This document shows, one piece after another, positions 1-64,000 of a stretch of 64,000 nt of DNA. Position numbers and translations under genes: made by a program. Source of the stretch: Candidatus Baltobacteraceae bacterium (GTDB lineage Bacteria > Vulcanimicrobiota > Vulcanimicrobiia > Vulcanimicrobiales > Vulcanimicrobiaceae); contig DASXGW010000013.1 in assembly GCA_036488875.1 (NCBI GenBank), positions 293,281 through 357,280 on the forward strand. The letters are read 5' to 3'. The first letter of the stretch is position 1, and the number at the start of each line of letters is the position of its first letter. The notes below the pieces were generated by a model. That model searched no databases and had not been told where the DNA came from. It worked only from the letters and a program-made list of their open reading frames with translations.

Positions 1-1
1 A

Positions 2-490
2 GAACGCGAAGGCCCCGTCGCGCTCCATCGCGTCAATCTCGATGAGATCACCTTTCGTCACGCCGGCGCCGGCACGAAGTGGGAATGTTACGACGGCGAA
101 ATCGGGTTGCCGCTCGGTGCGCGCGATCTGGGCTATCGCGTCGCCCGTATCCCGCCGGGCAAGGCCTTCTGTCCGCTGCATTGGCACGTGCGGTGCGAAG
201 AGTTCTTTTACGTCATCGAAGGCCGCCCGTCGATTCGCACGCACAAAGGGACGTTCGAGTGTCGTCCCGGTGACTTCATCGCGTTTCCGACCGGAGAATC
301 CGGCGCACATCAACTGCTCAACGAAAGCAACGAGTCCGCGCTGGTGCTGCTGGTCGGAATGGAAGACTCGGCCGCCGGTCTCGAGGCGTGCTTCTATCCC
401 GATTCAGAAAAAGTCGGACTGTGGACCGCCGAACGCGGCCTCGGCCTTATCCGTTCGTCCCCCAAACTCGACTATTACGACGGCGAGTAG
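2..490 (+). CDS. cupin-domain protein, 5' end cut off by window
   Basis: The reading frame is open to the left edge, so the true start lies outside the window; an internal TTG at 107 is not needed. The C-terminal part is a cupin_2 barrel: an HWH metal-ligand pair, the EEFFYVIEG strand, a PGDFIAFPTGE turn and a GAHQLLN strand with the last histidine. Small cupins of this kind bind a metal or small ligand; the substrate cannot be read from sequence. The gene ends six bases before the convergent TPR gene. The family call is firm; the function is unknown. Confidence 0.8.
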   Translation, partial: EREGPVALHRVNLDEITFRHAGAGTKWECYDGEIGLPLGARDLGYRVARIPPGKAFCPLHWHVRCEEFFYVIEGRPSIRTHKGTFECRPGDFIAFPTGESGAHQLLNESNESALVLLVGMEDSAAGLEACFYPDSEKVGLWTAERGLGLIRSSPKLDYYDGE

Positions 491-496
491 CGCGAG

Positions 497-2035
497 CTAC
501 GTCGGGAGCATGACGTTAAGCGATTCCGACACGTGCATGCGGCGCGCACGCGCACGAGTTTCGGCGGTAGCGCGACTTAGAACGTCGCCCATCACCGACA
601 GCGCTCGTTTGGCGCGCGCGTGGAAGCCGAGGCGTTCGCACGCTTCGATCGCGATAAGCTGGGCGTCGCACGCCCACGCGTCGATTCCCAAACGGAAGAA
701 GGAGGCCGCTGCGTCTTCGGCGCGCTCGAGCGCCGAGCGGTAGTCGCCGGCACGTGCCGCGATCTTCGCATCGCCGAGTTGTAAGTAGAGCGTGTCGCGC
801 AAGCCCAAGCGGTCTTGTCGCGCGTTAACCATCGCACGCTCGGCCCCTTCCGCGCCGCGCTCGTGCAGCAGCAACGGCAGCGCCGCGAGCGTGAGCTCCG
901 AAAGACGATCTCCCGGATAAAAGCGCCGCGCGATCTCTAAGCCGTAGTCTGCGTACGTGAGCGCGGTTTGCGCGTCGTCCGGCGCCAACGCTGCCGCGAA
1001 GCGAATCGCGGTGTCCGAGACGCCTCCCAACTCGCCCGACGCTCGGGCCGCGTCGAGCGCGGCGCGAAAACCGAGAACCGATCGCGGCCGATCGCCGTCG
1101 GCGTGGAGCGCGAGCTGCGACGAAACGCGGAAAATCAGCGCCGAAAGGCGGGACATCGATTGCGGTCTTGCCGCCGTGCCGTTTTGTAAGAGGTTCGAGG
1201 CGCGCGCGATCAGCGATCGTGCCCGATCCCAGCGACCGCAATCGATCTCGAGACGCGCCGCTCCGCTGAGCATCATGCCCAGTAAGGTGGCTTCTTTTCC
1301 GTGCAGCGTTCGTTCGTCGGGCCCCGCACCAACGGCGCGCTCGAACGTCGCCCGGGCTGCGGCGCTCTCACCGCGCACCCACTGCAGACTCATCGCGCTG
1401 CCGGCTATCCACAGCGATCGCCAGTACGAGTCACCGCGCGTCGCAAGGCACAGGTCGAGGGCCTGCTGCGACCGTTTTACGTCGCCGAGAAAGCGTGCCG
1501 CTTCGGATGCGACGAGCCAGAAGTCGACCTCGCGCGCATCGCCTGGATTGCGTCCCGCCAGCGAAAACGCTTCCTCAAATACCAAGCCATGCTGGCCTGC
1601 GGCGCGAAGGGCTTCGATGTATGCCTCGGCCGCGTCGCCGAGATCGACGAGCGTCGCCGACGAAGGCGCCGGTTCGGCTTGGCCTTGCGCCTTATCGACG
1701 TGTTGCCGGACGGTTGCCGCCAAACGCAACAGCGCTTCGTGCCTTTCGCGATAGAACTGGCGCCGCGAGAGCGCCATCGATTTGATAACTGATTTATGAA
1801 CCTCGCCGTTGAGGTCACAGCGTACTAAAATGGTGCACAGCCGGCGCTCTCGCTGCGCGGCGGGCCCTCCGCTGGCGGGCGCGAGCGATTGCAGCGAGTT
1901 GAGCACGATGAAACGAAGCGTGCCGTACGACAGCCGGTGGTCGCGCGGCAGGAGCGAATTGCGCAGCAGCAGTTGCTCGTTCTCGACGTTGGCAAGGGCA
2001 TGGCGTGCTGCGGCGACGAGCTCGCGATCGGTCAT
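497..2035 (-). CDS. TPR-repeat protein with HTH-like N-terminal region
   Basis: This 512-residue protein has no signal peptide. An ATG at 2035 with AGGTG just upstream is preferred to the in-frame GTG at 2041. Residues about 85-110 (LSRRQFYRERHEALLRLA) look like the recognition region of the HTH domains found in front of TPR arrays in some regulators. The remainder is alanine- and arginine-rich helix pairs typical of degenerate tetratricopeptide repeats (for example around AEAYIEALRAAGQHG and SALERAEDAAASFFRLG). It may be a cytoplasmic regulator or scaffold; no enzymatic motif is visible. The DNA-binding reading is inference. Confidence 0.6.
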   Translation of the reverse strand: MTDRELVAAARHALANVENEQLLLRNSLLPRDHRLSYGTLRFIVLNSLQSLAPASGGPAAQRERRLCTILVRCDLNGEVHKSVIKSMALSRRQFYRERHEALLRLAATVRQHVDKAQGQAEPAPSSATLVDLGDAAEAYIEALRAAGQHGLVFEEAFSLAGRNPGDAREVDFWLVASEAARFLGDVKRSQQALDLCLATRGDSYWRSLWIAGSAMSLQWVRGESAAARATFERAVGAGPDERTLHGKEATLLGMMLSGAARLEIDCGRWDRARSLIARASNLLQNGTAARPQSMSRLSALIFRVSSQLALHADGDRPRSVLGFRAALDAARASGELGGVSDTAIRFAAALAPDDAQTALTYADYGLEIARRFYPGDRLSELTLAALPLLLHERGAEGAERAMVNARQDRLGLRDTLYLQLGDAKIAARAGDYRSALERAEDAAASFFRLGIDAWACDAQLIAIEACERLGFHARAKRALSVMGDVLSRATAETRARARRMHVSESLNVMLPT

Positions 2036-2097
2036 TGGCACCTAAACGGCACCGTCGTCACTAGGTTGACGCAATCGCACTGCGTAAGCACGAATCT

Positions 2098-3846
2098 ATG
2101 ATGGGCCATCTTCGCACTGCATTCCTTGTTGCGTTCAGTGCCACGTTCGCGGCAGCGTGCTCGGGCGGATCGATGCTGCCGGCACGGGCGCCCGGCGACT
2201 CTGCACCCGGTAATGCCAACGCGGCGGCTCGCGGCGAAATCCTCGCAACCGCGCCCGACCTGCGTCAATTGGGCGTGACCGATGCCGGCACGGCACCGCG
2301 TTCGACGACGCTGTCCCTGGCGATGGTGTTGCGTTACCGAAATCAGAGCGCGCTCGATCGGCTCGTCGCAGATCAATCGGATCCAAGGTCGCCGCTATAT
2401 CGCCGCTGGCTGAGCAACTCGCAGTTCGATGCGCGCTTCGCCCCGAGTAAAGCGACCTACCGCACGGTGCTTGCGTCGCTGCGGCACGCCGGCTTTCACA
2501 TCGATCGTGCGTACGAAAACCGCACGCTGGTCGACGCGAGCGCAGGCGTCGCCGTCATCGCGCGTTATTTCCGTACGTCCATCCATCGCGTGCGGGCCGC
2601 TAAAGGTGGCTCGGAGTACGTCAACGTTCGCCCGGCTTACGCGCCGGCTGCGCTGGCCGGCACATTGCTGAGCGTCGACGGCCTCGACACGGTTGCCGTC
2701 GTGCATCCTTTCTACGCGCTCATCGGTGGCGCGGCCGCGACGCGCATCCCGTCTGCGACCACTACGTCGGCGCTCTTCGGTCCAATCAGCTCCGTCACGC
2801 ACGCTCGCGGATACGCACCGGCGGCGTTTTGGGCGGGCTACGATTTTCCGATCCTGCACGCGGCCGCGTCGGGTCACTATGACGGAAGCGGACGCGCGTC
2901 GGGCATCGTGATCGACGCGGACTTTGCCGAAAGCGATCTGCGCGGTTTCCTCACCTACTTCAAGATCGCGCGCACGGGGCCGGCAACGCACCGCGTGCTG
3001 CTGCACGGCGGGCCGCCTCCCGGCGACGCGTCGACGGATTCCGTCGAGGCCGCGCTCGATGCCGAGGCGATCGTCGGCGGCGCGCCCGGCACCGCCCTAA
3101 CCGTCTACGAAATCAAGAACCTCAAGAATAAGAGCATTACCGACGCGTATGACGCGGCCGTTTCGCAGAACGCGGTCGACGCCCTCAACTCCAGCTTCGG
3201 CGGGTGTGAAGCGGCAATCGGTACGAAGACCGTCGCCGCGTGGAGCGCGCTGGCCGAACAAGGCGCGAGCAAAGGCACGACGTTTCACGCGGCCACGGGC
3301 GATAGCGGCGGAAGTTTGTGCGCGAACGCGCCCGCGAGTTCGCCGTACTTTGTGGCCGTGGGCGGCACGGCACTCACCGTCGGCTCCGGCGGCGCGTGGG
3401 CGCTCGAGTCCGCGTGGACGGACGGCGGCGGCGGAATCTCGACGATCTTCGCGCGTCCCGCCTGGCAAGCGACGACGGCCGGTACGATCGATCGGGGCCG
3501 CAACGTTCCCGACGTGGCGCTCGACGCCGATCCGTACACGGGTATCGCGCTGTACTACACCGGCACGTTCAACACGCAATACGATCCGCTCGGCGGCACG
3601 TCGTTGGCTTCGCCGCTCTTTGGGGCAGCGGTCGCGGAGCTGGATCAAGTGAAGGGCGGCCGTCTCGGCTTGGCCGCCGGAGGCTTGTACGCGGCCTTTG
3701 CCGCGCACGGCTACGGATCCGGAGCGACGCCGTACTTCCACGACGTCGTGCAAGGCAACAACGGTACCTTTTACGCGAGCACCGGCTACGATCTCACCAC
3801 CGGCATCGGATCGATCGACGCATGGAACCTCGCGAGCATTCTGTAA
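2098..3846 (+). CDS. S53 family (sedolisin/kumamolisin) serine-carboxyl peptidase, lipoprotein
   Basis: An exported acid protease of 582 residues. A signal peptide ends in a plausible lipobox with Cys21 (FAAAC). Residues about 65-200 form the pro-kumamolisin activation domain, with the LYRRWLSNSQFDARFAPS segment. The catalytic domain carries the family triad Glu317/Asp321 (EAALDAE) and Ser502 in GGTSLASP, with Asp402 (ATGDSGG) as the oxyanion-hole acid. The C-terminal calcium site is the FHDVVQGNN...GYDLTTGIGSID segment. All key residues are present, so it should be active. It heads a run of lipoprotein genes on the same strand and probably degrades external protein at low pH (family knowledge). 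Confidence 0.9.
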   Translation: MMGHLRTAFLVAFSATFAAACSGGSMLPARAPGDSAPGNANAAARGEILATAPDLRQLGVTDAGTAPRSTTLSLAMVLRYRNQSALDRLVADQSDPRSPLYRRWLSNSQFDARFAPSKATYRTVLASLRHAGFHIDRAYENRTLVDASAGVAVIARYFRTSIHRVRAAKGGSEYVNVRPAYAPAALAGTLLSVDGLDTVAVVHPFYALIGGAAATRIPSATTTSALFGPISSVTHARGYAPAAFWAGYDFPILHAAASGHYDGSGRASGIVIDADFAESDLRGFLTYFKIARTGPATHRVLLHGGPPPGDASTDSVEAALDAEAIVGGAPGTALTVYEIKNLKNKSITDAYDAAVSQNAVDALNSSFGGCEAAIGTKTVAAWSALAEQGASKGTTFHAATGDSGGSLCANAPASSPYFVAVGGTALTVGSGGAWALESAWTDGGGGISTIFARPAWQATTAGTIDRGRNVPDVALDADPYTGIALYYTGTFNTQYDPLGGTSLASPLFGAAVAELDQVKGGRLGLAAGGLYAAFAAHGYGSGATPYFHDVVQGNNGTFYASTGYDLTTGIGSIDAWNLASIL

Positions 3847-3859
3847 GGCGGAGATTTCA

Positions 3860-4513
3860 GTGGTAAATATCAAGCGAATTTCAAAATGGGGTGCGTTGGC
3901 CGCGGCATGTGCGCTCGCAGCCTGCGGCGGCCAGAGCGCCGCAATGGTTCCGTCCGGTCAACTCGCGGCGCTCGCCCGCCCGGATGCGGCGATCGCCACG
4001 TGTAAAGGGCAAACGACGAGCAGTGAATACGCCACCTCGAAGCCGACGAAGCTCAAGAGCCGCAACACCCACGCGTGCATTCCCGCGTTTGCGGGTTTTG
4101 GCGGATCGCTGCATTATCCGGCCGCGACGCCCGCCGTCGCGGCGACGCTTACGAGCAGCACGACGAACTACAACACGATGCTGCCGGCGCTGAGCAAAGG
4201 CAAACCGGTCTTCTATCTGCAGATGGCAACGACCGCGGCGACCACGTTTGCAGCGACGTACGCGGCCGCCGGCGGCCTGACGTCGAAAACGCTGCGACCC
4301 GGAAAAGCGTATTACGTCTACGGCCAAGCCAAATACGGCGGCGTCGCGATCCTGTTCGTTAACTTCCCGCCCTGTAAGGCGACCGCGGTGAAAGCGAAGG
4401 CCGGCGGCGCGTTGCCGAATCTGGGCACGGTGCTCGAGGGCCAAGCCATCCCGGGCGCGGCGAACATTACAATCGAAGTGTATTCAAAGGGTCACGTGGC
4501 AGCGTCGTGCTAA
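3860..4513 (+). CDS. hypothetical lipoprotein
   Basis: A 217-residue protein starting at GTG 3860, with GGAG six bases upstream. The N-terminus is a clear lipoprotein signal (ALAAACALAAC, Cys22). The mature part is small-residue-rich (Ala, Thr, Gly) with no motif that I recognise; it contains four cysteines after the lipobox. It sits 13 bases after the sedolisin and overlaps the next gene by seven bases, so the three are very likely one transcription unit of secreted proteins. Function unknown. Confidence 0.65.
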   Translation: MVNIKRISKWGALAAACALAACGGQSAAMVPSGQLAALARPDAAIATCKGQTTSSEYATSKPTKLKSRNTHACIPAFAGFGGSLHYPAATPAVAATLTSSTTNYNTMLPALSKGKPVFYLQMATTAATTFAATYAAAGGLTSKTLRPGKAYYVYGQAKYGGVAILFVNFPPCKATAVKAKAGGALPNLGTVLEGQAIPGAANITIEVYSKGHVAASC

Positions 4514-6954
4514 AGCGCGTTGCGGTAATCCTCATCTTAACCGGCTGCAGCGGTGGCACGCTCCCGAGCGCCCCGCCGAACGCGGCGGTGCCGGCCGCCG
4601 TCGGGCGAGCGACGAACGCAACCCTTTCCTACGCGGGAACGCTGCAGCAAACCAATACCGGCGGAAGCGCGAAACGGTTCGCGATCGCCGAAAGCGTGAC
4701 CGCGGCGGGCACCGCGGGTCAAAACGTCGTCAACTATCACGGTCAAAGTGTCGAGACGGGCAAAGGCACGTCGCTGACGACGACGTTCGACGCCGCCGTG
4801 GAGCAACTTCGCAACGCCGCTCGCCAAGGCAGCAACGTGAAGCGCCTCAAATCCGCCGTGAGCGATTCGACCGGAATCAGTGCGACGACCACCTACGGTG
4901 CGGGTAACGGCATCTTCGACGAGCTGCCCGAGGCGAACGGAACGCGCTGGAGCAATACCGCAACCCGCGTCGTTTTCGAGGCGAACTCGCAAGCCGGCTC
5001 GACGCTTGACGATCGCTATGCCGCCGACGGCTCGTACGACGAACGCGCCGTTCCGGTCGAAGGACTCGAGGCGTCGCTGCAAAGCTATCCCGACGGCAAT
5101 GCCGTCTACCAGTGGCCGTTCGGCGGCGCGTACCAAAACTCGTCGATCGCCTATACGCCGCCAAAATACGGATCGCTGCGCGTGCTCTTTACCGACGCGA
5201 CGCACCACGTCACCGACTTCATCACGCTGCACTCGTGGTATCCGTCGCGGCCGCTCGTGCTGGCAAGCGATACGACGCAGAACGTGGGGAGCGTTCGCAT
5301 CCCCAAGACGTGCCGCGTATCGCCGCACTTCGGCACGACCGCAAACGGGATCGACGAAACGGCAACGCGCGTCGACATCGTCTTCGGCGACTACGAAACG
5401 ATCGAGCGGACGGCCTACGTCGGCACCGCGGGTCTGCTCTGCCTGCACGTGCACGACGTACTCGAAACGCACTACGACTACACCGCTTTCGCGTTCTCGC
5501 AAAAGCCGCTGACAACCACCACTACCGACGAGGTCCTCGGTTTGCGGCAAGCATCGGGCGCGAGCGGGACCGAAGTCTCTTCGGCGGTGGCCATGCCGCT
5601 CGACGCCAACGTGGCGCTCGGCGTCGACGCACTGCGCTTGCAGGGTGCCGCCGCCATCTACACCTCGCTCGACCGCGTACGACACCGTCGCCACGAACGC
5701 GCATCGACCGCCAAGGTCGCAAGCGTCTCGCTGATGGTGCACGCGGCGTATCCGCCGGCCGGAAAGGCGGTTAAGACCCCGGTGCTGGTTCAAGAACTCG
5801 ATGCCGACGGCAATCCGATCGCAGGCACGTACGCAAATCCCGTCACGCTGACCGACACGGATGCGTCGGGAGCGACGAAGCTGTCGACAACGTCGGTAAC
5901 GAGCTCGTCGACGCACGTTAGTCTTTCATACGACGGCGCGCCGTTGTCGGTCGCGCGATTGACGGCGTCCGTATCGGGCGCGCCGAAAGCGTCCGCCGTT
6001 TTCGCACCGAGCGCAACGACCGTCGCACAGTACAAAGCGCCGTTCTTACACACCCACAACGGGCCGCTGCCCGTCGGCGTTTCGGACCTGTGCGTCGGCC
6101 CCGACGGCAACATCTGGGCGACCGGTGCATCGAGTGGCGCCATCGAGAAGATCGACTCGAGCGGACACTATACGACGTATCCGCTACTCGGTACGCAGCC
6201 GTTGGGCATCAGCGTCGGCTCCGATGGAAATTTGTGGTTCGCGGAAGCGAGCGCCGGAAAGATCGGCCGCATTACGACGTCCGGCACCATCACGCAGTAT
6301 ACAATTACCGTTCCCAAGGGAGGGCAGTCACAGCCCTCGTCAACGGCACCCGGCCCCGACAAGCGAACGTGGTTTGTCGATCAGGGCATAAACGCCGTCG
6401 GAGTGGGAGCGATCGACATGTCGGGCAAGATGGTGAAGTACGCATTGCCGCACCGCTCGAGTCCGCAGTCGATCGTTGCCGGCCCCGACGCAAACATGTG
6501 GATCACCGACGGGGGACTCAACGCCATCGACGTGATGTCGACGTCGGGTAAGCTTCTGGCGATTCATCATCTGCACACAAAGAACGCGGCGCCGTGGGGT
6601 ATTGCGGTCGGCCCCGACAAGAATCTGTGGTTCGGGGAGTTCAACGCTAACCTCATCGGCCGCATGACGCCATCTGGAAAGCTGCGCGAGTTTGCCGTTC
6701 CGACCGCGTTCGCGGGACCGCTCTACGTTGCGGCAGGACCCGACGGCAAGGTCTGGTTTACCGAAACGGGCGGCGGTTTCTGGAACTTCGCCGGCAAGAT
6801 CGGTTACATCACCACCGATGGTAAGACGATTCGCGACTTTCCGAGCTTCAATCCGATCGCGCACGTGCACGATCTCGCGTTCGACACGCACGGCAACCTC
6901 TGGTACTCGAAGTTCGAACTGACATTCAGTTCGTTGAGTAAGCTGGTGTACTAG
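4507..6954 (+). CDS. lipoprotein with C-terminal virginiamycin B lyase-like beta-propeller
   Basis: An 815-residue protein. GTG 4507 overlaps the previous stop and is followed at once by a short lipoprotein signal (ILILTGC, Cys14). Residues up to about 510 are a Thr/Ser-rich region of unknown fold. From about 520 to the end there are repeated blades of the Vgb/NHL type (GPDGNIWAT, GSDGNLWFAEASAGKIGRI, GPDKNLWFGEFNANLIGRM, GPDGKVWFTE). Such propellers occur in streptogramin lyases and in many secreted binding proteins. Lyase activity cannot be assumed here; carbohydrate, peptide or surface binding is equally plausible. Confidence 0.75.
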   Translation: MLKRVAVILILTGCSGGTLPSAPPNAAVPAAVGRATNATLSYAGTLQQTNTGGSAKRFAIAESVTAAGTAGQNVVNYHGQSVETGKGTSLTTTFDAAVEQLRNAARQGSNVKRLKSAVSDSTGISATTTYGAGNGIFDELPEANGTRWSNTATRVVFEANSQAGSTLDDRYAADGSYDERAVPVEGLEASLQSYPDGNAVYQWPFGGAYQNSSIAYTPPKYGSLRVLFTDATHHVTDFITLHSWYPSRPLVLASDTTQNVGSVRIPKTCRVSPHFGTTANGIDETATRVDIVFGDYETIERTAYVGTAGLLCLHVHDVLETHYDYTAFAFSQKPLTTTTTDEVLGLRQASGASGTEVSSAVAMPLDANVALGVDALRLQGAAAIYTSLDRVRHRRHERASTAKVASVSLMVHAAYPPAGKAVKTPVLVQELDADGNPIAGTYANPVTLTDTDASGATKLSTTSVTSSSTHVSLSYDGAPLSVARLTASVSGAPKASAVFAPSATTVAQYKAPFLHTHNGPLPVGVSDLCVGPDGNIWATGASSGAIEKIDSSGHYTTYPLLGTQPLGISVGSDGNLWFAEASAGKIGRITTSGTITQYTITVPKGGQSQPSSTAPGPDKRTWFVDQGINAVGVGAIDMSGKMVKYALPHRSSPQSIVAGPDANMWITDGGLNAIDVMSTSGKLLAIHHLHTKNAAPWGIAVGPDKNLWFGEFNANLIGRMTPSGKLREFAVPTAFAGPLYVAAGPDGKVWFTETGGGFWNFAGKIGYITTDGKTIRDFPSFNPIAHVHDLAFDTHGNLWYSKFELTFSSLSKLVY

Positions 6955-6965
6955 ATGATCCGGTC

Positions 6966-7883
6966 CTAGAACGTAAGGACGATCTTTCCGCTCGCGCCGC
7001 CGCTCACGCGAGCGAAGGCCTCGGGTGCGCTTTCGAGCGGATAGCGTTCCGCTACCGGCGGCGGCTGGAGCGCGCGCGACTCGAGGTACGGATTGATGCG
7101 ATCGAGCAGCGCGCCCACTTTTTCGAGCGAAAGCGCCGCGGAATCGAGCCCGTAAAATGTTAGACGCTTGCGGTAAAAGGCGAAGAGGTCGAGTGCAACG
7201 TCTTTCCCGCCGGCGGCGGAGAAGATCACCATGCGGCCGCCTTTGCGGAGCGCATCGACGAGCGCCGGATACACCGCCGCGCCCACGGCATTGAGCGCAA
7301 CGTTGGCGCCTTCACCGTTCGTTAGCTCGCGCGTCTTGGCTACGATATCGTCCCCGCGATCGACCGGAATCGGATGCGCGCCGAGTGCATTCACGATCTG
7401 CACCGCGGCGGTGCCGACCGATCCAGCCGCGCCGGTGACGATAACGTACTCGCCAGCTTGCGTGGCCGCGAGTTCGACGAGCGCCAGCCACGCGGTGAGT
7501 GCCGGCGTGCCGATCGCCGCGGCGCCTTCGGCGGAGAGATGCGGCGGCCGCACCGACACCGCATGCGCCGGAATTGCCAAGAGCTGCGCGTGCGCGCCGT
7601 CGCGTGTGAGTCCGAGCTCCCCGCCGCCCGTTCCCCACACCGGCTTGCCGATGAGACCGGCCGGTCCGTCGACGACGGTGCCGGCGAAATCGCGTCCCAT
7701 CACACGCGGTAGCGTCAGCTGCGGGAAGCGCCCCATCACGATGCCGACGTCGCTCGGATTCACGCCCGCAGCTTCGATTCGGATGACGACGTCGTCGCCG
7801 GCGCGTACCGGATCGGGAACGTCGCGAACCGTAAGCGCGTCGAGCGAACCCGTGCGCGTGATTTGCAAAGCTCTCACGTTCAT
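6966..7883 (-). CDS. zinc-independent medium-chain dehydrogenase / quinone oxidoreductase
   Basis: A 305-residue NAD(P)H-dependent MDR enzyme. The N-terminal GroES-like domain has AAGVNPSDVGIVMG and MGRDFAGTV; the Rossmann domain has VIVTGAAGSVGTAAVQI, followed by NEGANVALNAVG. No structural zinc cysteines are present, as in the quinone oxidoreductase (Qor) branch. The ATG at 7883 shares one base with the stop of the upstream MocR regulator (TAATG), so the two are translationally coupled. It is probably the enzyme whose expression the regulator controls; the substrate is not readable. Confidence 0.85.
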   Translation of the reverse strand: MNVRALQITRTGSLDALTVRDVPDPVRAGDDVVIRIEAAGVNPSDVGIVMGRFPQLTLPRVMGRDFAGTVVDGPAGLIGKPVWGTGGGELGLTRDGAHAQLLAIPAHAVSVRPPHLSAEGAAAIGTPALTAWLALVELAATQAGEYVIVTGAAGSVGTAAVQIVNALGAHPIPVDRGDDIVAKTRELTNGEGANVALNAVGAAVYPALVDALRKGGRMVIFSAAGGKDVALDLFAFYRKRLTFYGLDSAALSLEKVGALLDRINPYLESRALQPPPVAERYPLESAPEAFARVSGGASGKIVLTF

Positions 7884-9307
7884 TACCCCCGAAGCTGATG
7901 CGCGAGCGCCGTCGCCGCGTTGGCCACGGCTTCGTCGCCGCCCGCGCTGAATCCGACAAGAAGCCCCTTGCAGTCTTTGCGGCGGACGCACATGGTCGAA
8001 AACGGCAAGCAGCGCCCCGCGCCCATGGAATCGGCCGCCGTGACGTCGTCGAAATCGCGCGGTCCCCACAGCGCGACGTGCAACCCCGTCTGTGCCGGGC
8101 CCAGTTTGAAGCCGGGCGGCACGTCGCGGGTCAGCGCGTCGACGAGGATCCGGCGGCGGCGCTCGTATACGCCGTTCATTCGTCGAACGTGGCGGCTGAA
8201 ATAGCCCTGTGCGATGAAATCCGCCAGCGTTGCCTGCAGTTGCGCGGACGTGCCGAGACTCACGACGTCGCGCGCGGCGCGAAACGCCGGCGCCAGATGC
8301 GGTGGCGCCACCAGGTATCCAAGCCGTAATCCCGGAGCCAGGGTCTTGCTGAACGTTCCGGTGTAAATCACGCGGCCGTCGCGATCCAAGCTCTGCAGCG
8401 ACGGCAGCGGATGTGCGTCGAACTCGCTATCGTAATCGTCTTCGATCACGTAGGCGTTCGTGCGCTGTGCCCACTGCAGCAGCTCGATCCTCCGCCCTTG
8501 TGGTAATGCGACGCCGAGCGGAAACTGATGCGAAGGCGATACGTACGCTAGCGCCGCTTCGCTTGGCAACTCGGCGGTCCGCATGCCCATCTCGTCGACG
8601 CTCACCGGACGCAGTTTTAAACCGTGCAAACGAAACACGGCTCGCGCGTTCTGGTAACAGGGATCCTCCACCGCAATTGCATCACCCGGTTGCGAAAGCG
8701 CGACCGCAATCAGGTGCATCGCACCTTGCGCGCCTTCTACTACGACCACCTGATCCGGGTCGGCAACCACGCCGCGAAACTGCGCGATGTGCCGCGAGAT
8801 CGCTTCGCGCAGGGCGCGCAGTCCGCAGGACTCGCCGTACTGCAGATACGCGCCGGTCGCGTCGAGATGCTTGCGCGCTACCTTGCGCCACGCGTGAAAC
8901 GGAAAGAGCGACAGATCCGGCACTCCGGCGCGCAACGGCCCAAATGAGGAACCGACGCGGTCGAGTTCGGCCTTGGCCGCCGCGACCGCGACGGCGCGGC
9001 GCGGCAACGCGCGCTGGCTCGACGGCAGCCGCGGTTTCACGCGGCCGATTCCGGGGCTTACGAAGGTGCCGGCGCCGACCCGAGCTTCGAGGTATCCCTC
9101 GGCCACGAGCTGATCGAAAGCAAAAGCCACCGTGTTGCGCGCGACGCCGAGGCGTTTGGCGAGTTCGCGTGAGGGCAGCAGTCTGACGGCGGGCGGGAAG
9201 AACCCCGTCTCGATCGCGTGTCGCAAGCGCCGCACGAGCTGAGCGCCGACAGCCTCACCCGAAGCGCGGTCGGGAAAGAGCGGCTCGAGATCGATTGGCT
9301 CCTTCAT
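7883..9307 (-). CDS. MocR/PdxR-type GntR regulator with aminotransferase domain
   Basis: A 474-residue regulator. The N-terminal winged helix (residues about 20-90: LPSRELAKRLGVARNTV, EGYLEARVGAGTFV) is followed by a fold-type I aminotransferase domain with YVSPSHQFPLG, VIEDDYDSEF and the PLP-lysine segment GTFSKTLAPGLRLGY. MocR proteins use PLP or an aldimine as effector (family knowledge). I chose the ATG at 9307 (KEPIDLEP) over longer starts because an inverted repeat, probably its operator, covers the region upstream. It is coupled by TAATG to the oxidoreductase downstream and is divergent from 9361. Confidence 0.9.
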   Translation of the reverse strand: MKEPIDLEPLFPDRASGEAVGAQLVRRLRHAIETGFFPPAVRLLPSRELAKRLGVARNTVAFAFDQLVAEGYLEARVGAGTFVSPGIGRVKPRLPSSQRALPRRAVAVAAAKAELDRVGSSFGPLRAGVPDLSLFPFHAWRKVARKHLDATGAYLQYGESCGLRALREAISRHIAQFRGVVADPDQVVVVEGAQGAMHLIAVALSQPGDAIAVEDPCYQNARAVFRLHGLKLRPVSVDEMGMRTAELPSEAALAYVSPSHQFPLGVALPQGRRIELLQWAQRTNAYVIEDDYDSEFDAHPLPSLQSLDRDGRVIYTGTFSKTLAPGLRLGYLVAPPHLAPAFRAARDVVSLGTSAQLQATLADFIAQGYFSRHVRRMNGVYERRRRILVDALTRDVPPGFKLGPAQTGLHVALWGPRDFDDVTAADSMGAGRCLPFSTMCVRRKDCKGLLVGFSAGGDEAVANAATALAHQLRG

Positions 9308-9342
9308 ATTACCCTTTAATGGCACATTACAGGGAGCCAATC
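9293..9342. promoter_or_regulatory. inverted repeat at MocR start, candidate operator
   Basis: Two perfect 10-base arms, GATTGGCTCC (9293-9302) and GGAGCCAATC (9333-9342), are separated by 30 bases. They flank the MocR start codon and lie just before the divergent gene at 9361. Arm spacing of about four helical turns fits a dimeric regulator binding on one face. Autoregulation by the MocR protein is inference. Confidence 0.5.
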
Positions 9343-9360
9343 CTGTCGTATCATGCAGCC

Positions 9361-10401
9361 ATGATGCCAACGATAACCGCCGGCTTTCTGACGGCGCTCA
9401 TGCTCATCGGGGCGGCTCCCTCAGCGACCGCCGCACGCGACGGAAGCGGCGACTTCAACTTCCTCTTTGGGACCTGGCGCACGCACTATCGGTTGCTGCG
9501 TCATCGTCTGGTCAACAATCACGACTGGTACTCGTGCGAGGGCACGTCGGTGGTCCGGCCGTTCTGGAATGGCGACGCGAATCTGGAAGACGGCGATCTC
9601 AAGTGCGACCGTCGTTACGTCGGCGGGCTGACCTTACGGCTCTACGATCGCGCGACGCATCAGTGGCAGTTGTGGTGGGGTACGCGCAAGCTCGGCGTCG
9701 TTCCGCCCGACCAAGTCGGTCACTTCGACGAGAGCGGTGTAGGCAATTTCTACACCCCCGACGTTCAGGAGGGCAAGCACGTCATCGTGCGTTTTCAGTG
9801 GACGCATCCCGACGGTACTCCGCATTTCGAGCAAGCGTTTTCAGCCGACAACGGCAAGACGTGGGAAACGAACTGGACGACCGACTACGAGCGCGTCCCG
9901 GAAACGTCGAATGGCGTCTGGAACGGCGCGAAGCAAGCCGGAGACAACGGCTTCGCGTTCTTGATCGGCAGTTGGCGCACGCACTATCGCCGGCTGCTGC
10001 ATCCGCTCGCGAACGATCACACCTGGTACGACTGCGAGGGGGTGTCGGTCGTCCGGCCGTTTTGGACCGGTAGCGGGAATCTCGAGGACGGCAATATCCG
10101 CTGCCCTAAACAAACGATCGACAGCGTTACGCTCCGCGTCTACGATACGTCGACTAAGCAGTGGCAGCTGTGGTTCGGCACCAAGACCCTCGGCTTGCTG
10201 ACGCCGCCGCAGCTGGGTGCCTTCGACTCCCACGGTGTAGGCGTCTTTATCGCGCCCGATACGTGGCACGGCAAGCACGTCCTCGTGCGCTATCGCTGGA
10301 GCACCCGCGACGGACACCCGTATTTCGAGCAAGCCTTCTCGCAAGACCACGGCAAGTCGTGGGAAACGAACTGGACGACGGTGTATGATCGCGCATCGTA
10401 A
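9361..10401 (+). CDS. secreted protein with two tandem copies of a DUF1579-like domain
   Basis: A 346-residue protein with a Sec signal peptide (residues 1-24, ending PSATAA). The mature protein is a clean internal duplication: FNFLFGTWRTHYR...NLEDG...QLWWGTRKLG...EQAFSADNGKTWETNWT at about 30-180, and FAFLIGSWRTHYR...NLEDG...QLWFGTKTLG...EQAFSQDHGKSWETNWT at about 192-345. The pattern resembles DUF1579-type lipocalin-like barrels (W-x-x-x-x-R, G-N-x-x-D). The next gene, which overlaps it by 17 bases, holds a third copy. Function unknown; ligand or heme binding by analogy with barrel families is only a guess. Confidence 0.65.
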   Translation: MMPTITAGFLTALMLIGAAPSATAARDGSGDFNFLFGTWRTHYRLLRHRLVNNHDWYSCEGTSVVRPFWNGDANLEDGDLKCDRRYVGGLTLRLYDRATHQWQLWWGTRKLGVVPPDQVGHFDESGVGNFYTPDVQEGKHVIVRFQWTHPDGTPHFEQAFSADNGKTWETNWTTDYERVPETSNGVWNGAKQAGDNGFAFLIGSWRTHYRRLLHPLANDHTWYDCEGVSVVRPFWTGSGNLEDGNIRCPKQTIDSVTLRVYDTSTKQWQLWFGTKTLGLLTPPQLGAFDSHGVGVFIAPDTWHGKHVLVRYRWSTRDGHPYFEQAFSQDHGKSWETNWTTVYDRAS

Positions 10402-11461
10402 CGCAACCGGCGTCGTCGAGCTGCGGCAGTACACGCTGCAGCCCGGCCGGCGCGACGAGTTAATCGAGCTCTTCGAGCGTGAGTTCGTCGAGCCGCAGGA
10501 AGCCGCCGGCATGGAGCTCCTTGGAACGTTTCGCGACGCACGCGACCCGGATCGATTCGTTTGGCTGCGAGCGTTCCCCGACATGGAGTCGCGCAAGCAA
10601 TCGCTGGCGAACTTCTACGAGGGCCCCGTCTGGCAACAGCATCGCAATGCCGCCAACGCCACCATGCTCGACTCCGACAACGTCCTGCTGTTGCGGCCGC
10701 GTGGCAGCAGTAGTGTCGATACCACGCTCCGTCCGCCGCTGCTCGCCCTAACGTACCTCAACGGAGTTGAGCCAGACGTCGAAGCCATAGAACGCAAGGG
10801 CGGCGGGATCGTCGCGTCGTTTGAAACGGAAACGTCCGCGAACACCTACCCTCGCCTTCCGGTACGCGAGGACGTCCGCGCGATCGTGCTGCTCGTCTCC
10901 GGCATCGTTCCCGACGAGCTGCCGAACCGCGAGACTGCCGGCGTCGTCGAGCTCGTTCCCACCAAGCGATCCCGCATCCAACTCGCCTTTACCGGAAAGC
11001 CGCACGATTTCTGTTTCCTCAACGGCGAGTGGTCCGCAACGCACCGCAAGCTGCGCGAACGCCTGCGCAACTGTACGGAGTGGGAAACCTTTACCGCCGA
11101 ATGCCGGCACGATTCGTGGTGCGGCGGCGTCGTCAGCGTCGACGAGTTCGACTTTCCCGCGACGCAGTCGAAGGGGTGCAGCATTCGCAATCTCGACGTC
11201 GCCGCCCAACGCTGGACGATTCATTGGACGACCAGCCAAACCGGCAATCTCTTTTCACCCGTCCACGGCGGCTTTGACGGCGATCGCGGCGAGTTCTACG
11301 GTACGGACGTCGAAAACGGCACACCCGTACTCGCACGATTCGTGTGGTCGGGGCGCACGACCGGTGCGCCGCGATGGGAGCAGGCCTTCTCTACCGACGG
11401 CGGTAGTACGTGGGAGACGAACTGGACTATGGAGTTTTCAGAGCGTCGAGATTCGGAATGA
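10385..11461 (+). CDS. NIPSNAP-domain protein fused to a DUF1579-like domain
   Basis: A 358-residue protein without signal peptide; ATG 10385 lies inside the end of the preceding gene. Residues about 8-105 match a NIPSNAP ferredoxin-like domain (VELRQYTLQPGRRDELIELF, WLRAFPDMESRKQSL, FYEGPVW). A second, weaker NIPSNAP-like stretch follows to about 200. The C-terminal 150 residues (FCFLNGEWSATHRKL to EQAFSTDGGSTWETNWT) are the third copy of the domain duplicated in 9361-10401. The lack of a signal peptide means the same domain works on both sides of the membrane, or that this protein is cytosolic. Confidence 0.7.
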   Translation: MIAHRNATGVVELRQYTLQPGRRDELIELFEREFVEPQEAAGMELLGTFRDARDPDRFVWLRAFPDMESRKQSLANFYEGPVWQQHRNAANATMLDSDNVLLLRPRGSSSVDTTLRPPLLALTYLNGVEPDVEAIERKGGGIVASFETETSANTYPRLPVREDVRAIVLLVSGIVPDELPNRETAGVVELVPTKRSRIQLAFTGKPHDFCFLNGEWSATHRKLRERLRNCTEWETFTAECRHDSWCGGVVSVDEFDFPATQSKGCSIRNLDVAAQRWTIHWTTSQTGNLFSPVHGGFDGDRGEFYGTDVENGTPVLARFVWSGRTTGAPRWEQAFSTDGGSTWETNWTMEFSERRDSE

Positions 11462-12050
11462 CGCATGCGGCGAGCGCCAGCGCTTCAGGCGTGGGCGGGA
11501 ACTCGCGATTGGGAATCGCGATCACGCGCAAGCCCGCGGCGTGAGCCGCGCGGATCCCGTTTGTGGAGTCTTCGACGGCTTCGCTGCTCCCGGCGTCGGC
11601 GTGCATGAGCTCGAGCGCGCGCAGGTAGACGTCGGGTTCCGGCTTTCCGCGTGCGACGTCGTCGGCTGAGACGACGGCTTCAAAGAAGCGCGTCCATCCC
11701 GTGCTTGCAAGCACGGTCTCGGCAACCGGCCGCGCTGCCGACGTGGCCAGACCGAGACGAAAGTCTCGGGAAGCGCGATCGAGCGCCGCCTGCGCTCCCG
11801 GCAGAATCGGGACGTTGGCGCGCAAGGCGGCGACGATGCCGTCGACGACCAGTCGCGCGATCTCGTGGGGCGGCAGCGCGACGCCGAGATCGTCGCGAAT
11901 GTACTCCGCCCATTGGGCGGTTCGCATGCCGATCATCGTCGCTTGCGCGCCGTCGTGCCACCGGCCGCCGTGCGCGACGACGAAGTCGCGCCGCACGTCC
12001 CGCCAGACTTGCTCCGTCTCGACGAGCGTTCCGTCGAGGTCGAAGATCAT
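11427..12050 (-). CDS. HAD-superfamily hydrolase (phosphatase/phosphomutase-like)
   Basis: A 207-residue HAD phosphohydrolase of the beta-phosphoglucomutase/phosphoglycolate phosphatase type. Motif I is FDLDGTLVETE at the extreme N-terminus, motif II LATSAARP, motif III the GKPEPDVY lysine and motif IV VEDSTNGIRAAHAAG; an alpha-helical cap lies between I and II. The substrate is uncertain. It starts eight bases after the RsbW-like gene, so the two are co-transcribed. Its last 35 bases overlap the convergent NIPSNAP gene. Confidence 0.85.
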   Translation of the reverse strand: MIFDLDGTLVETEQVWRDVRRDFVVAHGGRWHDGAQATMIGMRTAQWAEYIRDDLGVALPPHEIARLVVDGIVAALRANVPILPGAQAALDRASRDFRLGLATSAARPVAETVLASTGWTRFFEAVVSADDVARGKPEPDVYLRALELMHADAGSSEAVEDSTNGIRAAHAAGLRVIAIPNREFPPTPEALALAACVIPNLDALKTP

Positions 12051-12057
12051 GCAGGGC

Positions 12058-12579
12058 TTACGTTCTACGAACTCGATTGGTGACCACTTCGAGCGGCGTC
12101 AACATCCGGCGTGTGAATTCGCGAAACGCGCGTCGTTTCGATTGGCGGCGAACGTTGTTGCGAAAGACGTAATCGTCCTCGCGCAGCTCCTTGTGTAAGC
12201 GCACCCGGCGTCCGTCGTCGAAGAACTCGACGCCATCCGAGAGCGAGTGCATCAAATGCAGGCCGAAACCGCGGTTGCCGGAGCCTTGATTGAGGTCGCG
12301 CAGCCGGGGCTCGAAGCCGCTTCCACGATCGGAGACTTCGATGATGACTTTCGTACCGTCGTGCCAGCAGCTCAACGTCATGATGGATCCGCCGCCGTGT
12401 TCGGCGCTATTCGCGAGTGCCTCTCCGACGGCGTACTCGACGTCGGCGAGCGTTCCGTGCGAAAGCCAGCGCGAAACCCAGTCCAGCAGAAGATGGCGCG
12501 CAAATGAAGCAGCCGGTCGCGTGCGCGGCAATGCGACCTGCCAGCGATTTCGCTTCTGCTCCCTCACTCGTGCGTTCAC
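12058..12579 (-). CDS. RsbW-like anti-sigma/serine-protein kinase (HATPase_c_2)
   Basis: A 173-residue ATPase/kinase of the GHKL superfamily. The N box is VGEALANSAEHGG, the G1 box VSDRGSGFEPR and the G2 box GNRGFGLHLMHSL. The single-domain architecture is that of RsbW/SpoIIAB kinases, which bind a sigma factor and phosphorylate a STAS antagonist. The start is a GTG (12579); later starts are possible. STAS proteins that could be partners are encoded at 27789-28142 and 34211-34570. The C-terminal basic tail (RRQSKRRAFREFTRRML) is longer than usual. Confidence 0.8.
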   Translation of the reverse strand: MNARVREQKRNRWQVALPRTRPAASFARHLLLDWVSRWLSHGTLADVEYAVGEALANSAEHGGGSIMTLSCWHDGTKVIIEVSDRGSGFEPRLRDLNQGSGNRGFGLHLMHSLSDGVEFFDDGRRVRLHKELREDDYVFRNNVRRQSKRRAFREFTRRMLTPLEVVTNRVRRT

Positions 12580-12656
12580 AACTACGCCTCAATCTTCCCC
12601 GAGCGATCGCGCGCCCAATCCCAGCGCGGGCTCAGACTTTCCAACTGCCGAACATA

Positions 12657-12938
12657 ATGCTAGGCTGGATGCAGGTGGAATCTAGAGAAAAGATTGACGC
12701 CATCTATAAGCTGCGCGAAGCAGCCGAACAGAAGGCGCGCGCCGAGCGCGACGTCGACGAAGCTCCAACGCCCCAGGCACGCGACGCACTGCTCGAGGCG
12801 CAGATGGAACTCGAGAAAACCACGTATCGCGCCATCAAGGTGTGTCACGAATGCGGCCACGAGCACGGCGAGGACGAGCCGCACGGGACGGCCGACAACG
12901 TCGTGGAATTCCGGCGTCCCGAAGCCGGCTCCGACTAG
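12657..12938 (+). CDS. small protein with CxxC/His-rich tail
   Basis: A 93-residue soluble protein. Two starts are possible, ATG 12657 or ATG 12669 (MQVESREK). Residues about 10-55 are a charged helix with coiled-coil character (REAAEQKARAERDVDEA). After it comes a CHECGHEHGEDEPHG cluster, which could bind a metal as half of a zinc ribbon. No family recognised. It is divergent from the RsbW-like gene. Confidence 0.5.
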   Translation: MLGWMQVESREKIDAIYKLREAAEQKARAERDVDEAPTPQARDALLEAQMELEKTTYRAIKVCHECGHEHGEDEPHGTADNVVEFRRPEAGSD

Positions 12939-12959
12939 CTTCTAGCCCGTGGACCAATT

Positions 12960-13706
12960 TTATAATGTGGGCAAGTCCTTGCTCGTTAGCTTTGCATAGC
13001 GCGCCGCGGCACCGTTTTGCTCGCGCTGCGCCGCGATTTGCGCTTTCTGCGCGCCCAGGGATGAAGCCAGCCCGCCCAGGCCTGCCGACAGACCGGCGTT
13101 CTTTCCCGGCCACTGGCTGCGCGCAACGAACGCGACCCCCGGATAGAGTGAGTGCAATTCGGGAACCGCGCTATTCTCGCGTTCGACGCGCATCAGCACG
13201 CCGGCGAGCCGATCGACGTCGCCGAAGGCATAGCCGTTGATCGCCGGTCCGCTGAGCTCGAAAAAGGCATTCTGCGCGTGGAAGAGTTCGAACCCGGTAT
13301 CGCCGATGGAACCCAAACGCTTTTCGTCGGCGAGCATCCCGAACAGCCGGCCGCGATACTGCGCCGTGTAGAACCAGTAGACGGCCTCGTTGCGATAGCC
13401 CAAGTCGTACAGGCGAATCGCGCCGACATAGAGCTCGTAGAAGCGCAGGGACGACCAGTGCTGCTTCATGCGCCGAATCGTCGCAACGACGTCGCGTTCG
13501 TCGTGCGACGCCAATCCTGCGCTGTACTGGCCTACCCGCACGATTGGTCCGGCCGAGTTATAGAACGGCGTCACGTAAATCGCGATGTGATCGGTTGCAT
13601 CTTTTGATGCGGCCTGCGGATTTTGCTGCGCGTCGCGAGCGGCACCGCAGGCGGGCAGCGAAGACAGGGCCATTAGGCACATAAAACCAGCAATGAACGT
13701 TCGCAT
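12960..13706 (-). CDS. hypothetical lipoprotein
   Basis: A 248-residue protein. I chose the ATG at 13706, which is preceded by GGAGG and gives a lipoprotein signal with Cys20 (LSSLPAC); longer reading frames have no signal peptide. The mature part includes a helical region with Tyr/Trp-rich pairs (YELYVGAIRLYDLGYRNEAVYWFYTAQYRG) that looks TPR-like, and a C-terminal helix rich in Gln/Ala. Function unknown; it may be an envelope scaffold. Confidence 0.65.
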   Translation of the reverse strand: MRTFIAGFMCLMALSSLPACGAARDAQQNPQAASKDATDHIAIYVTPFYNSAGPIVRVGQYSAGLASHDERDVVATIRRMKQHWSSLRFYELYVGAIRLYDLGYRNEAVYWFYTAQYRGRLFGMLADEKRLGSIGDTGFELFHAQNAFFELSGPAINGYAFGDVDRLAGVLMRVERENSAVPELHSLYPGVAFVARSQWPGKNAGLSAGLGGLASSLGAQKAQIAAQREQNGAAARYAKLTSKDLPTL

Positions 13707-13816
13707 CGGTTCGAGTTCCTCCGAGTGTAGCCGCCTCGAGCATGGCGCTTCACCCGTCCCCAAACCGTCCAATTGGGGTCAGCCGCCTCCCAACCCGGCT
13801 CGCTAAGCTGCCAAGT

Positions 13817-14527
13817 ATGCCCAAGTTCCTATTTGCTTTACTTGTAGGCATGGCGGCGGCGCTGGCCGCGTGCGGGCGACAGGTAACGCCGAACCCGCCT
13901 AATCTGGGCGCCGGCGGCGCGAATCCCGGCTTCATGACGATCAAATTCGACGTGGCGGCGCCATTCAATTTTTCGACATATCGGTACTGGATCGTCTTCA
14001 ACACTAGCGGCAGCGGCATATCGCCGCTGACGAATCCCCAACAAAATAACTGGACTGCGTTCTCCGACGCAGTCCTGGCGGGTGGCGCAAACGGAGCTAC
14101 GGCGGCGCAGGCCGTGCAGTGGAGGAAGAGCACGACGGTCGTCAGTTCGCCGTACCCGCTGTTTTTGGGAACGACGCCGCAGCAGCTGGAGTACCTCCCA
14201 AACAGCAACGGTACCGGAACGGAGTTCACCATAACGGTCTCGCGGTCGCTGTTTCGTAACTCCACGCCGTCGCCGTATGCGAAGACCTGGCTGTTCAACG
14301 CGTTCGTTACGCAGGCCAATGCGCAAGGCCAGATGATCTTCGTCGATTCGATGGGCGTCGGCGGCGCAACCGACACGACGTGGGTATCGCCTCCGCTGCC
14401 CATCTGTACGAACTTCAACAACCCTTACTACAAGAACGTCGACATCAATCCGCCGAGCGATCCCGCCGCGCAAATCGTCAGCGTCGAGATTGCCAATAAC
14501 GGAGCGAGTCTAGCCTGTCCGCCCTAG
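13817..14527 (+). CDS. hypothetical lipoprotein
   Basis: A 236-residue protein starting at ATG 13817, with lipobox LAAC (Cys19). The mature region is beta-rich with many Asn/Thr/Pro residues (MTIKFDVAAPFNFSTYRYWIVFNTSG) and three more cysteines near the C-terminus. I recognise no domain. It is divergent from 12960-13706 and convergent, with a five-base gap, with the next gene. Confidence 0.6.
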   Translation: MPKFLFALLVGMAAALAACGRQVTPNPPNLGAGGANPGFMTIKFDVAAPFNFSTYRYWIVFNTSGSGISPLTNPQQNNWTAFSDAVLAGGANGATAAQAVQWRKSTTVVSSPYPLFLGTTPQQLEYLPNSNGTGTEFTITVSRSLFRNSTPSPYAKTWLFNAFVTQANAQGQMIFVDSMGVGGATDTTWVSPPLPICTNFNNPYYKNVDINPPSDPAAQIVSVEIANNGASLACPP

Positions 14528-14532
14528 CGGCG

Positions 14533-15075
14533 CTACATCGGCGGCTTGATGTCCGTGACGCCGTTAAAGTTCGACCACACGATCGTCGTGCCGCCGTCGA
14601 GCATCTTCACCGGAAGCCCGTTTGCAATCCACACGTCCGTAGCGCTCGCATTACACACCACGTGGTATTTGTGCGCGGGCACCCCGTTGGCGGTGGACAT
14701 TCCATTGTCGCTCATTCGACATTCGCTGAGGATGCTTTTTTGGAACTCGCTTCCGCGAGCGAGGGCCATCTGTGTTTTCACCGAGTTCGCTCCGGCAGGA
14801 TAGGCGTGCCAACTGCCGCCCATATTCACCCACGTGTTGGACCCGATCATGACGAACTGGATCCCTTGGGAGGTAGTGCCGCGGACCTTGTTCGGTTCGA
14901 CCATGTCGACCGAAAAGGTATCGCCATTGGTCGTGATGGTTGCGTGCACCGATTTTTGGGCGCCGAAGTTTTGTGCTGCCGCCAGCACGTCGCCTTTGGC
15001 GTCGGCGCGAGCGATGGCCGTACATAGCGAAGCGGTCAAGAGAACGGACGGCAGAACCGCAAAGGGGTTGCGCAT
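14533..15075 (-). CDS. periplasmic LolA/LppX-like protein
   Basis: A 180-residue secreted protein with a signal peptide ending near AIARADA. The mature part has the half-barrel pattern of LolA/LppX/DUF-type lipid-binding proteins: SVHATITTNGDTFSVDMVEPNKVRG, then IGSNTWVNMGGSWHAYP, VPAHKYHVVCNASATDVWIANG, and GLPVKMLDGGTTIVWSNFN. Lipid or lipoprotein carriage is inferred from this pattern only. It lies 15 bases after the membrane protein gene 15091-15630 and is probably co-transcribed with it. Confidence 0.55.
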   Translation of the reverse strand: MRNPFAVLPSVLLTASLCTAIARADAKGDVLAAAQNFGAQKSVHATITTNGDTFSVDMVEPNKVRGTTSQGIQFVMIGSNTWVNMGGSWHAYPAGANSVKTQMALARGSEFQKSILSECRMSDNGMSTANGVPAHKYHVVCNASATDVWIANGLPVKMLDGGTTIVWSNFNGVTDIKPPM

Positions 15076-15090
15076 GTTGATGCTCCTTCC

Positions 15091-15630
15091 TTAATCCTTG
15101 AGACTTCTTATCGCGAGATAGGTGACGACGTCCCACGCATTGCGAATTCCGGTGAAGAGGAGCAGCAGTACTCCTCCTGCGATTGCGAAAAGCGCCTGCA
15201 GCGCGGCGTGCGGCAGCGCGATCGCGCCGCCGAGAATCGTCAAATACGACAGCAGTGGGACGAAGTTGTACCAGATCCAGTCTTCGGCGTCGGGTACGTA
15301 CGTGTCGGAGCCAAGACGCAGCGTCCGCAGTACGACACGTAACATAAACGCGACGCCGTAGACTCCGCACAGGCCGACGAGAACCGCGACCCCGCCGTAC
15401 GCGCGCCACGGTACGATGAAAACGGCGGCAACGTACAGCGCAGCCCCGAAATGAATCACGATGGGCGTCGTAAAGGTCGCGAGCCCTTCTTCGTCGGGCA
15501 GCGTCGTGCGACTGTCGCGCACGAGCGTGATCACGACGAACACGAGGCCGGTGAGCGTCGCCGCCGACGTCGCTATCATGACATAAAACGTCGACCAAGC
15601 GCTTAGTTGCGAAGAAACGCTTTCGCCCAT
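15091..15630 (-). CDS. integral membrane protein, five helices
   Basis: A 179-residue protein with about five transmembrane helices (residues about 15-38, 55-75, 80-102, 123-143, 145-165). An acidic loop (RTTLPDEEG) follows the first helix. No recognised family. Its ATG at 15630 shares one base with the stop of the amine oxidase gene (TAATG), so translation is coupled to it. Confidence 0.6.
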   Translation of the reverse strand: MGESVSSQLSAWSTFYVMIATSAATLTGLVFVVITLVRDSRTTLPDEEGLATFTTPIVIHFGAALYVAAVFIVPWRAYGGVAVLVGLCGVYGVAFMLRVVLRTLRLGSDTYVPDAEDWIWYNFVPLLSYLTILGGAIALPHAALQALFAIAGGVLLLLFTGIRNAWDVVTYLAIRSLKD

Positions 15631-16898
15631 TACGTCCGCTTGGCGGCCAACGTTGCGGTTGCCTCTGCTGCCGCGCGTTCTCCGGAACCCAAAGCGCCAT
15701 TGACGGTGCCGCCTTGGCCGTTAGTCGAGGTGGCTTCGCCCGCAAAAAAAAGCGCATCCTCGAGCGGTTCCGCCAAGGCCGCACGCGCGTGCGCGCCGCC
15801 GACGCGCACGTAGCTGTAAGCGCCGCGGGCAAACGGGTCCTTCGCCCAATCGTGGACGGCCGCGCCTTCGAGTTCGACGAACGCATCGACGCCAAACATC
15901 TCGCCAAAATTGCGCGCGGCGAGCTCGACGAGGCGGCTCTCGGCGATACCCTGCAGCGCGTCGGCTTTGGGCCCTCCGGCCCACGCGACGATCAGCCGGC
16001 TGCGTTCGGGCACCTGCGTCCAATACGCAACGAACGGCGTGTCGATCCCGCGGAAGAAGCCGCTGTCTCGATAGCGTCCGCCGTCGGCGCGTTCCCAAAA
16101 CGCCGTGCGAAACCACATCGCAACTTTCACCACGTTTCCCGACTCGATGTAGCGCAGCGCGTCGTCCTTTGCGGCGGGAAGCGGCGGATCGAAGTCGATC
16201 GCGTTCACGAGGCCGGCCGGAACGGTCACGATCGCCGCGCGCGCACGCAGCCCGTCAACGGTTACCTCACCGCGTCGCCAGGAGACGCGCCGCACGAGCG
16301 TAGATAGTCGCACCTCGACTTTGTGCGTCTCACAAGCGCGCTGCAAATACGCGAACATCGGTGCATAACCGCCGCGTGGCCGCGCGGCGGTTTCGTCCGT
16401 GCCTGACGTCCACTCCTGCGCGATGCTGCGCACGCTTGCGATCGCGGGATCGGCCGCATCGAATCCCTCGACGAACGCGCGCGCCGATTCGACGTCTTCG
16501 CGCATCGAGGCGTCGCCGGCGAACTGCGCCAAAAACTCGTCGACGGTGCGATCGGGATCGATGTCTGCCGCGCGCTCGAAGATCGCCGCCCACGATCCGA
16601 AGTCGTCGCTGTCGCGCTCGAGCCGCCCGTTCCGAAAGCTCCAGGACTCGTCGGCAAGCGGCTGCGGGCCGGACCCGGCGGCGCGCAGGAGCTCGAACGT
16701 CTCCGCGGCGGAACCATGAATGAACTCCGCACCCAACTCCGCCGGCGTCGACCCGCCGGGCACGTTTTTCCACAGGACGCGGCCGCCCATGCGATCGCGC
16801 GCTTCCAGCACGATCGCGCGCAGCGATCGTTCGCCGAGCTTACGCGCCGCGTTGAGCCCGGCCGCGCCGGCGCCGATAACGATGACGTCGGTATCCAT
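15630..16898 (-). CDS. flavin monoamine oxidase family protein
   Basis: A 422-residue FAD enzyme starting at the MDTDVIV methionine (16898). The dinucleotide-binding motif is VIVIGAGAAGLNAARKL, followed by VLEARDRMGGRV. The second FAD motif is at the C-terminus (DALFFAGEATSTNGQGGTVNGALGSG). The middle region contains GGYAPMFAYL and RAAIVTVPAG, typical of amine oxidases, spermidine oxidases and related desaturases. The substrate amine is unknown. It is cytosolic by sequence and sits in a reverse-strand run with the glycosylase upstream. Confidence 0.88.
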   Translation of the reverse strand: MDTDVIVIGAGAAGLNAARKLGERSLRAIVLEARDRMGGRVLWKNVPGGSTPAELGAEFIHGSAAETFELLRAAGSGPQPLADESWSFRNGRLERDSDDFGSWAAIFERAADIDPDRTVDEFLAQFAGDASMREDVESARAFVEGFDAADPAIASVRSIAQEWTSGTDETAARPRGGYAPMFAYLQRACETHKVEVRLSTLVRRVSWRRGEVTVDGLRARAAIVTVPAGLVNAIDFDPPLPAAKDDALRYIESGNVVKVAMWFRTAFWERADGGRYRDSGFFRGIDTPFVAYWTQVPERSRLIVAWAGGPKADALQGIAESRLVELAARNFGEMFGVDAFVELEGAAVHDWAKDPFARGAYSYVRVGGAHARAALAEPLEDALFFAGEATSTNGQGGTVNGALGSGERAAAEATATLAAKRT

Positions 16899-16905
16899 GG
16901 CGGTA

Positions 16906-17766
16906 TTATCCACGTTTGAGCAATCGGGATAACGCGCGGTCGGCAAGCAGCTTGCCGCCGGTCTGACACTGCGGGCAATAGTTGGTTTCGTTGTCGGCGT
17001 AACGGATGCGCGCCACCGGCTCTCCACAGATGGGACACGGTTCGCGGTATCGGCCGTGCACCGCCATGCCTTCGCGAAACGCGGTAACGCCGGTCGGGAA
17101 CCCCGATTTCGTCTCGGCCCGGAAACGATCGATCCACAGGTGCAGCGTCGCCTGCGTCGCGTCGTATAAGCGCCGCCACTGTTCGTCGTCGAGCTTTTGC
17201 GTCATCGCGATCGGCGACAGCTTGGCCGCGTGAAGAATTTCGTCGGAGTACGCGTTGCCGATGCCGCTGATGATATGCGGGTCCGTGAGCGTGCGTTTGA
17301 GTGTGTGGTTCTCGGCCGAAAGCGCCGTCCGAAACGTCGTGAAATCGACGTCGAGCGGCTCGATGCCGCCGGGATCGATCGCTGCTAGCGCCGCTTCGCC
17401 GCGTACGACGTGCATCGACGCGCGTCGCTTGGCTCCGGCTTCGGTCAGCACCAGCGTGCCGTTTCCAAACGTCAGCGACGCCAGCGTCGTTCGATTTGCG
17501 GCGAGATTCGCACTCAAACCTCGCCACTGCAGCCGCCCCGCTATCATGAGGTGAATCACGATCCAAAGGTCGTCGTCGAATCCGATGGCGATTCGTTTGC
17601 CGATGCGACGCAGCTCGCGTACGTTACGTCCCACCAGTGCGGAGATCGGCGGATCGATCGTGCGCAGCACGAACGGCTTGGCGATCGCGACCCCGGTCAG
17701 CGTCTGACCGGCGATTCGTTCCTGCAGTGCGGTAATGTACGCCGCAATATCGGGCAGCTCGGGCAC
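16906..17766 (-). CDS. Fpg/Nei family DNA glycosylase
   Basis: A 286-residue base-excision repair enzyme. Pro2 and Glu3 (MPELPD) are the catalytic N-terminus, and Lys57 (RRIGKRIAI) matches the conserved beta-strand lysine. The H2TH region includes HTLKRTLTDPHIISGIGNAYSDEIL. The zinc finger is Cys244-x2-Cys247...Cys264-x2-Cys267. The TEAGAKRRASMH segment and the extended QTGGKLLADRALSRLLK tail are typical of a bacterial Fpg/Nei subfamily distinct from classical MutM, so specificity for 8-oxoguanine is not assured. Confidence 0.88.
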   Translation of the reverse strand: MPELPDIAAYITALQERIAGQTLTGVAIAKPFVLRTIDPPISALVGRNVRELRRIGKRIAIGFDDDLWIVIHLMIAGRLQWRGLSANLAANRTTLASLTFGNGTLVLTEAGAKRRASMHVVRGEAALAAIDPGGIEPLDVDFTTFRTALSAENHTLKRTLTDPHIISGIGNAYSDEILHAAKLSPIAMTQKLDDEQWRRLYDATQATLHLWIDRFRAETKSGFPTGVTAFREGMAVHGRYREPCPICGEPVARIRYADNETNYCPQCQTGGKLLADRALSRLLKRG

Positions 17767-17770
17767 GAAG

Positions 17771-18721
17771 CTACTGCGATGCGGCTACGATGGCGTCGAC
17801 GACTTGCGGTTCGATCGGCAACGACGGATCGGTGTAGCCGGCGGCAATCGCCGCTTGCGACGACGTATCCGGCGCGTGCTTCAAGACGTGGTTCATTCCT
17901 TGCACCACCACCAGTTTTGCGCTCGGAGCGCCGCCTTTGAGCGCGTTCGCGTCGTCCATCGTCACTTGCGCGTCCGCGGTACCCTGTACGATAGTCACCG
18001 GCACCGTGAGCTTTGCGATCTCCTTGGCGGGCTCGTATTTCATGAGCGAGATGAAGTAAGGCTGAACCGATGGACGGAACAGCGCTAAGAGCTCAGGCGG
18101 CGGATCGGCTACGGTTTTGCCCTGCTCGAGCTGGGCGACCACGGCTTCGGCTTTCTTGTCGAGATCGGGTGAGAGGCGTTTCTTGAGCTGTTCGTCGAGC
18201 ACGACGCCGATGGGACGGCCGGCGCCCTCCAAACTCACGAATGCGTTTGCTTTTGCTTGCTGCAGGGCCAAGATGCCGAGGAGCGATCCTTCGCTGTGAC
18301 CCGCGACGATCGTCCGCGAAAACCGTTTGTCGGAAGTCAACTGTCGCACCCAGGCCGCGACGTCGTCGGCATACGTCTCGACTCGGAGATCCTTTTCCAA
18401 CGTTGCCGGCATGGCGCTGGCGCCTACGCCGCGCTTATCGTAACGAACCGATGCGATGCCGCGCTGCGCGAGGGCCCTCGCGAGTAACGAGTAGGTATTC
18501 GTCTGCAGCATGCCGGCATTTCCGTTCCGGTCGACGGGCCCCGATCCGGCAACGATCAGCACGACCGGCGCGGGCAGCTTCGCCGGCAACGCGAGCGTTC
18601 CGTAGATCGTGCCGCTCGGCGTTTGCAGCGCGATGTCGGATTCGGCCGCAGCAACCGCGACGCGCGCGCCCGCGGCCGCGACGCACGCCCCCGCACTCGC
18701 GAGGAAAGCGAAACGCTTCAT
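17771..18721 (-). CDS. exported alpha/beta hydrolase
   Basis: A 316-residue serine hydrolase with an N-terminal signal peptide (about 25 residues, AGARVAVAAA). The oxyanion motif is IVAGSGPVDRNGN, the nucleophile elbow GHSEGS, the acid lies in IVQGTADAQV, and the histidine in VVQGMNHVLK. This pattern fits the family of secreted acyl esterases/hydrolases near S9 peptidases. It follows the S9 peptidase gene by nine bases and may act with it on peptide or ester substrates (inference). Confidence 0.85.
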   Translation of the reverse strand: MKRFAFLASAGACVAAAGARVAVAAAESDIALQTPSGTIYGTLALPAKLPAPVVLIVAGSGPVDRNGNAGMLQTNTYSLLARALAQRGIASVRYDKRGVGASAMPATLEKDLRVETYADDVAAWVRQLTSDKRFSRTIVAGHSEGSLLGILALQQAKANAFVSLEGAGRPIGVVLDEQLKKRLSPDLDKKAEAVVAQLEQGKTVADPPPELLALFRPSVQPYFISLMKYEPAKEIAKLTVPVTIVQGTADAQVTMDDANALKGGAPSAKLVVVQGMNHVLKHAPDTSSQAAIAAGYTDPSLPIEPQVVDAIVAASQ

Positions 18722-18730
18722 GGGGAGCTT

Positions 18731-20590
18731 CTAGCGCAGGAAAGGTTCGAAGTCCTCGTCGGGTTGAGGCGGCTGGAGCTTGCCGCCGAGCGTCTGCGCG
18801 AAGAACCGCTCGGCCAGCGCCGTAAAGCGCTTGTTGTTTTCCGGATTGGCGAACCCATGCCCCTCGTTGTCGAAGACGATGTACGTCACGGGGATTTGGT
18901 TCTCGCGCATCGCGCCCACGAGTTGATCGCTCTCGGTTTGCTTGACCCGCGGATCGTTCGCGCCTTGCGCGACTAAAAGCGGCACGCGAATGTCCTTCGC
19001 GCGAAACAACGGAGACTGCGAGTTGAGAAACTCCGGATCCTCGCCCATGCGCTCGTAAAACACGCGCCGCATCGGCTCCCAATACGGCGGAATCGTTTCG
19101 AGAAGGGTATTGAGATTCGACGGGCCGACCACGTCGACGCCGCACGTAAACGCATCGGGCGTAAACGTGAGCGCCGCGAGCACTGCGTATCCCCCGTAGC
19201 TGCCGCCGAAAATCGCGAAGCGATCGGGATCGGCGAAACCCTGCGCGACTGCCCACTCGCGGGCGTCGATGAGGTCGGTTCGCATCGCCCCGGCCCATTC
19301 CCGATTGCCGGCATTGAGAAACGCCTTGCCGTAACCCGTCGAGCCGCGAAAGTTCACCTGCAGCACGGCATAGCCGCGATTGGCCAGCCACTGCGCCATC
19401 TCGTCGTAGCCCCAGCGGTCGCGATGCCATGGGCCGCCGTGCACGAACAGGATCGTCGGCAGGTTGTGCGGCTCAACGCCTAAGGGCAACGTGAGATAGC
19501 CCTCGATGCGCAAGCCGTCGCGCGCTTCAAACGCGATCGGCCGCATCGGCGCCAGCGTGTAATCGAACAGCCGCGGCCGATCCACAAAGAGCAGCGTTGC
19601 TTGGGCGGCGCGCCGATCGAATGCGTAGTAGTGCGTCGGACCGACATCGCTGCGGTAGTGGACGATCAGCGTGTTGCCGTCGGCGCTGCTGTCGTCGATC
19701 GTGAAGTCGCCGTCGTGCAGCGCCCCCAACGCTTCGAACGTAGGCTGATATTGCGCGTCGAGAACCGTCCATCCCAAGCGCTCGCGCAGGACCGCGGCGG
19801 CAACCACGGCGTACGTCGATGGATCGGTATAGACGCCGGCCACGTCGTAGCGCGGATCTTCTAAAACGGCATCGTACGTACCAGCGGTCAGATCGTATTT
19901 CACGAGACGGCTGGCGTTAGCGTCCTTTGCACTGATCGCGTAGAGCGAGCGGTTATCCGGTGAGAACGCCACAAGGTCCGGAATCGAATCCGACGACGCA
20001 ATCGTATCGAGGACGCGCCACTGGCCGCCGGCGTCATCGCGCACGCGAATCTCGGTCGACCCGTCGGGAGTCTGTGCGACCGCGGCGCGCACGGCAAACG
20101 TATGATCGGCCAGCCAGGCGATGACGTCGCCGGGGTTTTCCGCTTCCGTCGTCAGCGATCCGGTGCGAAAGTCGATGCGGCAAATATCGAACAGTGCCGG
20201 ATTGCGTTCGTTGAGCGAGACGAGCGCTTCAAAAGGAAAGCGGTGATCGATCGCCAGTGGAGTGCAGCGCACGTTCTCGCCTGGCGTCAGCTCTCGCGCC
20301 TGGCCTCCGTCGAGGCCCACCTGGAACAGGTGGTAGTTCTCATTGCCACCGCTGTCTTGAAGGAAGAGTACGTGTTGGCCGTCGGCTTGCCAGGCAATCC
20401 ACGGAATCGGACGCGCCGGATCGTGGGCGACGAGACGATCGTCGTCTCTTCCGATCGTGCGCACCCAGACGCTCATCTTGCCGTCGCTCGGGGCGAGGTA
20501 CGCGAGCATCGTGCCGTCGGGTGAGATGCGCGCTTGACTGCGCTCCGCGTTTCCGAAGAGCACGTCGCGAGGAATGAGACCGTTCTTCAA
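18731..20590 (-). CDS. S9 family prolyl-oligopeptidase-type peptidase
   Basis: A 619-residue enzyme if translation begins at TTG 20590, which has GGAAGG eight bases upstream; longer starts would run into the upstream TPR gene. The N-terminal two thirds is a beta-propeller (ARISPDGTMLAYLAPSDG, WQADGQHVLFLQDSGGN, SPDNRSLYAISAKD). The C-terminal alpha/beta hydrolase has HGGPWHRD, nucleophile GGSYGGYAVL, acid GANDPRV and histidine NEGHGFANPEN. This fits acylaminoacyl peptidases (S9C). No signal peptide is visible, so it probably works on oligopeptides in the cytosol. Confidence 0.88.
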   Translation of the reverse strand: MKNGLIPRDVLFGNAERSQARISPDGTMLAYLAPSDGKMSVWVRTIGRDDDRLVAHDPARPIPWIAWQADGQHVLFLQDSGGNENYHLFQVGLDGGQARELTPGENVRCTPLAIDHRFPFEALVSLNERNPALFDICRIDFRTGSLTTEAENPGDVIAWLADHTFAVRAAVAQTPDGSTEIRVRDDAGGQWRVLDTIASSDSIPDLVAFSPDNRSLYAISAKDANASRLVKYDLTAGTYDAVLEDPRYDVAGVYTDPSTYAVVAAAVLRERLGWTVLDAQYQPTFEALGALHDGDFTIDDSSADGNTLIVHYRSDVGPTHYYAFDRRAAQATLLFVDRPRLFDYTLAPMRPIAFEARDGLRIEGYLTLPLGVEPHNLPTILFVHGGPWHRDRWGYDEMAQWLANRGYAVLQVNFRGSTGYGKAFLNAGNREWAGAMRTDLIDAREWAVAQGFADPDRFAIFGGSYGGYAVLAALTFTPDAFTCGVDVVGPSNLNTLLETIPPYWEPMRRVFYERMGEDPEFLNSQSPLFRAKDIRVPLLVAQGANDPRVKQTESDQLVGAMRENQIPVTYIVFDNEGHGFANPENNKRFTALAERFFAQTLGGKLQPPQPDEDFEPFLR

Positions 20591-20610
20591 GATGACAACC
20601 TTCCAGGCCG

Positions 20611-21504
20611 TTACGCCGCGAAGGTTCGCATCGCCAGTTCTTGGGCGTCCTCCACCGAGAGGTTTTCGCCTTCGCGCAGCAGTTCGGTCAGCCGCGGTTC
20701 TGGCACGTTCTGTGAAAGTCTTTCCGTCGACCCGGAGATCCACGGCAAGAGACCCTGCAACCGGGTTTCGTTCGCGTCGTCGCGGAGCCGGCCGATGAAC
20801 CCCGCGATCGTCGCTGCCTCGGCCCAGCGCTGCAAGCGCGCCGCTCCCAGAAAGCAGACGTCGAAATAGCGAGCGAGGAATCGCGGCGTCCGCTCACCAT
20901 CGAGCTCGGCAAACGCTTCCTCCATGGCCGCCCGAAAGGCCGGCATATCGCGCCGCAGCAAATGCACGTGCGCCATCGACGAGAGTTGCCACCCGACGCG
21001 CCCGCGATCGCCGAGCTCGTGAAAGATTGCGATGGCATCGGACTCGTGGCGAAGCGCCGCGTGATAGTCGCCTTCGAGCACGGCAATCTCCCCGAGATTT
21101 GCGAACGCCATGCCGGCATAGTGTGGATCGCTGCTCGCTTCGGCCAGCGACAAACAGCGCTCGCAGTAGCGTCGAGTCGCTTCGCGGTCGCCGTCTAAAT
21201 GAAACGCGAGCGTTGCTCGAATCGATGCAACGGCGCCTTGGCCGTCCCGATCGGCAAGCGTGTCGAATACTGCGGCGGCGGCATCGAGCGCGACGTGCGC
21301 GTGAGCCGAATCCCCGCGCAACAGCAAACCGAAGGCGTAGAACATCTCGCCGTCGGCCAACAACTTCGCGTTGCCCGCGTTTCCGTGAGCGAGCATGATT
21401 TGCGACAGGCGCTCCAGGGACGGCGCGTCGCAGAGATCGCGTGCCTTACGAGCCGCCTCGTAGAGAATCTCAACCGACGCGGCCTCGACGCGCATGCCAG
21501 CCAT
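20611..21504 (-). CDS. TPR protein resembling the C-terminal part of STAND/LuxR regulators
   Basis: A 297-residue all-helical protein with about five TPR-like pairs (for example AFANLGEIAVLEGDYHAALRHESDAIAIFHELGD). Its last residues (LREGENLSVEDAQELAMRTF) match the short tail that usually closes TPR arrays in large ATPase regulators; compare LAEGAGWDLDRALSAA at the end of 28759-31575. No ATPase or DNA-binding part is present. It lies 20 bases upstream of the S9 peptidase and is probably in its transcript. Confidence 0.6.
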   Translation of the reverse strand: MAGMRVEAASVEILYEAARKARDLCDAPSLERLSQIMLAHGNAGNAKLLADGEMFYAFGLLLRGDSAHAHVALDAAAAVFDTLADRDGQGAVASIRATLAFHLDGDREATRRYCERCLSLAEASSDPHYAGMAFANLGEIAVLEGDYHAALRHESDAIAIFHELGDRGRVGWQLSSMAHVHLLRRDMPAFRAAMEEAFAELDGERTPRFLARYFDVCFLGAARLQRWAEAATIAGFIGRLRDDANETRLQGLLPWISGSTERLSQNVPEPRLTELLREGENLSVEDAQELAMRTFAA

Positions 21505-21624
21505 TGTATGGGATAAACGTTAAGAGCGTATGAATTGTGACGTACGCGCTTTCCAAAGGATGCGTCGCCGGTCTTTCAAAATCTCAGGGTATGTGGCTGC
21601 TGACGGCCTCCCTAGGAGAAAATC

Positions 21625-21996
21625 TTGGCTACCGTAACGATCGACGACGGAACGCTGAACATCAAACTGTCGCTGATGGACTCCCTTCTTGCGTTTCATG
21701 GATCCTTTCATATTCCGTTAGCGCACGTTACCAACGCGTACGTCAGCGATTTCGAGGACCTCGAGCTGCAATACGACCTCAGAGGCACCAACTTCGGGCT
21801 TTTGAAGACGATGGGCGTCTTTGCCAATCCGCAAGGACTGATTTTCGTCGATGTCGGCGACGGTGATTGCCTCGTGATCGAGACGCGCGGTGAGCGTTAT
21901 CCTCGTATCGCCGTTCAGTTGCCGAGCGGCCAGGACCCTAACGCGCTCGCGCACCAGATCATGCGCGCGGTTCCCGACAGCGGACCCGTAGACTAG
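21625..21996 (+). CDS. hypothetical small cytosolic protein
   Basis: A 123-residue protein starting at TTG 21625, with AGGAGA five bases upstream. It is beta-rich with no signal or membrane segment. The pattern IKLSLMDSLLAFHGSFHIPLAHVTNAYV, then FVDVGDGDCLVIETRGERYPRIAVQL, resembles the PH-like bacterial proteins often annotated as hypothetical; I would not rely on that. It lies directly upstream of the BlaI promoter on the same strand. Confidence 0.6.
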   Translation: MATVTIDDGTLNIKLSLMDSLLAFHGSFHIPLAHVTNAYVSDFEDLELQYDLRGTNFGLLKTMGVFANPQGLIFVDVGDGDCLVIETRGERYPRIAVQLPSGQDPNALAHQIMRAVPDSGPVD

Positions 21997-22002
21997 ACAT
22001 CT

Positions 22003-22016
22003 ACTAAACTCTTAGT
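22003..22016. promoter_or_regulatory. BlaI-type operator 1
   Basis: ACTAA (22003-22007) and TTAGT (22012-22016) form an interrupted palindrome ending exactly at the -35 box of the blaI promoter. It shares the ACTAA...TTAGT core with operator 2. Repressor binding here would block RNA polymerase. Assignment to BlaI rests on location and symmetry. Confidence 0.6.
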
Positions 22017-22044
22017 TGACAAGCCGGCCGGGAAGGGCTAGAAT
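22016..22044 (+). promoter_or_regulatory. sigma-70-type promoter of the blaI operon
   Basis: TTGACA (22016-22021) and TAGAAT (22039-22044) with a 17-base spacer form a near-consensus housekeeping promoter. It is enclosed by two palindromic operators, and the blaI start codon lies 34 bases downstream of the -10 box. Confidence 0.7.
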
Positions 22045-22062
22045 CTACTAAACCTTTAGTAG
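22045..22062. promoter_or_regulatory. BlaI-type operator 2
   Basis: CTACTAAACCTTTAGTAG is a perfect palindrome with eight-base arms around CC. It starts immediately after the -10 box, so it would overlap the transcription start. BlaI/MecI repressors bind short palindromes as dimers (family knowledge); two sites around one promoter suggests cooperative autorepression. Confidence 0.7.
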
Positions 22063-22078
22063 TTCGAGCGAGGATTGC

Positions 22079-22465
22079 ATGCCCGGAAAGAAGCTCAAGA
22101 CTCTCACCAAGGCGGAACTGCGCGTCATGGAAGTACTGTGGCAGTGTCGCAACGGCACGGTGGCCGACGTTGTAGCAGCGTTGCCGCCGCCGCCCTTAGC
22201 CTACACGACGGTGTTGACCATGCTGCGGATCCTCGAGCAAAAGGGCATCGTGCGGCGCAAGCCCGATGGGCGAGCGCACGTCTACTATCCCTGTATCGAG
22301 CGCGACGACGCGGCGACCTCAGCGGTCGGCGACGTTCTGCGCTCGTTTTTTGCCGACAGCAAAACCGCGCTCGCTGTTCGTTTGATGGCCGAGGAAAAAC
22401 CGAACGCCGAAGAGCTCGCATCGATCAAAGCGCTGATTGCGCGCTATGAGGAGGAGGCGCCATGA
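22079..22465 (+). CDS. blaI: BlaI/MecI family transcriptional repressor
   Basis: A 128-residue winged-helix repressor: LTKAELRVMEVLWQCRNGTVADVV, the recognition region LAYTTVLTMLRILEQKGIVRR, the wing RAHVYYPCI, and a C-terminal dimerisation helix. In the known system a membrane M56 protease senses a ligand and triggers cleavage of the repressor. Here the M56 gene follows with an ATGA overlap, as expected for a BlaI-BlaR1 pair. No beta-lactamase gene is near, so the regulated stress need not be a beta-lactam. Confidence 0.9.
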   Translation: MPGKKLKTLTKAELRVMEVLWQCRNGTVADVVAALPPPPLAYTTVLTMLRILEQKGIVRRKPDGRAHVYYPCIERDDAATSAVGDVLRSFFADSKTALAVRLMAEEKPNAEELASIKALIARYEEEAP

Positions 22466-24219
22466 CGCCCGCCGCGGACACCGCCGTTCGTTTTATCATC
22501 GCCGTTCTCTTCAACGGTTTGTGGGAAGCCGCACTCCTGGCCATCGTGGCGTGGATTGCGCTGCGCGCGATGCCCAACGGCAACGCCACGACGCGCCATT
22601 CCGTGCTCGTCGCCGCGCTGCTCGCAAGCCTCGTTCTACCGGTCGCGACCGCCGTCGTGACGACAATGCATCCAGCCGCGGCTCCGGTTGCGGCAAGCGC
22701 GCACGAACCGCCGCCCAGCGCGCGAACGTTATCGCCGAAGGCATCCGCGATTACCGTACCGTCGCGTCAAGCAACGCCGGCCGTTACCGCGCCCCCGCGC
22801 GCGAATATCGCGCTGCCGCGCTCGATCGCCGTTGCGATCGTCGTCCTGTGGCTGCTCGGCGCCCTCTTCGTCCTCGTCCGCTTGATCGTCAGTCTCTGGC
22901 ACCTCGAGCGGCTCAAGAAGGACGCGTTGCCGGTCGCGGTCGAGTATCGCGCCCAGCTCACGCGCTGGAGTGCGGCAACCAAGGGCTCGCGCACGGTACG
23001 CCTGTGCCGCTCGGGTGAGATTGCGATTCCCATCGCGGTCGGCCTCTTCGACGCGATGATTCTCATTCCGGAGCGGTTTCTCGAAGAGCTCGAACCGGCC
23101 GACGTCGATCGCATCGTGCTGCACGAGCTCGCACACTTGCGCCGCGCCGACGATTGGATCAATGCCGTCGAGCGTCTTGCGTCCGCACTGCTGTTCTTCA
23201 ATCCGGGCATCGCATGGCTTGTCGCGCAACTCGATCTCGAGCGGGAAGTCGCGTGCGACGACTGGGTACTGCAGCAGAACGACCCTTTGCCGTACGCCAA
23301 CTGCCTTGCAAAAGTGGTTGAGTCGGCAGTGTGGCCGTACCGTGCGATGTCGGCGCCGGGTGCGTTTTTGACGCGCCGCGCGATGTCGGTACGCATCGAA
23401 CGGTTGCTCACCGCGCAGCGCGACGTGCGCGTCCGTACGTCGCTCGGACCGACCGGCATTGTCATTGCGGCACTAGGTGCGTTAGGTATCGGCGCCGCGT
23501 TTGTCTCACCGTCGTTCGCCTACACGGTGGCGGCACCGGGGCAATCTTCGACCGCTCCCGTTTTCCATCGAGCACTCGTCGCGCGCCACACTGTCCGCCG
23601 GTCTCAGGCGAAGCCTCAAGTACCGTCAATAGCCCTCAATGCAGTCGCAAAAGCGACCGCCGCCGCGACCGAGCCCGCAGCCACGCCTACGATCGTCGCA
23701 CCGACGGCGCCCCCGGCTGCAAAACCTGCCGTACGCACCGCCGCAAAGACCGCGACGCGAACGTCGATGGTCGTCGCCGCGAATTCGCCCGCGTATATCG
23801 ACGAACTGGCGGCGGCCGGGTATACGAACCTTACCGTCGATGAGCTCATCCAGCTCAGATCTCTCGGCGTTACCGCCGATTACATCCGCGGGCTAGAAAG
23901 CGCCGGCCTGCAGCATCCGACGGTTCGAGAGCTCACGCAAATGCGGGCACTTGACGTGCAGCCCGACTTCGTTCGGGATATACGCCAACATTTTGGTGCA
24001 GTGGACGTCGAGCAGCTTTGCCGCCTGCGCGCGCTCGGCGTGACGCCATCGTACATCGATCAGATGAAGCGCGTCTATCCCAGCTTATCGGTCGACGATG
24101 CGGCGCGCCTGCGCGCGCTGGGAATCGATGCCGATTTCATCGAGCGCGCTAACGCGCACGGGTTTCACAACCTCAGCATCGAGCAACTCATTCGTCTGAA
24201 GGTCAGCGGGATATTATGA
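22462..24219 (+). CDS. M56 (BlaR1-like) sensor protease with five C-terminal repeats
   Basis: A 585-residue membrane metalloprotease. There are about four transmembrane segments (about 8-35, 45-65, 115-137 and 327-350). The zinc motif is H221-E-L-A-H225, with EVACDDWVL downstream as the further ligand region. After the last membrane segment and an Ala/Thr/Pro-rich linker, residues 442-585 consist of five 28-29-residue repeats of the form A-x-Y-I/V-x-x-L-x-x-x-G-x-x-x-L-x-x-x-x-L-x-x-L-R-x-L-G-V. The protein stops one residue after the fifth repeat. There is no penicillin-binding sensor domain as in BlaR1; the repeats replace it. The next gene encodes the same repeats. Confidence 0.88.
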   Translation: MTPAADTAVRFIIAVLFNGLWEAALLAIVAWIALRAMPNGNATTRHSVLVAALLASLVLPVATAVVTTMHPAAAPVAASAHEPPPSARTLSPKASAITVPSRQATPAVTAPPRANIALPRSIAVAIVVLWLLGALFVLVRLIVSLWHLERLKKDALPVAVEYRAQLTRWSAATKGSRTVRLCRSGEIAIPIAVGLFDAMILIPERFLEELEPADVDRIVLHELAHLRRADDWINAVERLASALLFFNPGIAWLVAQLDLEREVACDDWVLQQNDPLPYANCLAKVVESAVWPYRAMSAPGAFLTRRAMSVRIERLLTAQRDVRVRTSLGPTGIVIAALGALGIGAAFVSPSFAYTVAAPGQSSTAPVFHRALVARHTVRRSQAKPQVPSIALNAVAKATAAATEPAATPTIVAPTAPPAAKPAVRTAAKTATRTSMVVAANSPAYIDELAAAGYTNLTVDELIQLRSLGVTADYIRGLESAGLQHPTVRELTQMRALDVQPDFVRDIRQHFGAVDVEQLCRLRALGVTPSYIDQMKRVYPSLSVDDAARLRALGIDADFIERANAHGFHNLSIEQLIRLKVSGIL

Positions 24220-24992
24220 CTTGCCAACGGTTTGCCTTCGTCGCGTTAGCGTCGGTGCTCGCCTTGGCAACGTACGGTAGCGCAAGCGCGGCCGATCTGA
24301 CCGGAACTTGGGCGATTTCGCCCGCAGCTTCCGCCGGAAAATTCTACTTCGATCTGACCATCGACGACCCGGCGGGACACTCACATAGCCGCAGCGGTTC
24401 CGATTACACTCCCTCCGCAATCGGTCTCACGCAACAGCAGCTCGCGGCCTCGGGACGTCACGTGCGCTTTACGATTGCACGCGACGCAGGTTCGTTTGCG
24501 TGCGACGGCTGGATAGCCGACGGCCGGGGCGGCGGCACGGTGACGTTCGCGCCGAGCGCGGATTATATTGCGAAGATGAACGCGCGCGGTTACGATCCCA
24601 GCCTCGAACAACTCGCATCGGCTGCGACGGTCGACCTTTCCAACGCTTTCGTTGACGGTCTTGCGCAGACCGGCATCGAGAAGCCGTCGTTTGAAGATCT
24701 CATCGCGATGCGGGCCCTCAACGCCGATCCTGCCTACGTCGACGATCTCCATTCCGTCGGGATCAACGTCAACACCGCGCGCGAGATCATCTCGCTCAAA
24801 GCCCTCAACGTCGACCTGGCCTACGTGAAAACGCTCGCGTCCGTCGGCTACACGAATCTCTCGTCGCACCAACTCGTGGAACTGCGCGCGCTCCGAATCG
24901 ACGCGGCCTTCGTTCGCAAGGTGCAGGCTCATGGCATCGCGCACCCGACCGTCGAGGATCTGGTGCGTCTCAAATCCTTGGACGTGCTCTAG
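24216..24992 (+). CDS. secreted protein with five M56-type C-terminal repeats
   Basis: A 258-residue protein overlapping the M56 stop by ATGA. A signal peptide (ALATYGSASAA) is followed by a beta-rich domain of about 85 residues containing TGTWAISPA and HVRFTIARDAGSFACDGWIADG. Residues 114-258 are five copies of the repeat seen at the end of the M56 protein (for example DLAYVKTLASVGYTNLSSHQ, then LVELRALRI). Both proteins end directly after repeat five. As both repeat regions should lie outside the cytoplasmic membrane, they may bind each other or the same ligand. No described function is known to me. Confidence 0.8.
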   Translation: MTCQRFAFVALASVLALATYGSASAADLTGTWAISPAASAGKFYFDLTIDDPAGHSHSRSGSDYTPSAIGLTQQQLAASGRHVRFTIARDAGSFACDGWIADGRGGGTVTFAPSADYIAKMNARGYDPSLEQLASAATVDLSNAFVDGLAQTGIEKPSFEDLIAMRALNADPAYVDDLHSVGINVNTAREIISLKALNVDLAYVKTLASVGYTNLSSHQLVELRALRIDAAFVRKVQAHGIAHPTVEDLVRLKSLDVL

Positions 24993-25264
24993 TTCTCGCC
25001 GAGAAACGAACGCAGCTCGGCTAGCGCCGTCGATCCAACCGGACGCGGCTCGACGTCGTAGATGTTGACGAACGTCTCGAGATTCGTCAACGCGTCGTAC
25101 CACCGTTTGTCCTCGGGGAGGCCCGCGGCGTGATGTAGGGCGTCGGCGATTCCCCGCGTTGCCCGCGCGGCCGCGAAGGTTGCCCGCGGTGACGGGCGCC
25201 CCACGGCTAGCAATAGGTTCGCGATGTTGTCGCAGATGCGGTCACATGCGGCTTCGTAATCCAC
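24989..25264 (-). CDS. hypothetical small protein
   Basis: A 91-residue all-helical cytosolic protein (CDRICDNIANLLLAVGRPSP, RGIADALHHAAGLPEDKRWYDAL). No family recognised. The palindrome CTAG at 24989-24992 provides the stop codon both for this gene and for the convergent repeat protein. It begins ten bases after the MFS transporter and is probably its co-transcript. Confidence 0.55.
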   Translation of the reverse strand: MDYEAACDRICDNIANLLLAVGRPSPRATFAAARATRGIADALHHAAGLPEDKRWYDALTNLETFVNIYDVEPRPVGSTALAELRSFLGEN

Positions 25265-25274
25265 TGTTCTACTC

Positions 25275-26825
25275 CTAAGCTCGTTTGCGTGCCAGCAAGA
25301 GCACGCCGGGGGTGATGAGCAGCGCTAATGCGCCGGTAACGAGAAATGCGTCGGCGTACGCGAGCGCTGCGGCTTGCTCGGCGACGGCCGCTGCCAGCGC
25401 GGCCGGACTCGCGTGCTGTAAAAAATTGGCCACGGGCAGTCGCGAGAGCGTCGTTTCCGCCGCCAACACGGTCTGATGAAACTGGAGGCGGCGATCCAAG
25501 AGCGCCACGATCGAGGCCGATGAGATCGATCCGCCGAGTTGGAAGAAGAGGACGATAAACGACGACGCTTTGGCCGCCGCCTCCGGCGCGACCGCGCGCA
25601 TCGTTGCGACCAGCAGCGGCGAGTACACGAATGCCGCGCCGACGCCGATGAAGAGCAGCGGCGCGACGAACGTCCCGATGTCGCTGGTCGTCGTCACGCC
25701 GCTTGCCAGCCATAGCGATCCCAGACCCGCCATGGCTAACCCGATGCCGATCGGCCAGCGTAAATCCAATCGTGGATTGCTCGTGAGCCGTCCCACCGGA
25801 ATCGTCAAGAATAACACCGGAAGTGCACGCACGCCGATTAAGACGCCGGCGAGCGTGCTCGTAAATCCCAGGTTCTCGACCGTAAACTGCGGCAGCAGAA
25901 GAAGGCTCGGAAAGATGACGGCAGCGTACGCGCCGGCGATTGCCAGCGCCGCGGCGACGGCCGGCGTTCGCATCACGCGCAAGTCGACGATCGGCTGTGC
26001 GACGCGCAGCTCCCACCAAATGAAGGCTGCGGTTGCCGTCGTCGCAAGCACCGTGCAGATCTGAATCGACGCGTCCGAAAACCAATCGTCGTGCTGCCCT
26101 TGATCGAGCACGTACTGTAGACAGCTTACGGCCACGACGAGCAGGGCGATGCCGGTCGCATCGACCGGTGCGCGCTGCGGCTTGGCCTTATCGCGCAAAT
26201 AGCGCGCCAAAATAATGAATGCCAAAGCGCCCGGCACGAGGTTCACGTCGAAGACCCACGGCCACGACAGATTGTCGACGAGGACACCGCCGATGGTCGG
26301 GCCGATCGACGGTCCGAGAATCGTTCCCAGCGCGAAGATCGACTGGCTCAATCCCAGTTTCTCCGGTGGAAACGTGTCGCGCAGAATCACCTGCGCCGTC
26401 GCGAGCAGTCCGCCGCCGAACGCGCCCTGCACGATCCGAAAGAGAATCAGCGCCATCAGCGACGACGCTAGTCCGCACAACAGAGACGCGACTGTGAATC
26501 CCGCGATCGACGCGAGAAAATAATTCTTTCTTCCGAATCTCAGTTGCAGCCAAGGCGTCAGCGGAATCACGACGACGTTGGCGATCACGTAACCGGTGAG
26601 CACCCACGTGCCCTCGTCGACCGTCGCGCCGAGATTTCCCTGAATCGTCGGCAGCGCGACGTTGACGATCGTCAGATCGACGGTCTGCAGCAGCGCTGCC
26701 ATCATCACGCCAGCGACGACGAGCGTCCGCGTACGGCTGTCATCGTGAGGGTGTTGAGCCGGAACGGTTGCTTTCGGGCGTGCGGGGATAACGCCGGCGA
26801 CGGCGGTTCTCTCGGCAACTGTCAT
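25275..26825 (-). CDS. DHA2-family (EmrB/QacA) drug:H+ antiporter
   Basis: A 516-residue major facilitator with 14 predicted helices. Early motif D1 is LLQTVDLTIVNVALPTI, motif A-like QLRFGRKNYFL, and motif C ALGTILGPSIGPTIGG, all characteristic of EmrB/QacA exporters. It sits divergently from an XRE regulator with an inverted repeat between them, the usual arrangement for an inducible efflux pump. No membrane-fusion partner (EmrA) is encoded nearby. Confidence 0.9.
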   Translation of the reverse strand: MTVAERTAVAGVIPARPKATVPAQHPHDDSRTRTLVVAGVMMAALLQTVDLTIVNVALPTIQGNLGATVDEGTWVLTGYVIANVVVIPLTPWLQLRFGRKNYFLASIAGFTVASLLCGLASSLMALILFRIVQGAFGGGLLATAQVILRDTFPPEKLGLSQSIFALGTILGPSIGPTIGGVLVDNLSWPWVFDVNLVPGALAFIILARYLRDKAKPQRAPVDATGIALLVVAVSCLQYVLDQGQHDDWFSDASIQICTVLATTATAAFIWWELRVAQPIVDLRVMRTPAVAAALAIAGAYAAVIFPSLLLLPQFTVENLGFTSTLAGVLIGVRALPVLFLTIPVGRLTSNPRLDLRWPIGIGLAMAGLGSLWLASGVTTTSDIGTFVAPLLFIGVGAAFVYSPLLVATMRAVAPEAAAKASSFIVLFFQLGGSISSASIVALLDRRLQFHQTVLAAETTLSRLPVANFLQHASPAALAAAVAEQAAALAYADAFLVTGALALLITPGVLLLARKRA

Positions 26826-26880
26826 GGGGTTTGTGCGGTCTACCTCTGTAGGTGTGCGGCCGCGGTTGCCCGGGGCTTGA

Positions 26881-26916
26881 TCCTAGTCTAGCGTCTGTGT
26901 CATACTATGACTAGGA
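26881..26916. promoter_or_regulatory. inverted repeat between efflux pump and XRE regulator
   Basis: TCCTAGTC (26881-26888) and GACTAGGA (26909-26916) are perfect eight-base arms with a 20-base spacer in the divergent intergenic region. A third TCCTAG occurs at 26926-26931. It is a likely operator for the XRE regulator, controlling both directions (inference). Confidence 0.5.
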
Positions 26917-26962
26917 CCTGCATTATCCTAGCACTGGCAGGGCCAGCCTCACGAGGACCGCC

Positions 26963-27799
26963 ATGCACTCGACCGACGAACGCCGTCTAGAACTCAGCGA
27001 TTTTCTCCGGACCCGGCGCGCCAAAATTGTGCCGTCCGACGTCGGTTTGGCCGACGGCGCGCGACGCCGCACGCCGGGGCTGCGCCGCGAAGAAGTGGCG
27101 CTGCTCGCCAACATCGGCACGACGTGGTACACGCGTCTCGAGCAAGGCTTGCCGATCAACGTCTCGGCCGACGTGCTCGACGGTATTTCACGCGCGCTGC
27201 GTCTCACGTCTGAGGAGCGGCGTCACCTGCACCTGCTCGCCGGGGTTCCGCTCGCGATTGCCGCCCACGGCGACGAGAGCGTGAGCGAGTTGGTACTGCG
27301 CACGCTCGAAGCCCTCAACCCCTGTCCGGCGTATATCCGCGGGCGCCGTTGGGACGTACTTGCTTACAATCGGTCCGCCGACGCGCTGTCAGATTTTTCG
27401 AGCTCTACCGGTAAAGCGCGAAACATTATCTGGCGCCTCTTTTGCGATCCGGAAATGCCCTATCGCCTCGGCGATCCGCAATGCATGAAGCGACGCGCCG
27501 TTGCAAACTTTCGCAGCGTCGCGGCGAAGTATTCCAACGATTCGCAGTTTATCGAACTTATCGAGGAACTGCGCGCCACGTCACCGGAGTTTCGCGAGCT
27601 CTGGGCGCAGCACGACGTCATGGGTGCTGCCGAAGGGCTCAAGCGCTATCTCCATCCGGAGCTTGGCGAGTTGATCCTCGACTATACCGCGTTCGAGATT
27701 CCCGGCGACGGAGACATCCGCATGGTCGTCCTCACCGCGGCTCCCCGCTCCGAAAGCGAACGCAAGTTGAGGCTGTTGACGCCCGCGCTTATCGCGTAA
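26963..27799 (+). CDS. XRE-family regulator with MmyB-like ligand domain
   Basis: A 278-residue regulator. The N-terminal HTH (residues about 8-80) has LSDFLRTRRAKIVPSDVGL, RRTPGLRREEVALLANIGTTWYTRLEQG and SEERRHLHLLAG. The C-terminal part (WDVLAYNRSADALSDFS, FRSVAAKYSNDSQF, FRELWAQHDV, LDYTAFEIPGD) is the MmyB-like ligand-binding domain. Members bind fatty-acid-like or other small ligands and often control adjacent oxidoreductases or pumps. It probably regulates the divergent efflux pump. Confidence 0.9.
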   Translation: MHSTDERRLELSDFLRTRRAKIVPSDVGLADGARRRTPGLRREEVALLANIGTTWYTRLEQGLPINVSADVLDGISRALRLTSEERRHLHLLAGVPLAIAAHGDESVSELVLRTLEALNPCPAYIRGRRWDVLAYNRSADALSDFSSSTGKARNIIWRLFCDPEMPYRLGDPQCMKRRAVANFRSVAAKYSNDSQFIELIEELRATSPEFRELWAQHDVMGAAEGLKRYLHPELGELILDYTAFEIPGDGDIRMVVLTAAPRSESERKLRLLTPALIA

Positions 27800-28142
27800 C
27801 GCCGCTAGGTACCTCTTCGACGCGCGGCGCGGCCTCGAGCGAGGCTATGCAAAACAGTTTGTTCAAGCCGGTCAGCTCGAAGGTGCGCTCGAGAATGCCC
27901 CCCCGCGGGAGCACGAGCATGAGATTTTCGGGCGTTCCACCGCCTGCGATGAAGTTTGCGCGAAACTGAACCAGCGAACCGAGCATAAACGAGTCGATGT
28001 AGGAGACGCGCGTAAGATTGATCACCACGTTTCGCAGCACGCTGGCTTCAGGAAGTGCCGCGAGCACCTCGGTTTTGCGCGAGATGTCGAGATCGCCGTC
28101 GAGGACGACGTAGGCGTTTTCTCCCAAGACGTACGGGCGCAT
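27789..28142 (-). CDS. STAS-domain protein (anti-sigma factor antagonist-like)
   Basis: A 117-residue single STAS domain: AYVVLDGDLDISRKTEVL, VVINLTRVSYIDSFMLGSLVQF, then a helix and the NKLFCIASLEAAP strand. RsbV/SpoIIAA-type proteins carry Asp-Ser followed by Ser or Thr at the phosphorylation loop. Here the residue after Asp-Ser is Phe, so phosphorylation-dependent switching may be altered. I took the ATG at 28142; a TTG 21 bases upstream is an alternative. Confidence 0.8.
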   Translation of the reverse strand: MRPYVLGENAYVVLDGDLDISRKTEVLAALPEASVLRNVVINLTRVSYIDSFMLGSLVQFRANFIAGGGTPENLMLVLPRGGILERTFELTGLNKLFCIASLEAAPRVEEVPSGVTR

Positions 28143-28161
28143 AGACGCTGGCTTGTACCCC

Positions 28162-28187
28162 AAGGCGAGTAGGAATAAACTCGCCTT
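28162..28187. promoter_or_regulatory. inverted repeat between STAS and lipoprotein genes
   Basis: AAGGCGAGT (28162-28170) and ACTCGCCTT (28179-28187) form a perfect nine-base stem around an eight-base loop in the 62-base divergent region. It could be an operator or a 5' UTR hairpin for either gene; it is not followed by a T run, so it is not a standard terminator. Confidence 0.45.
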
Positions 28188-28204
28188 CGTCTGATAGTAC
28201 CCAA

Positions 28205-28762
28205 ATGAAAAAGATAACGAGGCTACTTACGGTAGGTTTGGCTCTGGCATTTGCGCTCGGCGGCTGCGCCGGAAGCTCCGCAACCAATCCGGCCGGCACC
28301 GGTTCGGGTGCCGGCGATGCGTTGCTCGCGCCGAACGCGCCGCCGGGGATCGACGGCGTTGCCGGCGAGTTCAAAGGAAGCGTTACCGACAGCGTTTTGG
28401 GCAAGGGGAAAGCCGATTTTCAGTTGTCGCAAGTCGTCGGCGGTCAAGCCGGAGGCTCGATGCAGCTCACGTTCGGTAAAGGGACGACGAAGGTCTCGAG
28501 CGCGGTGGCGCTCGACGCAAGCAGCATGAAGAAGATCGACGGCAACGCGGTGGCGTTACTCACCGGCACGCCGCCGTGCACGTTAGCGATCTCGGCCAAG
28601 TTCGACCGCAAGACGTACACACTGAACGGCTCGTATAAGGCGTTCAACAACTGCGCGCCCGGACAAAAAGGCTCGTTCTCGGCGAAGGAACAGTGCTATT
28701 ACGTCGTGGCGAAGCCCCTTGCGGATGGACTCCGGCCGCGCAACCTGCCTAAAGCGTGCTAG
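28205..28762 (+). CDS. hypothetical lipoprotein
   Basis: A 185-residue protein with lipobox LGGC (Cys21). After a Gly/Ala/Pro linker the mature domain is beta-rich (GEFKGSVTDSVLGKGKADFQLSQ, QLTFGKGTTKVSSAVALD) with four cysteines that could form disulfides. No named family recognised. It is divergent from the STAS gene, and its stop overlaps the convergent STAND gene in a shared CTAG. Confidence 0.65.
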   Translation: MKKITRLLTVGLALAFALGGCAGSSATNPAGTGSGAGDALLAPNAPPGIDGVAGEFKGSVTDSVLGKGKADFQLSQVVGGQAGGSMQLTFGKGTTKVSSAVALDASSMKKIDGNAVALLTGTPPCTLAISAKFDRKTYTLNGSYKAFNNCAPGQKGSFSAKEQCYYVVAKPLADGLRPRNLPKAC

Positions 28763-31575
28763 TAGACGGTGGCGGCGGAAAGGGCTCGATCAAGGTCCCA
28801 ACCGGCGCCTTCCGCTAAAAACGCGACGTATCGATCGGTGCCGAGTTTAGCTCGAAGCTCGTTCTGAGTGTCTTGCCATAGTTTCAGTTCATAGCGATCG
28901 CAGGGCCAGTCAAGATCCCTGCGCTGTTTGTCGGCGTATCCGAACAACCTAGCCGCTTGACACGCGTCGCTCTGCGCCGCGAGTACGGCCGCCCAGGTCA
29001 AAGCATAAGCAACGATCAGCGAGTCGCCGGTTTCACGGGCTAGTAAAAGCGCCGTTCGGGTGGTTGGCGCCGCTTTATCGACATCGTCGAGCGCCCAGTA
29101 AATCGCCGAGGCCAAGATGGTCGCCGGAACTTTCGCATTAGCCTTTATCGTTGGTAAAGCGTCCTCGATGAGGCGCGCCGCCTCGGAGAAGTTTTCGACC
29201 TTGCATTCAGAGTCGGCCCACCAGTAGAGAACGTTGGAGCGATCGGCCTCGCGATCGAGCTCCCTAAAAATCTGCGCCGCTTCCGCATACCGTTCACGAG
29301 CGTCTCGAATGTGGCCCGATCCGAGGGCATTCCCGCACCGACCCAGGACGAAGGCAAGCAGCGCGCGATCGTCTATGCGCCGAGCCGCATCAACCGCCTC
29401 CTCACCCGTAACGAGCGCTTCGTGGGACTCACCGGTGTTTTGGAGTTGTTGCGCTACCTGTGAAAGCGATCGTACGATGCCGCGCTGGTCGTTCGCGCGA
29501 CGGTACGAGGTCAGAGCCTTTCGTGAGGACTTCAGCGACTCACTATAGTGGCCTTGGTTGTTGTTAAGCATCGAGAGTACGTACTGTAGCCTTGCTTCAA
29601 TTGCCGGCGTTAGCGACGCGTCGCTCCTTAGAACGTGGTGGCCCCAATCAATGCCTTCTTGCAATAAGGTTAGCCGGAGAAATACCACGCCGAATCCGCC
29701 GGCAAGGCGTGCGGCGACCTCAGGTTCGTTCCCGCCGTTGAGAGCCCATCGCAGCGATGCGCGCACATTGTCGAGTTCGCGTTCGTTCCGCTCCAGCCAA
29801 TCGTCCTTTGGCCCGGTATCGAATTCCTCGTACGCCGCATCGGCAAATGCCGCGAAGGTTCGCGCATATCGCAACATCACGTCGCCCGCTTCGCCGCTCT
29901 TTTCGAGCCGCTCCAGTGCGTAGTGGCGGATTGGTTCCAAAAACCGATAGCGCTGGGTCGTCTCGCTGACGTCGGCAACGAAGAGCGACTTATCGACCAG
30001 CGACGTAATCAAGTCCAGCAGTTCGAGATCGTCGAGGTCGTCACAGCAATACGTCGCCATCGCCGTTTCGAGCGAAACACCGCCGATGAACGGCGAGAGC
30101 TGCATAAAAAGCCGCTGTTCGACCGGGGAGAGCAGGTCGTAACTCCAATCGATCAGTGCATGCATCGTCTGATGGCGTACCAAGGGCTCGCGCCCGCCGC
30201 TGCCCAGGATCCTCAGCTGCAGCCGGTGCGACAACTCCTCGACCGAGATACTGCGCACTCGCGCCGCGGCGAGTTCGATGGCCAGCGCAATGCCGCCGAG
30301 ATGCGAGCAAATGTCGGCAACGGTGGCTCGATTCGTATCGGTGATTTCGAAGCGAGCGTTCACGGCGCGCCCGCGCTCGGCGAAGAGCTGCATTGCGGTC
30401 GCGTCGTCGAGTGACGACAGACGATGCACCACCTCGCCGCCGGTTCCCAAAGGCTCGCGGCTCGTAGCGAGTACGTTGACATTCGGGCACTGCTTGACGA
30501 TCGCGTCGACGACGCGCGCGATATCGGCGATGAGATGTTCGGAGTTGTCAAGGACGAGCAGCAACGCGCGCGGTGCGAGAAATTTTACCACGCGCTCGAG
30601 CGGGTCGGCTTCGCCGCTCTGATCGGCGTCGAGCGCCGAGAGAATGGCACTTGCTACCAGCCGGCCGTCGCCAATTGGCGCGAGGTCGACGAACCACGCG
30701 CCTTCAGTCGTCTCGTCCAACAGCGTCGTCGCGACTTGCAAGGCCAGACGCGTCTTGCCCATGCCGCCCGCGCCGGCGATAGTGACCAGCGGGTTCTTGC
30801 GTACGAGCTCGCAAACGGCGGCGACGTCGTCTTGACGCCCGACGAAGCTGGTCGATTGACGCGGCAGATTGTTCGGCCGCATCGAGAGCCGGCGCGTAGC
30901 TTGCGCGCGCAATCGCGCATCGAGCGCCAGCAATGCGATGCCTGCCGACTCGGCTAGCTCCCCAAGCGCGTGCCGATCTTCAGCGTCGATTTCGACGTGT
31001 TTCGGCGCGAGCGTCAAGAAGCCGACGAGATCGCCGGCGGCCATCATCGGAAACGCCAGCTCACCGAGTGCCGCCGACTCCAGCGCTCGGGGATCGGCCG
31101 GCGCGGCCGACGATCGCAAACGAATGACGAGAGCGTCGTCGGGCTCGACGCAGGTCACCGCCACGTCGAACGTCGAGGCTTCGACGTCGTACGACCCGTG
31201 CCGCAGATAGATCGCCGACCCGTCGGTACCCATCTGATGATCGACCGCTTCGACGACGCGCCGCAGCACTTGCTGCACGTCGTTGAACGACGTGAGTTCC
31301 TTACGCAGCCGGGCTAGGGCGGCGCGCGCTTCGCGCCGCCGCCGCGTGAAAGCCGCTTCGATCGATTCGTCGACCCACCGGTGAAAAGGTCGAAAAGCCA
31401 GAGCGAGTACGACGATGATGACGATTGCGACGATCGTCCCGGCCGTACGCGAATGCGCCGAGATGAAACTCTCGGTCAGACTCTCGGTGACCGCGAGGGT
31501 AAGGAAGAGCGTCGTCGTGACGACGCCGTACGCATAAGCCCGCAAGCGACCGGTCAGTACGCCCTTGCTTACCAT
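28759..31575 (-). CDS. membrane-anchored GAF-STAND NTPase-TPR protein
   Basis: A 938-residue protein. Two N-terminal transmembrane helices (about 17-33 and 45-62) are followed by a linker helix and a GAF-like domain (about 95-220, FPMMAAGDLVGFLTLAPK). The STAND/NB-ARC ATPase has Walker A IAGAGGMGKTRLAL (266-279), Walker B ALLLVLDNSEHL and the sensor NVLATSREPL. About ten TPR-like helix pairs run from about 600 to the end. AfsR/LuxR-type relatives carry a DNA-binding domain at one end; none is visible here. Expected behaviour is nucleotide-dependent oligomerisation upon ligand sensing; the output is unknown. Confidence 0.85.
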   Translation of the reverse strand: MVSKGVLTGRLRAYAYGVVTTTLFLTLAVTESLTESFISAHSRTAGTIVAIVIIVVLALAFRPFHRWVDESIEAAFTRRRREARAALARLRKELTSFNDVQQVLRRVVEAVDHQMGTDGSAIYLRHGSYDVEASTFDVAVTCVEPDDALVIRLRSSAAPADPRALESAALGELAFPMMAAGDLVGFLTLAPKHVEIDAEDRHALGELAESAGIALLALDARLRAQATRRLSMRPNNLPRQSTSFVGRQDDVAAVCELVRKNPLVTIAGAGGMGKTRLALQVATTLLDETTEGAWFVDLAPIGDGRLVASAILSALDADQSGEADPLERVVKFLAPRALLLVLDNSEHLIADIARVVDAIVKQCPNVNVLATSREPLGTGGEVVHRLSSLDDATAMQLFAERGRAVNARFEITDTNRATVADICSHLGGIALAIELAAARVRSISVEELSHRLQLRILGSGGREPLVRHQTMHALIDWSYDLLSPVEQRLFMQLSPFIGGVSLETAMATYCCDDLDDLELLDLITSLVDKSLFVADVSETTQRYRFLEPIRHYALERLEKSGEAGDVMLRYARTFAAFADAAYEEFDTGPKDDWLERNERELDNVRASLRWALNGGNEPEVAARLAGGFGVVFLRLTLLQEGIDWGHHVLRSDASLTPAIEARLQYVLSMLNNNQGHYSESLKSSRKALTSYRRANDQRGIVRSLSQVAQQLQNTGESHEALVTGEEAVDAARRIDDRALLAFVLGRCGNALGSGHIRDARERYAEAAQIFRELDREADRSNVLYWWADSECKVENFSEAARLIEDALPTIKANAKVPATILASAIYWALDDVDKAAPTTRTALLLARETGDSLIVAYALTWAAVLAAQSDACQAARLFGYADKQRRDLDWPCDRYELKLWQDTQNELRAKLGTDRYVAFLAEGAGWDLDRALSAATVY

Positions 31576-31615
31576 TGGTCTGTGTCGTTAGTGCCGGAAG
31601 GGGTAAAGACCCGCC

Positions 31616-32284
31616 ATGCCTGCAAACGGTGCCATCGAAGCCGCGCTCGTCGACGTCGACGGGACGCTGCTAGTCAGTAACGACGCTCACGCGCGCGCGT
31701 GGGAGCGGGCCTTCGCGCGGTACGGTTTCGACGTTTCGGAAACGCGGCTGCGCCGGCTGGTCGGGATGGGCGGCGATAAGATTCTCGCAACCATCGACGC
31801 AACGCTTTCGCCCGACACCGAGCCGGGAAAATCGATCTCGGCATTGCACTTGCAAATATTCCTCGATGAGTATGTGCGCGCATTGCCGCCGACACCCGGC
31901 GGTCGCGACCTCCTGGAGCGCTTCGCAAGCGCGGGCATCAAGCGCGTGGTAGCCACGTCGGCCAAGCGTAAGGAGTTAGCGGTTCTCCTCGACGTCGCGC
32001 ACGTAGCCGATCAGTTCGATACCGAAGTGACTTCCGACGACGTCGATCGATCGAAACCCGACGCCGACGTGATGCACGCTGCGCTGAAGAAGGCGAGAGT
32101 CGATCGTACGAAAGCAATCTATATCGGCGACACGCCCTACGACGTCGAAGCGTCCCGGCGAGCCGGCATTCGCTGCATCGCCGTTCGTTGCGGCGGATGG
32201 AACGACGAAGATCTCAAAGGCGCCGACGCAATCTACGACGACCCCGCCGACATCCTCAACAACTTCGACGAAGCGCTTATCTAA
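31616..32284 (+). CDS. HAD-superfamily hydrolase (phosphoglycolate phosphatase-like)
   Basis: A 222-residue HAD phosphatase with motif I VDVDGTLLVSND, motif II VVATSAKR, motif III DRSKPDADV and motif IV YIGDTPYDVEASRRAG; the helical cap is of type C1. It resembles Gph/PGMB phosphatases; the substrate is unresolved. It is divergent from the STAND gene by 40 bases and overlaps the convergent response regulator by eight bases. Confidence 0.85.
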   Translation: MPANGAIEAALVDVDGTLLVSNDAHARAWERAFARYGFDVSETRLRRLVGMGGDKILATIDATLSPDTEPGKSISALHLQIFLDEYVRALPPTPGGRDLLERFASAGIKRVVATSAKRKELAVLLDVAHVADQFDTEVTSDDVDRSKPDADVMHAALKKARVDRTKAIYIGDTPYDVEASRRAGIRCIAVRCGGWNDEDLKGADAIYDDPADILNNFDEALI

Positions 32285-32951
32285 TGGTGTAGCCCACGCG
32301 CCGGACCGTCTTGATGAGCGACGGCTTATCCGGCTCGTCCAGTTTCGTTCGCAAGTAGGAAACGTAGGTTTCCACCACGTTGGGCTCCACGGCCGCGTCG
32401 TTGCCCCAGACGCGGTCGATGAGTTGTTCGCGCGTAAAAACGCGTCCCGGTTCGCGCAGCAGCGTCGCCAGTAGGTCGAACTCGCGCGTGGTCAACGCGA
32501 CCGCGATCTCGCCGCGCGTCACTTCGCGCCGCTCCAAATCCATCATGATGTCGCCGTGTGCGATCATCTGTGGTTTGGACAGTTGCGGGCGCCGTAACCG
32601 CGAGTGCAGCCGCGCGGCCAGCTCGCCGAGATCGAATGGCTTGCCGAGATAGTCGTCGGCGCCGGCTGTCAGCGCGGCGATTTTATCGGGCACTTCCTTG
32701 CGCGCGCTCAGCATCAAAATCGGCGCCTCAGTCAAGCGCCGCACCATCGGAATGAGCGTCATGCCGTCGACCTTCGGCATCATCACGTCCATGACGATGG
32801 CATCGGGACGCCAGCCGGATTTCAGAATGGCGAGCGCCGCCTGACCGTCGGCCGCGGCTTGCACCTCGAAACCATGCTGCGTCAATCCCAGATCCAGCAC
32901 GCCGCGCAGCTCGGGTTCGTCGTCGATCACGAGAACGCGCGGTTTGCTCAC
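32277..32951 (-). CDS. OmpR-family response regulator
   Basis: A 224-residue two-domain regulator. The receiver has acidic pair Asp10/Asp11, phosphoacceptor Asp55 (VMDVMMP), a LMLSAR loop, and the lysine in YLGKPFDLGEL. The C-terminal winged helix (LTTREFDLLATLLREPGRVF, VVETYVSYLRTKLD, VRRVGYTIR) is OmpR/PhoB-like. The GTG start overlaps the stop of... its kinase partner lies immediately downstream on the same strand, beginning at 34120 and ending at 32948; the kinase is transcribed first and the regulator GTG overlaps the kinase TGA. Confidence 0.93.
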   Translation of the reverse strand: MSKPRVLVIDDEPELRGVLDLGLTQHGFEVQAAADGQAALAILKSGWRPDAIVMDVMMPKVDGMTLIPMVRRLTEAPILMLSARKEVPDKIAALTAGADDYLGKPFDLGELAARLHSRLRRPQLSKPQMIAHGDIMMDLERREVTRGEIAVALTTREFDLLATLLREPGRVFTREQLIDRVWGNDAAVEPNVVETYVSYLRTKLDEPDKPSLIKTVRRVGYTIR

Positions 32952-34120
32952 GCTTCGGCCGCGCTGGGGAAGCGCAGAATCGCCCGCGTTCCGTTATCGT
33001 TGGATTCGAGCGCCACGCTGCCGTTCCAGCGGTCGACCACGCGGCGCACGATCGCTAGACCGAGGCCCGTCCCCTCTTGTCCGTCGTTGCCGCGACCGCG
33101 ATAAAAACGTTCGAAAACCATCTCTTGCTCGTCTTTGGGAATACCCGGTCCCTGATCGATTACCGCGATTTCGACCGCGCCGTCGCGTACGCTCGCTTCC
33201 ACTCGTACCGGCGAATCCGGCGCATAACGCAGCGCATTTTCGAGCAAGTTCCGTTCGGCTTCGTAGAGGTCGTCTTCGTCGATGCGGACGCGTGCCTTCA
33301 CATCGCACTTGAGCACGATCTGCCGGTTCGGGTGCTGCGACAGCATGTCTTGCGCCACTTCGTCGCTGACCTCGGCTACCGAGACCAGGTTCGGCGCTCT
33401 TTCGGTCGATTCCAACCGAGAGAGCAGCAGCATCTTTTCGACCAGCCCGCGCATGCGATTCGATGCGGAACGCATGCCCCGCAGTACGCGCTCCTGTTGT
33501 TCGTCGTGCGCGAAGCCGCCTAGTACGTCGATGTAACCTGAAAGGATCGTCAACGGCGTGCGGAGCTCGTGTCCGGCGTCGGCGAGGAAACGCTGGTATT
33601 CGGCCGCAGCCGCCTCGCGTTCGGCCAGCGCGCGCGCGACGGCGTGCGTTGCAACGCCGTACGAGCGTATCGCGTTAAAGAAGAGAATTGCGATCGCGCA
33701 CGCGCAGATCGCGACGTCGGCGAGAAACCACTGCGCGAGCGCCTCCGGGGAGGCTATCAGGACGATGCTGCGACCGCCCGCCGTCACGACGTGCGGTGGG
33801 ATGTGCGCGATCATGGCGACGGTGTGGGCGAACCAGTTCGCGTGCACGTGGGGCGGTAATGGGCCGAAGGGCATGGGGCCCGGCGGCGGCATCCCGGTCC
33901 GCGGCACGAAGCGCGCATCGATCCCGGAGCGCGACAGGAGGGCGATGGCGTGTCGCGGGTTGTCGGTGGTCGCCAGGAGTCCCGGAGCCGCCGAGGCTTG
34001 TGCGTCGAGCTGAGCCCCCACCGAGCGCACGTGCAGCACCCAGGCCAGGGTGCCGCCGACGAGGACGGCGGCGACCAGCCCGATGAGTTGGGTCAAGATC
34101 ACGGAGTGCCGCGGTACCAT
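32948..34120 (-). CDS. sensor histidine kinase
   Basis: A 390-residue membrane kinase. Two transmembrane helices (about 8-30 and 131-149) enclose a periplasmic sensor of about 100 residues rich in Pro and His (PRTGMPPPGPMPFGPLPPHV). The H box has His184 in DAGHELRTPL. The ATPase domain has N box ENALRYAP, G1 DQGPGIP, F box FERFYRG and G2 GTGLGLAI. It is the cognate kinase of the response regulator whose start codon overlaps its stop. No adjacent gene reveals the signal; the His-rich loop hints at metal sensing, as inference. Confidence 0.92.
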   Translation of the reverse strand: MVPRHSVILTQLIGLVAAVLVGGTLAWVLHVRSVGAQLDAQASAAPGLLATTDNPRHAIALLSRSGIDARFVPRTGMPPPGPMPFGPLPPHVHANWFAHTVAMIAHIPPHVVTAGGRSIVLIASPEALAQWFLADVAICACAIAILFFNAIRSYGVATHAVARALAEREAAAAEYQRFLADAGHELRTPLTILSGYIDVLGGFAHDEQQERVLRGMRSASNRMRGLVEKMLLLSRLESTERAPNLVSVAEVSDEVAQDMLSQHPNRQIVLKCDVKARVRIDEDDLYEAERNLLENALRYAPDSPVRVEASVRDGAVEIAVIDQGPGIPKDEQEMVFERFYRGRGNDGQEGTGLGLAIVRRVVDRWNGSVALESNDNGTRAILRFPSAAEA

Positions 34121-34210
34121 TATTTCGCCTTAGGGATGCTAGGCACGGAATCTTGCAGAAATCTGTGAGCTGCGGGTACAAGCGCGCTTAGCGGCGATAA
34201 CGGAGGATCG

Positions 34211-34570
34211 ATGGAGCTGGATCCCACGATGGTAGTGTTTGCCGGCGAGTATGACGTCGGCAGTAAGGCGTCATTGCGGACGCTGCTCGATCGGATCGCC
34301 GAGATTCCCGATCTGGTCCTCGATTTTCGCGAGGTGACGTTCATCGATTCCACCTGCGTTACCGAGCTTTTGCGCATGCACACCTTGCGCATCACGAATA
34401 GTCTGCAGCGCGAGACGATTATTTTGGGAAAGACGCCGATCCGTCGGCTGTTCGAGGTGCTCGACCTCTATCGCGTTTTCAACGTCGTCGAAGACGTCGC
34501 GGAGGTCCCGCACGAGGTTGCGGCACTGCAGCGCGTCGAGTTTACCTTTCGCAACGCCGCCCGGCAGTGA
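34211..34570 (+). CDS. STAS-domain protein (anti-sigma factor antagonist-like)
   Basis: A 119-residue single STAS domain with a strong GGAGG ribosome site. It has VVFAGEYDVGSKASLRTLL, then LVLDFREVTFIDSTCVTELL with Asp-Ser-Thr at the phosphorylation loop, as in RsbV, and TIILGKTPIRRLFEVLDLYRVF. It is a possible substrate for an RsbW-like kinase such as the one at 12058-12579. It is divergent from the two-component operon. Its stop overlaps the GTG of the broken GNAT frame. Confidence 0.83.
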   Translation: MELDPTMVVFAGEYDVGSKASLRTLLDRIAEIPDLVLDFREVTFIDSTCVTELLRMHTLRITNSLQRETIILGKTPIRRLFEVLDLYRVFNVVEDVAEVPHEVAALQRVEFTFRNAARQ

Positions 34571-34684
34571 TCCTCGTCAAGCCGGCGCCGGAATATCTTC
34601 CGGCGTACGTCGACGCGTTGCTGCGCCCGCTGGTCGCCCGACACGGTTCGCGACGGCCTCCGCTTCCGGATCGACCTTACTTAA
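34567..34684 (+). pseudogene. GNAT acetyltransferase remnant, frameshifted and truncated
   Basis: GTG 34567 overlaps the STAS stop (GTGA) and opens a frame reading MILVKPAPEYLPAYVDALL, which resembles the N-terminus of a GNAT family. The homology continues after a one-base shift near 34627: RWSPDTVRDGLRF, matching the usual GWSPD-N-x-R element. The shifted frame stops at 34682-34684 and the rest of the gene is missing. One extra C in the run at 34626-34628 explains the shift. The family match is from memory of the pattern. Confidence 0.5.
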
Positions 34685-35534
34685 GCCGCTCGAGAGTAAG
34701 CGCGATATAGTCCCGGTCGCCGAGTCCCCGATCGGCCGCCTCGGTAAAACGCGGCAGTACGCACTGGAGCAGCTCGATGGGTGACTTAGCCGATTCCGAC
34801 GCTGCGCTCGCCAGTCGCAAATCCTTGAGCAGCGCGTCGAGCGAGAAGCGCGCGCGTTCGTCGTCGTCCAAGATCTGCTGCAGCTTTGACCTAGCCGCTC
34901 GCTCGAACGCACCGGTGATCGATTCAACGGCGAGGTGACGATCGAGCCCGGCTCGGACGCACAATTCCAACAACTCGGCCTCGGCTTCGGCAAAAATGCC
35001 GAGCACGACGTTGTTGGCAAGCTTCAGAAACCCGCTCGCGGCCGGCGATCCGGTCGACGTGACCGTTCCCAAACATCCAAGCAGCGGACGGAGCACGTCG
35101 ATCGTCGCGGCGTCGCCGCCGGCCAGTACGGTGAGCGTTCCGGCTCGAACCTGATCGACGCTTCCCAGAACCGGTGCGGCGATGAAGCGAACGTGCCGAT
35201 CTGCTGCAGCAGCGGCGAGGGTTGAATACATCTGAGGCGAGAGCGTTGACATTTCGACGAGGACGGTGCTCGCCGTTGCCGCGGGAACGACTTTCGCGAG
35301 GCTGACCTCTCGCGCGACTTCATCACCCCAGAGCATGGTAACGACGCAGTCGACCGCGGCAATCATCGACTCGATCGTAGAAAATGGCGTGGCGCCGGCT
35401 TTTGCCAGCTCGGTCGCGGCTTGCGGCGAACGGTTCCACACCGCTACGGAATAGTGGTGCGCTAGCCAGTTGCGGGCCAGCGCGCTACCCATCTTGCCGA
35501 GGCCCACGACCCCGACACGAAGATTGGTGCCCAT
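34677..35534 (-). CDS. NAD(P)-dependent beta-hydroxyacid dehydrogenase-type oxidoreductase
   Basis: A 285-residue enzyme of the 3-hydroxyisobutyrate dehydrogenase/GLYR superfamily. The Rossmann motif is VGVVGLGKMGSALARNW, followed by AVWNRSPQAA; substrate region VEMSTLSPQ and APVLGSVDQVRAGTLTVLAGG; catalytic helix FLKLANNVVLG, with the conserved Lys. Members reduce small beta-hydroxyacids or act as imine reductases; the exact substrate is unknown. It follows the XapX mini-gene by 15 bases. Confidence 0.87.
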   Translation of the reverse strand: MGTNLRVGVVGLGKMGSALARNWLAHHYSVAVWNRSPQAATELAKAGATPFSTIESMIAAVDCVVTMLWGDEVAREVSLAKVVPAATASTVLVEMSTLSPQMYSTLAAAAADRHVRFIAAPVLGSVDQVRAGTLTVLAGGDAATIDVLRPLLGCLGTVTSTGSPAASGFLKLANNVVLGIFAEAEAELLELCVRAGLDRHLAVESITGAFERAARSKLQQILDDDERARFSLDALLKDLRLASAASESAKSPIELLQCVLPRFTEAADRGLGDRDYIALTLERLK

Positions 35535-35549
35535 CGTAACGTCTCGATC

Positions 35550-35720
35550 TTATGTGTGAAACAAGCGGGATGCAACAAGCGGCCACAACCGCTGGCCAAC
35601 GAACATCCCGCATAGTCCGACGAGCCCTAAGAACGGCGGCGCCGGCGACGGCAGTTTCACGAGGCTAAAAGCGATGCCCACGGCCAGACCGGTTCCGAAT
35701 GCTAAAAGAATCGCGCCCAT
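35550..35720 (-). CDS. XapX-domain mini membrane protein
   Basis: A 56-residue protein (ATG 35720, TAA at 35550-35552) that is easily missed because of its length. It has two hydrophobic stretches joined by the family signature: LAFGTGLAVGIAFSLVK, then LPSPAPPFLGLVGLCGMFVG. The SPAPP-x-x-x-L-V-G-L-x-G-M pattern is typical of XapX (DUF1427) proteins, which are short two-helix inner-membrane proteins of unknown role. It is probably co-transcribed with the oxidoreductase. Confidence 0.8.
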   Translation of the reverse strand: MGAILLAFGTGLAVGIAFSLVKLPSPAPPFLGLVGLCGMFVGQRLWPLVASRLFHT

Positions 35721-35756
35721 CGATGGTACCCCCAGGTTGCGGGCATAAGCGTTATC

Positions 35757-36767
35757 ATGGATGCGTCCGAAGTATTCCGGGGAAAATCCTTTGGCCTCGG
35801 CGGCGTGCCGTTCGGCAACGAGTTTGCGTACGTCACCGACGAGGATGCGTACGCTGCCGTCGAGGCGGCGTGGACCGCCGGAGTGCGTTACTACGACACG
35901 TCACCATGGTACGGTCTTGGACTCGCCGAGCGACGCCTCGGCACCTTTTTACACCGGCAGACGCGCAGCGAATTCGTCCTCTCTTCGAAAGTGGGGAAAC
36001 TCCTGACCGCGTCGCGCAACAACAATGCCAAAGAGTACTTTCCGTTCACCCCTTCGCCGAACAATTTGCGTTACGACTACGGCGCCGACGGAGTCAAACG
36101 CTCGATTGAGGATAGTCTGCAGCGGCTCGGGGTTGACGCGCTCGACGTCGTCTTCGTCCACGACCTCTCGCCCGATAATCCGTGGCTCCCGGGATCGTGG
36201 GAGGAGCAGTTTGAGATCGCGCGCAAAGGCGCGTTTCCCGCGCTGAGTAAGATGCGCGAAGAAGGGGTGATCCGAGCCTGGGGCGTCGGTGTAAACTCAC
36301 CCGATCCTATTCTCAAGCTCATGGAGGTCGCCGACGCGAACGTGTGTCTCTTGGCGCGTCAATATTCATTGATCGATCACGCGAGGGCGTTGCACGAGGT
36401 CTTTCCGAAGGCGCGCCAGCGTGGAATGGCATTCGTCGTCGGCTCGTCGCTCAACGCGGGCTTCATCAGCGGCAGCGCACGCTTCAACTACGGCAAAGAG
36501 AACTACAAGATCCCCGCTGAAGCCATCGAAAAGCGCGACCGTCTGCGCGCCGTAGCGGCGCGTCACGGCGTGGACCTTCGCACGGCCGCGTTGCAGTTCT
36601 CGAGCGCGCCGGACGTCGCGGTTGCACTGGTCGTCGGCTGCTCGAACTCGCAGCAGGTCCTCGCGGATTACTCGTCGCTCGACACGAAGATTCCTCAAGC
36701 TTTTTGGTCGGATCTTCGGTCCGAGCTCTTGATCGAATCCGACGCCCCCGTCCCGTCCGAAAGCTAA
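35757..36767 (+). CDS. aldo/keto reductase
   Basis: A 336-residue TIM-barrel oxidoreductase of the D-threo-aldose 1-dehydrogenase/pyridoxal dehydrogenase branch. Catalytic tetrad elements: Asp-Thr-Ser-Pro-Trp-Tyr (YYDTSPWYG), the lysine in LSSKVGK and the histidine in VVFVHDLS. The C-terminal cofactor region contains VALVVGCSNSQQVLADY. It probably oxidises an aldose or aldehyde with NAD(P). The ATG is at 35757; it is divergent from XapX. Confidence 0.88.
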   Translation: MDASEVFRGKSFGLGGVPFGNEFAYVTDEDAYAAVEAAWTAGVRYYDTSPWYGLGLAERRLGTFLHRQTRSEFVLSSKVGKLLTASRNNNAKEYFPFTPSPNNLRYDYGADGVKRSIEDSLQRLGVDALDVVFVHDLSPDNPWLPGSWEEQFEIARKGAFPALSKMREEGVIRAWGVGVNSPDPILKLMEVADANVCLLARQYSLIDHARALHEVFPKARQRGMAFVVGSSLNAGFISGSARFNYGKENYKIPAEAIEKRDRLRAVAARHGVDLRTAALQFSSAPDVAVALVVGCSNSQQVLADYSSLDTKIPQAFWSDLRSELLIESDAPVPSES

Positions 36768-36788
36768 CGCCCCGATAAGGAGAGGACC

Positions 36789-37268
36789 TTGGACAAGATT
36801 CGACCGTTCTTTTGGTTCGAGGATCAAGCCGAAGAGGCAGCCACGCTCTACACGTCGATCTTCCCGAACTCGAAGATCACGCACGTCTCGCGGTACGGCG
36901 ACGCCGGGCCGGGGCCGGCAGGCAAGGCGATGGTGGTGATGTTTGAGCTGGACGGTCGCGAGTTCATGGCGTTGAACTTCTTTTCTCAAGACGACGCCGG
37001 CGCACCGGGGCCGGCTTTTTACATTACGACCAAAGATCAAGCGGAGACCGATCGTTTATGGGACCGGCTTTCCGAAGGCGGCGAACCCGGACAGTGCGGC
37101 TGGCTCAAAGACCGGTTCGGTGTGAACTGGAACGTCGTTCCCGAACGTTTCGGCGAGATGATGAACGACGAGGATGACGAGAAGACCGGTCGCGTCTTCA
37201 AAGCCATGCTCGAAATGAAGAAGCTCGACATCGCCGAGCTCGAGCGCGCCTACGCCGGTAAAACCTAA
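36789..37268 (+). CDS. VOC-superfamily protein (PhnB/3-demethylubiquinone methyltransferase-like fold)
   Basis: A 159-residue protein starting at TTG 36789, with AAGGAGAGGA upstream. The glyoxalase/PhnB pattern is IRPFFWFEDQAEEAATLYTS, then IFPNSKI, FELDGREFMALNF, and CGWLKDRFGVNWNVVPE. This is the DUF-type family annotated as 3-demethylubiquinone-9 3-methyltransferase domain, although methyltransferase activity is not expected. Role unknown. It follows the aldo/keto reductase by 21 bases. Confidence 0.85.
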   Translation: MDKIRPFFWFEDQAEEAATLYTSIFPNSKITHVSRYGDAGPGPAGKAMVVMFELDGREFMALNFFSQDDAGAPGPAFYITTKDQAETDRLWDRLSEGGEPGQCGWLKDRFGVNWNVVPERFGEMMNDEDDEKTGRVFKAMLEMKKLDIAELERAYAGKT

Positions 37269-38083
37269 GCGAACATCGCGTTGATGTCGGCGTACTTCAC
37301 GGCATCGGCAGCAAATGTAAACGTTCCCGAATCCCGCAACTCGCGCGCGGCGCGCAAGAATGCTCCCAATGCCGCGCGCGACAGGGCACTCCCGACGCTC
37401 ACGCGCCGCACCCCTAGCCGGGAGAGCTGCTCGAGCGTCAAACTCGCGCCTTGCAACCCCACGATGACGTTGAGCGGCCGATCGATCGACGAAATCACGT
37501 CGGCGATGTCGCGTTGGTTCGTGATGCCCGGCGCGAACAGCACGTCGGCGCCGGCTTCCTGAAAGGCCTGGAGCCGTGCGATCGTATCCCGTAAATCCGG
37601 CCGTCCCACGATAAAGTTCTCGGCCCGCGCCGTGATGACGATCGGCACCGGGAGCGAACGCGATGCTTCCACCGCCGCGCGCACGCGCTCGGCGGCAAAC
37701 GCAACGTCGTATGGAGCGCCGCCGCGTCCGGTCGGCACGTCCTCGATCGAACACCCCGCTAACTCCGCTGCCCCCGCCAGTTGGATGGTTTGCGCAATCG
37801 CCTCGGGCGTATCACCGTAGCCGTTTTCCAAATCGGCGCTGACCGGAAGATCGGTCGCTTGCACCATGGCTGCGCAATGCGCGAGCATGTCGTCGCGACC
37901 GATAGTTGCGTCGGGTTTGCCCAGCGTGTACGCGTAGCCGGCGCTCGTCGTGGCCAGCGCCTCGAATCCCATCGACGCCAACAGGCGCGCCGTTCCGGGA
38001 TCGTACGGGTTCGGAATGATGAAGGCGCGATCGCGCAGGTGCAGCGCGCGGAAAGCGGCGGTCTTTTCGGCGTGACTCTTCAT
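37265..38083 (-). CDS. isocitrate lyase/PEP mutase superfamily protein
   Basis: A 272-residue TIM-barrel enzyme. It has the family elements FIIPNPYDPGTARLLASMGF, the loop YAYTLGKPDA, the metal-binding ADLENGYGDTPEA and SIEDVP, and ITARAENFIVG. Without the KKCGH-type motif of isocitrate lyase, it falls with PEP phosphonomutase-like and oxaloacetate/2-methylisocitrate lyase-like proteins. C-C or C-P bond cleavage is expected, but the substrate is open. Confidence 0.85.
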   Translation of the reverse strand: MKSHAEKTAAFRALHLRDRAFIIPNPYDPGTARLLASMGFEALATTSAGYAYTLGKPDATIGRDDMLAHCAAMVQATDLPVSADLENGYGDTPEAIAQTIQLAGAAELAGCSIEDVPTGRGGAPYDVAFAAERVRAAVEASRSLPVPIVITARAENFIVGRPDLRDTIARLQAFQEAGADVLFAPGITNQRDIADVISSIDRPLNVIVGLQGASLTLEQLSRLGVRRVSVGSALSRAALGAFLRAARELRDSGTFTFAADAVKYADINAMFA

Positions 38084-38121
38084 TCCCGAGGCTTCGACGT
38101 ACCCACGTAGAAGCGCCTGGG

Positions 38122-39018
38122 ATGGAGCGTTGGCCCGAACTTCGCTACGACGATTGGAAAGATACGCAGCAAACGCTGCAGATGTGGACGCAGATCGTCG
38201 GAAAGATCCGGCTGCGTCAGGAGCCGCTGATCAATCATTGGTGGAACGTCGCGCTGTACGTCACGCAGCGCGGACTGACGACCTCGCCAATGCCGTATCG
38301 CGATGGCCGGACGTTTGCAATCGACTTCGATTTCATCGACCACGTGCTGCGGATTACCGACTGCGATGCGAACGCCCGCGAGCTCGCGCTCGAGCCGATG
38401 AGCGTCGCGGCGTTCTACGGTAAAATCATGCACGAGTTGGCCGTAATGAACTTTCCGGTGCGGATCAATACGAAGCCAAACGAGGTCGTCGAGGCGATTG
38501 CGTTCGAGGCCGACGAGACGCACGCGTCGTACGATCGCCGATACGTCGAGCGCTTCTGGCGCGCACTCGTGCAGATCGATCGGCTTTGCAAAAAATTTCG
38601 GGCCGGCTTTCTCGGTAAAGCCAGCCCCGTGCACTTCTTCTGGGGCAGCTTCGATTTGGCCGTGTCGCTGTTCTCGGGACGCCCAGCGCCCCCGCATCCC
38701 GGCGGCTTTCCTAACCTGCCCGATCGCGTGACGCGCGAAGCGTATTCGCATGAGGAACAGAGTTTTGGCTTCTGGCCCGGCGGTAACGGTGCGGAGGCTG
38801 CCTTTTACGCATACGCGTATCCGGAGCCGGCCGGCTACGCGCAAGCGACGGTACGCCCCGAAGCCGCGGGTTGGAACGCGCAGATGCGCGAGTTCCTGTT
38901 GCCCTACGAAAGCGTACGTACGTCGGCCGATCCCGACGATGCAGTGCTTTCGTTTTTTACCTCCGCCTACGATGCAGGTGCCGGGTCGGCACGCTGGGAG
39001 GGCGGCCTGCGACGATGA
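38122..39018 (+). CDS. DUF5996 family protein
   Basis: A 298-residue cytosolic protein with the DUF5996 pattern: WPELRYDDWKDTQQTLQMWT, QEPLINHWWNVALYVT, RGLTTSPMPY, VHFFWGSFDLAVSLFSGR, EAYSHEEQSFGFWPGG and AFYAYAYPEP. Conserved Trp/His residues suggest an enzyme, but none has been established to my knowledge. Its stop overlaps the YjbQ start (ATGA). Confidence 0.88.
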   Translation: MERWPELRYDDWKDTQQTLQMWTQIVGKIRLRQEPLINHWWNVALYVTQRGLTTSPMPYRDGRTFAIDFDFIDHVLRITDCDANARELALEPMSVAAFYGKIMHELAVMNFPVRINTKPNEVVEAIAFEADETHASYDRRYVERFWRALVQIDRLCKKFRAGFLGKASPVHFFWGSFDLAVSLFSGRPAPPHPGGFPNLPDRVTREAYSHEEQSFGFWPGGNGAEAAFYAYAYPEPAGYAQATVRPEAAGWNAQMREFLLPYESVRTSADPDDAVLSFFTSAYDAGAGSARWEGGLRR

Positions 39019-39464
39019 GCGATCTGATTTCGCATACCGAGTACCAGACGATCCAAACACCGGCGCGTTACGAGATTCGCGACATCACCGAAATGGTCGA
39101 ACGCGCGCGGGCAAACGCCGGGCTATGGGACGGGTTCGTGCTCGTGAGCACGATGCACATCACGTCGAGCATCTTCGTCAACGATCACGAATCGGGTCTT
39201 TGGCAGGACATCATGACGTGGCTCGAAGAGCTCGCGCCGCAAAAGCCGCAGTACCGGCATCACCTCACCGGTGAAGACAACGCCGACGCACACCTCAAGC
39301 GCATGCTGCTCGGTCATCAGGTGATCGTGCCCGTCACGAAAGGAAAGCTCGATCTCGGTCCGTGGGAACGCGTGCACTACGGCGAGTTCGACGGTTGCCG
39401 TCCCAAGCGGGTTCTGCTCAAAGCGCTAGGGATAGCGGAAGAAGGTCGAAGCACACGCTCGTGA
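39015..39464 (+). CDS. YjbQ (UPF0047) family protein
   Basis: A 149-residue protein starting at ATG 39015 inside the stop of the DUF5996 gene. It carries the family elements MHITSSIFVNDHESGLWQDI, YRHHLTGEDNADAHLKRMLL, HQVIVPVTKGKLDLGPWERV, and YGEFDGCRPKRV. YjbQ has been linked to thiamine phosphate synthase activity as a secondary function. It is translationally linked on both sides. Confidence 0.92.
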   Translation: MSDLISHTEYQTIQTPARYEIRDITEMVERARANAGLWDGFVLVSTMHITSSIFVNDHESGLWQDIMTWLEELAPQKPQYRHHLTGEDNADAHLKRMLLGHQVIVPVTKGKLDLGPWERVHYGEFDGCRPKRVLLKALGIAEEGRSTRS

Positions 39465-40897
39465 GACTCGCAGGCCGCTTCGCCCTCGCGCTGCTCGTTG
39501 CGGCCGCAACGGCAACCACCGCTCGTGCCGAGGATTGGCCGCTGTTCGGGCACGATTCGGCGCGCACCGGCGTCGATGCCGGCGGTACGGCGATTACCGC
39601 GTCCAACGTTCGCCGCTTGCGTATGCGCTGGCAGGTTTCGCTCGGTACCACCGCCGATTCGACGCCGATCTTTCTCGAGCGCGTCCCGATTCACGGCCGA
39701 GTTCGCCCGATGCTCTTTCAGACCGACAAGAGCGGCGTGACGTACGGCATCGACGCGTTGACGGGGCTCATTCGCTGGCGGTTTCGCACGCACGGTCCGA
39801 ACATCACGACGTCGACGCCGGCAGCGGATCCCACGGGTTTGGCCGTGTACGTTCCGGGTGTCGACGCAATGCTGCACAAGCTCGACGCCGCGACGGGTCG
39901 CGAGTTGGGAGCGCCCGGTTTCCCGGCGCGCATCACGCGCATGCCGCAAACCGAAAAAGACGCGTCGGCGCTCAATCTCGCCAACGGACGTCTCTATGCA
40001 ACGACGTCGGGCTATTACGGCGACGCGCCGCCGTACATCGGTCACGTCGTCAGCGTTCGTTTGAGCGACGGAGGGACGCACGTATTCAACTCGCTCTGCA
40101 GCGATACGACCGGGTTGCCCGGACCGAACACGTGCCCGGCAAGCGACTCGGGCATTTGGGGACGCGGCGGCGCCGTCGTCGATCCGGATCCGTCGATGCA
40201 CGGCGCGGTCTACGCAGCGACCGGTAACGGTGAGTTCGACGTCCGTGACGGCGGCAGCGACTACGGCGACTCGGTGATCGCCGTCAGCGCGGACGCAACG
40301 CAGTTATTCGGTCACTATACGCCCAGCGACTACGCGCAGCTCGATAGCGGCGACGTCGACGTGGGCAGCACGTCGCCGGTGGTATTGCCGCGCCAGCCGG
40401 GAAGCCGAACGCCGCTGATGCTCGCGCAGGGCGGTAAAGATGCGATTTTGCGCCTGGTTAACCGCGATCCGCTGCCGGGCATCGCGCACGAGCTGCAGCA
40501 AATTTCGCTCCCGCAAGGGCTCTTTTCGACGCCCGCCGTGTGGACCGAAGGCAATCGCACGTGGCTCTTCGTCGGGCTTTCGCAGGCGGTCGATGCGTAC
40601 GTTCTCGTCACCAACGCCAACGGGGAGAGCCGCTTGCGCGGCGTTTGGCATTCGCCGGCAGGCAGCACCGGCGGCGAGGGCACGTCGCCCGTGGTGAGCA
40701 ACGGCGTTGTGTTCGCCGCGTTCGACAACCAAATCGTGGCGCTGAGCGCCCATACCGGCAGAACGCTCTGGTCGAGCGCTCGGCGCAGTGCGTTGCGCTC
40801 GATCGGCCCAGTGCATTGGGAAAGCCCGATCGTCGTCGACGGCGCCGTCTTCTGCTCCGACGAGAACGGCCACCTCACCGCGTACGCGCTGCGGTAG
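39461..40897 (+). CDS. secreted PQQ-type (BamB-like) beta-propeller protein
   Basis: A 478-residue protein. GTG 39461 overlaps the yjbQ stop (GTGA) and gives a clean signal peptide (ALALLVAAATATTARA), so I prefer it to longer starts. The mature part has propeller blades with YGIDALTGLIRWRF, HKLDAATGRELGAP, RLSDGGTHVFNSLC and ALSAHTGRTLWSSA, the tryptophan-docking pattern of PQQ-dependent dehydrogenases and BamB. No PQQ-dehydrogenase catalytic set is evident, so it is more likely a binding or scaffold propeller. Confidence 0.78.
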   Translation: MRLAGRFALALLVAAATATTARAEDWPLFGHDSARTGVDAGGTAITASNVRRLRMRWQVSLGTTADSTPIFLERVPIHGRVRPMLFQTDKSGVTYGIDALTGLIRWRFRTHGPNITTSTPAADPTGLAVYVPGVDAMLHKLDAATGRELGAPGFPARITRMPQTEKDASALNLANGRLYATTSGYYGDAPPYIGHVVSVRLSDGGTHVFNSLCSDTTGLPGPNTCPASDSGIWGRGGAVVDPDPSMHGAVYAATGNGEFDVRDGGSDYGDSVIAVSADATQLFGHYTPSDYAQLDSGDVDVGSTSPVVLPRQPGSRTPLMLAQGGKDAILRLVNRDPLPGIAHELQQISLPQGLFSTPAVWTEGNRTWLFVGLSQAVDAYVLVTNANGESRLRGVWHSPAGSTGGEGTSPVVSNGVVFAAFDNQIVALSAHTGRTLWSSARRSALRSIGPVHWESPIVVDGAVFCSDENGHLTAYALR

Positions 40898-41238
40898 TGG
40901 AGCTTACCAGCGCTGGGCGCGCGACGCTCATGCGGATCTTCGTCGACGAGGCCGATCGCAGCGACAAAGGGCCGCTGTACGCGGCAATCATCGAGGAGCT
41001 GCGCCGCAACGGATTTGCCGGCGCGACCGTGCTCAAGGGCATCGAGGGCTTTGGCGCGCATCGCGAGGTGCACGCCGCGCGCAGCGTCGATTACGCGAGC
41101 AATCTCCCGGTGGTCGTCGAGGTGGCCGAAACCGAGGAGAAAATCCAAGCGATCGTTCCGGTGCTGTGCGCAATGATCCCCGAGGGGCTGATCACCCTCG
41201 AGCGCATCACCATGCGTTTGATCGGTAAGGCGCCGTGA
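40897..41238 (+). CDS. DUF190 (PII-like) protein
   Basis: A 113-residue protein. GTG 40897 shares its first base with the preceding TAG and yields the usual family N-terminus (M-x-L-x-x-x-G-R-x-x-x-x-R-I); a start at ATG 40930 would lose it. Core motifs: FVDEADRSDKGPLYAAIIEE, GATVLKGIEGFGA, LPVVVEVAETEEKI. DUF190 proteins have a PII-like fold and often accompany fluoride channels, as here, where crcB follows with a GTGA overlap. Confidence 0.9.
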   Translation: MELTSAGRATLMRIFVDEADRSDKGPLYAAIIEELRRNGFAGATVLKGIEGFGAHREVHAARSVDYASNLPVVVEVAETEEKIQAIVPVLCAMIPEGLITLERITMRLIGKAP

Positions 41239-41624
41239 ATCGCCCGGTTGAGCTGTTGGCGGTTTTCGTCGGCGGCGGCTTGGGTTCGCTCGCGCGCTAT
41301 CTCACCGGTCTCGTCTTCCTACAACGTTTCGGACCGGGCTTTCCCTACGGAACGCTCGCCATCAATCTCGCGGGCTGTTTCTTGATCGGTATCGTCGCCG
41401 AGCTCGCGCAGACGCGTGCGTTCGGCATCGGGTCCAGCGCGCGGTTGTTCCTCGTCGTCGGCGTTCTCGGCGGCTTTACGACGTTTTCAACCTTCGCCTA
41501 CGATGCCGTCACGCTCGCCGGCGAGGCGCTTTCGATTCCGGCGATCGTCTACGTCTTGGCCAGTGTCGCCGGCGGTATCATCGCCGCCTTTGCCGGCATC
41601 GTCGTGGTGCGTTTGTCATCCTGA
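41235..41624 (+). CDS. crcB: fluoride channel CrcB/FluC
   Basis: A 129-residue membrane protein with four helices. Family hallmarks: GGLGSLARYL, YGTLAINLAGCFLIG with the pore Asn, and GGFTTFSTFAYD with the sodium/phenylalanine-box segment. It exports fluoride as a dual-topology dimer (family knowledge). It is a single gene, as expected for a homodimer, and is translationally coupled to the DUF190 gene. Confidence 0.93.
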   Translation: MNRPVELLAVFVGGGLGSLARYLTGLVFLQRFGPGFPYGTLAINLAGCFLIGIVAELAQTRAFGIGSSARLFLVVGVLGGFTTFSTFAYDAVTLAGEALSIPAIVYVLASVAGGIIAAFAGIVVVRLSS

Positions 41625-41629
41625 CCGTA

Positions 41630-41687
41630 GCGCCCAAAGGGCGCGAAGTCGAAGGGCAGGCGCATCGGTCAAAGGGCAGGCGCATCG
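41630..41687. repeat. hairpin and 20-base direct repeat downstream of crcB
   Basis: A six-base stem with AAA loop (GCGCCCAAAGGGCGC, 41630-41644) is followed by two copies of AAGGGCAGGCGCATCG (41652-41667 and 41672-41687) at 20-base spacing. The stretch beginning GTCATCCTGA inside the crcB end resembles interspersed repeats seen in many bacterial genomes. The hairpin has no T run. Confidence 0.6.
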
Positions 41688-41706
41688 CAGGTAGAAATCG
41701 CCCGCC

Positions 41707-42699
41707 ATGCCGCAACCAACCCTTGACGTCGTCGGTATCGGAAATGCGATCGTCGACATTATCGCATCGGCCGACGATGCATTTCTCGAAACGCACGCCA
41801 TGTCAAAGGGCGGCATGATGCTCGTCGACCAGCAACGCGCCGAAGCGATCTACGCGCGAATGGGCCCCACGATGATCTCGTCGGGGGGATCGGCCGGCAA
41901 CACGATCGCCGGTATCGCATCGCTGGGCGGCCGTACCGGTTACATTGGGAAAGTCCGTGACGACGAGTTCGGCAACGCGTTTCGCCACGATATCACGGCG
42001 GCGGGTACGATCTTCCGCACCCCCGCGGCGACTGAAGGTCCGGCGACCGCGCAGTGCCTGATACTCGTGACACCCGATTCGCAGCGCACGATGAACACCT
42101 ACCTCGGAGCTTGCGTCAATATCGGGTCAGACGATATCGACGAAGACCTCATCCGTTCCGCGCAGTACACGTATCTCGAAGGGTATCTCTACGACGATCC
42201 GGCCGCCAAGCGCGCGTTCCATGCGGCCGCCGAGGTCGCGCATTCCGCTAAGCGTTGCGTCGCACTGTCGCTTTCGGACGCCTTCTGCGTCGAACGGCAC
42301 CGCAGCGATTTCCTCGCGCTGGTCGAACATCACGTCGACGTGCTGTTCGGCAACCGGGGCGAGATCGAAGCGCTCTTCGAATGCGGATGGGACGAAGCGA
42401 TCGCGCACCTCCGGCCGCTCACCGATCTCGCGGCGATCACGCGCGGCCCCGGCGGTTCGGTCGTCATCACGAAAAACGACGTCATCGAAGTTGCCGCCGA
42501 ACCCGTCGATCGCGTCGTCGACACGACCGGTGCCGGCGACCTTTATGCCGCCGGCTTTCTGTTCGGCTTGACGCGAGGCGTCCCGTTGCGCGAGTGCGGA
42601 CGTTTGGGGAGCATCGCCGCAGCCGAGATTATCGGCCACTTTGGCGCCCGCCCGCAAACGCCGCTGCACACGTTGGTACCGGCAGCGACGTTATCGTAG
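41707..42699 (+). CDS. PfkB-family sugar/adenosine kinase
   Basis: A 330-residue ribokinase-superfamily kinase. It has VVGIGNAIVDIIA, the glycine pair SSGGSAGNTIAGIASLGG, NRGEIEALF (the NxxE element) and the catalytic DTTGAGDLYAAGF. The N-terminal pattern (G-N-A-I-V-D, K-G-x-M-x-L) is that of adenosine kinase-like members. It phosphorylates a sugar or nucleoside with ATP. It is the first gene of a three-gene run with proline dehydrogenase seven bases downstream. Confidence 0.88.
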   Translation: MPQPTLDVVGIGNAIVDIIASADDAFLETHAMSKGGMMLVDQQRAEAIYARMGPTMISSGGSAGNTIAGIASLGGRTGYIGKVRDDEFGNAFRHDITAAGTIFRTPAATEGPATAQCLILVTPDSQRTMNTYLGACVNIGSDDIDEDLIRSAQYTYLEGYLYDDPAAKRAFHAAAEVAHSAKRCVALSLSDAFCVERHRSDFLALVEHHVDVLFGNRGEIEALFECGWDEAIAHLRPLTDLAAITRGPGGSVVITKNDVIEVAAEPVDRVVDTTGAGDLYAAGFLFGLTRGVPLRECGRLGSIAAAEIIGHFGARPQTPLHTLVPAATLS

Positions 42700-42705
42700 A
42701 GCGAG

Positions 42706-43629
42706 ATGCTCGACCGTCCTTTGCGCGCTGCGATTCTTGCCGCCGCCGATAATACGGCCGTTCGCCGCGTCGTGACGCGCTACGGTTTCCGCTTGGGAGC
42801 CGCGCGTTTTGTTGCCGGGGAGAGCGCCGACGACTTCCTACGCGTGGCCGCCGATCTCAACGCACAAGGCTTTGCGGTTGCGTGCGGCATTCTCGGCGAA
42901 GGCGTTCGCGATCGCGCAGAGGCAACGGCGGCGGCCGATACCTATTGCGAGCTTTTGCGGACGTTTGCCGCACGCAGGCTCGATGCCAACGTTGCGTTCA
43001 AGCTGACGCACGTGGGCCTCGATCTCGATCCCGAACTTGCCTACGATAACGCGGCCCGGATCGCGCAGGCCGCGCTCGATACTGGCAACACGATGCGTAT
43101 GGATATGGAACAGTCGCGCTACGTCGATTCGACCCTCGCCACGTACCGCCGGCTGCGCGAGCGCTTCGAGAACGTTGGCTTCGTTCTGCAGTCGTGCTTG
43201 CACCGTTCGCTCGACGATCTTCGGGCGCTGACGCCGTTGCGTCCCAACGTTCGGCTGGTCAAGGGCGCGTATCTCGAGCCGCCGGAAATCGCCTTTCCGA
43301 AGAAACGCGATGTCGACGATAGCTATTTGCGCCTTGCCGAGAACGCGCTGTCCAACGAAGGATACACGTGTATTGCGACGCACGATCCGGCGATCGTGGA
43401 GCACGTGCGCGCCTTCGCGGCGCGCAAGGGTCTTCCGAAACGAGGCCGGTTCGAGTTTCAAATGCTCTACGGCATTTCCACACCACTGGCACGCAAGCTG
43501 ATTGATGAGGGATACCGCGTGCGCCTGGCCGTACCGTTCGGCAGTTTTTGGTTTCCCTATCTCATGCGGCGCCTTGCCGAGCGCCCCGCCAATCTGGCGT
43601 TCTTCCTGCGCGGAGCTTTGGGGCGATGA
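42706..43629 (+). CDS. proline dehydrogenase
   Basis: A 307-residue FAD enzyme converting proline to pyrroline-5-carboxylate. TIM-barrel signatures: LTHVGLDLD, VGFVLQSCLHRSLDDL, RLVKGAYLEPPEIAF, IATHDPAIVEHV, and FEFQMLYGIS, with the terminal YRVRLAVPFGSFWFPYLMRR. It is a stand-alone PutB/FadM-type, not fused to P5C dehydrogenase, which is not in this window. Confidence 0.92.
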   Translation: MLDRPLRAAILAAADNTAVRRVVTRYGFRLGAARFVAGESADDFLRVAADLNAQGFAVACGILGEGVRDRAEATAAADTYCELLRTFAARRLDANVAFKLTHVGLDLDPELAYDNAARIAQAALDTGNTMRMDMEQSRYVDSTLATYRRLRERFENVGFVLQSCLHRSLDDLRALTPLRPNVRLVKGAYLEPPEIAFPKKRDVDDSYLRLAENALSNEGYTCIATHDPAIVEHVRAFAARKGLPKRGRFEFQMLYGISTPLARKLIDEGYRVRLAVPFGSFWFPYLMRRLAERPANLAFFLRGALGR

Positions 43630-44498
43630 GCGCGTTGCGTAAGGGCGTGTGGTCGGCGGTGTTGACCCCGGTCGACCGGCAGCTGCGACCCGACCCGCGC
43701 AAAGCCGTCGAGTATTACGACTGGCTGCTGCACGAGGGCATCGATGGTCTCAACGTGCTCGGCAGCAACGGCGAAGCGCCGTCGTTCGGCACCGGCCAAC
43801 GGATTCGCTATATGGAAGCGATCGCGCAAAGCGGTCTTCCCCGCGACCGCATGATGATTGGAACCGGTACGACGTCGCTCGAAGATACCGTGCGTCTCAC
43901 GCAAACCGCGCTCGACTGCGGATTTGCCGCCGCGCTGATCATGCCGCCCTTTTTCTTTCGCGACGCGGGCGACGACGGCGTCGTCGCATTTTTTGCGGCT
44001 CTACTGGCAAGGATCGACGATCCGGGACGACGCTTGATGCTGTACAACTGGCCGGCCGTGAGCGGCATCACGTTCCACACGGCTCTCGTCGACCGGCTGA
44101 TCGGCGAGTTTCCACACGCTATTTGCGGCATGAAAGACACGTCCAACAACGAGCCGCTCCAGCGCGACGTCCTCGCGCGTCATCCCGACTTGGCCGTTTT
44201 TCCGAGCTCCGAAGAGTTTCTCACGACGGCGCGTGAGTACGGCGCATCGGGCTGCATTTCGGGTTCGGTCGCGCTTTGGCCGCAGCTCTCGCAGCGCGTG
44301 TGGCAAACCGGTGAGGGCGCCGAACGCCTGGTGCGACTGCGTCACTGCATCGCCGGACCGAACATGCTCGTGCGGGTGCGCTACCTTACGTCGCGAATGC
44401 GCGACGACGATGCGTGGGAACGTCCGATGCCGCCGCTCGTGCCGATGACGATGGAAGAGAAGGGCGCGCTCGAAGCGGCCGTCAGCCGCTGCGCTTGA
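43626..44498 (+). CDS. DHDPS/NAL family lyase
   Basis: A 290-residue class I aldolase starting at ATG 43626 (ATGA overlap with proline dehydrogenase). It has GLNVLGSNGEAPSF, the conserved tyrosine in LMLYNWPAVSG and the Schiff-base lysine in CGMKDTSNN. The Asn-Gly-Glu variant of the usual GTTGE motif points to a catabolic aldolase/hydrolyase rather than DapA. Its location after proline dehydrogenase is consistent with hydroxyproline or related amino-acid breakdown, where a DHDPS-family deaminase acts (inference). Confidence 0.85.
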   Translation: MSALRKGVWSAVLTPVDRQLRPDPRKAVEYYDWLLHEGIDGLNVLGSNGEAPSFGTGQRIRYMEAIAQSGLPRDRMMIGTGTTSLEDTVRLTQTALDCGFAAALIMPPFFFRDAGDDGVVAFFAALLARIDDPGRRLMLYNWPAVSGITFHTALVDRLIGEFPHAICGMKDTSNNEPLQRDVLARHPDLAVFPSSEEFLTTAREYGASGCISGSVALWPQLSQRVWQTGEGAERLVRLRHCIAGPNMLVRVRYLTSRMRDDDAWERPMPPLVPMTMEEKGALEAAVSRCA

Positions 44499-45588
44499 GC
44501 GCGGTATTCCCGAAGACCCGGCGCAACGTCTCCCAGAACGTGTCGGGCGCCGATGCGAGAGCGGCCGGCAGAGCCGGCGTTGCCGGAAGCATCACCCGCG
44601 GCACCACGCTGCCGTCTTTGACGCCTCGCTCGAACGCGCAGACGAGCGCATCGCGATCGTCGAACGCCAGCATATCGAGTTCCAGCGGTTTTTCCGGGCG
44701 AACTTGACGAATGGTGATCTGCCGCTTGTCCTGAGCTCCTCCCAGGCGCACGATTTCGTTGGTAGCCTGCGCGATGCGCAGCTCGTAGTCGATCAGGCGC
44801 TGTTGCCAAAGCGTCGCAATGTTGTAAGCCATCTCCGCCAGGCCGAGCGTCGATCCTTCGGCCAGCGCATTGCGCTCGCAATCGACGAAGACGACGGTGA
44901 CTTCGGTCGCGCCGTTATCGACCGCTATGCCGAGCGGCGACGTATGCACGATGCAGCCGTCGGCGTAAAGGTTGTGCTGCTCGCCGAATGCTAACTCGAC
45001 TGGGCTGAAGAGCCCCGGCATCGCCGACGATGCCAGCAGCGCCATGACGAAGTTCTCGCGGGTCAGGTCGTGATATTCGGTGAGTCGCGCTCTGCGCGGC
45101 ATGTCCACGTCCTTGACGAACGCCCGGAAGACGGCGGCCGACGCTTGTGAGGCGTTGGTGGCGCCGATGAGCAGTGACGTCTGCAAGCAATCGAAGTCCA
45201 CCATCTTCCCCAGCGCTTCGTGGACGGCGGCCAAACTCGACTTATGGTACTCACCAAGCTTGCGAAGGAACGGCAGCGCTGACGCCGCGCGCGCCACCCC
45301 CATCGCGTCGCGCCACGGGTTGCCGTAGCCGATCGAGCCGACGTGATCGATCAGGCGCCGCAGGCGCGGTACGTGTGGAAAGAGCTCGCGGGCGTGGGTC
45401 GGAAACTCCTGGTGCCAAAAGCGTTCGAGCGCGTTCTCTACCGTGCCGGCTGCAATGAGCGCTGCGTTGATCGCGCCGATCGAGACGCCGCAGATCACGT
45501 CGTATCGCTCGCGCTGGAGAAGAGCAGATGCGACACCTGCCTCGTAGGCACCGTGCGCTCCGCCGCCGCTCAGAACCAACGCTTTCAT
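44482..45588 (-). CDS. patatin-like phospholipase
   Basis: A 368-residue serine acyl hydrolase. The oxyanion loop is LSGGGAHGAYEAGV, the nucleophile GVSIGAINA, and the catalytic aspartate is in YADGCIVHTSP (Asp-Gly). The C-terminal half is helical and less conserved. It lacks a signal peptide and probably acts on phospholipids from the cytosol. It overlaps the convergent lyase by 17 bases. Confidence 0.9.
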   Translation of the reverse strand: MKALVLSGGGAHGAYEAGVASALLQRERYDVICGVSIGAINAALIAAGTVENALERFWHQEFPTHARELFPHVPRLRRLIDHVGSIGYGNPWRDAMGVARAASALPFLRKLGEYHKSSLAAVHEALGKMVDFDCLQTSLLIGATNASQASAAVFRAFVKDVDMPRRARLTEYHDLTRENFVMALLASSAMPGLFSPVELAFGEQHNLYADGCIVHTSPLGIAVDNGATEVTVVFVDCERNALAEGSTLGLAEMAYNIATLWQQRLIDYELRIAQATNEIVRLGGAQDKRQITIRQVRPEKPLELDMLAFDDRDALVCAFERGVKDGSVVPRVMLPATPALPAALASAPDTFWETLRRVFGNTALKRSG

Positions 45589-45638
45589 CTTATTAGATTA
45601 TCGGCTTATCGCAGGTATGCGTAAACGCCCTTCCTACT

Positions 45639-47342
45639 TCATAAAGCTCTAACGAATGGGCCGTTTGCCCCTCTTATATAGGCCTTGCGTACGCCGGCAG
45701 TCTCAAAAACGATGACTTCATTTACGCCTGGGCGCAGCCAGGCGCCCGGGACGTAGAGCGCGTCTTGCGGTCCGGCCGACCAGTACCGGCCGAGGTTTCG
45801 CCCGTTGACGAAGAGCACACCCTTGCCGAAGCCGCGCATGTCCAAAAACGTATCGTGCGTCTGCGAAACGTCAAACGTTCCGCGGAAGAACGCGGGCGCG
45901 GCCCGCACGCCGCCGTCGAACTTCAGCGGCGAAAAATCGTCGAGCGGCAGCGGGAAGATTTGCCAGTCGAGCAGTTCGCCGCCGTTGTAACGTACCGACC
46001 GTTCGATACCCTTACGCTCGGCCTCGATGAGCGGACCGTAGTTGATTCGGCCGCAGTTTTCTACCAGGATATCGAGCGTTGCGCCGGCGGGACGCGCGGG
46101 GAGATGCAATCCGGTCGAACCGGTGCGACGGTCCAAGCTGCCGGCAACGGCGCCGTCGAGCATGACCGTTGCGTAGTCGCGCACCGCGTCGATCTCGAGC
46201 AGCCCGGCGCAAGCGTCCCCAAGCGTCGTTCGATAGAGCGCAAATCCGAACGCTTGTCCGAACGCTTCCATCGACTGCGGCCGCTCGACCCGGACCGCGT
46301 CGCGCAGCAGCGGTTCGAGCGAAGCGCACTCCTGCAACGCGAACTCCTCGATCTCCAGGATCTGCGGAGCCGGCGGTACGGGTCGCAGCGGCACCTTGCG
46401 AACCGCGGCGATCGCATCGCGAAAGGCAAAGTATTTTGGCCGCGGCCGCCCCGCTTCGTCAATGGCCGCCAGATAGTCGTAACTCGTCGTCACGGGCGCG
46501 TACGGCTCGCGCTCCGAACCGTTGGCGCCGTTGGTGAAACCGAAGTTGGTGCCGCCGTGCAGCATGTACACGTTGAACGAACAGTCGGATTGCGCCATCC
46601 ACGCCACGTCGCGAATCTGCTGGGCGTCGTCGCGCAACTGGTGCGGTTCGCCCCAATGATCGAACCAGCCGGCCCAGTATTCACCGCAGATCGGACGCTG
46701 CAGCGGCCGCAGCTCGCGCAGGATCGCCAAGTCTCGCTCGGGGTCGCCGGGGGCAAACGTCGATGCGACGGCGATATCGGCAAGTGCGCCGCGTCCGACG
46801 TCGCCCGGCTGATCGACGGTGTAAAAAGGCGATTCGCCGAAGCCGGCGTCGTCGAGTGCGGTACGCATCGCCGATAGGTAGGACGCGTCGTCGCCGAACG
46901 CACCGTATTCGTTTTCAAGCTGCACGGCGACGATCGGGCCGCCGCGCGAACGCTGCAGGGGCGCAAGCTCCGTTCCGAGCCGGCGCAGCCATCGCCGTAC
47001 CGGAGTCATGTACGAATCGTGCGCGGTGCGCAGGCGCATCTCCGGATTTGCCAGCAGCCACGCCGGCAAGCCGCCGAGATCCCACTCCGCGCACACGTAC
47101 GGCCCCGGCCGCAGCACGACCGCCAGTCCGCACTGGGCAGCGAGCCGGACGTATTCGGCGACGTCGTTAGGCCCCGCGAAATCGAAGCGCTCCGGTTGAG
47201 GTTCGTGCAGATTCCAGAACACGTACGTCGACACGGCGTCGAGCCCCATGGCGTACGCCATCTCCAATCGCGCGCGCCAGTATTCCCGCGGTATTCGCGG
47301 GTAATGCATCTCGCCGCTGAAGAACTGGCCGCCGGCGATCAC
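45639..47342 (-). CDS. GH35 beta-galactosidase
   Basis: A 567-residue glycoside hydrolase starting at GTG 47342 (GTGA overlap with galT). It begins FFSGEMHYPRIPREYWRARL, then STYVFWNLHEP and RPGPYVCAEWDLGGLPAWLL. The acid/base is Glu145 (QLENEYG), the nucleophile Glu221 (GEYWAGWFDHWG). The jelly-roll C-terminus ends VNGRNLGRYWSAGPQDALYVP. No signal peptide is evident, so it is probably cytosolic and acts on imported galactosides. It provides galactose for galK and galT of the same operon. Confidence 0.93.
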   Translation of the reverse strand: MIAGGQFFSGEMHYPRIPREYWRARLEMAYAMGLDAVSTYVFWNLHEPQPERFDFAGPNDVAEYVRLAAQCGLAVVLRPGPYVCAEWDLGGLPAWLLANPEMRLRTAHDSYMTPVRRWLRRLGTELAPLQRSRGGPIVAVQLENEYGAFGDDASYLSAMRTALDDAGFGESPFYTVDQPGDVGRGALADIAVASTFAPGDPERDLAILRELRPLQRPICGEYWAGWFDHWGEPHQLRDDAQQIRDVAWMAQSDCSFNVYMLHGGTNFGFTNGANGSEREPYAPVTTSYDYLAAIDEAGRPRPKYFAFRDAIAAVRKVPLRPVPPAPQILEIEEFALQECASLEPLLRDAVRVERPQSMEAFGQAFGFALYRTTLGDACAGLLEIDAVRDYATVMLDGAVAGSLDRRTGSTGLHLPARPAGATLDILVENCGRINYGPLIEAERKGIERSVRYNGGELLDWQIFPLPLDDFSPLKFDGGVRAAPAFFRGTFDVSQTHDTFLDMRGFGKGVLFVNGRNLGRYWSAGPQDALYVPGAWLRPGVNEVIVFETAGVRKAYIRGANGPFVRAL

Positions 47343-48340
47343 GCGTCGCGTAAGTGCTTAGCCGCGTCCTCGGCGGTGAGATCCCGTTGCGGCTGCCCCA
47401 GCATCTCGTAGCCGACCATGTACTTGCGAACGCTTGCCGAGCGCAGGAGCGGCGGATAGTAGTGTGCGTGCGCGTGCCATTCGGCATGCTCGTCACCGTC
47501 GCACGGCCGTTGATGAAAGCCCATCGAATACGGAAACGGTACGCCGAACAGGCGATCGTACCGGGTGACGAGCGTCTTGATGGCGCGCGCGAGGCTCGCG
47601 CGCTCTTGAGCATCGTACTCGTCGAGCGATCCGCGGTGCCGTCGTCCGAGAATCATCGCTTCGAACGGCCACGTTGCCCAGAACGGCACCATCACGACCG
47701 TGCGATCGTCGAGGTAGATAAGCCGCTCCTTCCGCTCGACCTCGAAGGCGGCGTACGCGCAGAGCAGACACTCGCCCGACGTTTTCCAATGCTCGCGTAA
47801 GGATACGCATTCTTTCGCGAGTTCGTTTGGAATCGACGACTCGGCCCAGATTTGTCCGTGCGGATGCGGATTGCTCGCACCCATCATCGAGCCGCGATTC
47901 TCGAAGATCGTCACCGCGTTGACGAAGGGCAGCGCACCGAGTTCTTCATATTGTGCCGCCCAACAATCGACGATCTCCACGATCTCGCTCTCCGGCATCG
48001 ATTCGAAGTGCAAGTCATGGCGTGGCGAGAAGCAGAGAACGCGGCATTCCCCGGCAACCTCTTGCCGCACGACGATGTCGTCCTGAGCGTGTCGAACGGC
48101 TGGAGTGACCTCGGGTACTAATGCCGGGAAGTCGTTTTCGAACACGTACGTCGACGTGTAGTGCGGATTGCGTTCATGGTTCGCGCGTTCGTTGCCGGGG
48201 CAGAGGTAGCACGTAGGGTCGTAACGCTGCGCCGCCGGTACCGGCGCCTGAGATCGTTCGCCCAGCCACGGCCGCTCGATGCGATGCGAAGAAACCAGCA
48301 CCCACTCCCGCGTCAATGGATTGAATCGCCGCTCGGCCAT
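47339..48340 (-). CDS. galT: galactose-1-phosphate uridylyltransferase
   Basis: A 333-residue Leloir enzyme. It has RRFNPLTREWVLVSSHR, the zinc site CYLCPGN, YVFENDFPAL, the catalytic HPHGQIWAESSIPNE, and WPFEAMILGRRH with the C-terminal WHAHAHYYPP. All expected motifs are present. It lies 35 bases after the MBOAT gene and is coupled to the GH35 gene. No galE is in the window. Confidence 0.95.
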   Translation of the reverse strand: MAERRFNPLTREWVLVSSHRIERPWLGERSQAPVPAAQRYDPTCYLCPGNERANHERNPHYTSTYVFENDFPALVPEVTPAVRHAQDDIVVRQEVAGECRVLCFSPRHDLHFESMPESEIVEIVDCWAAQYEELGALPFVNAVTIFENRGSMMGASNPHPHGQIWAESSIPNELAKECVSLREHWKTSGECLLCAYAAFEVERKERLIYLDDRTVVMVPFWATWPFEAMILGRRHRGSLDEYDAQERASLARAIKTLVTRYDRLFGVPFPYSMGFHQRPCDGDEHAEWHAHAHYYPPLLRSASVRKYMVGYEMLGQPQRDLTAEDAAKHLRDA

Positions 48341-48375
48341 CCGAGCCTATTTGCGCGCCGGCACCGCTATGTCAT

Positions 48376-50921
48376 CTAGAACTTGAAGTAGATGAAGGTC
48401 TCGGCGGCGCCGGGCCACGAGAATAGCTCGGCTCCCAGCAGCATCGCAGTAATGGCGCTCGCTTGCGCAAACCGAGGAAGGGCGGCCCACGTAAAGCGTA
48501 CGGCGTTTTCGCCCAGCGCGATGCGCACGATCCCAAAGAGTACGACGGCACCCGCGATCACGGCGCACCAGCCGGCAATCGTCGAAGATCCCGGACCGCC
48601 GGTGAACATTGCACGGTAGATTTCGAACGCTTGCGAAAAGCTCTGCGCTCGGAACGGAATCCACGCGAGCGTGACCGCGGTGAACGTGAGCAGCGCTCGC
48701 AGCGCTACCATCGGCCGGTTTGAAGGATTGACTTTGCCGATGCCGGTGATGCGCTCGAAGGCTAAGAACAGCCCGTGCAAACCGCCCCATGCAACGAAAG
48801 TCCACTGGGCACCGTGCCAAAGGCCGCCGAGCAGCATCGTGATCATCAAGTTGCGTATCGTGCTCAGCCGGCCGCCGCGGCTTCCGCCCAGGGGAATGTA
48901 CAGGTAGTCGCGCAGCCACGTCGAGAGCGTCATGTGCCAGCGATGCCAGAAGTCCGTGACGCTCGTTGCGAGGTACGGCAGATTGAAGTTCTCCGGAAAG
49001 ACGAATCCGAAGAGCCGCGCGGTTCCGACGGCGATATCGGTATAGGCGGAAAAATCGAAGTAAATTTGCATCGAAAATGCAAAGGCGGCGGTCCACGCCG
49101 CGGGCGCACCCGGGTGAGCGCCGCTTGCGCCGAAATAGGCGTCGACGGCCGGCGCAAACTGATCGGCGATCGCCAGTTTCTTGAAAAGCCCAAAAGTGAT
49201 GCGGCCGGCGGCGTAGGCCACGTCGCTTGCGTTCGGAGGCTTCCAATGCAGCAGCTCGCCGAAGAACAGCCCCGCGCGTACGATCGGGCCCGACAGCAGC
49301 TGCGGAAAGAACGCGATATAGAGCGCGTAATCCGGCGCGCTGCGGATAGCCGGCGTCTTGGCGCGGTAGACGTCGACGAGATACGAGATGCTTTGAAAGG
49401 TGTGGAAGCTGATGCCGATTGGGACGATCCAATTGACCAGCCACGGATCGGGATGAACGCCGAACAGCGCCGAGATCGTTGCGGTGGTGAGGTTGGCGTA
49501 TTTGAACGTACCTAAGAATGCGAGGTTGGCGGCGACGCCGGCCGCCAACAGCAGCCGCCGGCGGCGCCCGAACGTTCGTTCCAAGGCCAAGGCAATAAAA
49601 AAATCGCTCGCGGTCAGCGCGAAGAGAAAAACGACGTACCACCCGTTCCAGGCGGCGTAGAAGACGTAGCTTGCGATCAATAGCAAGTATCGCCGCCACA
49701 TCGTCGGTAGCACGTAGAAAAACGCGGCGACGATCGCGACCAAAACGGCGGCGCCGATGCCCCAGCGCATCGATTGTATTGGGAACTGCAGCGTGGACGC
49801 CGGCGGCATGGGCCCGATCAACGAATGCTGTGGCGGGGCCGAGCCGGCGAGCGCGCGCGCGACGTCGCGACCGAGAAGCTCGCTAAAGCGCAGGCTGCCG
49901 TCGCGATTGAGATGATCGTGATCGGCGAAGAGTGCCGGCTGCTCCAAGCTCATGTAGCCTTGAGCCGGCAACAGGCGTGCGAGCCCGCTCCGTGCGAGCG
50001 CCTTCAACGACGCCCCGAGCGCCTCGCCGGAGTTTCGGTGCGCTGGGCGCGTCGGAATGCGCACGAAGATGACCGGCGTGCCCGCCGCAACGTAGCGCTT
50101 CACGATCGGATAGAGCCACTCGCGGCGATACGCCGCATAGGTTGGGCTGGCGTGTGGGATCCTCAGAACCTGCGCGGGCATGGCCGCGCGCACCTCCGGT
50201 GTAACGCCGGGCGGGTATTGAATCTGATTCCGGCGGAAGTCGACGCGCATTCCCTCGAGCGTCTCCTCGCGCGGATGCCATACGAGCGGCGCATAGAACG
50301 GCTTCGCACGAGCTCGCGCGATGGCGGCGAACCGGGCGCCGGGATCGGCGGCAAAGGCCTGAATGTCGTCGCGCAGAATCGGCCCGCGCAACAATAAGTC
50401 GAGGCCGGTCGTGAGCTGCATGGTCAGCCCGTCGAAGGTTCCGGCAATCTTCGGAATCTGTGCCGGCGCGACCGCAAAAACCAAGTAGTGTAAGTCTTGC
50501 TCGCGCTGGTCGCCGTCAATGCTTCCGATGGCGCTGTCGTCGTCGGCGTAGGTATCGACCGGAATGACCAAGGCGTGAAAGCGCCGTGCCGTCGGATCGA
50601 TTTCGTGCAGGAAGTAATACCAGCATCGCGGCGTCGTTCCGCGGACGCCGCCGTTAACGAAACGCAGCTCTCCTCCGGCAGCAGCAGCCGCCGTCGCCGG
50701 ATCGAGCCCCGAGTAGATGCGAGAGTCGCCGACGACGAGTACGTCGGTGCGTGGGTTCGCCGTGAAGTCGAGCAAAACGCGGCGCGCCGCCTCGAAGTCG
50801 CCCGCGCTCGAATCCGGGTCGACCACGTTTCGATAGATGGGCGTGTAGAAGAGCAACGCGTCGGCAGCAACAAAGAGCAGCACCGCCACAAGCAGGACGT
50901 TGGAAAGACGCACCAAGCGCT

Positions 50922-50925
<4 letters not shown>
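48376..50925 (-). CDS. SGNH hydrolase-MBOAT O-acyltransferase fusion
   Basis: An 849-residue membrane protein starting at ATG 50925 (ATGA overlap with galK). An N-terminal helix (10-28) leads to a presumably periplasmic SGNH/AlgX-like domain: GDSR at 66-69 as block I and Asp335-x-x-His338 (ADHDHLN) as block V. From about 388 a polytopic MBOAT domain follows, with SFHTFQSISYLVDVYR, FFPQLLSGPI, FWHRWHMTLSTWLRDYLY (His661) and GGLWHGAQW with His704 as the expected catalytic histidine. In alginate-type systems these two activities are separate proteins (AlgI, AlgJ/X). Role: O-acylation of an exported glycan. Confidence 0.88.
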
Positions 50926-51977
<1,052 letters not shown>

Positions 51978-51999
51978 TATGCCGGGACCTCGTCGCCGC

Positions 52000-52167
52000 T
52001 CATGTCGGCTCGATGCCGGGTGACGACGCGTAGGCGTATTCGCGAACGATGCCGGAGTGCTCGACGCCGTCGGCATCCGTGCCGAGCAGACACCGAGCGT
52101 GGCCGCCCGTAAAATGATTGTGCGCATCAAAATACAGCACCGCGACTAGCGCGAGCAACGCCTTCAT
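52000..52167 (-). CDS. 55-residue ORF, putative small exported or anchored protein
   Basis: ATG 52167 to TGA 52000-52002. The N-terminus (MKALLALVAVLYF) is a short hydrophobic segment, followed by a polar part with His, Cys and acidic residues (DAHNHFTGGHARC). It sits between tonB and galK on the same strand and fits the space, but it has no good ribosome site and no recognised family. It could be a real small protein or chance. Confidence 0.35.
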   Translation of the reverse strand: MKALLALVAVLYFDAHNHFTGGHARCLLGTDADGVEHSGIVREYAYASSPGIEPT

Positions 52168-52182
52168 GGCGAGCGATTTTGA

Positions 52183-52845
52183 CTACGAGGCGAAATCGAC
52201 CTTGAAAAGGTACGTCCCGCCGACCGGCTGACAGTCCACGATCGACGGTGCGTACGTCGAGCGGCGTGCCGCGTCGACGGCCGCACGATCCAAGCTCATC
52301 GTGCCCGTCGACGTGTAGATGTGCGCATCGGTAACGCGTCCGCGGCCGTCGAGCGATACCTGCACCTGTGCGGTCGCTTGTGTGCCGGCGGCGTCTTCGG
52401 GTTCGTCGGGACTGATAGCATCGAGCACATGCGCCGGTGCGTACGGATTCGAACACGCCGGTTGCGGAATCGGCGACGGCGAAGCGGACCCGATACCGTC
52501 GCCGGCAATGGACGGTCCCGACGTAGCAACGACGGGAGGTCCGGCCGAAACCGGACCTCCGCCGTGAGCGACGGCATGCGGCGGATGAACGCTAACCCGC
52601 GTGCTCGTCGATGCGTGCGACGGTGACATAACGTGGTGTGGCTGCGGGCGTGGCGTGGGCGGCGGCGTGGGCGGCGGGGTCGCGATATGGACGATGCTGA
52701 TGTGCTGCGGTACCTCAGCTTGCGCTCGCGCGGGCGGCGTCGTTCGCGCAACGATGGCGAAAACGACGTGGATCGCGAGCGAAATCGCCAGCGCCCAAAC
52801 CAGAATCCGATTGCTCGACCGTCCGTTCACGTACGAGTAGTGCAC
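52183..52845 (-). CDS. TonB-family energy transducer
   Basis: A 220-residue protein starting at GTG 52845. One membrane helix (about 13-33, ILVWALAISLAIHVVFAIVA) is followed by a Pro-rich spacer (PPPTPPPTPRPQPHH) and a C-terminal TonB domain (TAQVQVSLDGRGRVTDAHIY, LDRAAVDAARRSTYAPSIVD). It should couple the proton motive force to outer-membrane receptors such as the one at the right edge. It is the first gene of the galactose operon, which suggests uptake of galactosides through a TonB-dependent receptor (inference). Confidence 0.87.
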   Translation of the reverse strand: MHYSYVNGRSSNRILVWALAISLAIHVVFAIVARTTPPARAQAEVPQHISIVHIATPPPTPPPTPRPQPHHVMSPSHASTSTRVSVHPPHAVAHGGGPVSAGPPVVATSGPSIAGDGIGSASPSPIPQPACSNPYAPAHVLDAISPDEPEDAAGTQATAQVQVSLDGRGRVTDAHIYTSTGTMSLDRAAVDAARRSTYAPSIVDCQPVGGTYLFKVDFAS

Positions 52846-52901
52846 GGCGCTGCTCGCTTGTGACGTGCGCGAGCGAGGTCACAAAACGCCTCCGTAGAAC
52901 G

Positions 52902-53726
52902 ATGCGCGCTATGGAGCCGAAGGATCCGCCGATTCCGCCGGTCATCCACGACGTCGTCGTGGACGTTCCCGGGTGGCAAGAGGTCAAACCGCGCATCCCC
53001 GACACGCTGCAGCGCCGCACGCTAGAAAAACAGCGCAGCGTTCGCGAGATCGTGTTCGGCGTGCAGGACGGCATCCTCACGACCTTGGGCATCATCACCG
53101 GCGTCGGCGTTGCCGAGGGCGACCGTTCCGCCGTCTTTATCAGCGGTTTCCTCGCGCTGCTCGCCGGATCGCTGTCGATGGGTGTCGGCGAGTTTCTCGG
53201 ACGCAAGTCGGAGCGTGAAGTCATTCAAGCGACCATCGAGATGGAGAAGCGCGAGATGGCCGCCGACCCGCAGGCCGAGTTTGCCGAGCAGGTCGCCTAC
53301 TATAAACTGAAAGGCTTCAGCGCCGACGAGGCGCAGATGATCGTGCGCCGTCTCACGCAGCATCCGGATATCTATCTGTACGAAATGATGCGCGACGAGT
53401 TCGGGATCGATCCGCGCGAAGCGCAAAACGAGGGACTACGCGGGCCGTTTTCCATGAGCGTGTCGTATGCGATCGGTTCGTTTCTGCCGATCGTTGCGTT
53501 TTTGCTGCCGTTCGCCATGAGCGTATCGACGCTCGTTTCGCTCGGCTTTGCGGTCGCGGGACTCTTCGGCGTCGGCTACTATGCGGGAACGCTCAGCGAA
53601 CGCAATTCGTTTGCGAAGGGGTTGGAAATCGCGCTCTACGGCTGCGGCGTGTTCGTGATCTCGTATCTGGCTGGACATTATATTCCGCCGCTCTTCGGCC
53701 ACGCACCGGTTGCGGTCGGCGGCTAA
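52902..53726 (+). CDS. VIT1/CCC1-family iron/manganese transporter
   Basis: A 274-residue membrane protein. The N-terminal half has RSVREIVFGVQDGILTTLGI, then ITGVGVAEG and SMGVGEFLGRKSE, followed by a cytosolic helical insert with acidic residues (EMEKREMAADPQAEFAEQ) that resembles the metal-binding region. Three C-terminal helices follow. It exports or sequesters Fe(II)/Mn(II) (family knowledge). Start ATG 52902 or 52911. The next gene begins at the following base. Confidence 0.87.
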   Translation: MRAMEPKDPPIPPVIHDVVVDVPGWQEVKPRIPDTLQRRTLEKQRSVREIVFGVQDGILTTLGIITGVGVAEGDRSAVFISGFLALLAGSLSMGVGEFLGRKSEREVIQATIEMEKREMAADPQAEFAEQVAYYKLKGFSADEAQMIVRRLTQHPDIYLYEMMRDEFGIDPREAQNEGLRGPFSMSVSYAIGSFLPIVAFLLPFAMSVSTLVSLGFAVAGLFGVGYYAGTLSERNSFAKGLEIALYGCGVFVISYLAGHYIPPLFGHAPVAVGG

Positions 53727-54815
53727 ATGGTTATACTCAACGCGCTGATCGCCGGACTCGTTCAAGCCGCCGGATTTTTCTGGGACAGTCTCTTCGGCCT
53801 GATCTTCGGATTTTTGATCTCCGCGATCGTCCAAACCGTGCTGACGCCGGAGTCGATGGAGAAGTATCTCGGACCGAACCTGCGCGGAATCCTCTGCGGC
53901 ATGGGCTTCGGGATCATTTCGTCGGCCTGCTCGTACGGAGCCGCCGCCGCGGCGCGCGGGTTTTATCGCAGCGGCGCCGACGTGCGCTCGGTCTTCGCCT
54001 TTCTCATTTCGTCGACGAACATGAATCTTGCGATCTTGATTCTGTTCTGGTCGCTGCTGGGCTGGCGTTTCGCGTTTGCCGAGTTTTTCGGCGGCGTCAT
54101 CATCATAGCCGTCGTCGTCACCGGCTTTTCGCTGCTGTTCTCACGCGATCGATTGCGGGCGCAGCCCGAAGCCGGAGTCGAGGAAGAAGACGGCGATCCC
54201 TGCTGTCACCATCACGATGCCGGCACGGCTCCGTCGCGCGGCTTGGCCAACGCGCAAACGTGGCGTGAAATCGCCGATACGGCGCTCGGCGACGTCCGCA
54301 TGCTCCGCACCGAGCTCGTCGTCGGCTATCTCATCGCCGGCTACGCCGCCGCGTTGATTCCGCCGCACTGGCTCGCGGCGGCGCTGCACGCCGTCGGCGG
54401 CGTCCCGGTCGTGGGCTACGTACTGTTGCTGATCGTCGGCGTGCTGATCGCCGTCGCAACGTTCGTTTGCTCGATGGGGAACGTGCCCGTCGCTCGTTAC
54501 CTGGCCAATGCGGGCATTCCGCTGGGAGCGAACACGAGCTTCATCTACGGAGATCTGTTGATTCTGCCGCTCATCGCGATCTACCGCAAGTCGTTCCCGC
54601 CGGCAATCACGTGGACGTTCGTCGGCTTGTTTTTTGCGGGCGCGCTCCTCGCCGGCGCCATCATGGAACGCGTGGTCGGCGGCGGTACCGGCCTGATGAC
54701 GATGGGGTCGATGGCGATCAACGACCGCTTCACGCTCGTCTCGAACGTCGTGGGAATCGTCGCGGCAGCTTGCGTTGCTATTGCCGCGAGGAGGGCGTCC
54801 CTCACGCCTACCTAA
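53727..54815 (+). CDS. DUF318/ArsP-type permease with CCHHHD loop
   Basis: A 362-residue polytopic protein with eight or more helices. It has two permease halves: SAIVQTVLTPESMEKYLG...SSACSYGAAAAARGFYRSGAD and ATFVCSMGNVPVARYLANAG. Between them a soluble loop of about 50 residues contains CCHHHD, a likely metal-binding cluster. ArsP-like members export organoarsenicals; others are of unknown specificity. The ATG directly abuts the stop of the VIT1-family gene, so a shared role in metal export is likely. Confidence 0.82.
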   Translation: MVILNALIAGLVQAAGFFWDSLFGLIFGFLISAIVQTVLTPESMEKYLGPNLRGILCGMGFGIISSACSYGAAAAARGFYRSGADVRSVFAFLISSTNMNLAILILFWSLLGWRFAFAEFFGGVIIIAVVVTGFSLLFSRDRLRAQPEAGVEEEDGDPCCHHHDAGTAPSRGLANAQTWREIADTALGDVRMLRTELVVGYLIAGYAAALIPPHWLAAALHAVGGVPVVGYVLLLIVGVLIAVATFVCSMGNVPVARYLANAGIPLGANTSFIYGDLLILPLIAIYRKSFPPAITWTFVGLFFAGALLAGAIMERVVGGGTGLMTMGSMAINDRFTLVSNVVGIVAAACVAIAARRASLTPT

Positions 54816-54849
54816 TGTAGCCGAACGCGCGTCCGCCTAGAATCGAAGC

Positions 54850-55491
54850 ATGATTAAGTGGTTACGCTCGGGGGTGGCAACCCTCATCATGAGCTCCATG
54901 GCTTTCGGCTTCTCGGTTCAGCCCGCAAAGGCCGATACGACGTCTACCCTGCTCATCACCGCGGCAGCGGTGGCAGCTCTCATGACGGGCGTCAACGTCG
55001 CCGAGAAAAATGCTAAGGCGAACCAGCTCGTCGGATATCTTCCAAATGGTTCGCGCGTCTACGCCGACGGTCACGTCGTCGCGCGCACCGGTGCCGTCTG
55101 GTACCCGGGAAATCAAGGCGAGAACATTCAGTGCAACGGCTACCAGTGCGCCATCGTTGGCCAAAACGTCGGCTACGGCGGCTACGGGTACGGATCTCCC
55201 GGTTTTCCGGCATACAACGGCTACCAAGGCTATAACGCCTACCCCGCGAGCTATGGCGGCGGCTATCCCGCGAACTATGGCGCCGGCTATCCCGCGAACT
55301 ACGGCGGCTATCCCGCGAACTACAACGGGGGCTATTACCCCTCAACGTACAACGGCGGCTACGCCCCCGGTACGACGACGGTGAATCGCTACGTCGATAG
55401 GACGTACAAGACGGTCATCAAGCGCTACCGCAAGCGCGACCGCGATGGCGACCGTCACCACGACAACGACGGAGACGGCCCCGGCCGCTAG
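54850..55491 (+). CDS. secreted Gly/Tyr-rich repeat protein
   Basis: A 213-residue protein with signal peptide (ending QPAKADT). A helical stretch (TTSTLLITAAAVAALMTGVNVAEKN) and a small domain are followed by a low-complexity region, residues about 110-180, of Gly-Tyr-Pro-Ala-Asn-Tyr-Gly repeats. The tail is very basic and ends in an Asp/His/Gly mix (YRKRDRDGDRHHDNDGDG). It may be a surface or coat-type protein; the Asp/His tail could bind cations. No family assigned. Confidence 0.65.
   Translation: MIKWLRSGVATLIMSSMAFGFSVQPAKADTTSTLLITAAAVAALMTGVNVAEKNAKANQLVGYLPNGSRVYADGHVVARTGAVWYPGNQGENIQCNGYQCAIVGQNVGYGGYGYGSPGFPAYNGYQGYNAYPASYGGGYPANYGAGYPANYGGYPANYNGGYYPSTYNGGYAPGTTTVNRYVDRTYKTVIKRYRKRDRDGDRHHDNDGDGPGR
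55261..55327 (+). repeat. in-gene tandem repeat encoding GYPANY
   Basis: Three copies of GGCTATCCCGCGAACTA begin at 55261, 55285 and 55306. They lie within the coding sequence in frame and are expected to vary in number between strains by slippage. Confidence 0.75.
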
Positions 55492-55527
55492 CACCGTAAA
55501 CCATCCGCCCGTGCCGAAAACTCTAGT

Positions 55528-56352
55528 GTGAGTCTGCGGCACGGGCTTCTCATTTTGCTAGCCGCGCTGGGCTCGTGCTCGCCGCCGGGCGAACCGACCA
55601 GCTTATCGGCGCATGCCGTAACCGCCTCGCGCGCAACCAAAATTTTCGACGACGAGTTCGACGGCGCTTCGCTCAACCGGGTCTGGTCGACGTGCTATCC
55701 TTGGGCGAACCCCAAGCGGGGCTGCACGAACGGCGGCAAGCTCGAGCTCGAATGGTATCTGCCGGATAACGTCGCGCTGCGCGGCGGTTACCTGAATCTC
55801 ACCGCGAAGCCGCAGACGGCCTATGCCGGACATCCCTACACGTCCGGCATGATCGCCACCGGCGGAAGGCCCAACACCAAATCGACGTTCTCATATCTCT
55901 ACGGGTACGCTGAGGCGCGTATCAAGCTGCCGCGCGGCGCCGGCATGTGGCCTGCGTTCTGGCTCGTGCCCGCAAACCGGACGTGGCCTCCCGAAATCGA
56001 CATCATGGAGTTCCAGGGCGTCCGGCCCAAGAACGACATCGTGACGATCCACTGGGGCACCGCCAAACATCCGCAGCAAAACGGCAGCACCGTCGATACG
56101 GGGACCGATTTATGGCGCGGTTACCATACGTACGGCCTCGATTGGGAGGCCTCGCGCGTAACGTGGTACTTCGACGGCAAAGCGATCAAGTCGTACACGG
56201 ACACCGCGCATATCCCGCACCAGCCGATGTACGTTATTCTCAATCTCGCAGTCGGCGGATGGCTGCCGCATCAGCTCGAGCCCAAACGCAAGAGCTTTCC
56301 GGCGACGGCATCCGTGGATTACGTTCGCATTTGGAGCGCGTCGCGCCAATAA
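55528..56352 (+). CDS. GH16 family glucanase, lipoprotein
   Basis: A 274-residue secreted hydrolase. GTG 55528 gives a lipoprotein signal (LAALGSC, Cys17). The jelly-roll has FDDEFDGASLNRVW, YLYGYAEARIKLPRGAGMWPAFW and the catalytic EIDIMEFQG (nucleophile Glu156, Asp158, acid/base Glu161). The HTYGLDWEASRVTWYFDGK segment and the C-terminal VDYVRIW are typical. It cleaves beta-1,3/1,4-glucans or related galactans; specificity is not resolved. Confidence 0.9.
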   Translation: MSLRHGLLILLAALGSCSPPGEPTSLSAHAVTASRATKIFDDEFDGASLNRVWSTCYPWANPKRGCTNGGKLELEWYLPDNVALRGGYLNLTAKPQTAYAGHPYTSGMIATGGRPNTKSTFSYLYGYAEARIKLPRGAGMWPAFWLVPANRTWPPEIDIMEFQGVRPKNDIVTIHWGTAKHPQQNGSTVDTGTDLWRGYHTYGLDWEASRVTWYFDGKAIKSYTDTAHIPHQPMYVILNLAVGGWLPHQLEPKRKSFPATASVDYVRIWSASRQ

Positions 56353-56711
56353 CGCAGCGTGTCTGCCGTGACGCCGCTGCGTTGCGCGGCAAGTCCGGTC
56401 ACGTAGTCGTACAACTCTCGCGCTTGCTCTTGCAAACCGAGCGTACCCAGCGAGATCATCATGCGCGTCAGACGCAAGTGATTGTGGTCGCCGGGCGTTA
56501 GCCACCCCAGATCGGCTTTGTAGAATGCCAGCATCCGATCGTAGGACCGCCGCAGGTTTGCGCGCAGCTCCGGCCGGGAGCGAAATGCCTCGACCGTCGG
56601 GTCGTCGAGCCGGGGCGCCGTTGGATTCGCGCCGCTGCGTTCCCGCAGCGGAAACAGCCATTGAATGAAGTCGTGCGTGTAATCGAGCGTCGCGTCGTCG
56701 AAGCGCAGCAC
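56319..56711 (-). CDS. OGFr-domain protein, start uncertain
   Basis: The recognised frame is 130 residues from GTG 56711. It has LRFDDATLDYTHDFIQWLFPL, NPTAPRLDDPTVEAF and the helical C-terminus typical of bacterial opioid-growth-factor-receptor-like domains. The family's beginning (IVAFYEGTGRDDRGRSLDDV) is present in the same frame upstream to about 56795, but no ATG, GTG or TTG exists there before the previous gene's stop. An ATC at 56795 is the only near-cognate candidate. It is either a non-canonical start or a damaged gene. Confidence 0.65.
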   Translation of the reverse strand: MLRFDDATLDYTHDFIQWLFPLRERSGANPTAPRLDDPTVEAFRSRPELRANLRRSYDRMLAFYKADLGWLTPGDHNHLRLTRMMISLGTLGLQEQARELYDYVTGLAAQRSGVTADTLRYWRDALQMRT

Positions 56712-56796
56712 GTCGTCGAGCGATCGGCCTCGGTCGTCGCGGCCGGTGCCTTCGTAGAAGGCTACGATGCGCCGGCCGCCGTCTTCGTCTGCGATG

Positions 56797-57219
56797 TTAG
56801 AACTGGACTTCGCCGGTGTCGTCTTGGGTGGAGCAGTTTTGCTCGGTGCCGCCCGGATTGTGCATGTCGAGCACGAAGCGCAGGTGCGTCGTTCCCTGGC
56901 CCGCGTCCTTCGACCGCTGGTACACGTATGTAAACTGCGCGGACTGTCCGGCCGCCAGCGGCGGAATGCTCTTGGAGTCGAGTTTCTGTCCGGCCATAAA
57001 AATGTCGACCGACTGCAGCACGTCCTTGGCCTGCGTTGCGCTTCCGGCGTTTGTGACGGTGCCGGTGATGTGATAGTCGTTGAGGCCGTTGTCCTGCGTT
57101 ACGCCCGTAACGGTGATGCTGCCCAGCGACGGATCGGGACCGGCGCAGCTTCCAGCGGCCACGGCCGCCACGGAGCTCGACGTGAGGGCAAAAAGAGCAA
57201 GAATTGCGATACGAAACAT
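56797..57219 (-). CDS. secreted CARDB-like small protein
   Basis: A 140-residue protein starting at ATG 57219 with GGAAGG upstream. A signal peptide ends near AAVAAGSC. The mature domain has an immunoglobulin-like pattern (DYHITGTVTNAGSATQAKDV, LAAGQSAQFTYVYQ) as in CARDB/DUF11-type domains that mediate adhesion. It lies immediately upstream of the OGFr-like frame on the same strand. Confidence 0.6.
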   Translation of the reverse strand: MFRIAILALFALTSSSVAAVAAGSCAGPDPSLGSITVTGVTQDNGLNDYHITGTVTNAGSATQAKDVLQSVDIFMAGQKLDSKSIPPLAAGQSAQFTYVYQRSKDAGQGTTHLRFVLDMHNPGGTEQNCSTQDDTGEVQF

Positions 57220-57275
57220 GCGGTAGCTTCCTTCCTGTAGTGCTACCAGGTTCATACCCTCTTTGCGGACGCTCG

Positions 57276-58730
57276 CTATCTCGCTTCGATCGTCGCTATG
57301 CTGCCGTCGACGCGCATGTCGAGCGCCGGCAGCCCGAACTGCCGGGTCGCCGAGGCGATTCGAGCAAAGATCTGCTGCGCTTCGGCGGGCGGTGCGAGCT
57401 CGGGAACGCCGCTGCGCGTGAGCTTACGTCCGTAGCCGAGGTCGACGGCGTAAAGCGTAATCTTGCTCAGCCGGTTATGCTCGAACGTGCACTGCGCCAC
57501 AACGCTTTGGAACGTAAAGGCGTTGGCAAAAGATCCGGCATTGAGCAGTGCGGCGAGATCGTAGGGTGTCGCCCGGCCGGGATGTTTGAAGGCGCTCTGC
57601 AGCAGCGAGGCGTTCTGCTGATAGAGATCGTGCGGCAATGGGAGCTGTATGTCGCTCCAAAAGAAGTTTGCTAATCCGTAAAAGATGGGGCGCCCGCGAT
57701 AGATCTCGATCGGGCCGAGATTGTGGATGCCGGTCGTAACGAACGCGTCGGCGCCGTTATCGATCGCGTCGTGCGCGACGGTTTTGAGAAAATCGGCGAC
57801 GAGATAGGGATGCTTGGGATCGTCGCAGCCGAGAGAACATTCGTGCGAATGAATCGACGCGATGAGAAAGTCGCCGTTCTGTTTTCCGCTGCGGATGCCG
57901 TCCTCGATTCCCGAAAGATCCTCGGGATCGACGGTATAGTCATACCGGAAGCGGGGCGACGGCACGAACGTCGTTCCAAAAACCGTCACCGGTTTCGCGG
58001 CTCCGTCGATCCCGCACGCCGCGCCTTCGAGGCTGCAGTCGATCAACGCCATTTTGCGCATTTCCGCGGGCGGCAGTCCGACGCGCTGCGTCACGGCGAG
58101 CGCGCTGATGCCCGGCCTCGCCGGCGCGGCGCCCTCCGCCGGAAGTGCGTCGCTGGTCGGACGGTACGTCGAGGCAAACGACACCAGACCGACTCGCGCT
58201 TGCGGCGTCTCGTAATAGCCGGCGGCACGTGCGAGACCGCGCGTTTCGCCTGCGCCCGCCCACGCGATACCCGCGGTGTCGAGATATTTGCTCGTCTCGC
58301 GCATCCCGTCGATACCCCAGTCCAGCGCGTGATTGTTGGCACGCGAAACGATGTCAAAACCCATCTTGCGCAGATCGGTCGCGACCGACGGAAGGCTGGA
58401 GTTCGTCCAGTCGCCGTCCCACGAGTAGGGATGCCCCTTGAAGGTCCGCACGTCGAAGATCGTGCTTTCCATGTTTCCGTAGACCACGTCGGAGCCGTGC
58501 AGCACACCTAGGATCGCTTCGAATGCCGAATCGCTTGCCGCATAGTGCGAGAGCGGCCGCGAAATAATAAGGTCTCCGACGGCCGTAAACGTGAAACCGT
58601 CGGGGACCTTCGTTTGCAGTTCGCGATCGAGCGGGCGGCGCGGATCCAAGAGCGATGGGTCTTTTACTTGAGGGCCCACGCCGAGCATCGTCACCGCCGC
58701 AAGGACGAGCGGGGCGAGCCGTCGGATCAC
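57276..58730 (-). CDS. CapA-family metallophosphatase-like protein
   Basis: A 484-residue exported protein; GTG 58730 (GTGA overlap with the oxidoreductase) gives a signal-like N-terminus (LAPLVLAAVTMLG). The calcineurin-like metal motifs are FTAVGDLIIS, NMESTI, SRANNHALDWG, IHSHEC and TTGIHNLGPIEI, followed by IFYGLANFFWSD. CapA/PgsA proteins take part in poly-gamma-glutamate or capsule export, but many homologues are of unknown role. Active-site residues look complete. Confidence 0.87.
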   Translation of the reverse strand: MIRRLAPLVLAAVTMLGVGPQVKDPSLLDPRRPLDRELQTKVPDGFTFTAVGDLIISRPLSHYAASDSAFEAILGVLHGSDVVYGNMESTIFDVRTFKGHPYSWDGDWTNSSLPSVATDLRKMGFDIVSRANNHALDWGIDGMRETSKYLDTAGIAWAGAGETRGLARAAGYYETPQARVGLVSFASTYRPTSDALPAEGAAPARPGISALAVTQRVGLPPAEMRKMALIDCSLEGAACGIDGAAKPVTVFGTTFVPSPRFRYDYTVDPEDLSGIEDGIRSGKQNGDFLIASIHSHECSLGCDDPKHPYLVADFLKTVAHDAIDNGADAFVTTGIHNLGPIEIYRGRPIFYGLANFFWSDIQLPLPHDLYQQNASLLQSAFKHPGRATPYDLAALLNAGSFANAFTFQSVVAQCTFEHNRLSKITLYAVDLGYGRKLTRSGVPELAPPAEAQQIFARIASATRQFGLPALDMRVDGSIATIEAR

Positions 58731-60313
58731 GAGTGCAGCATTACCCGCGCGGCGTTCCAGCCCGACGCGCCCATCACGCCGCCGCCCGGATGCGCCGCGG
58801 CTCCGCACATGAACAAGCCTTTGATCGGCGTGTTGTAGCTAGCGTAGCCCGGAACCGGCCGGAACATGAAGAGCTGATGCAGCGGCATGGCGCCTTGGAA
58901 GATGCTGCCGCCCGTCAATCCGAACGTCTTCTCCAAATCGACCGGCGTGAGGATCTGCCGGTCGATCACCGAGGCCTTGAAGCCCGGCGCGTACTGCTCG
59001 ACGATGTCGAAGCAGCGATCGGCGTACTCGTTGCGCTTGGCATCGGTCCACTCGCCGTCGGCGAGTGTGTACGGTGCGTATTGCGTGAACATCGACATGA
59101 GATGTTTGCCCGGCGGAGCGATCGTGTCGTCCAGCGACGACGGCATAGTGCACTCCACGACCGGCCGCTCCGACATCTTTCCGAACTTCGCATCGTCGTA
59201 CGCGCGCTCGATGAAGTCCTGATCCGGACAGAGGTGCACCGTCCCGAAATGCTGGGGTCCGGGGTCGTGCCCCGGCAGCGCCGTAAAGCTCGGCAGTCTC
59301 TCGAGCGCGACGTTGATCTTGCACGACGCGCTGCTATACGAAATGCGTTCGACCGCGTCGTTGAACTCGGGCGGCAGCGCGGTGGGATCCAAAAACTTCT
59401 GGAACGTTAGGTGGCAGTCGACGCCGCTGGCGACCTTCTTTGCGTAGAACTCGTCGCCGTTCTTCAGCGCGACGCCCGTAACGGCACCGTTGCGCGTAAG
59501 GATCTTGGCGACTTCGGCTTCCAGGCGAATCTCCACGCCGAGATCTTGGGCCGCCTTCGCAATCGATTGCGTCAAACCGCCCATGCCGCCGCGCATGTAA
59601 CTCCACACGCCGCGTTTGCCGTTGGTCTCGCCCATAACGTGGTGGAAGAGGACGTACGCCGTGCCGGGCATCGACGGGGCCATGAACGCGCCGATGATGG
59701 CGTCGGTCGCGATCGTGGCTTTCAGTTGCTCCGATTCGAACCAGCGGTCGAGGATGGGTCGCGCGGGCCCCGTCAGCACTTCGATCGCCTCGCCCATTGC
59801 CGGTCCGAGCTTCTGCATCGCTTTGCCCATCTTGCCCATCTCGAGGAGCTGCCCGAGCTTCGGATGGATCAGGTTGGGCGGAACTTGCGTGAGCGTCGGC
59901 TCGACGACCGACGCCACGCGCTCGAGCATCGCTTCGTACTTCGGATAGTTCTCGGCGTCGCGCTTGCTGAACTTCGCGATCTCGTCGACGTCTTTGTGCG
60001 TGCCGGTTCCCATGATGAGGTAGCGGCCGTCCAGAAACGGCGAAAACGAGGCCGGGTTTCTTTCGATCGGTTCGAAGCCGTAATCGCGCAGGTTCAAATC
60101 GCGAACGATCTCCGGCCGGAAGAGGCTGTTGACGTACGCGGCCGTCGAGACTTTGTATCCGGGCCAGACCTCTTCGCTGACGCACGCGCCGCCGACGATG
60201 TAGCGGCGCTCGAGTACGAGCACCTTCCACTTGGCTTTGGCGAGATAGCAGGCGGTTACGAGTCCGTTGTGGCCGCCGCCGATGACGATGGCGTCGTATT
60301 TCGAAGCTGCCAA
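58727..60313 (-). CDS. PYROXD2-like FAD oxidoreductase (phytoene desaturase-type)
   Basis: A 528-residue flavoprotein starting at TTG 60313. The FAD motif is AIVIGGGHNGLVTACYLA, followed by VLERRYIVGGACVSEE. Substrate-region elements are GGMGGLTQSIAKAAQDLG and SGVDCHLTFQKFL, and the C-terminus has GLFMCGAAAHPGGGVMGASG. It matches the PYROXD2/CrtI-like group; there is no carotenoid cluster nearby, so carotenoid synthesis is not implied. It shares an operon with the CapA-like gene. Confidence 0.9.
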   Translation of the reverse strand: MAASKYDAIVIGGGHNGLVTACYLAKAKWKVLVLERRYIVGGACVSEEVWPGYKVSTAAYVNSLFRPEIVRDLNLRDYGFEPIERNPASFSPFLDGRYLIMGTGTHKDVDEIAKFSKRDAENYPKYEAMLERVASVVEPTLTQVPPNLIHPKLGQLLEMGKMGKAMQKLGPAMGEAIEVLTGPARPILDRWFESEQLKATIATDAIIGAFMAPSMPGTAYVLFHHVMGETNGKRGVWSYMRGGMGGLTQSIAKAAQDLGVEIRLEAEVAKILTRNGAVTGVALKNGDEFYAKKVASGVDCHLTFQKFLDPTALPPEFNDAVERISYSSASCKINVALERLPSFTALPGHDPGPQHFGTVHLCPDQDFIERAYDDAKFGKMSERPVVECTMPSSLDDTIAPPGKHLMSMFTQYAPYTLADGEWTDAKRNEYADRCFDIVEQYAPGFKASVIDRQILTPVDLEKTFGLTGGSIFQGAMPLHQLFMFRPVPGYASYNTPIKGLFMCGAAAHPGGGVMGASGWNAARVMLHS

Positions 60314-60314
60314 T

Positions 60315-63300
60315 TTAGATTTTCACTTTCACGTTGAAGAAGGCGTTAAAGGGCTGGGTAAGCGAGCTCGATTGGTCGTTGTAGACGCCGAAATACGGCT
60401 CGTACGGATAACGCAGAAACGTCTGCACGTTGTCGCGCGGATTGTACGCGTTACCCACCGGCGGGGAACTCGGACCGCCGTTGAGATCGGTGTAGAGGCA
60501 CACGTTGCTTCCCTTATAGTACGTGAACCCCGTGGTCTGACCGCCGAAGCACGTTTGGATGAGGTTGGCCAGCGTGACCGTCAAGCTGATTCTCGGCGAT
60601 ACGTCGTAGTTGATACGCAGGTGGCCAAGGAGCTGCGCCGGTTCCCGGAAGGAACCCAGTGCATCGAACTGACCGGTGTACGGATCCGGAATCGCGAGCG
60701 CGTCCGACGCGCACGAGTGTGAATCGTACGGCGAGCCGCCTTTGGCGCCAAACGGATAGCGCGGATCGCCGTTGGGCGAACCGGGCAGCACGCCGCAACC
60801 CGCGGCGGGATCGATGCCCGGCATCGTAAGCGGCGCACCGTAACGGTTGCCGGCCGTGAACTGGAATGACGGCGTAATCGACAGTTTGTCGTGCTTCCAG
60901 TTCAGAATCAAGGTCGTAACGTAGGGATAGTTGTACGCGTTTACGCCCGACCCGACGGGACCGGGGAAGATCGAATAGGGGATGTATGCGGCGTTCGGAT
61001 CGTAGAGCGTGAACGCCGGCGAGTTCCAGTACGGGTTCGCTACGTCGCCTTTGGTGCACGACGGATCGGGCGCGCCGCTCGGCGTGTAGCATGGGGCCGC
61101 CGGCAAGTTGTTGGTCGTGTAGCCGCAGACGGGCGAGCCGAACTGCGTCTTACCGAACGAGCCGCCGCCCTTGGCGCATCCTTTGGTGTAGGCATTGTAC
61201 TGCGCGATGCCGGTGTTGATTGGCGTCATCAAGGTCGTGCCATTGGGCAGCGGGCTGTACTTAAACGTCGCATAGGTGTATGCGAACGAAACCTGGCCGG
61301 CGAACCCATTTCGGCTGAAGTCGCCTTTGTCGAACTGGAACTCGAAGCCGCGGGAGGTTTGAGAGCCGGCGTTGAGGCCGGAGACCAAACCCGTCGTGTA
61401 ATTGAGGTAGAAGTTCGAGACTTCGGCCTGCGTCTGACGCAAGAACGGCGAGAGCTTGAACGACATGTCCGTACCGTGGATGTGGTGCTCGAGCGAAAGG
61501 TCGCTATTGAACGAGATCGACGGTGCGACGTCGTGACCGGGCGATCTGAACCCAAGAGCGTAGAACTCGGTCAGCGTATCGGGCAAGTTCTGTTCGAGCG
61601 AGTTGTACTGCACGTACGCCGAGCTCGGCTGCTCGTTGTACTTGCCGTAGCTGGCACGAAGCACCGTATCGGCGTTGAGGGTGTAGGTCGCGCCGATCCG
61701 CGGCTGCACGATGTTATAGTCGAACGAGGCGGGCGTGTTCTGCAGATTAGCGTTGACGTATTGCTTACCGAAGGAGCTGCAAGGCGTTTGCGAGTTGGTG
61801 CTCCAGCCAGTCTTCGGTAGGATTGCCGACCGGTCGACCAACGTGAGCGTCTGCGTGTCGTAGCACGTGTCTTCGTTGAAGGCTTTGAACCAGAAATCGC
61901 GGGCCGCTCCGGTGTCGGTGTTCGGTCCCACGAAGCTGTAGTTGTCTACGCGCACGCCGGCGTTGAGATTGAGTTTATCGCTGGGACGCCACTGGTCGGT
62001 GATCGAGTAGCCGGTAAAGACGGGCTTCACGGTATTGTTCTCGCCGTACGCACCGTTTTCGCCGACGAAGTACGCGCACGGTCCGCTGCCGCACGACAGT
62101 CCGCTCACGTTGCCGGTCGAGCCGCCGCCGTTGAGCCCGACGAACGACGGCAGCCTGCCGTAGCCGTAGGAGACGCCGCTGCCGCCGCCGTCGTAGCACG
62201 TCGTCGCAAACGTGCTCGTGCCGTTGGCTTGGATGCGGTAGCACGTGCCGCTCATGGGATCTTTGGCGTTCACCAATTCGGCAAACGCGTTGCCGTAGTA
62301 GCGGCCGTACGCAAACATCTGCTCGTTGTAAATACGCGCGCCGACGGAGGTCGTGTAGGAGCCCTCGACGTTGAGCAGGTTCTGCGAATTGAGCTGATTG
62401 GCATAGGAGAGGCTTACGCCGCGGGTGTGGTTGTTGATCTCGTAGTCGCCGCTATCGTAGTACGCGTAGTATTGAAGCGTCTCCATCGGGCCGTTTTCGA
62501 TCCAGTCCGAGTAGTACGTGTAGCCGTAGAGCCGCAAGTACGAGCTCGGGCTGAAGTTCTTCTGGTATTGCAGTTTCACGATCGCCTGGCCGTTGAAACC
62601 GCCGTCACGCTGGTAGGTCCCGTCGGGGATCGTTCCGCCCGACCCCTGCTGCCCGGACGACGGATAGAGGTACCGGCCGATCATCGATTGGTAGTTGTTC
62701 GGCAGCAGCGTGCCGACCGGACCGTGATACGAATAGGTGTTGTAATAGTACGGCGGAATCGCGCCGCCCGTGGAGACGAGCCAGTTCGGGAGCCCTTCAT
62801 CGGCGACCGAGCTGGAGAACGTCGTGAAGATTTCGTCGTTGTCGTAGAGCAGCTGAATGTCGTCGCGAAGCCCGTCGTTTTTGTGCGGGACGGCAATGTG
62901 GAAGTTCGTTACGAAGGTGCGATCGGCGATCCCGATCGGATTGGCCGTTCCGAATCCAAACGGACCCAACAGCCAGCCCGGTGAACCGTTAGGCCCCACG
63001 TTCGGCTTTCCGTTGGTGAAGCACGACGGATAGGTCGACGCGTTGATCGGAACGCCGTAGGCGCTCGCGCCGGTGGGACATTGCGCGAGCTGCTGTCCGA
63101 ACTCAGGCGCTAAGGCGGCACCGTTGAACTGATCGACGAGCCGGTGCTCTTGATTGTAGCCGTCGAAACCGGCGTAATACGAGAACGTGCGATCGGGCGT
63201 CGAACCGCCGACCTCCGCTTGAAAATCGTGATAGAACGTCGGCGTTCCCAGCGCGAATCCGGCCGTCGCGTATCCCGGATAGGTTCCGGTCTTGATGACC

Positions 63301-64000
63301 TGATTGACGAAACCGGCTAAGCCCTGCGCCTCGGCGCCCGCCGGCGTTGCGCCGGTATAGACTTGAAGCTCGAGTTGGCCGAGCGACGAGAGCGCGTTCG
63401 ACGGGTAGTTGTCGAAAGCGCGGTTAACCGGAATACCGTCGAACTCATAGCCGACCTCGTACGCGTCGCCGCCGCGCACGTGGACTCCGGAGAGATATCC
63501 GGACTGATTTGAGGGCACGTAAGCGCCCGGTACGCTGGCGATGGCCGAGAACGCGCTGTTGAGATTGCTGCCGCCGCCGAGCGCGCTCACGCGCTCCTGC
63601 TGAGCGGCATTGACCGAATAGAGATCGGCGGTCGTGCCCGAGCGCACCAGATCCGAGGAGCTGCGCGACGTCACGTTTGCGATCGTCTTGAGCGCCTTGC
63701 GCAGCACGAAGGTCAGCGTCTGCTGCGCGTCGGCGAAAACGACCGCGCCGGCGAAACTGACCGAGTCGTAGCCTTGCTTCGCGATCGTCACCGTATACGT
63801 GTCCGGTGCGAGTGAGACGAAAACGAAGTGTCCGCCCGCGTCGGTGTCGGCGGCGACCGTCTGCGACGGGCTAATGACGGTGACTCGCGCGCCGGCGATC
63901 GGCGCGTGGCTCTGCGCGTCGGTGACCGTTCCGCTCAATCCGCCCGTGGTTCCGGCGTAGGCCGGCATCGCGAGTGCGAGCGCCAGAAGAAGGAGAACGA
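60315..64000 (-). CDS. TonB-dependent receptor with carboxypeptidase-regulatory-like domain, 5' end cut off
   Basis: At least 1227 residues. The frame runs through the right edge; an in-window ATG at 63968 would begin in the middle of the signal peptide (VLLLLALALAMPAYA), so the true start is outside. Residues after the signal form a CarboxypepD_reg-like domain (GTVTDAQSHAPIAGARVTV), then a plug (LNSAFSAIASVPGAYV, YLSGVHVRGGDAYEVGYEFD, GIPV) and a large Tyr/Asn-rich beta-barrel (LRASYGKYNEQPSSAYVQYN). It ends FNAFFNVKVKI without a terminal aromatic residue. It is an outer-membrane importer of unknown substrate. Confidence 0.88.
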   Translation of the reverse strand, partial: VLLLLALALAMPAYAGTTGGLSGTVTDAQSHAPIAGARVTVISPSQTVAADTDAGGHFVFVSLAPDTYTVTIAKQGYDSVSFAGAVVFADAQQTLTFVLRKALKTIANVTSRSSSDLVRSGTTADLYSVNAAQQERVSALGGGSNLNSAFSAIASVPGAYVPSNQSGYLSGVHVRGGDAYEVGYEFDGIPVNRAFDNYPSNALSSLGQLELQVYTGATPAGAEAQGLAGFVNQVIKTGTYPGYATAGFALGTPTFYHDFQAEVGGSTPDRTFSYYAGFDGYNQEHRLVDQFNGAALAPEFGQQLAQCPTGASAYGVPINASTYPSCFTNGKPNVGPNGSPGWLLGPFGFGTANPIGIADRTFVTNFHIAVPHKNDGLRDDIQLLYDNDEIFTTFSSSVADEGLPNWLVSTGGAIPPYYYNTYSYHGPVGTLLPNNYQSMIGRYLYPSSGQQGSGGTIPDGTYQRDGGFNGQAIVKLQYQKNFSPSSYLRLYGYTYYSDWIENGPMETLQYYAYYDSGDYEINNHTRGVSLSYANQLNSQNLLNVEGSYTTSVGARIYNEQMFAYGRYYGNAFAELVNAKDPMSGTCYRIQANGTSTFATTCYDGGGSGVSYGYGRLPSFVGLNGGGSTGNVSGLSCGSGPCAYFVGENGAYGENNTVKPVFTGYSITDQWRPSDKLNLNAGVRVDNYSFVGPNTDTGAARDFWFKAFNEDTCYDTQTLTLVDRSAILPKTGWSTNSQTPCSSFGKQYVNANLQNTPASFDYNIVQPRIGATYTLNADTVLRASYGKYNEQPSSAYVQYNSLEQNLPDTLTEFYALGFRSPGHDVAPSISFNSDLSLEHHIHGTDMSFKLSPFLRQTQAEVSNFYLNYTTGLVSGLNAGSQTSRGFEFQFDKGDFSRNGFAGQVSFAYTYATFKYSPLPNGTTLMTPINTGIAQYNAYTKGCAKGGGSFGKTQFGSPVCGYTTNNLPAAPCYTPSGAPDPSCTKGDVANPYWNSPAFTLYDPNAAYIPYSIFPGPVGSGVNAYNYPYVTTLILNWKHDKLSITPSFQFTAGNRYGAPLTMPGIDPAAGCGVLPGSPNGDPRYPFGAKGGSPYDSHSCASDALAIPDPYTGQFDALGSFREPAQLLGHLRINYDVSPRISLTVTLANLIQTCFGGQTTGFTYYKGSNVCLYTDLNGGPSSPPVGNAYNPRDNVQTFLRYPYEPYFGVYNDQSSSLTQPFNAFFNVKVKI

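Follow-up and report, generated by a model that had tools for sequence, protein, structure and literature searches.

A BlaI-M56 operon with matching alpha-solenoid repeats on its sensor protease and a secreted partner: a proposed penicillin-independent switch of the BlaR1/BlaI type

BlaR1/BlaI is the textbook antibiotic sensor, and many M56-BlaI pairs of environmental bacteria bear other outer domains. A 64,000-nt stretch from a Candidatus Baltobacteraceae bacterium (hereafter the window) contains a pair of this kind together with a third gene, and raises the question of what a sensor protease and a secreted protein do with the same C-terminal repeat. The operon consists of the genes for a BlaI repressor, an M56 (BlaR1-type) membrane protease and a secreted protein, in that order on the plus strand, with ATGA overlaps at both the blaI/M56 and the M56/secreted junctions (Table 1). 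The initial annotation, which had described the repeats from the letters and open reading frames, was borne out in its layout: five repeats each lie at residues 442-585 of the M56 protein and 114-258 of the secreted protein, exactly as divided there, both proteins finish one residue (a terminal Leu) past the fifth of the 28-29-residue units, and the coordinates confirm the ATGA coupling of the two genes (overlap 24216-24219). Position 22001, where the noted feature began, is the first base of an operator.

Table 1. Features of the sensor operon (positions in the window)
Feature	Position	Strand	Remarks
BlaI-type operator 1, CTACTAAACTCTTAGTTG, overlapping the -35 hexamer	22001..22018	+	1 mismatch to CTACTAANNNNTTAGTAG
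Sigma-70-type promoter TTGACA-17-TAGAAT (predicted)	22016..22044	+	11/12 consensus bases
BlaI-type operator 2, CTACTAAACCTTTAGTAG, perfect dyad just past the -10 hexamer	22045..22062	+	44 bp from operator 1
blaI, BlaI/MecI-family repressor, 128 aa	22079..22465	+	Pfam Penicillinase_R, E 1.8e-28
M56 membrane metalloprotease, 585 aa	22462..24219	+	Pfam Peptidase_M56 (PF05569), E 6.6e-29
M56 C-terminal repeats x5, residues 442-585, predicted extracytoplasmic alpha-solenoid	23785..24216	+	
Secreted partner, 258 aa: signal peptide, SECN beta domain, five repeats	24216..24992	+	
C-terminal repeats x5 of secreted partner, residues 114-258	24555..24989	+	

Alignment with homologues revealed that the metal-binding and catalytic residues of the M56 protein, H221/E222/H225 (HELAH, 221-225), E262 and D266, are invariant in 18 sequences, and the spacing of H221, H225, E262 and D266 is that of the BlaR1 catalytic residues His201, His205, E242 and Asp246 in its HEXXH...E motif (PMC9834060). 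Hydropathy placed four transmembrane helices (TM1-TM4) at about residues 11-37, 48-66, 121-139 and 331-349; TM3 is followed and TM4 preceded by positive charge, and the HELAH motif lies between these two. The predicted topology is therefore N-out/C-out, as in BlaR1 (PMC9834060), with a cytosolic protease loop and an outer C-terminal domain; since hydrophobic segments and charge pattern are BlaR1-like, the repeats are predicted to lie outside the membrane, as had been proposed, and a cytosolic placement is not what the prediction gives. In the AlphaFold2 model, core and solenoid for the most part reached a pLDDT of about 90 or more, residues 359-441 forming a linker, predicted disordered, that joins the two; the core matched that of S. 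aureus BlaR1 (8exq) at a Foldseek E of 3.6e-7. All AlphaFold2 alignments were built solely from homologues fetched in this analysis. Pfam searches at E up to 1 found no penicillin-binding, transpeptidase or beta-lactamase family in the M56 protein, as the initial annotation had held, and the NCBI BlaR1/MecR1 models scored far under cut-off, with matches confined to residues 121-284. Penicillin sensing was thus rejected, because the protein has no penicillin-binding domain. By family match, zinc motif, predicted topology and coupling to blaI, the M56 protein is assigned to the Peptidase M56/BlaR1-type antirepressors, and the Penicillinase_R domain and predicted inverted-repeat operators at its own promoter mark the first gene product as a putative BlaI/MecI repressor; the hallmarks of a beta-lactam sensor (a penicillin-binding sensor and control of a beta-lactamase or resistant PBP) were not found, the one further tandem-operator promoter lying before the gene of a PDZ protein.

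The predicted promoter is a strong one and has an operator-like dyad at each end, to which BlaI would bind. None of 100 shuffles of the window reached 3 operator matches at up to 3 mismatches. Two relatives, G002 and G016, have similar dyads upstream of blaI, as do Bacteroidota whose sensors are fused. The genome has two other blaI-M56 operons (L002, G000:C10; L003, G000:C4), whose operators are different from those in the window and whose M56 proteins end in pentapeptide repeats in one case and a TonB_C domain in the other. Most of the repeat-less M56 proteins fetched from the phylum end in pentapeptide repeats.

The secreted protein begins with a segment resembling a Sec signal peptide (hydrophobic at 6-24) and has no lipobox. 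Its AlphaFold2 model (pLDDT 89) showed a six-strand beta domain, for which we use the name SECN (about residues 28-113), followed by an 11-helix solenoid; the repeats of both proteins were modelled as helical, mostly at pLDDT 92-98. A profile HMM of the five M56 repeats scored 104.6 bits against the secreted protein (best of 1000 shuffles, 9.6), and the reverse HMM, of the secreted repeats, scored 95.5 bits against the M56 protein (best shuffle, 3.9); chance resemblance was rejected, since these scores far exceed the shuffled controls. Mean identity between repeats was 0.40 and 0.38 within the arrays, 0.34 between partners and 0.30 between non-partners, and at their C-terminal caps the M56 and secreted proteins resemble each other, both in the window and in its nearest relatives. 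Repeat numbers of partners were weakly correlated (0.29).

Searches of Pfam (E up to 1), NCBIfam and PDB gave no relatives or models of the repeat, and identity with pentapeptide, TPR, HEAT or ankyrin repeats was rejected for want of a match. Sub-threshold matches to UBA, HHH and DUF732 were scattered and inconsistent and were set aside, and sequence matches to a T-cell receptor and to ribosomal protein L4 were taken as chance. Comparison of the secreted-protein model with solved structures gave no Foldseek match at E below 0.001; its PDB look-alikes were dismissed, all having E above 0.01. In the open-access literature searched, neither the repeat nor operons of this kind were found described. 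The SECN domain and the pairing of solenoids, like the repeat, did not turn up in the databases and open-access literature that we searched.

Within the phylum of the window, probably Eremiobacterota, repeat profile A1 matched 18 of 60 genomes, and profile A2, made from secreted partners alone and with no M56 sequence, matched 46/297 Acidobacteriota, 46/296 Bacteroidota and 3/398 Pseudomonadota genomes. Domain calls on the fetched loci gave 103 gene clusters with the repeat. They come from Acidobacteriota, Bacteroidota, the phylum of the window and, rarely, Pseudomonadota, and their counts hinge on profile sensitivity and sampling and are not frequencies. Split pairs accounted for 30 clusters, always with the M56-repeat gene followed by the secreted-repeat gene on one strand; these ordered pairs were detected with profiles free of M56 catalytic sequence, and a BlaI gene precedes them wherever the examined stretch and frame calls could show one. 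Fused M56-SECN-repeat genes were present in 11 clusters, in one of which (L173) two further secreted SECN-repeat genes lie downstream. M56-repeat genes with no recognised partner made up another 11, some of them at contig ends and one (L036) looking fused by eye, and a single cluster (L052:2854-6302, G044:C12) is a broken triad, its M56 gene apparently lying in several frames and its blaI and secreted genes being kept. SECN-repeat genes without M56 were found in 25 clusters, three of which, having an upstream repeat frame cut at the end of the stretch, are probably triads. Another 25 were repeat-only, mostly encoding a Bacteroidota protein of 232-250 residues, in which the repeats follow a short N-terminal tail and a single TM segment. 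Weak Bacteroidota matches (about 30-60 bits, 270-420 aa; e.g. L161-L164, L166, L169) were dropped, as the repeat HMM did not confirm them.

These results reveal M56-repeat/secreted-repeat pairs in no fewer than four phyla. The association with M56, the lack of which would have told against the initial annotation, is strong, with 30 ordered pairs and 11 fusions; it is not exclusive, since about 47 of the 103 clusters have no M56 gene, and the secreted protein can therefore do something alone. Similarly, the idea that the repeat is a feature of the sensor/secreted pair holds as far as the pair travels together across phyla and gives way where standalone SECN-repeat and single-TM forms exist.

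Several neighbourhoods of the M56-less forms were also noticed. The single-TM Bacteroidota proteins of 232-250 aa belong to L104-L120, with contexts in L126-L130, and L099 encodes one of 299 aa; in L128-L130 their genes are flanked by that of a receiver-domain response regulator on one side and that of a small beta-barrel outer membrane protein on the other. In Acidobacteriota, standalone SECN-repeat genes (L121, L122, L125, L133, L134) lie behind or near secreted TPR or HEAT proteins, a neighbourhood that is conserved without M56. At L131:3333-5655, the gene for a secreted protein consisting almost entirely of repeats has a Beta-lactamase-family (PF00144) gene as its downstream neighbour, and the two genes overlap.

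On a tree built from 80 M56 cores, five state changes were needed to explain the fused forms, and well-supported branches forced three or more of these; fusion or fission thus occurred repeatedly, with split and fused forms interconverting at least three times. The M56 core of the window and its three nearest repeat-bearing relatives nested in a clade mostly carrying pentapeptide repeats, and a single clade of the phylum's repeat-bearing cores was rejected (p-AU 0.004, an optimistic value because the group was named after the tree was seen), which places the outer module, together with its secreted partner, on two or more separate M56 lineages of this phylum. M56-core and SECN distances were correlated (r 0.61; none of 2000 permutations as high), weakly so among deep pairs alone (r 0.20).

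Examination of the whole genome, allowing up to two mismatches, revealed tandem operators with the identical 44-bp spacing in one further place only (L219:7055-7116), where they flank a promoter-like TTGACA-17-TATTAT shortly 5′ of the ATG of a 593-aa protein. A PDZ domain was the sole Pfam match of this protein, and a clear signal peptide was not seen in it. The G015 orthologue, 51% identical over 583 residues, gave matches to both the Asp_protease_2 and the PDZ families, and its gene is GTGA-coupled directly behind that of a secreted SECN-repeat protein. Two independent lines, the second tandem-operator promoter and the G015 operon coupling, thus indicate the same target. Assignment of the 593-aa protein to the retropepsin-like aspartic protease family is putative and follows the match of its G015 orthologue, and the predicted regulon draws on the operators of one genome and the operon of one relative. 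Three paralogues of the protein in the genome (28-31%) have no such operators, and G021 was discarded as support for the regulon, as its homologue (43%) showed neither a BlaI operator nor an operon link. In G016, a BlaI-type operator lies over a TTGACA hexamer 5′ of the gene for a DUF4097 protein (L224:1501-2343, G016:C98), which is possibly a further regulon member. In two relatives belonging to different families (L050:2831-4918, L053:5860-7959), a gene for a DUF5916 protein comes directly after the sensor operon.

We consider it somewhat probable, at slightly better than even confidence, that the operon encodes an autoregulated, penicillin-independent switch of the BlaR1/BlaI type, with an outer sensor in two parts, a membrane-borne solenoid and a secreted co-sensor, that induces envelope proteolysis. 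BlaI would occupy the tandem operators and repress the operon. In the envelope, the SECN-repeat protein would dock via its own solenoid on that of the M56 protein and act as the ligand-reading subunit, being the sensor domain itself in the fused homologues. Binding of a signal would alter the complex and, through TM4, activate the cytosolic protease, which would then cleave BlaI and derepress both the operon and the second promoter bearing the same operators. The latter would drive the PDZ protein of the retropepsin-like aspartic protease family, the likely output being envelope proteolysis or quality control. BlaI binding and cleavage, solenoid docking, ligand reading by SECN, the direction of the signal and the proteolytic output are all inferred.

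The initial annotation had offered docking on the sensor and competition for its signal as alternatives for the secreted protein. Something close to the latter, in which the protein, induced with the operon, is a negative regulator that caps the M56 solenoid or takes up ligand on its own repeats and so ends the response, would fit a gene placed last in a self-regulated operon, sharing its repeats with the sensor and present in two secreted copies at L178, L179 and L173. We think this improbable, as the fused SECN-repeat unit stands in the sensor position, where a part of the receptor would be expected, and it is chiefly on this ground that we favour a co-sensor over a decoy. Because M56-SECN-repeat fusions exist, a physical partnership of the two proteins is likely and docking as a co-sensor is favoured over competition; the case for docking draws on these fusions and on the conserved pairing.

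A partnership might also be dispensed with, if both solenoids bound one envelope component (e.g. exported polypeptides or a cell-surface polymer) and the secreted protein were an effector of the response and not a sensor. The twenty-odd standalone SECN-repeat proteins, some behind TPR or HEAT proteins, the single-TM repeat family without M56 and the protease-family protein in the predicted regulon would all agree with this; repeated fusion of M56 to SECN-repeat units, like the constant order of the genes, points to a tighter link than a common substrate, and we judge this reading unlikely, to the same degree as the decoy. That the repeats are a relic of local duplication or a generic spacer with no joint function is very improbable: arrays of this kind do spread readily by duplication, and the like C-terminal caps in the window and its nearest relatives could be read in this way, but conservation of the pairs extends over at least four phyla, the repeats of partners average only 34% identity and the genes are co-inherited, which recent local duplication would not give. 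The two-part sensor with a secreted co-sensor remains our preferred reading.

In S. aureus and B. licheniformis, BlaR1-BlaI and MecR1-MecI resemble the operon of the window in that a BlaI-family repressor adjoins an M56 zinc protease (HEXXH...E) with an outer C-terminal sensor and operators on the operon's own promoter. In the window, an alpha-solenoid and a secreted partner replace the penicillin-binding sensor, and the gene predicted to be under control encodes a PDZ protein of an aspartic protease family, whereas BlaR1 and MecR1 control a beta-lactamase or PBP2a. The M56-BlaI operons with pentapeptide repeats or TonB_C in the same genome and phylum have the same core and differ in the outer module. 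The accessory anti-repressor MecR2 of the mec operon is reported to promote proteolysis of the repressor MecI (PMC3406092) and, like the secreted protein here, is a third gene product beside a repressor/protease pair; the product in the window differs in being predicted to be secreted and in carrying the outer repeats of the sensor.

The switch logic is that known from BlaR1/BlaI. To the initial annotation, this analysis adds the predicted promoter with its two BlaI-type operators. More broadly, the operon may represent a cross-phylum class of BlaR1-like receptors having a heteromeric double-solenoid sensor, in which the protease and a secreted co-receptor carry matching, unnamed alpha-repeats, and which would be modular, movable between protease cores, convertible to a single chain and devoted to envelope surveillance and not to antibiotics; we put this forward tentatively, a little short of even confidence. 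One non-penicillin outer module is now defined, common to the sensor and a dedicated secreted partner, fused in several lineages and tied to predicted operators and to a predicted target gene. Neither the repeat nor the SECN beta domain has a database family, and both could be added as such. Two small soluble proteins plus a reporter promoter now allow a direct test of what non-penicillin BlaR1 homologues sense.

Follow-up and report, generated by a model that had tools for sequence, protein, structure and literature searches.

How does a bacterial STAND ATPase pass on its signal if it carries no DNA-binding domain, and what does it sense? Bacteria commonly encode NLR-like STAND proteins, most of them without a known ligand. 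The gene considered here lies exactly at positions 28759-31575 on the minus strand of the analysed stretch of 64,000 nucleotides (the window), starts with ATG and encodes a protein of 938 amino acids. The initial annotation described this protein as a membrane-tethered GAF-STAND-TPR protein with two N-terminal membrane helices and no DNA-binding domain, a description that is borne out by the open reading frame, Pfam searches, 18 homologues and an AlphaFold2 model.

Architecture of a STAND protein without HTH domain

All domains are encoded on the minus strand, beginning with an N-terminal membrane hairpin. Membrane helix 2 (residues about 44-63, 31387-31446) is clear, with a mean Kyte-Doolittle value of 2.43. 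Helix 1 (residues about 12-33, 31477-31542) is weaker in this protein, its value of 1.35 being lower than the maximum of 1.67 found elsewhere in the chain, yet it is kept in 18 of 18 aligned homologues (hydropathy 1.27-2.22) and matches, in alignments, one of the membrane helices of polytopic relatives; both cytoplasmic flanks carry positive residues, and the loop between the helices comprises only about 10 residues. In the AlphaFold2 model (mean pLDDT 79.9, in the membrane part only 37-67) helices span residues 4-38 and 43-96, the latter running continuously from membrane helix 2 into a conserved, positively charged signalling helix (residues 64-98, 31282-31386) that links the membrane to the GAF domain (PF01590, residues 99-215, 30931-31281; E = 4.8e-7, 30.8 bits versus a cut-off of 22.4).

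The GAF domain is followed by the STAND/NB-ARC ATPase core (residues about 240-438, 30262-30858), which is identified by profile and structural matches and harbors the Walker A motif GAGGMGKT (residues 268-275, 30751-30774), and by a winged-helix subdomain inside the STAND core, recognized by its secondary structure in the model (residues about 502-545, 29941-30072). A TPR superhelix, the putative sensor (residues about 563-937, 28765-29889), completes the protein, its helices extending to the C-terminus in the model; it is supported by a TPR_12 match above the cut-off (residues 702-772, E = 2.5e-8) and by structural matches to Rap, NprR and domain III of MalT. In the Pfam scan of the whole protein NB-ARC stayed below its cut-off (E = 3.8e-4, 20.2 bits), as did the other STAND/AAA models, and in the genome search it was marginally above (23.9 versus 23.5 bits). 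The P-loop, the core motifs, the winged helix and the C-terminal repeats nonetheless make the protein a STAND ATPase, and among its structural matches, headed by 6mfv (Foldseek, E = 4.7e-14), are Apaf-1, MalT and PH0952. No HTH model of Pfam or NCBIfam matched at E < 1, on which ground a hidden HTH domain was rejected, and without a DNA-binding HTH the protein does not qualify as a transcription factor of the MalT/LuxR type. The domain order, the intact ATPase motifs, the membrane hairpin and the lack of an HTH are thus established at the level of sequence.

A search for the same architecture yielded 18 proteins from Candidatus Eremiobacterota that can be aligned with a mean column identity of 53% (one is cut by its contig and two have long alternative starts). 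Residues G268, G270, G271, G273, K274 and T275 of the Walker A motif are invariant, as are other core residues, in 18 of 18 sequences; at such identity and with an invariant Walker A the architecture is not a product of chance. Variability is highest in the C-terminal TPR half (28% identity between the window protein and group A, as compared to 50% for the membrane hairpin), as we would expect of a sensor.

The premise of the initial annotation that STAND proteins with TPRs normally carry an HTH domain or an effector proved to be off. The genome itself contains 12 STAND loci, to only one of which an HTH can be assigned (L046, Pfam), and four of the 12 have no N-terminal extension according to motif labels; Pfam scans covered L002, L003, L044, L046 and the window protein. 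Among the homologous loci, L010 and L048 (both G001) are two genes and not the two ends of one, as the query regions that they match overlap and their identities are different.

An N-terminal slot with interchangeable modules

The front end is homologous to the last two helices, the signalling helix and the GAF domain of polytopic membrane proteins of roughly 600 amino acids (L067-L078, Eremiobacterota; E down to about 1e-38). These differ from the window protein in that they have more membrane helices, lack the STAND-TPR part and show no visible output domain, a PDZ-like match below the cut-off being found in one of the two that were scanned. The TM-GAF module is present in many copies in these genomes, where it also occurs without a STAND core or attached to another TPR protein (L064 and L066, which we take to be 'TolB-like'); all copy numbers are lower bounds, with 5 (protein query) or 14-22 (alignment query) candidates scored per genome.

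This distribution, together with a GAF domain that exceeds the Pfam cut-off and has many invariant residues across the 18 proteins, would also suit a GAF domain that senses a cytoplasmic small molecule, e.g. a cyclic nucleotide that siblings of the cyclase-STAND type produce, with the STAND-TPR part being a passive membrane scaffold. We regard this as improbable, as a passive scaffold would not need the Walker A and core residues that are invariant in all 18 proteins, and ligand-specific residues were not found in the GAF domain.

In sibling STANDs the same slot is occupied by a cyclase, TIR, GGDEF or XRE domain, and those STANDs that are linked to a lipoprotein gene (see below) contain TM-GAF, cyclase or TIR at this position. 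The N-terminal labels of the STAND loci are motif labels; Pfam confirmed the cyclase in L019 and L160, TIR in L035, L037 and L161, XRE in L046 and GGDEF in L044, and found no cyclase domain in L002, which is labelled as cyclase by motif. For the STAND-TPR tree, the grouping of all TM-GAF-STANDs in a single clade was rejected (AU test, p = 6e-7; 34 of the 43 rows of the tree set, omitting L042, which consists mostly of gaps, and eight STANDs of the own genome that are divergent or lack an extension). Moreover, the N-terminal tree, which contains nine of the 14 polytopic proteins tried, five being missed by the motif, groups the same modules differently from the STAND-TPR tree, both trees being quick searches with SH-aLRT support only. 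As judged from these sequence comparisons, the N-terminal TM-GAF is a mobile module that is exchanged among STAND backbones. One chassis with three N-terminal modules constitutes a natural domain-swap series for the function of the slot, and bears on the question whether a membrane-GAF module can replace a cyclase or a TIR domain.

The convergent lipoprotein gene and the genomic neighborhood

On the plus strand, a gene for a lipoprotein of 185 amino acids (28205-28762) meets the STAND gene tail-to-tail with an overlap of 4 bp (28759-28762). Its lipobox Cys is residue 21 and is followed by four more conserved Cys residues, the final one being the C-terminal residue; in three of 19 aligned lipoproteins (L021, L024, L029) the lipobox Cys is missing. 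The possibility that this reading frame is an artefact on the strand opposite the STAND gene was rejected, as the overlap does not exceed 75 bp and the frame has its own conserved Cys pattern. The lipoprotein is predicted to be an eight-stranded barrel, based on a model with a mean pLDDT of 63 and structure comparison with Z up to 12.8; Foldseek gave no match to the model at E ≤ 0.001, and the lipoprotein profile reached an E of only 0.08 at best against the sequences of solved structures. A scan for promoters and terminators revealed nothing exceeding shuffles. Both the convergent partner and the module exchange are absent from the initial annotation.

The lipoprotein gene is convergent with the 3' end of a STAND gene in 35 of the 37 genomes of the phylum that match at E ≤ 1e-15, these genomes not being phylogenetically independent, and the two ends are separated by -75 to +66 bp (neighboring genes were called by longest-ORF heuristics). 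This pairing holds whether the STAND bears TM-GAF, cyclase or TIR, and close copies of the lipoprotein number at least about one per genome. Seven weaker relatives of the lipoprotein do not adjoin a STAND gene, nor do three G059 loci and the second of the copies in G079; the locus in G155 lies on a fragmentary contig, and L034 (G059), a STAND of the linked clade, has no lipoprotein neighbor. A second group of TM-GAF-STANDs has an S53 peptidase as partner instead (7/7 genomes), and a paralogue in the own genome overlaps by 4 bp with the gene of an S51-peptidase lipoprotein. Wherever the 3' side is readable (18 of the 20 TM-GAF-STAND genes of the tree set), the neighbor is the lipoprotein (10), S53 (7) or S51 (1). 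The remaining flanking genes are common mainly within one genus, as found by comparing 15 loci, the window and three more.

The lipoprotein might be a passenger, i.e. the overlapping 3' ends might be inherited or transferred as a unit without any functional tie, as end overlaps of 4-75 bp in many pairs make the two genes hard to separate. Lipoprotein and STAND distances correlate overall in a mirror-tree analysis (Spearman 0.52-0.53) with no TPR-specific excess, which agrees with a passenger; as the partial correlations are 0.27 for the core-corrected TPR part and 0.26 between lipoprotein and core, there is no sign of a special TPR-lipoprotein co-evolution. However, several pairs are still linked despite a gap of 1-66 bp, and passenger status does not predict that TM-GAF-STANDs outside the clade adjoin another envelope or peptidase gene, so that we consider a mere passenger unlikely.

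The neighborhood also bears on a second proposal of the initial annotation, namely a defence-type STAND with the membrane helices as effector. In such an NLR-like protein the TPRs would sense a phage protein, resulting in an oligomer whose helices or GAF domains disrupt the membrane and arrest the cell, and the TIR and cyclase versions would be sister effectors. The order effector-STAND-TPR, the siblings with TIR and cyclase in the same slot and the variable C-terminal TPRs are in line with this idea, and characterized antiviral STANDs have N-terminal effectors and C-terminal sensors, e.g. TPRs (PMC10907252). In contrast, PADLOC gave no Avs-type match for the window protein but only weak ones (mad8, TPR, TRIP13), the 10 flanking genes contain no defence genes except for a histidine kinase that cross-matches PDC-M43B, and the helices are part of a receptor-like module of which these genomes contain many copies. 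Moreover, the lipoprotein-linked STAND occurs mostly as one copy per genome and is spread over 15 genera rather than over patchy islands. A role in defence thus appears quite improbable, and the helices as effector are not supported.

Proposed mechanism and relation to known systems

We favor, with confidence and doubt in about equal parts, a membrane-tethered STAND-TPR switch with a functional envelope partner that is encoded tail-to-tail, a reading drawn from sequence, and the arrangement is suggestive of a sensing system made up of two genes, with exchangeable front ends. The membrane-proximal oligomerizing sensor put forward in the initial annotation is compatible with the modelled anatomy, i.e. 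the hairpin, the signalling helix, the GAF domain and the intact STAND-TPR part. By analogy with PH0952 and MalT, the TPR superhelix would hold the ATPase core in a closed state at rest. A signal that is linked to the lipoprotein or its envelope process may then be detected by the TPRs or by the GAF domain, upon which nucleotide exchange would open the core and the proteins would cluster, so that their N-terminal modules meet at the membrane. The signal would finally exit via contacts of the GAF domain and the signalling-helix bundle, not via DNA. As the same STAND-TPR and lipoprotein chassis bears a cyclase or a TIR domain in the sibling genes, one would expect a nucleotide signal or a TIR reaction as their output. 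It is a point against the favored reading that a direct contact of the two products is hard to picture, since the lipoprotein is located outside the cytoplasmic membrane, the TPRs are cytoplasmic and the loop connecting the helices is that short. The lack of a sign of special TPR-lipoprotein co-evolution, the lipoproteins without an adjoining STAND gene or without the lipobox Cys, and the weak hydropathy of helix 1 count against it as well.

A more specific version, which we deem improbable, is an undescribed signalling system in which each STAND reads its own lipoprotein via the TPR superhelix and the outputs (cyclase, TIR or membrane-GAF clustering) are interchangeable. The ligand might be e.g. 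a released peptide or an unexported precursor that accumulates upon export failure, and in the TM-GAF version the clustered signalling helices would generate the output at the membrane. With a STAND subfamily that is tied to a single secreted neighbor in one phylum, a bacterial STAND now has a candidate partner; searches of an open-access library showed no description of this arrangement.

Several known systems share parts of it. Rv0386 from M. tuberculosis has the order class III cyclase-STAND-TPR-HTH and resembles the lipoprotein-sharing siblings in its cyclase-STAND-TPR part, whereas in the window protein TM-GAF replaces the cyclase and the HTH is absent. RRNPP receptors such as Rap and NprR are encoded beside a short secreted propeptide, and the likeness to the window lies in the TPR superhelix (Z 26.3 for Rap and 24.3 for NprR, although helical repeats commonly score high Z) and in the adjacently encoded secreted product; the window protein, however, has a STAND core, and its neighbor is a convergent 185-residue barrel lipoprotein instead of a short propeptide. 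MalT carries a C-terminal LuxR HTH, which the window protein lacks, whereas it adds a membrane hairpin and a GAF domain at the N-terminus. With STANDs of the PH0952/MalT type it shares a STAND core followed by a TPR sensor (PDB 6mfv, 8bob, 1hz4; PMC6468293). Antiviral STANDs/NLRs (Avs) are similar in having an N-terminal module, a STAND core and C-terminal repeats, and TIR siblings add to this likeness (PMC10907252, PMC7159879), but the window protein, with neither a PADLOC match nor a defence neighborhood, is set apart by its receptor-type N-terminus and its conserved lipoprotein neighbor.

Domain architecture and relatives of the window protein

The ORF at 28759-31575 (minus strand) is real and complete and codes for a protein of 938 amino acids (the window protein). 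In a whole-protein Pfam scan GAF (residues 99-215) and TPR models scored above the cut-off and the STAND/AAA models below it, while NB-ARC was barely over the cut-off in a genome search. Pfam and NCBIfam searches detected no HTH at E<1, in agreement with the initial annotation, which had described a protein with no DNA-binding domain. The two N-terminal membrane helices it had proposed hold as well, i.e. the second is clear, and the first is weak in the window sequence, yet retained in 18/18 homologues, with positive residues in both cytoplasmic flanks. The AlphaFold2 model (mean pLDDT 79.9, just 37-67 in the membrane part; pTM 0.57) predicts a helix (4-38), an unbroken helix (43-96) and the GAF fold. 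The ATPase core comes next, then an internal winged helix, and the TPRs form a superhelix.

The named relatives of the N-terminal module (two membrane helices, signalling helix and GAF; TM-GAF) come from Candidatus Eremiobacterota or UBP12 metagenome-assembled genomes, the one exception being a gammaproteobacterial contig, the weakest of the 18. The window protein is matched at E<=1e-20 in 102 of 148 related genomes, many of these matches covering the STAND-TPR part alone. Mean column identity is 53% across 18 aligned proteins of the same architecture, among them one cut by a contig end (L010) and two with long alternative starts (L040, L041), and the front 235 residues reach 63%. By sequence motifs, the 12 STAND loci of the own genome comprise two TM-GAF, two cyclase-like, three GGDEF and one XRE HTH protein as well as four without extension. 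Pfam agrees with these labels for L044, L046, the TM-GAF paralogue L003 and the window protein, and finds no cyclase domain in the cyclase-like L002.

TM-GAF as a mobile module

A search with the N-terminal alignment yielded matches at E<=1e-5 in 91 of 198 genomes, headed by 21 matches that are strong and full (E<=5e-102), plus a half-module truncated by a contig end; many weaker matches follow at E of about 1e-38 and higher. Twelve of this weaker tier were inspected (L067-L078); all are polytopic membrane proteins about 560-740 residues long with the TM-GAF module as their C-terminal part, and no output domain was seen among them. Pfam, run on two of the 12, returned GAF above and a PDZ-like domain below the cut-off for one, and GAF below the cut-off for the other. 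This polytopic family without visible output domain is large (L067-L078, L094, L095; own-genome example G000:C2:120669-121301). The module itself has at least 14 matches in the own genome and at least 16 in G061. The 21 strong matches include two, in G061 and G081, where it sits on a different TPR protein; such fusions are L064 and L066 (= L081, L080), which we take to carry a TolB-like domain.

On the N-terminal tree a branch supported at 100 sets the 20 two-helix modules apart, whereas on the STAND-TPR tree the TM-GAF-STANDs are scattered over several places, the window protein and a same-genus relative being nested in a cyclase-STAND group (support 97). A single clade of TM-GAF-STANDs on the STAND-TPR tree is rejected, as the constraint uniting them is 110 log-likelihood units worse (p-AU 6e-7). 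As one tree unites the modules and the other scatters their backbones, the sequences indicate that TM-GAF has moved between STAND backbones. In G102 a TM-GAF-STAND, a cyclase-type STAND and a polytopic membrane-GAF gene adjoin one another (L101:327-8857), plausibly a place where such fusions could arise.

Convergent genes at the STAND 3' end

The next gene downstream (28205-28762, plus strand) is convergent with the STAND gene, overlaps it by 4 bp and codes for a lipoprotein of 185 residues. Besides its lipobox, this product has four other conserved Cys, the final one at the very C-terminus. Cys ends 23/23 lipoproteins of the pairs compared; the lipobox Cys is missing in 3 of 19 aligned relatives. 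The family has no Pfam name, the best match being the Mycobacterium 19 kDa antigen, below the cut-off and for 1/19 members. The window lipoprotein is modelled as an eight-stranded barrel-like fold at modest confidence, with a mean pLDDT of 63 that rises in the core.

With the lipoprotein profile, E<=0.001 is reached in 40 of 148 genomes, with about one copy per genome among the matches listed. At E<=1e-15, matches across the phylum occur in 37 of 149 genomes (15 genera), and in 35 of these 37 the gene converges on the 3' end of a STAND gene, at gaps of -75 to +66 bp (41 linked rows, six being duplicates of a locus). The exceptions are G059, with three loci, all unlinked, and G155, where the contig is fragmentary. 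Seven weaker relatives and an additional copy in G079 are likewise unlinked. Viewed from the STAND side, the lipoprotein is present at 22 of 23 clade members with readable 3' side (24 rows of the STAND-TPR tree, the 3' side of L010 being unread) and absent at L034 of G059. The G059 relatives (L146:4728-5708, L147:5077-5610, L148:5244-5828) are partly duplicated, and the STAND of this genome lacks an adjoining partner. The modules found on linked STANDs are TM-GAF (in 10 genomes), cyclase or TIR (G003, G030, G070), labels that leave out five loci (G148, G150, G151, G153, G154); in several, including G001, G028, G038 and G080, the contig ends before the N-terminus. The STANDs L012, L013, L017, L018 and L020 share a similar C-terminal tail (GDGVGTLL-like), which lies inside the stretch overlapping the opposite-strand lipoprotein gene and may therefore be a by-product of this overlap.

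TM-GAF-STANDs outside the lipoprotein-linked clade lack this lipoprotein beside them. The tree set contains 20 TM-GAF-STAND genes, and the 3' side is readable for all but L010 and L042, which contig ends truncate. The neighbour is the lipoprotein in 10 of the 18 readable cases, the S53 peptidase in seven and the S51 lipoprotein in one. A kumamolisin-like S53 peptidase gene (e.g. L083:6088-7644, L086:4436-5962, L093:2743-4269) adjoins the STAND of one TM-GAF-STAND subgroup in 7/7 genomes (G002, G007, G026, G031, G035, G039, G041), with convergent orientation in five of them and an upstream position in the other two. Its identity rests on kumamolisin (E 7e-85) and Pro-kuma_activ in P0002; the L086 copy has no Pfam match. 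Across 16 searched genomes the close S53 form shares a contig with the STAND, the exceptions being an additional, incomplete copy in G007 and a piece at a contig edge in G035. The window also encodes a distant S53-like peptidase (2098-3846, plus strand; 31% to the linked S53), well away from the STAND gene. The own-genome paralogue (L003/L097) overlaps at its 3' end by 4 bp with an S51-peptidase lipoprotein gene (L097:6404-7876), whose product also ends in Cys.

A proposed membrane-anchored switch and known STANDs

The anatomy of the window protein supports a membrane-anchored switch, in which the TPR would serve as sensor arm of an ATP-dependent core, and the GAF with its signalling helix would be placed at the membrane. 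According to PMC6468293, STANDs with TPR sensors are kept closed through sensor contacts and multimerise into hubs upon induction. Gene linkage suggests that the lipoprotein may be a ligand, regulator or client of the STAND. A direct TPR:lipoprotein contact is disfavoured, as the two reside in different compartments and co-evolution specific to the TPR was not detected. The initial annotation had also considered a defence-type STAND with the membrane helices as effector, a reading weakened by the neighbour genes and the PADLOC result.

In searches of the open-access literature we found no description of a membrane-GAF front end without HTH on a STAND, nor of a conserved convergent lipoprotein neighbour; STAND-TPR proteins, GAF domains, cyclase-STANDs and TIR-STANDs are already known. 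The best structural matches of the window protein model are the STAND-TPR protein PH0952 and Apaf-1, and VIA-align likewise matches it to Apaf-1, together with NRC1, Rap, NprR and MalT.
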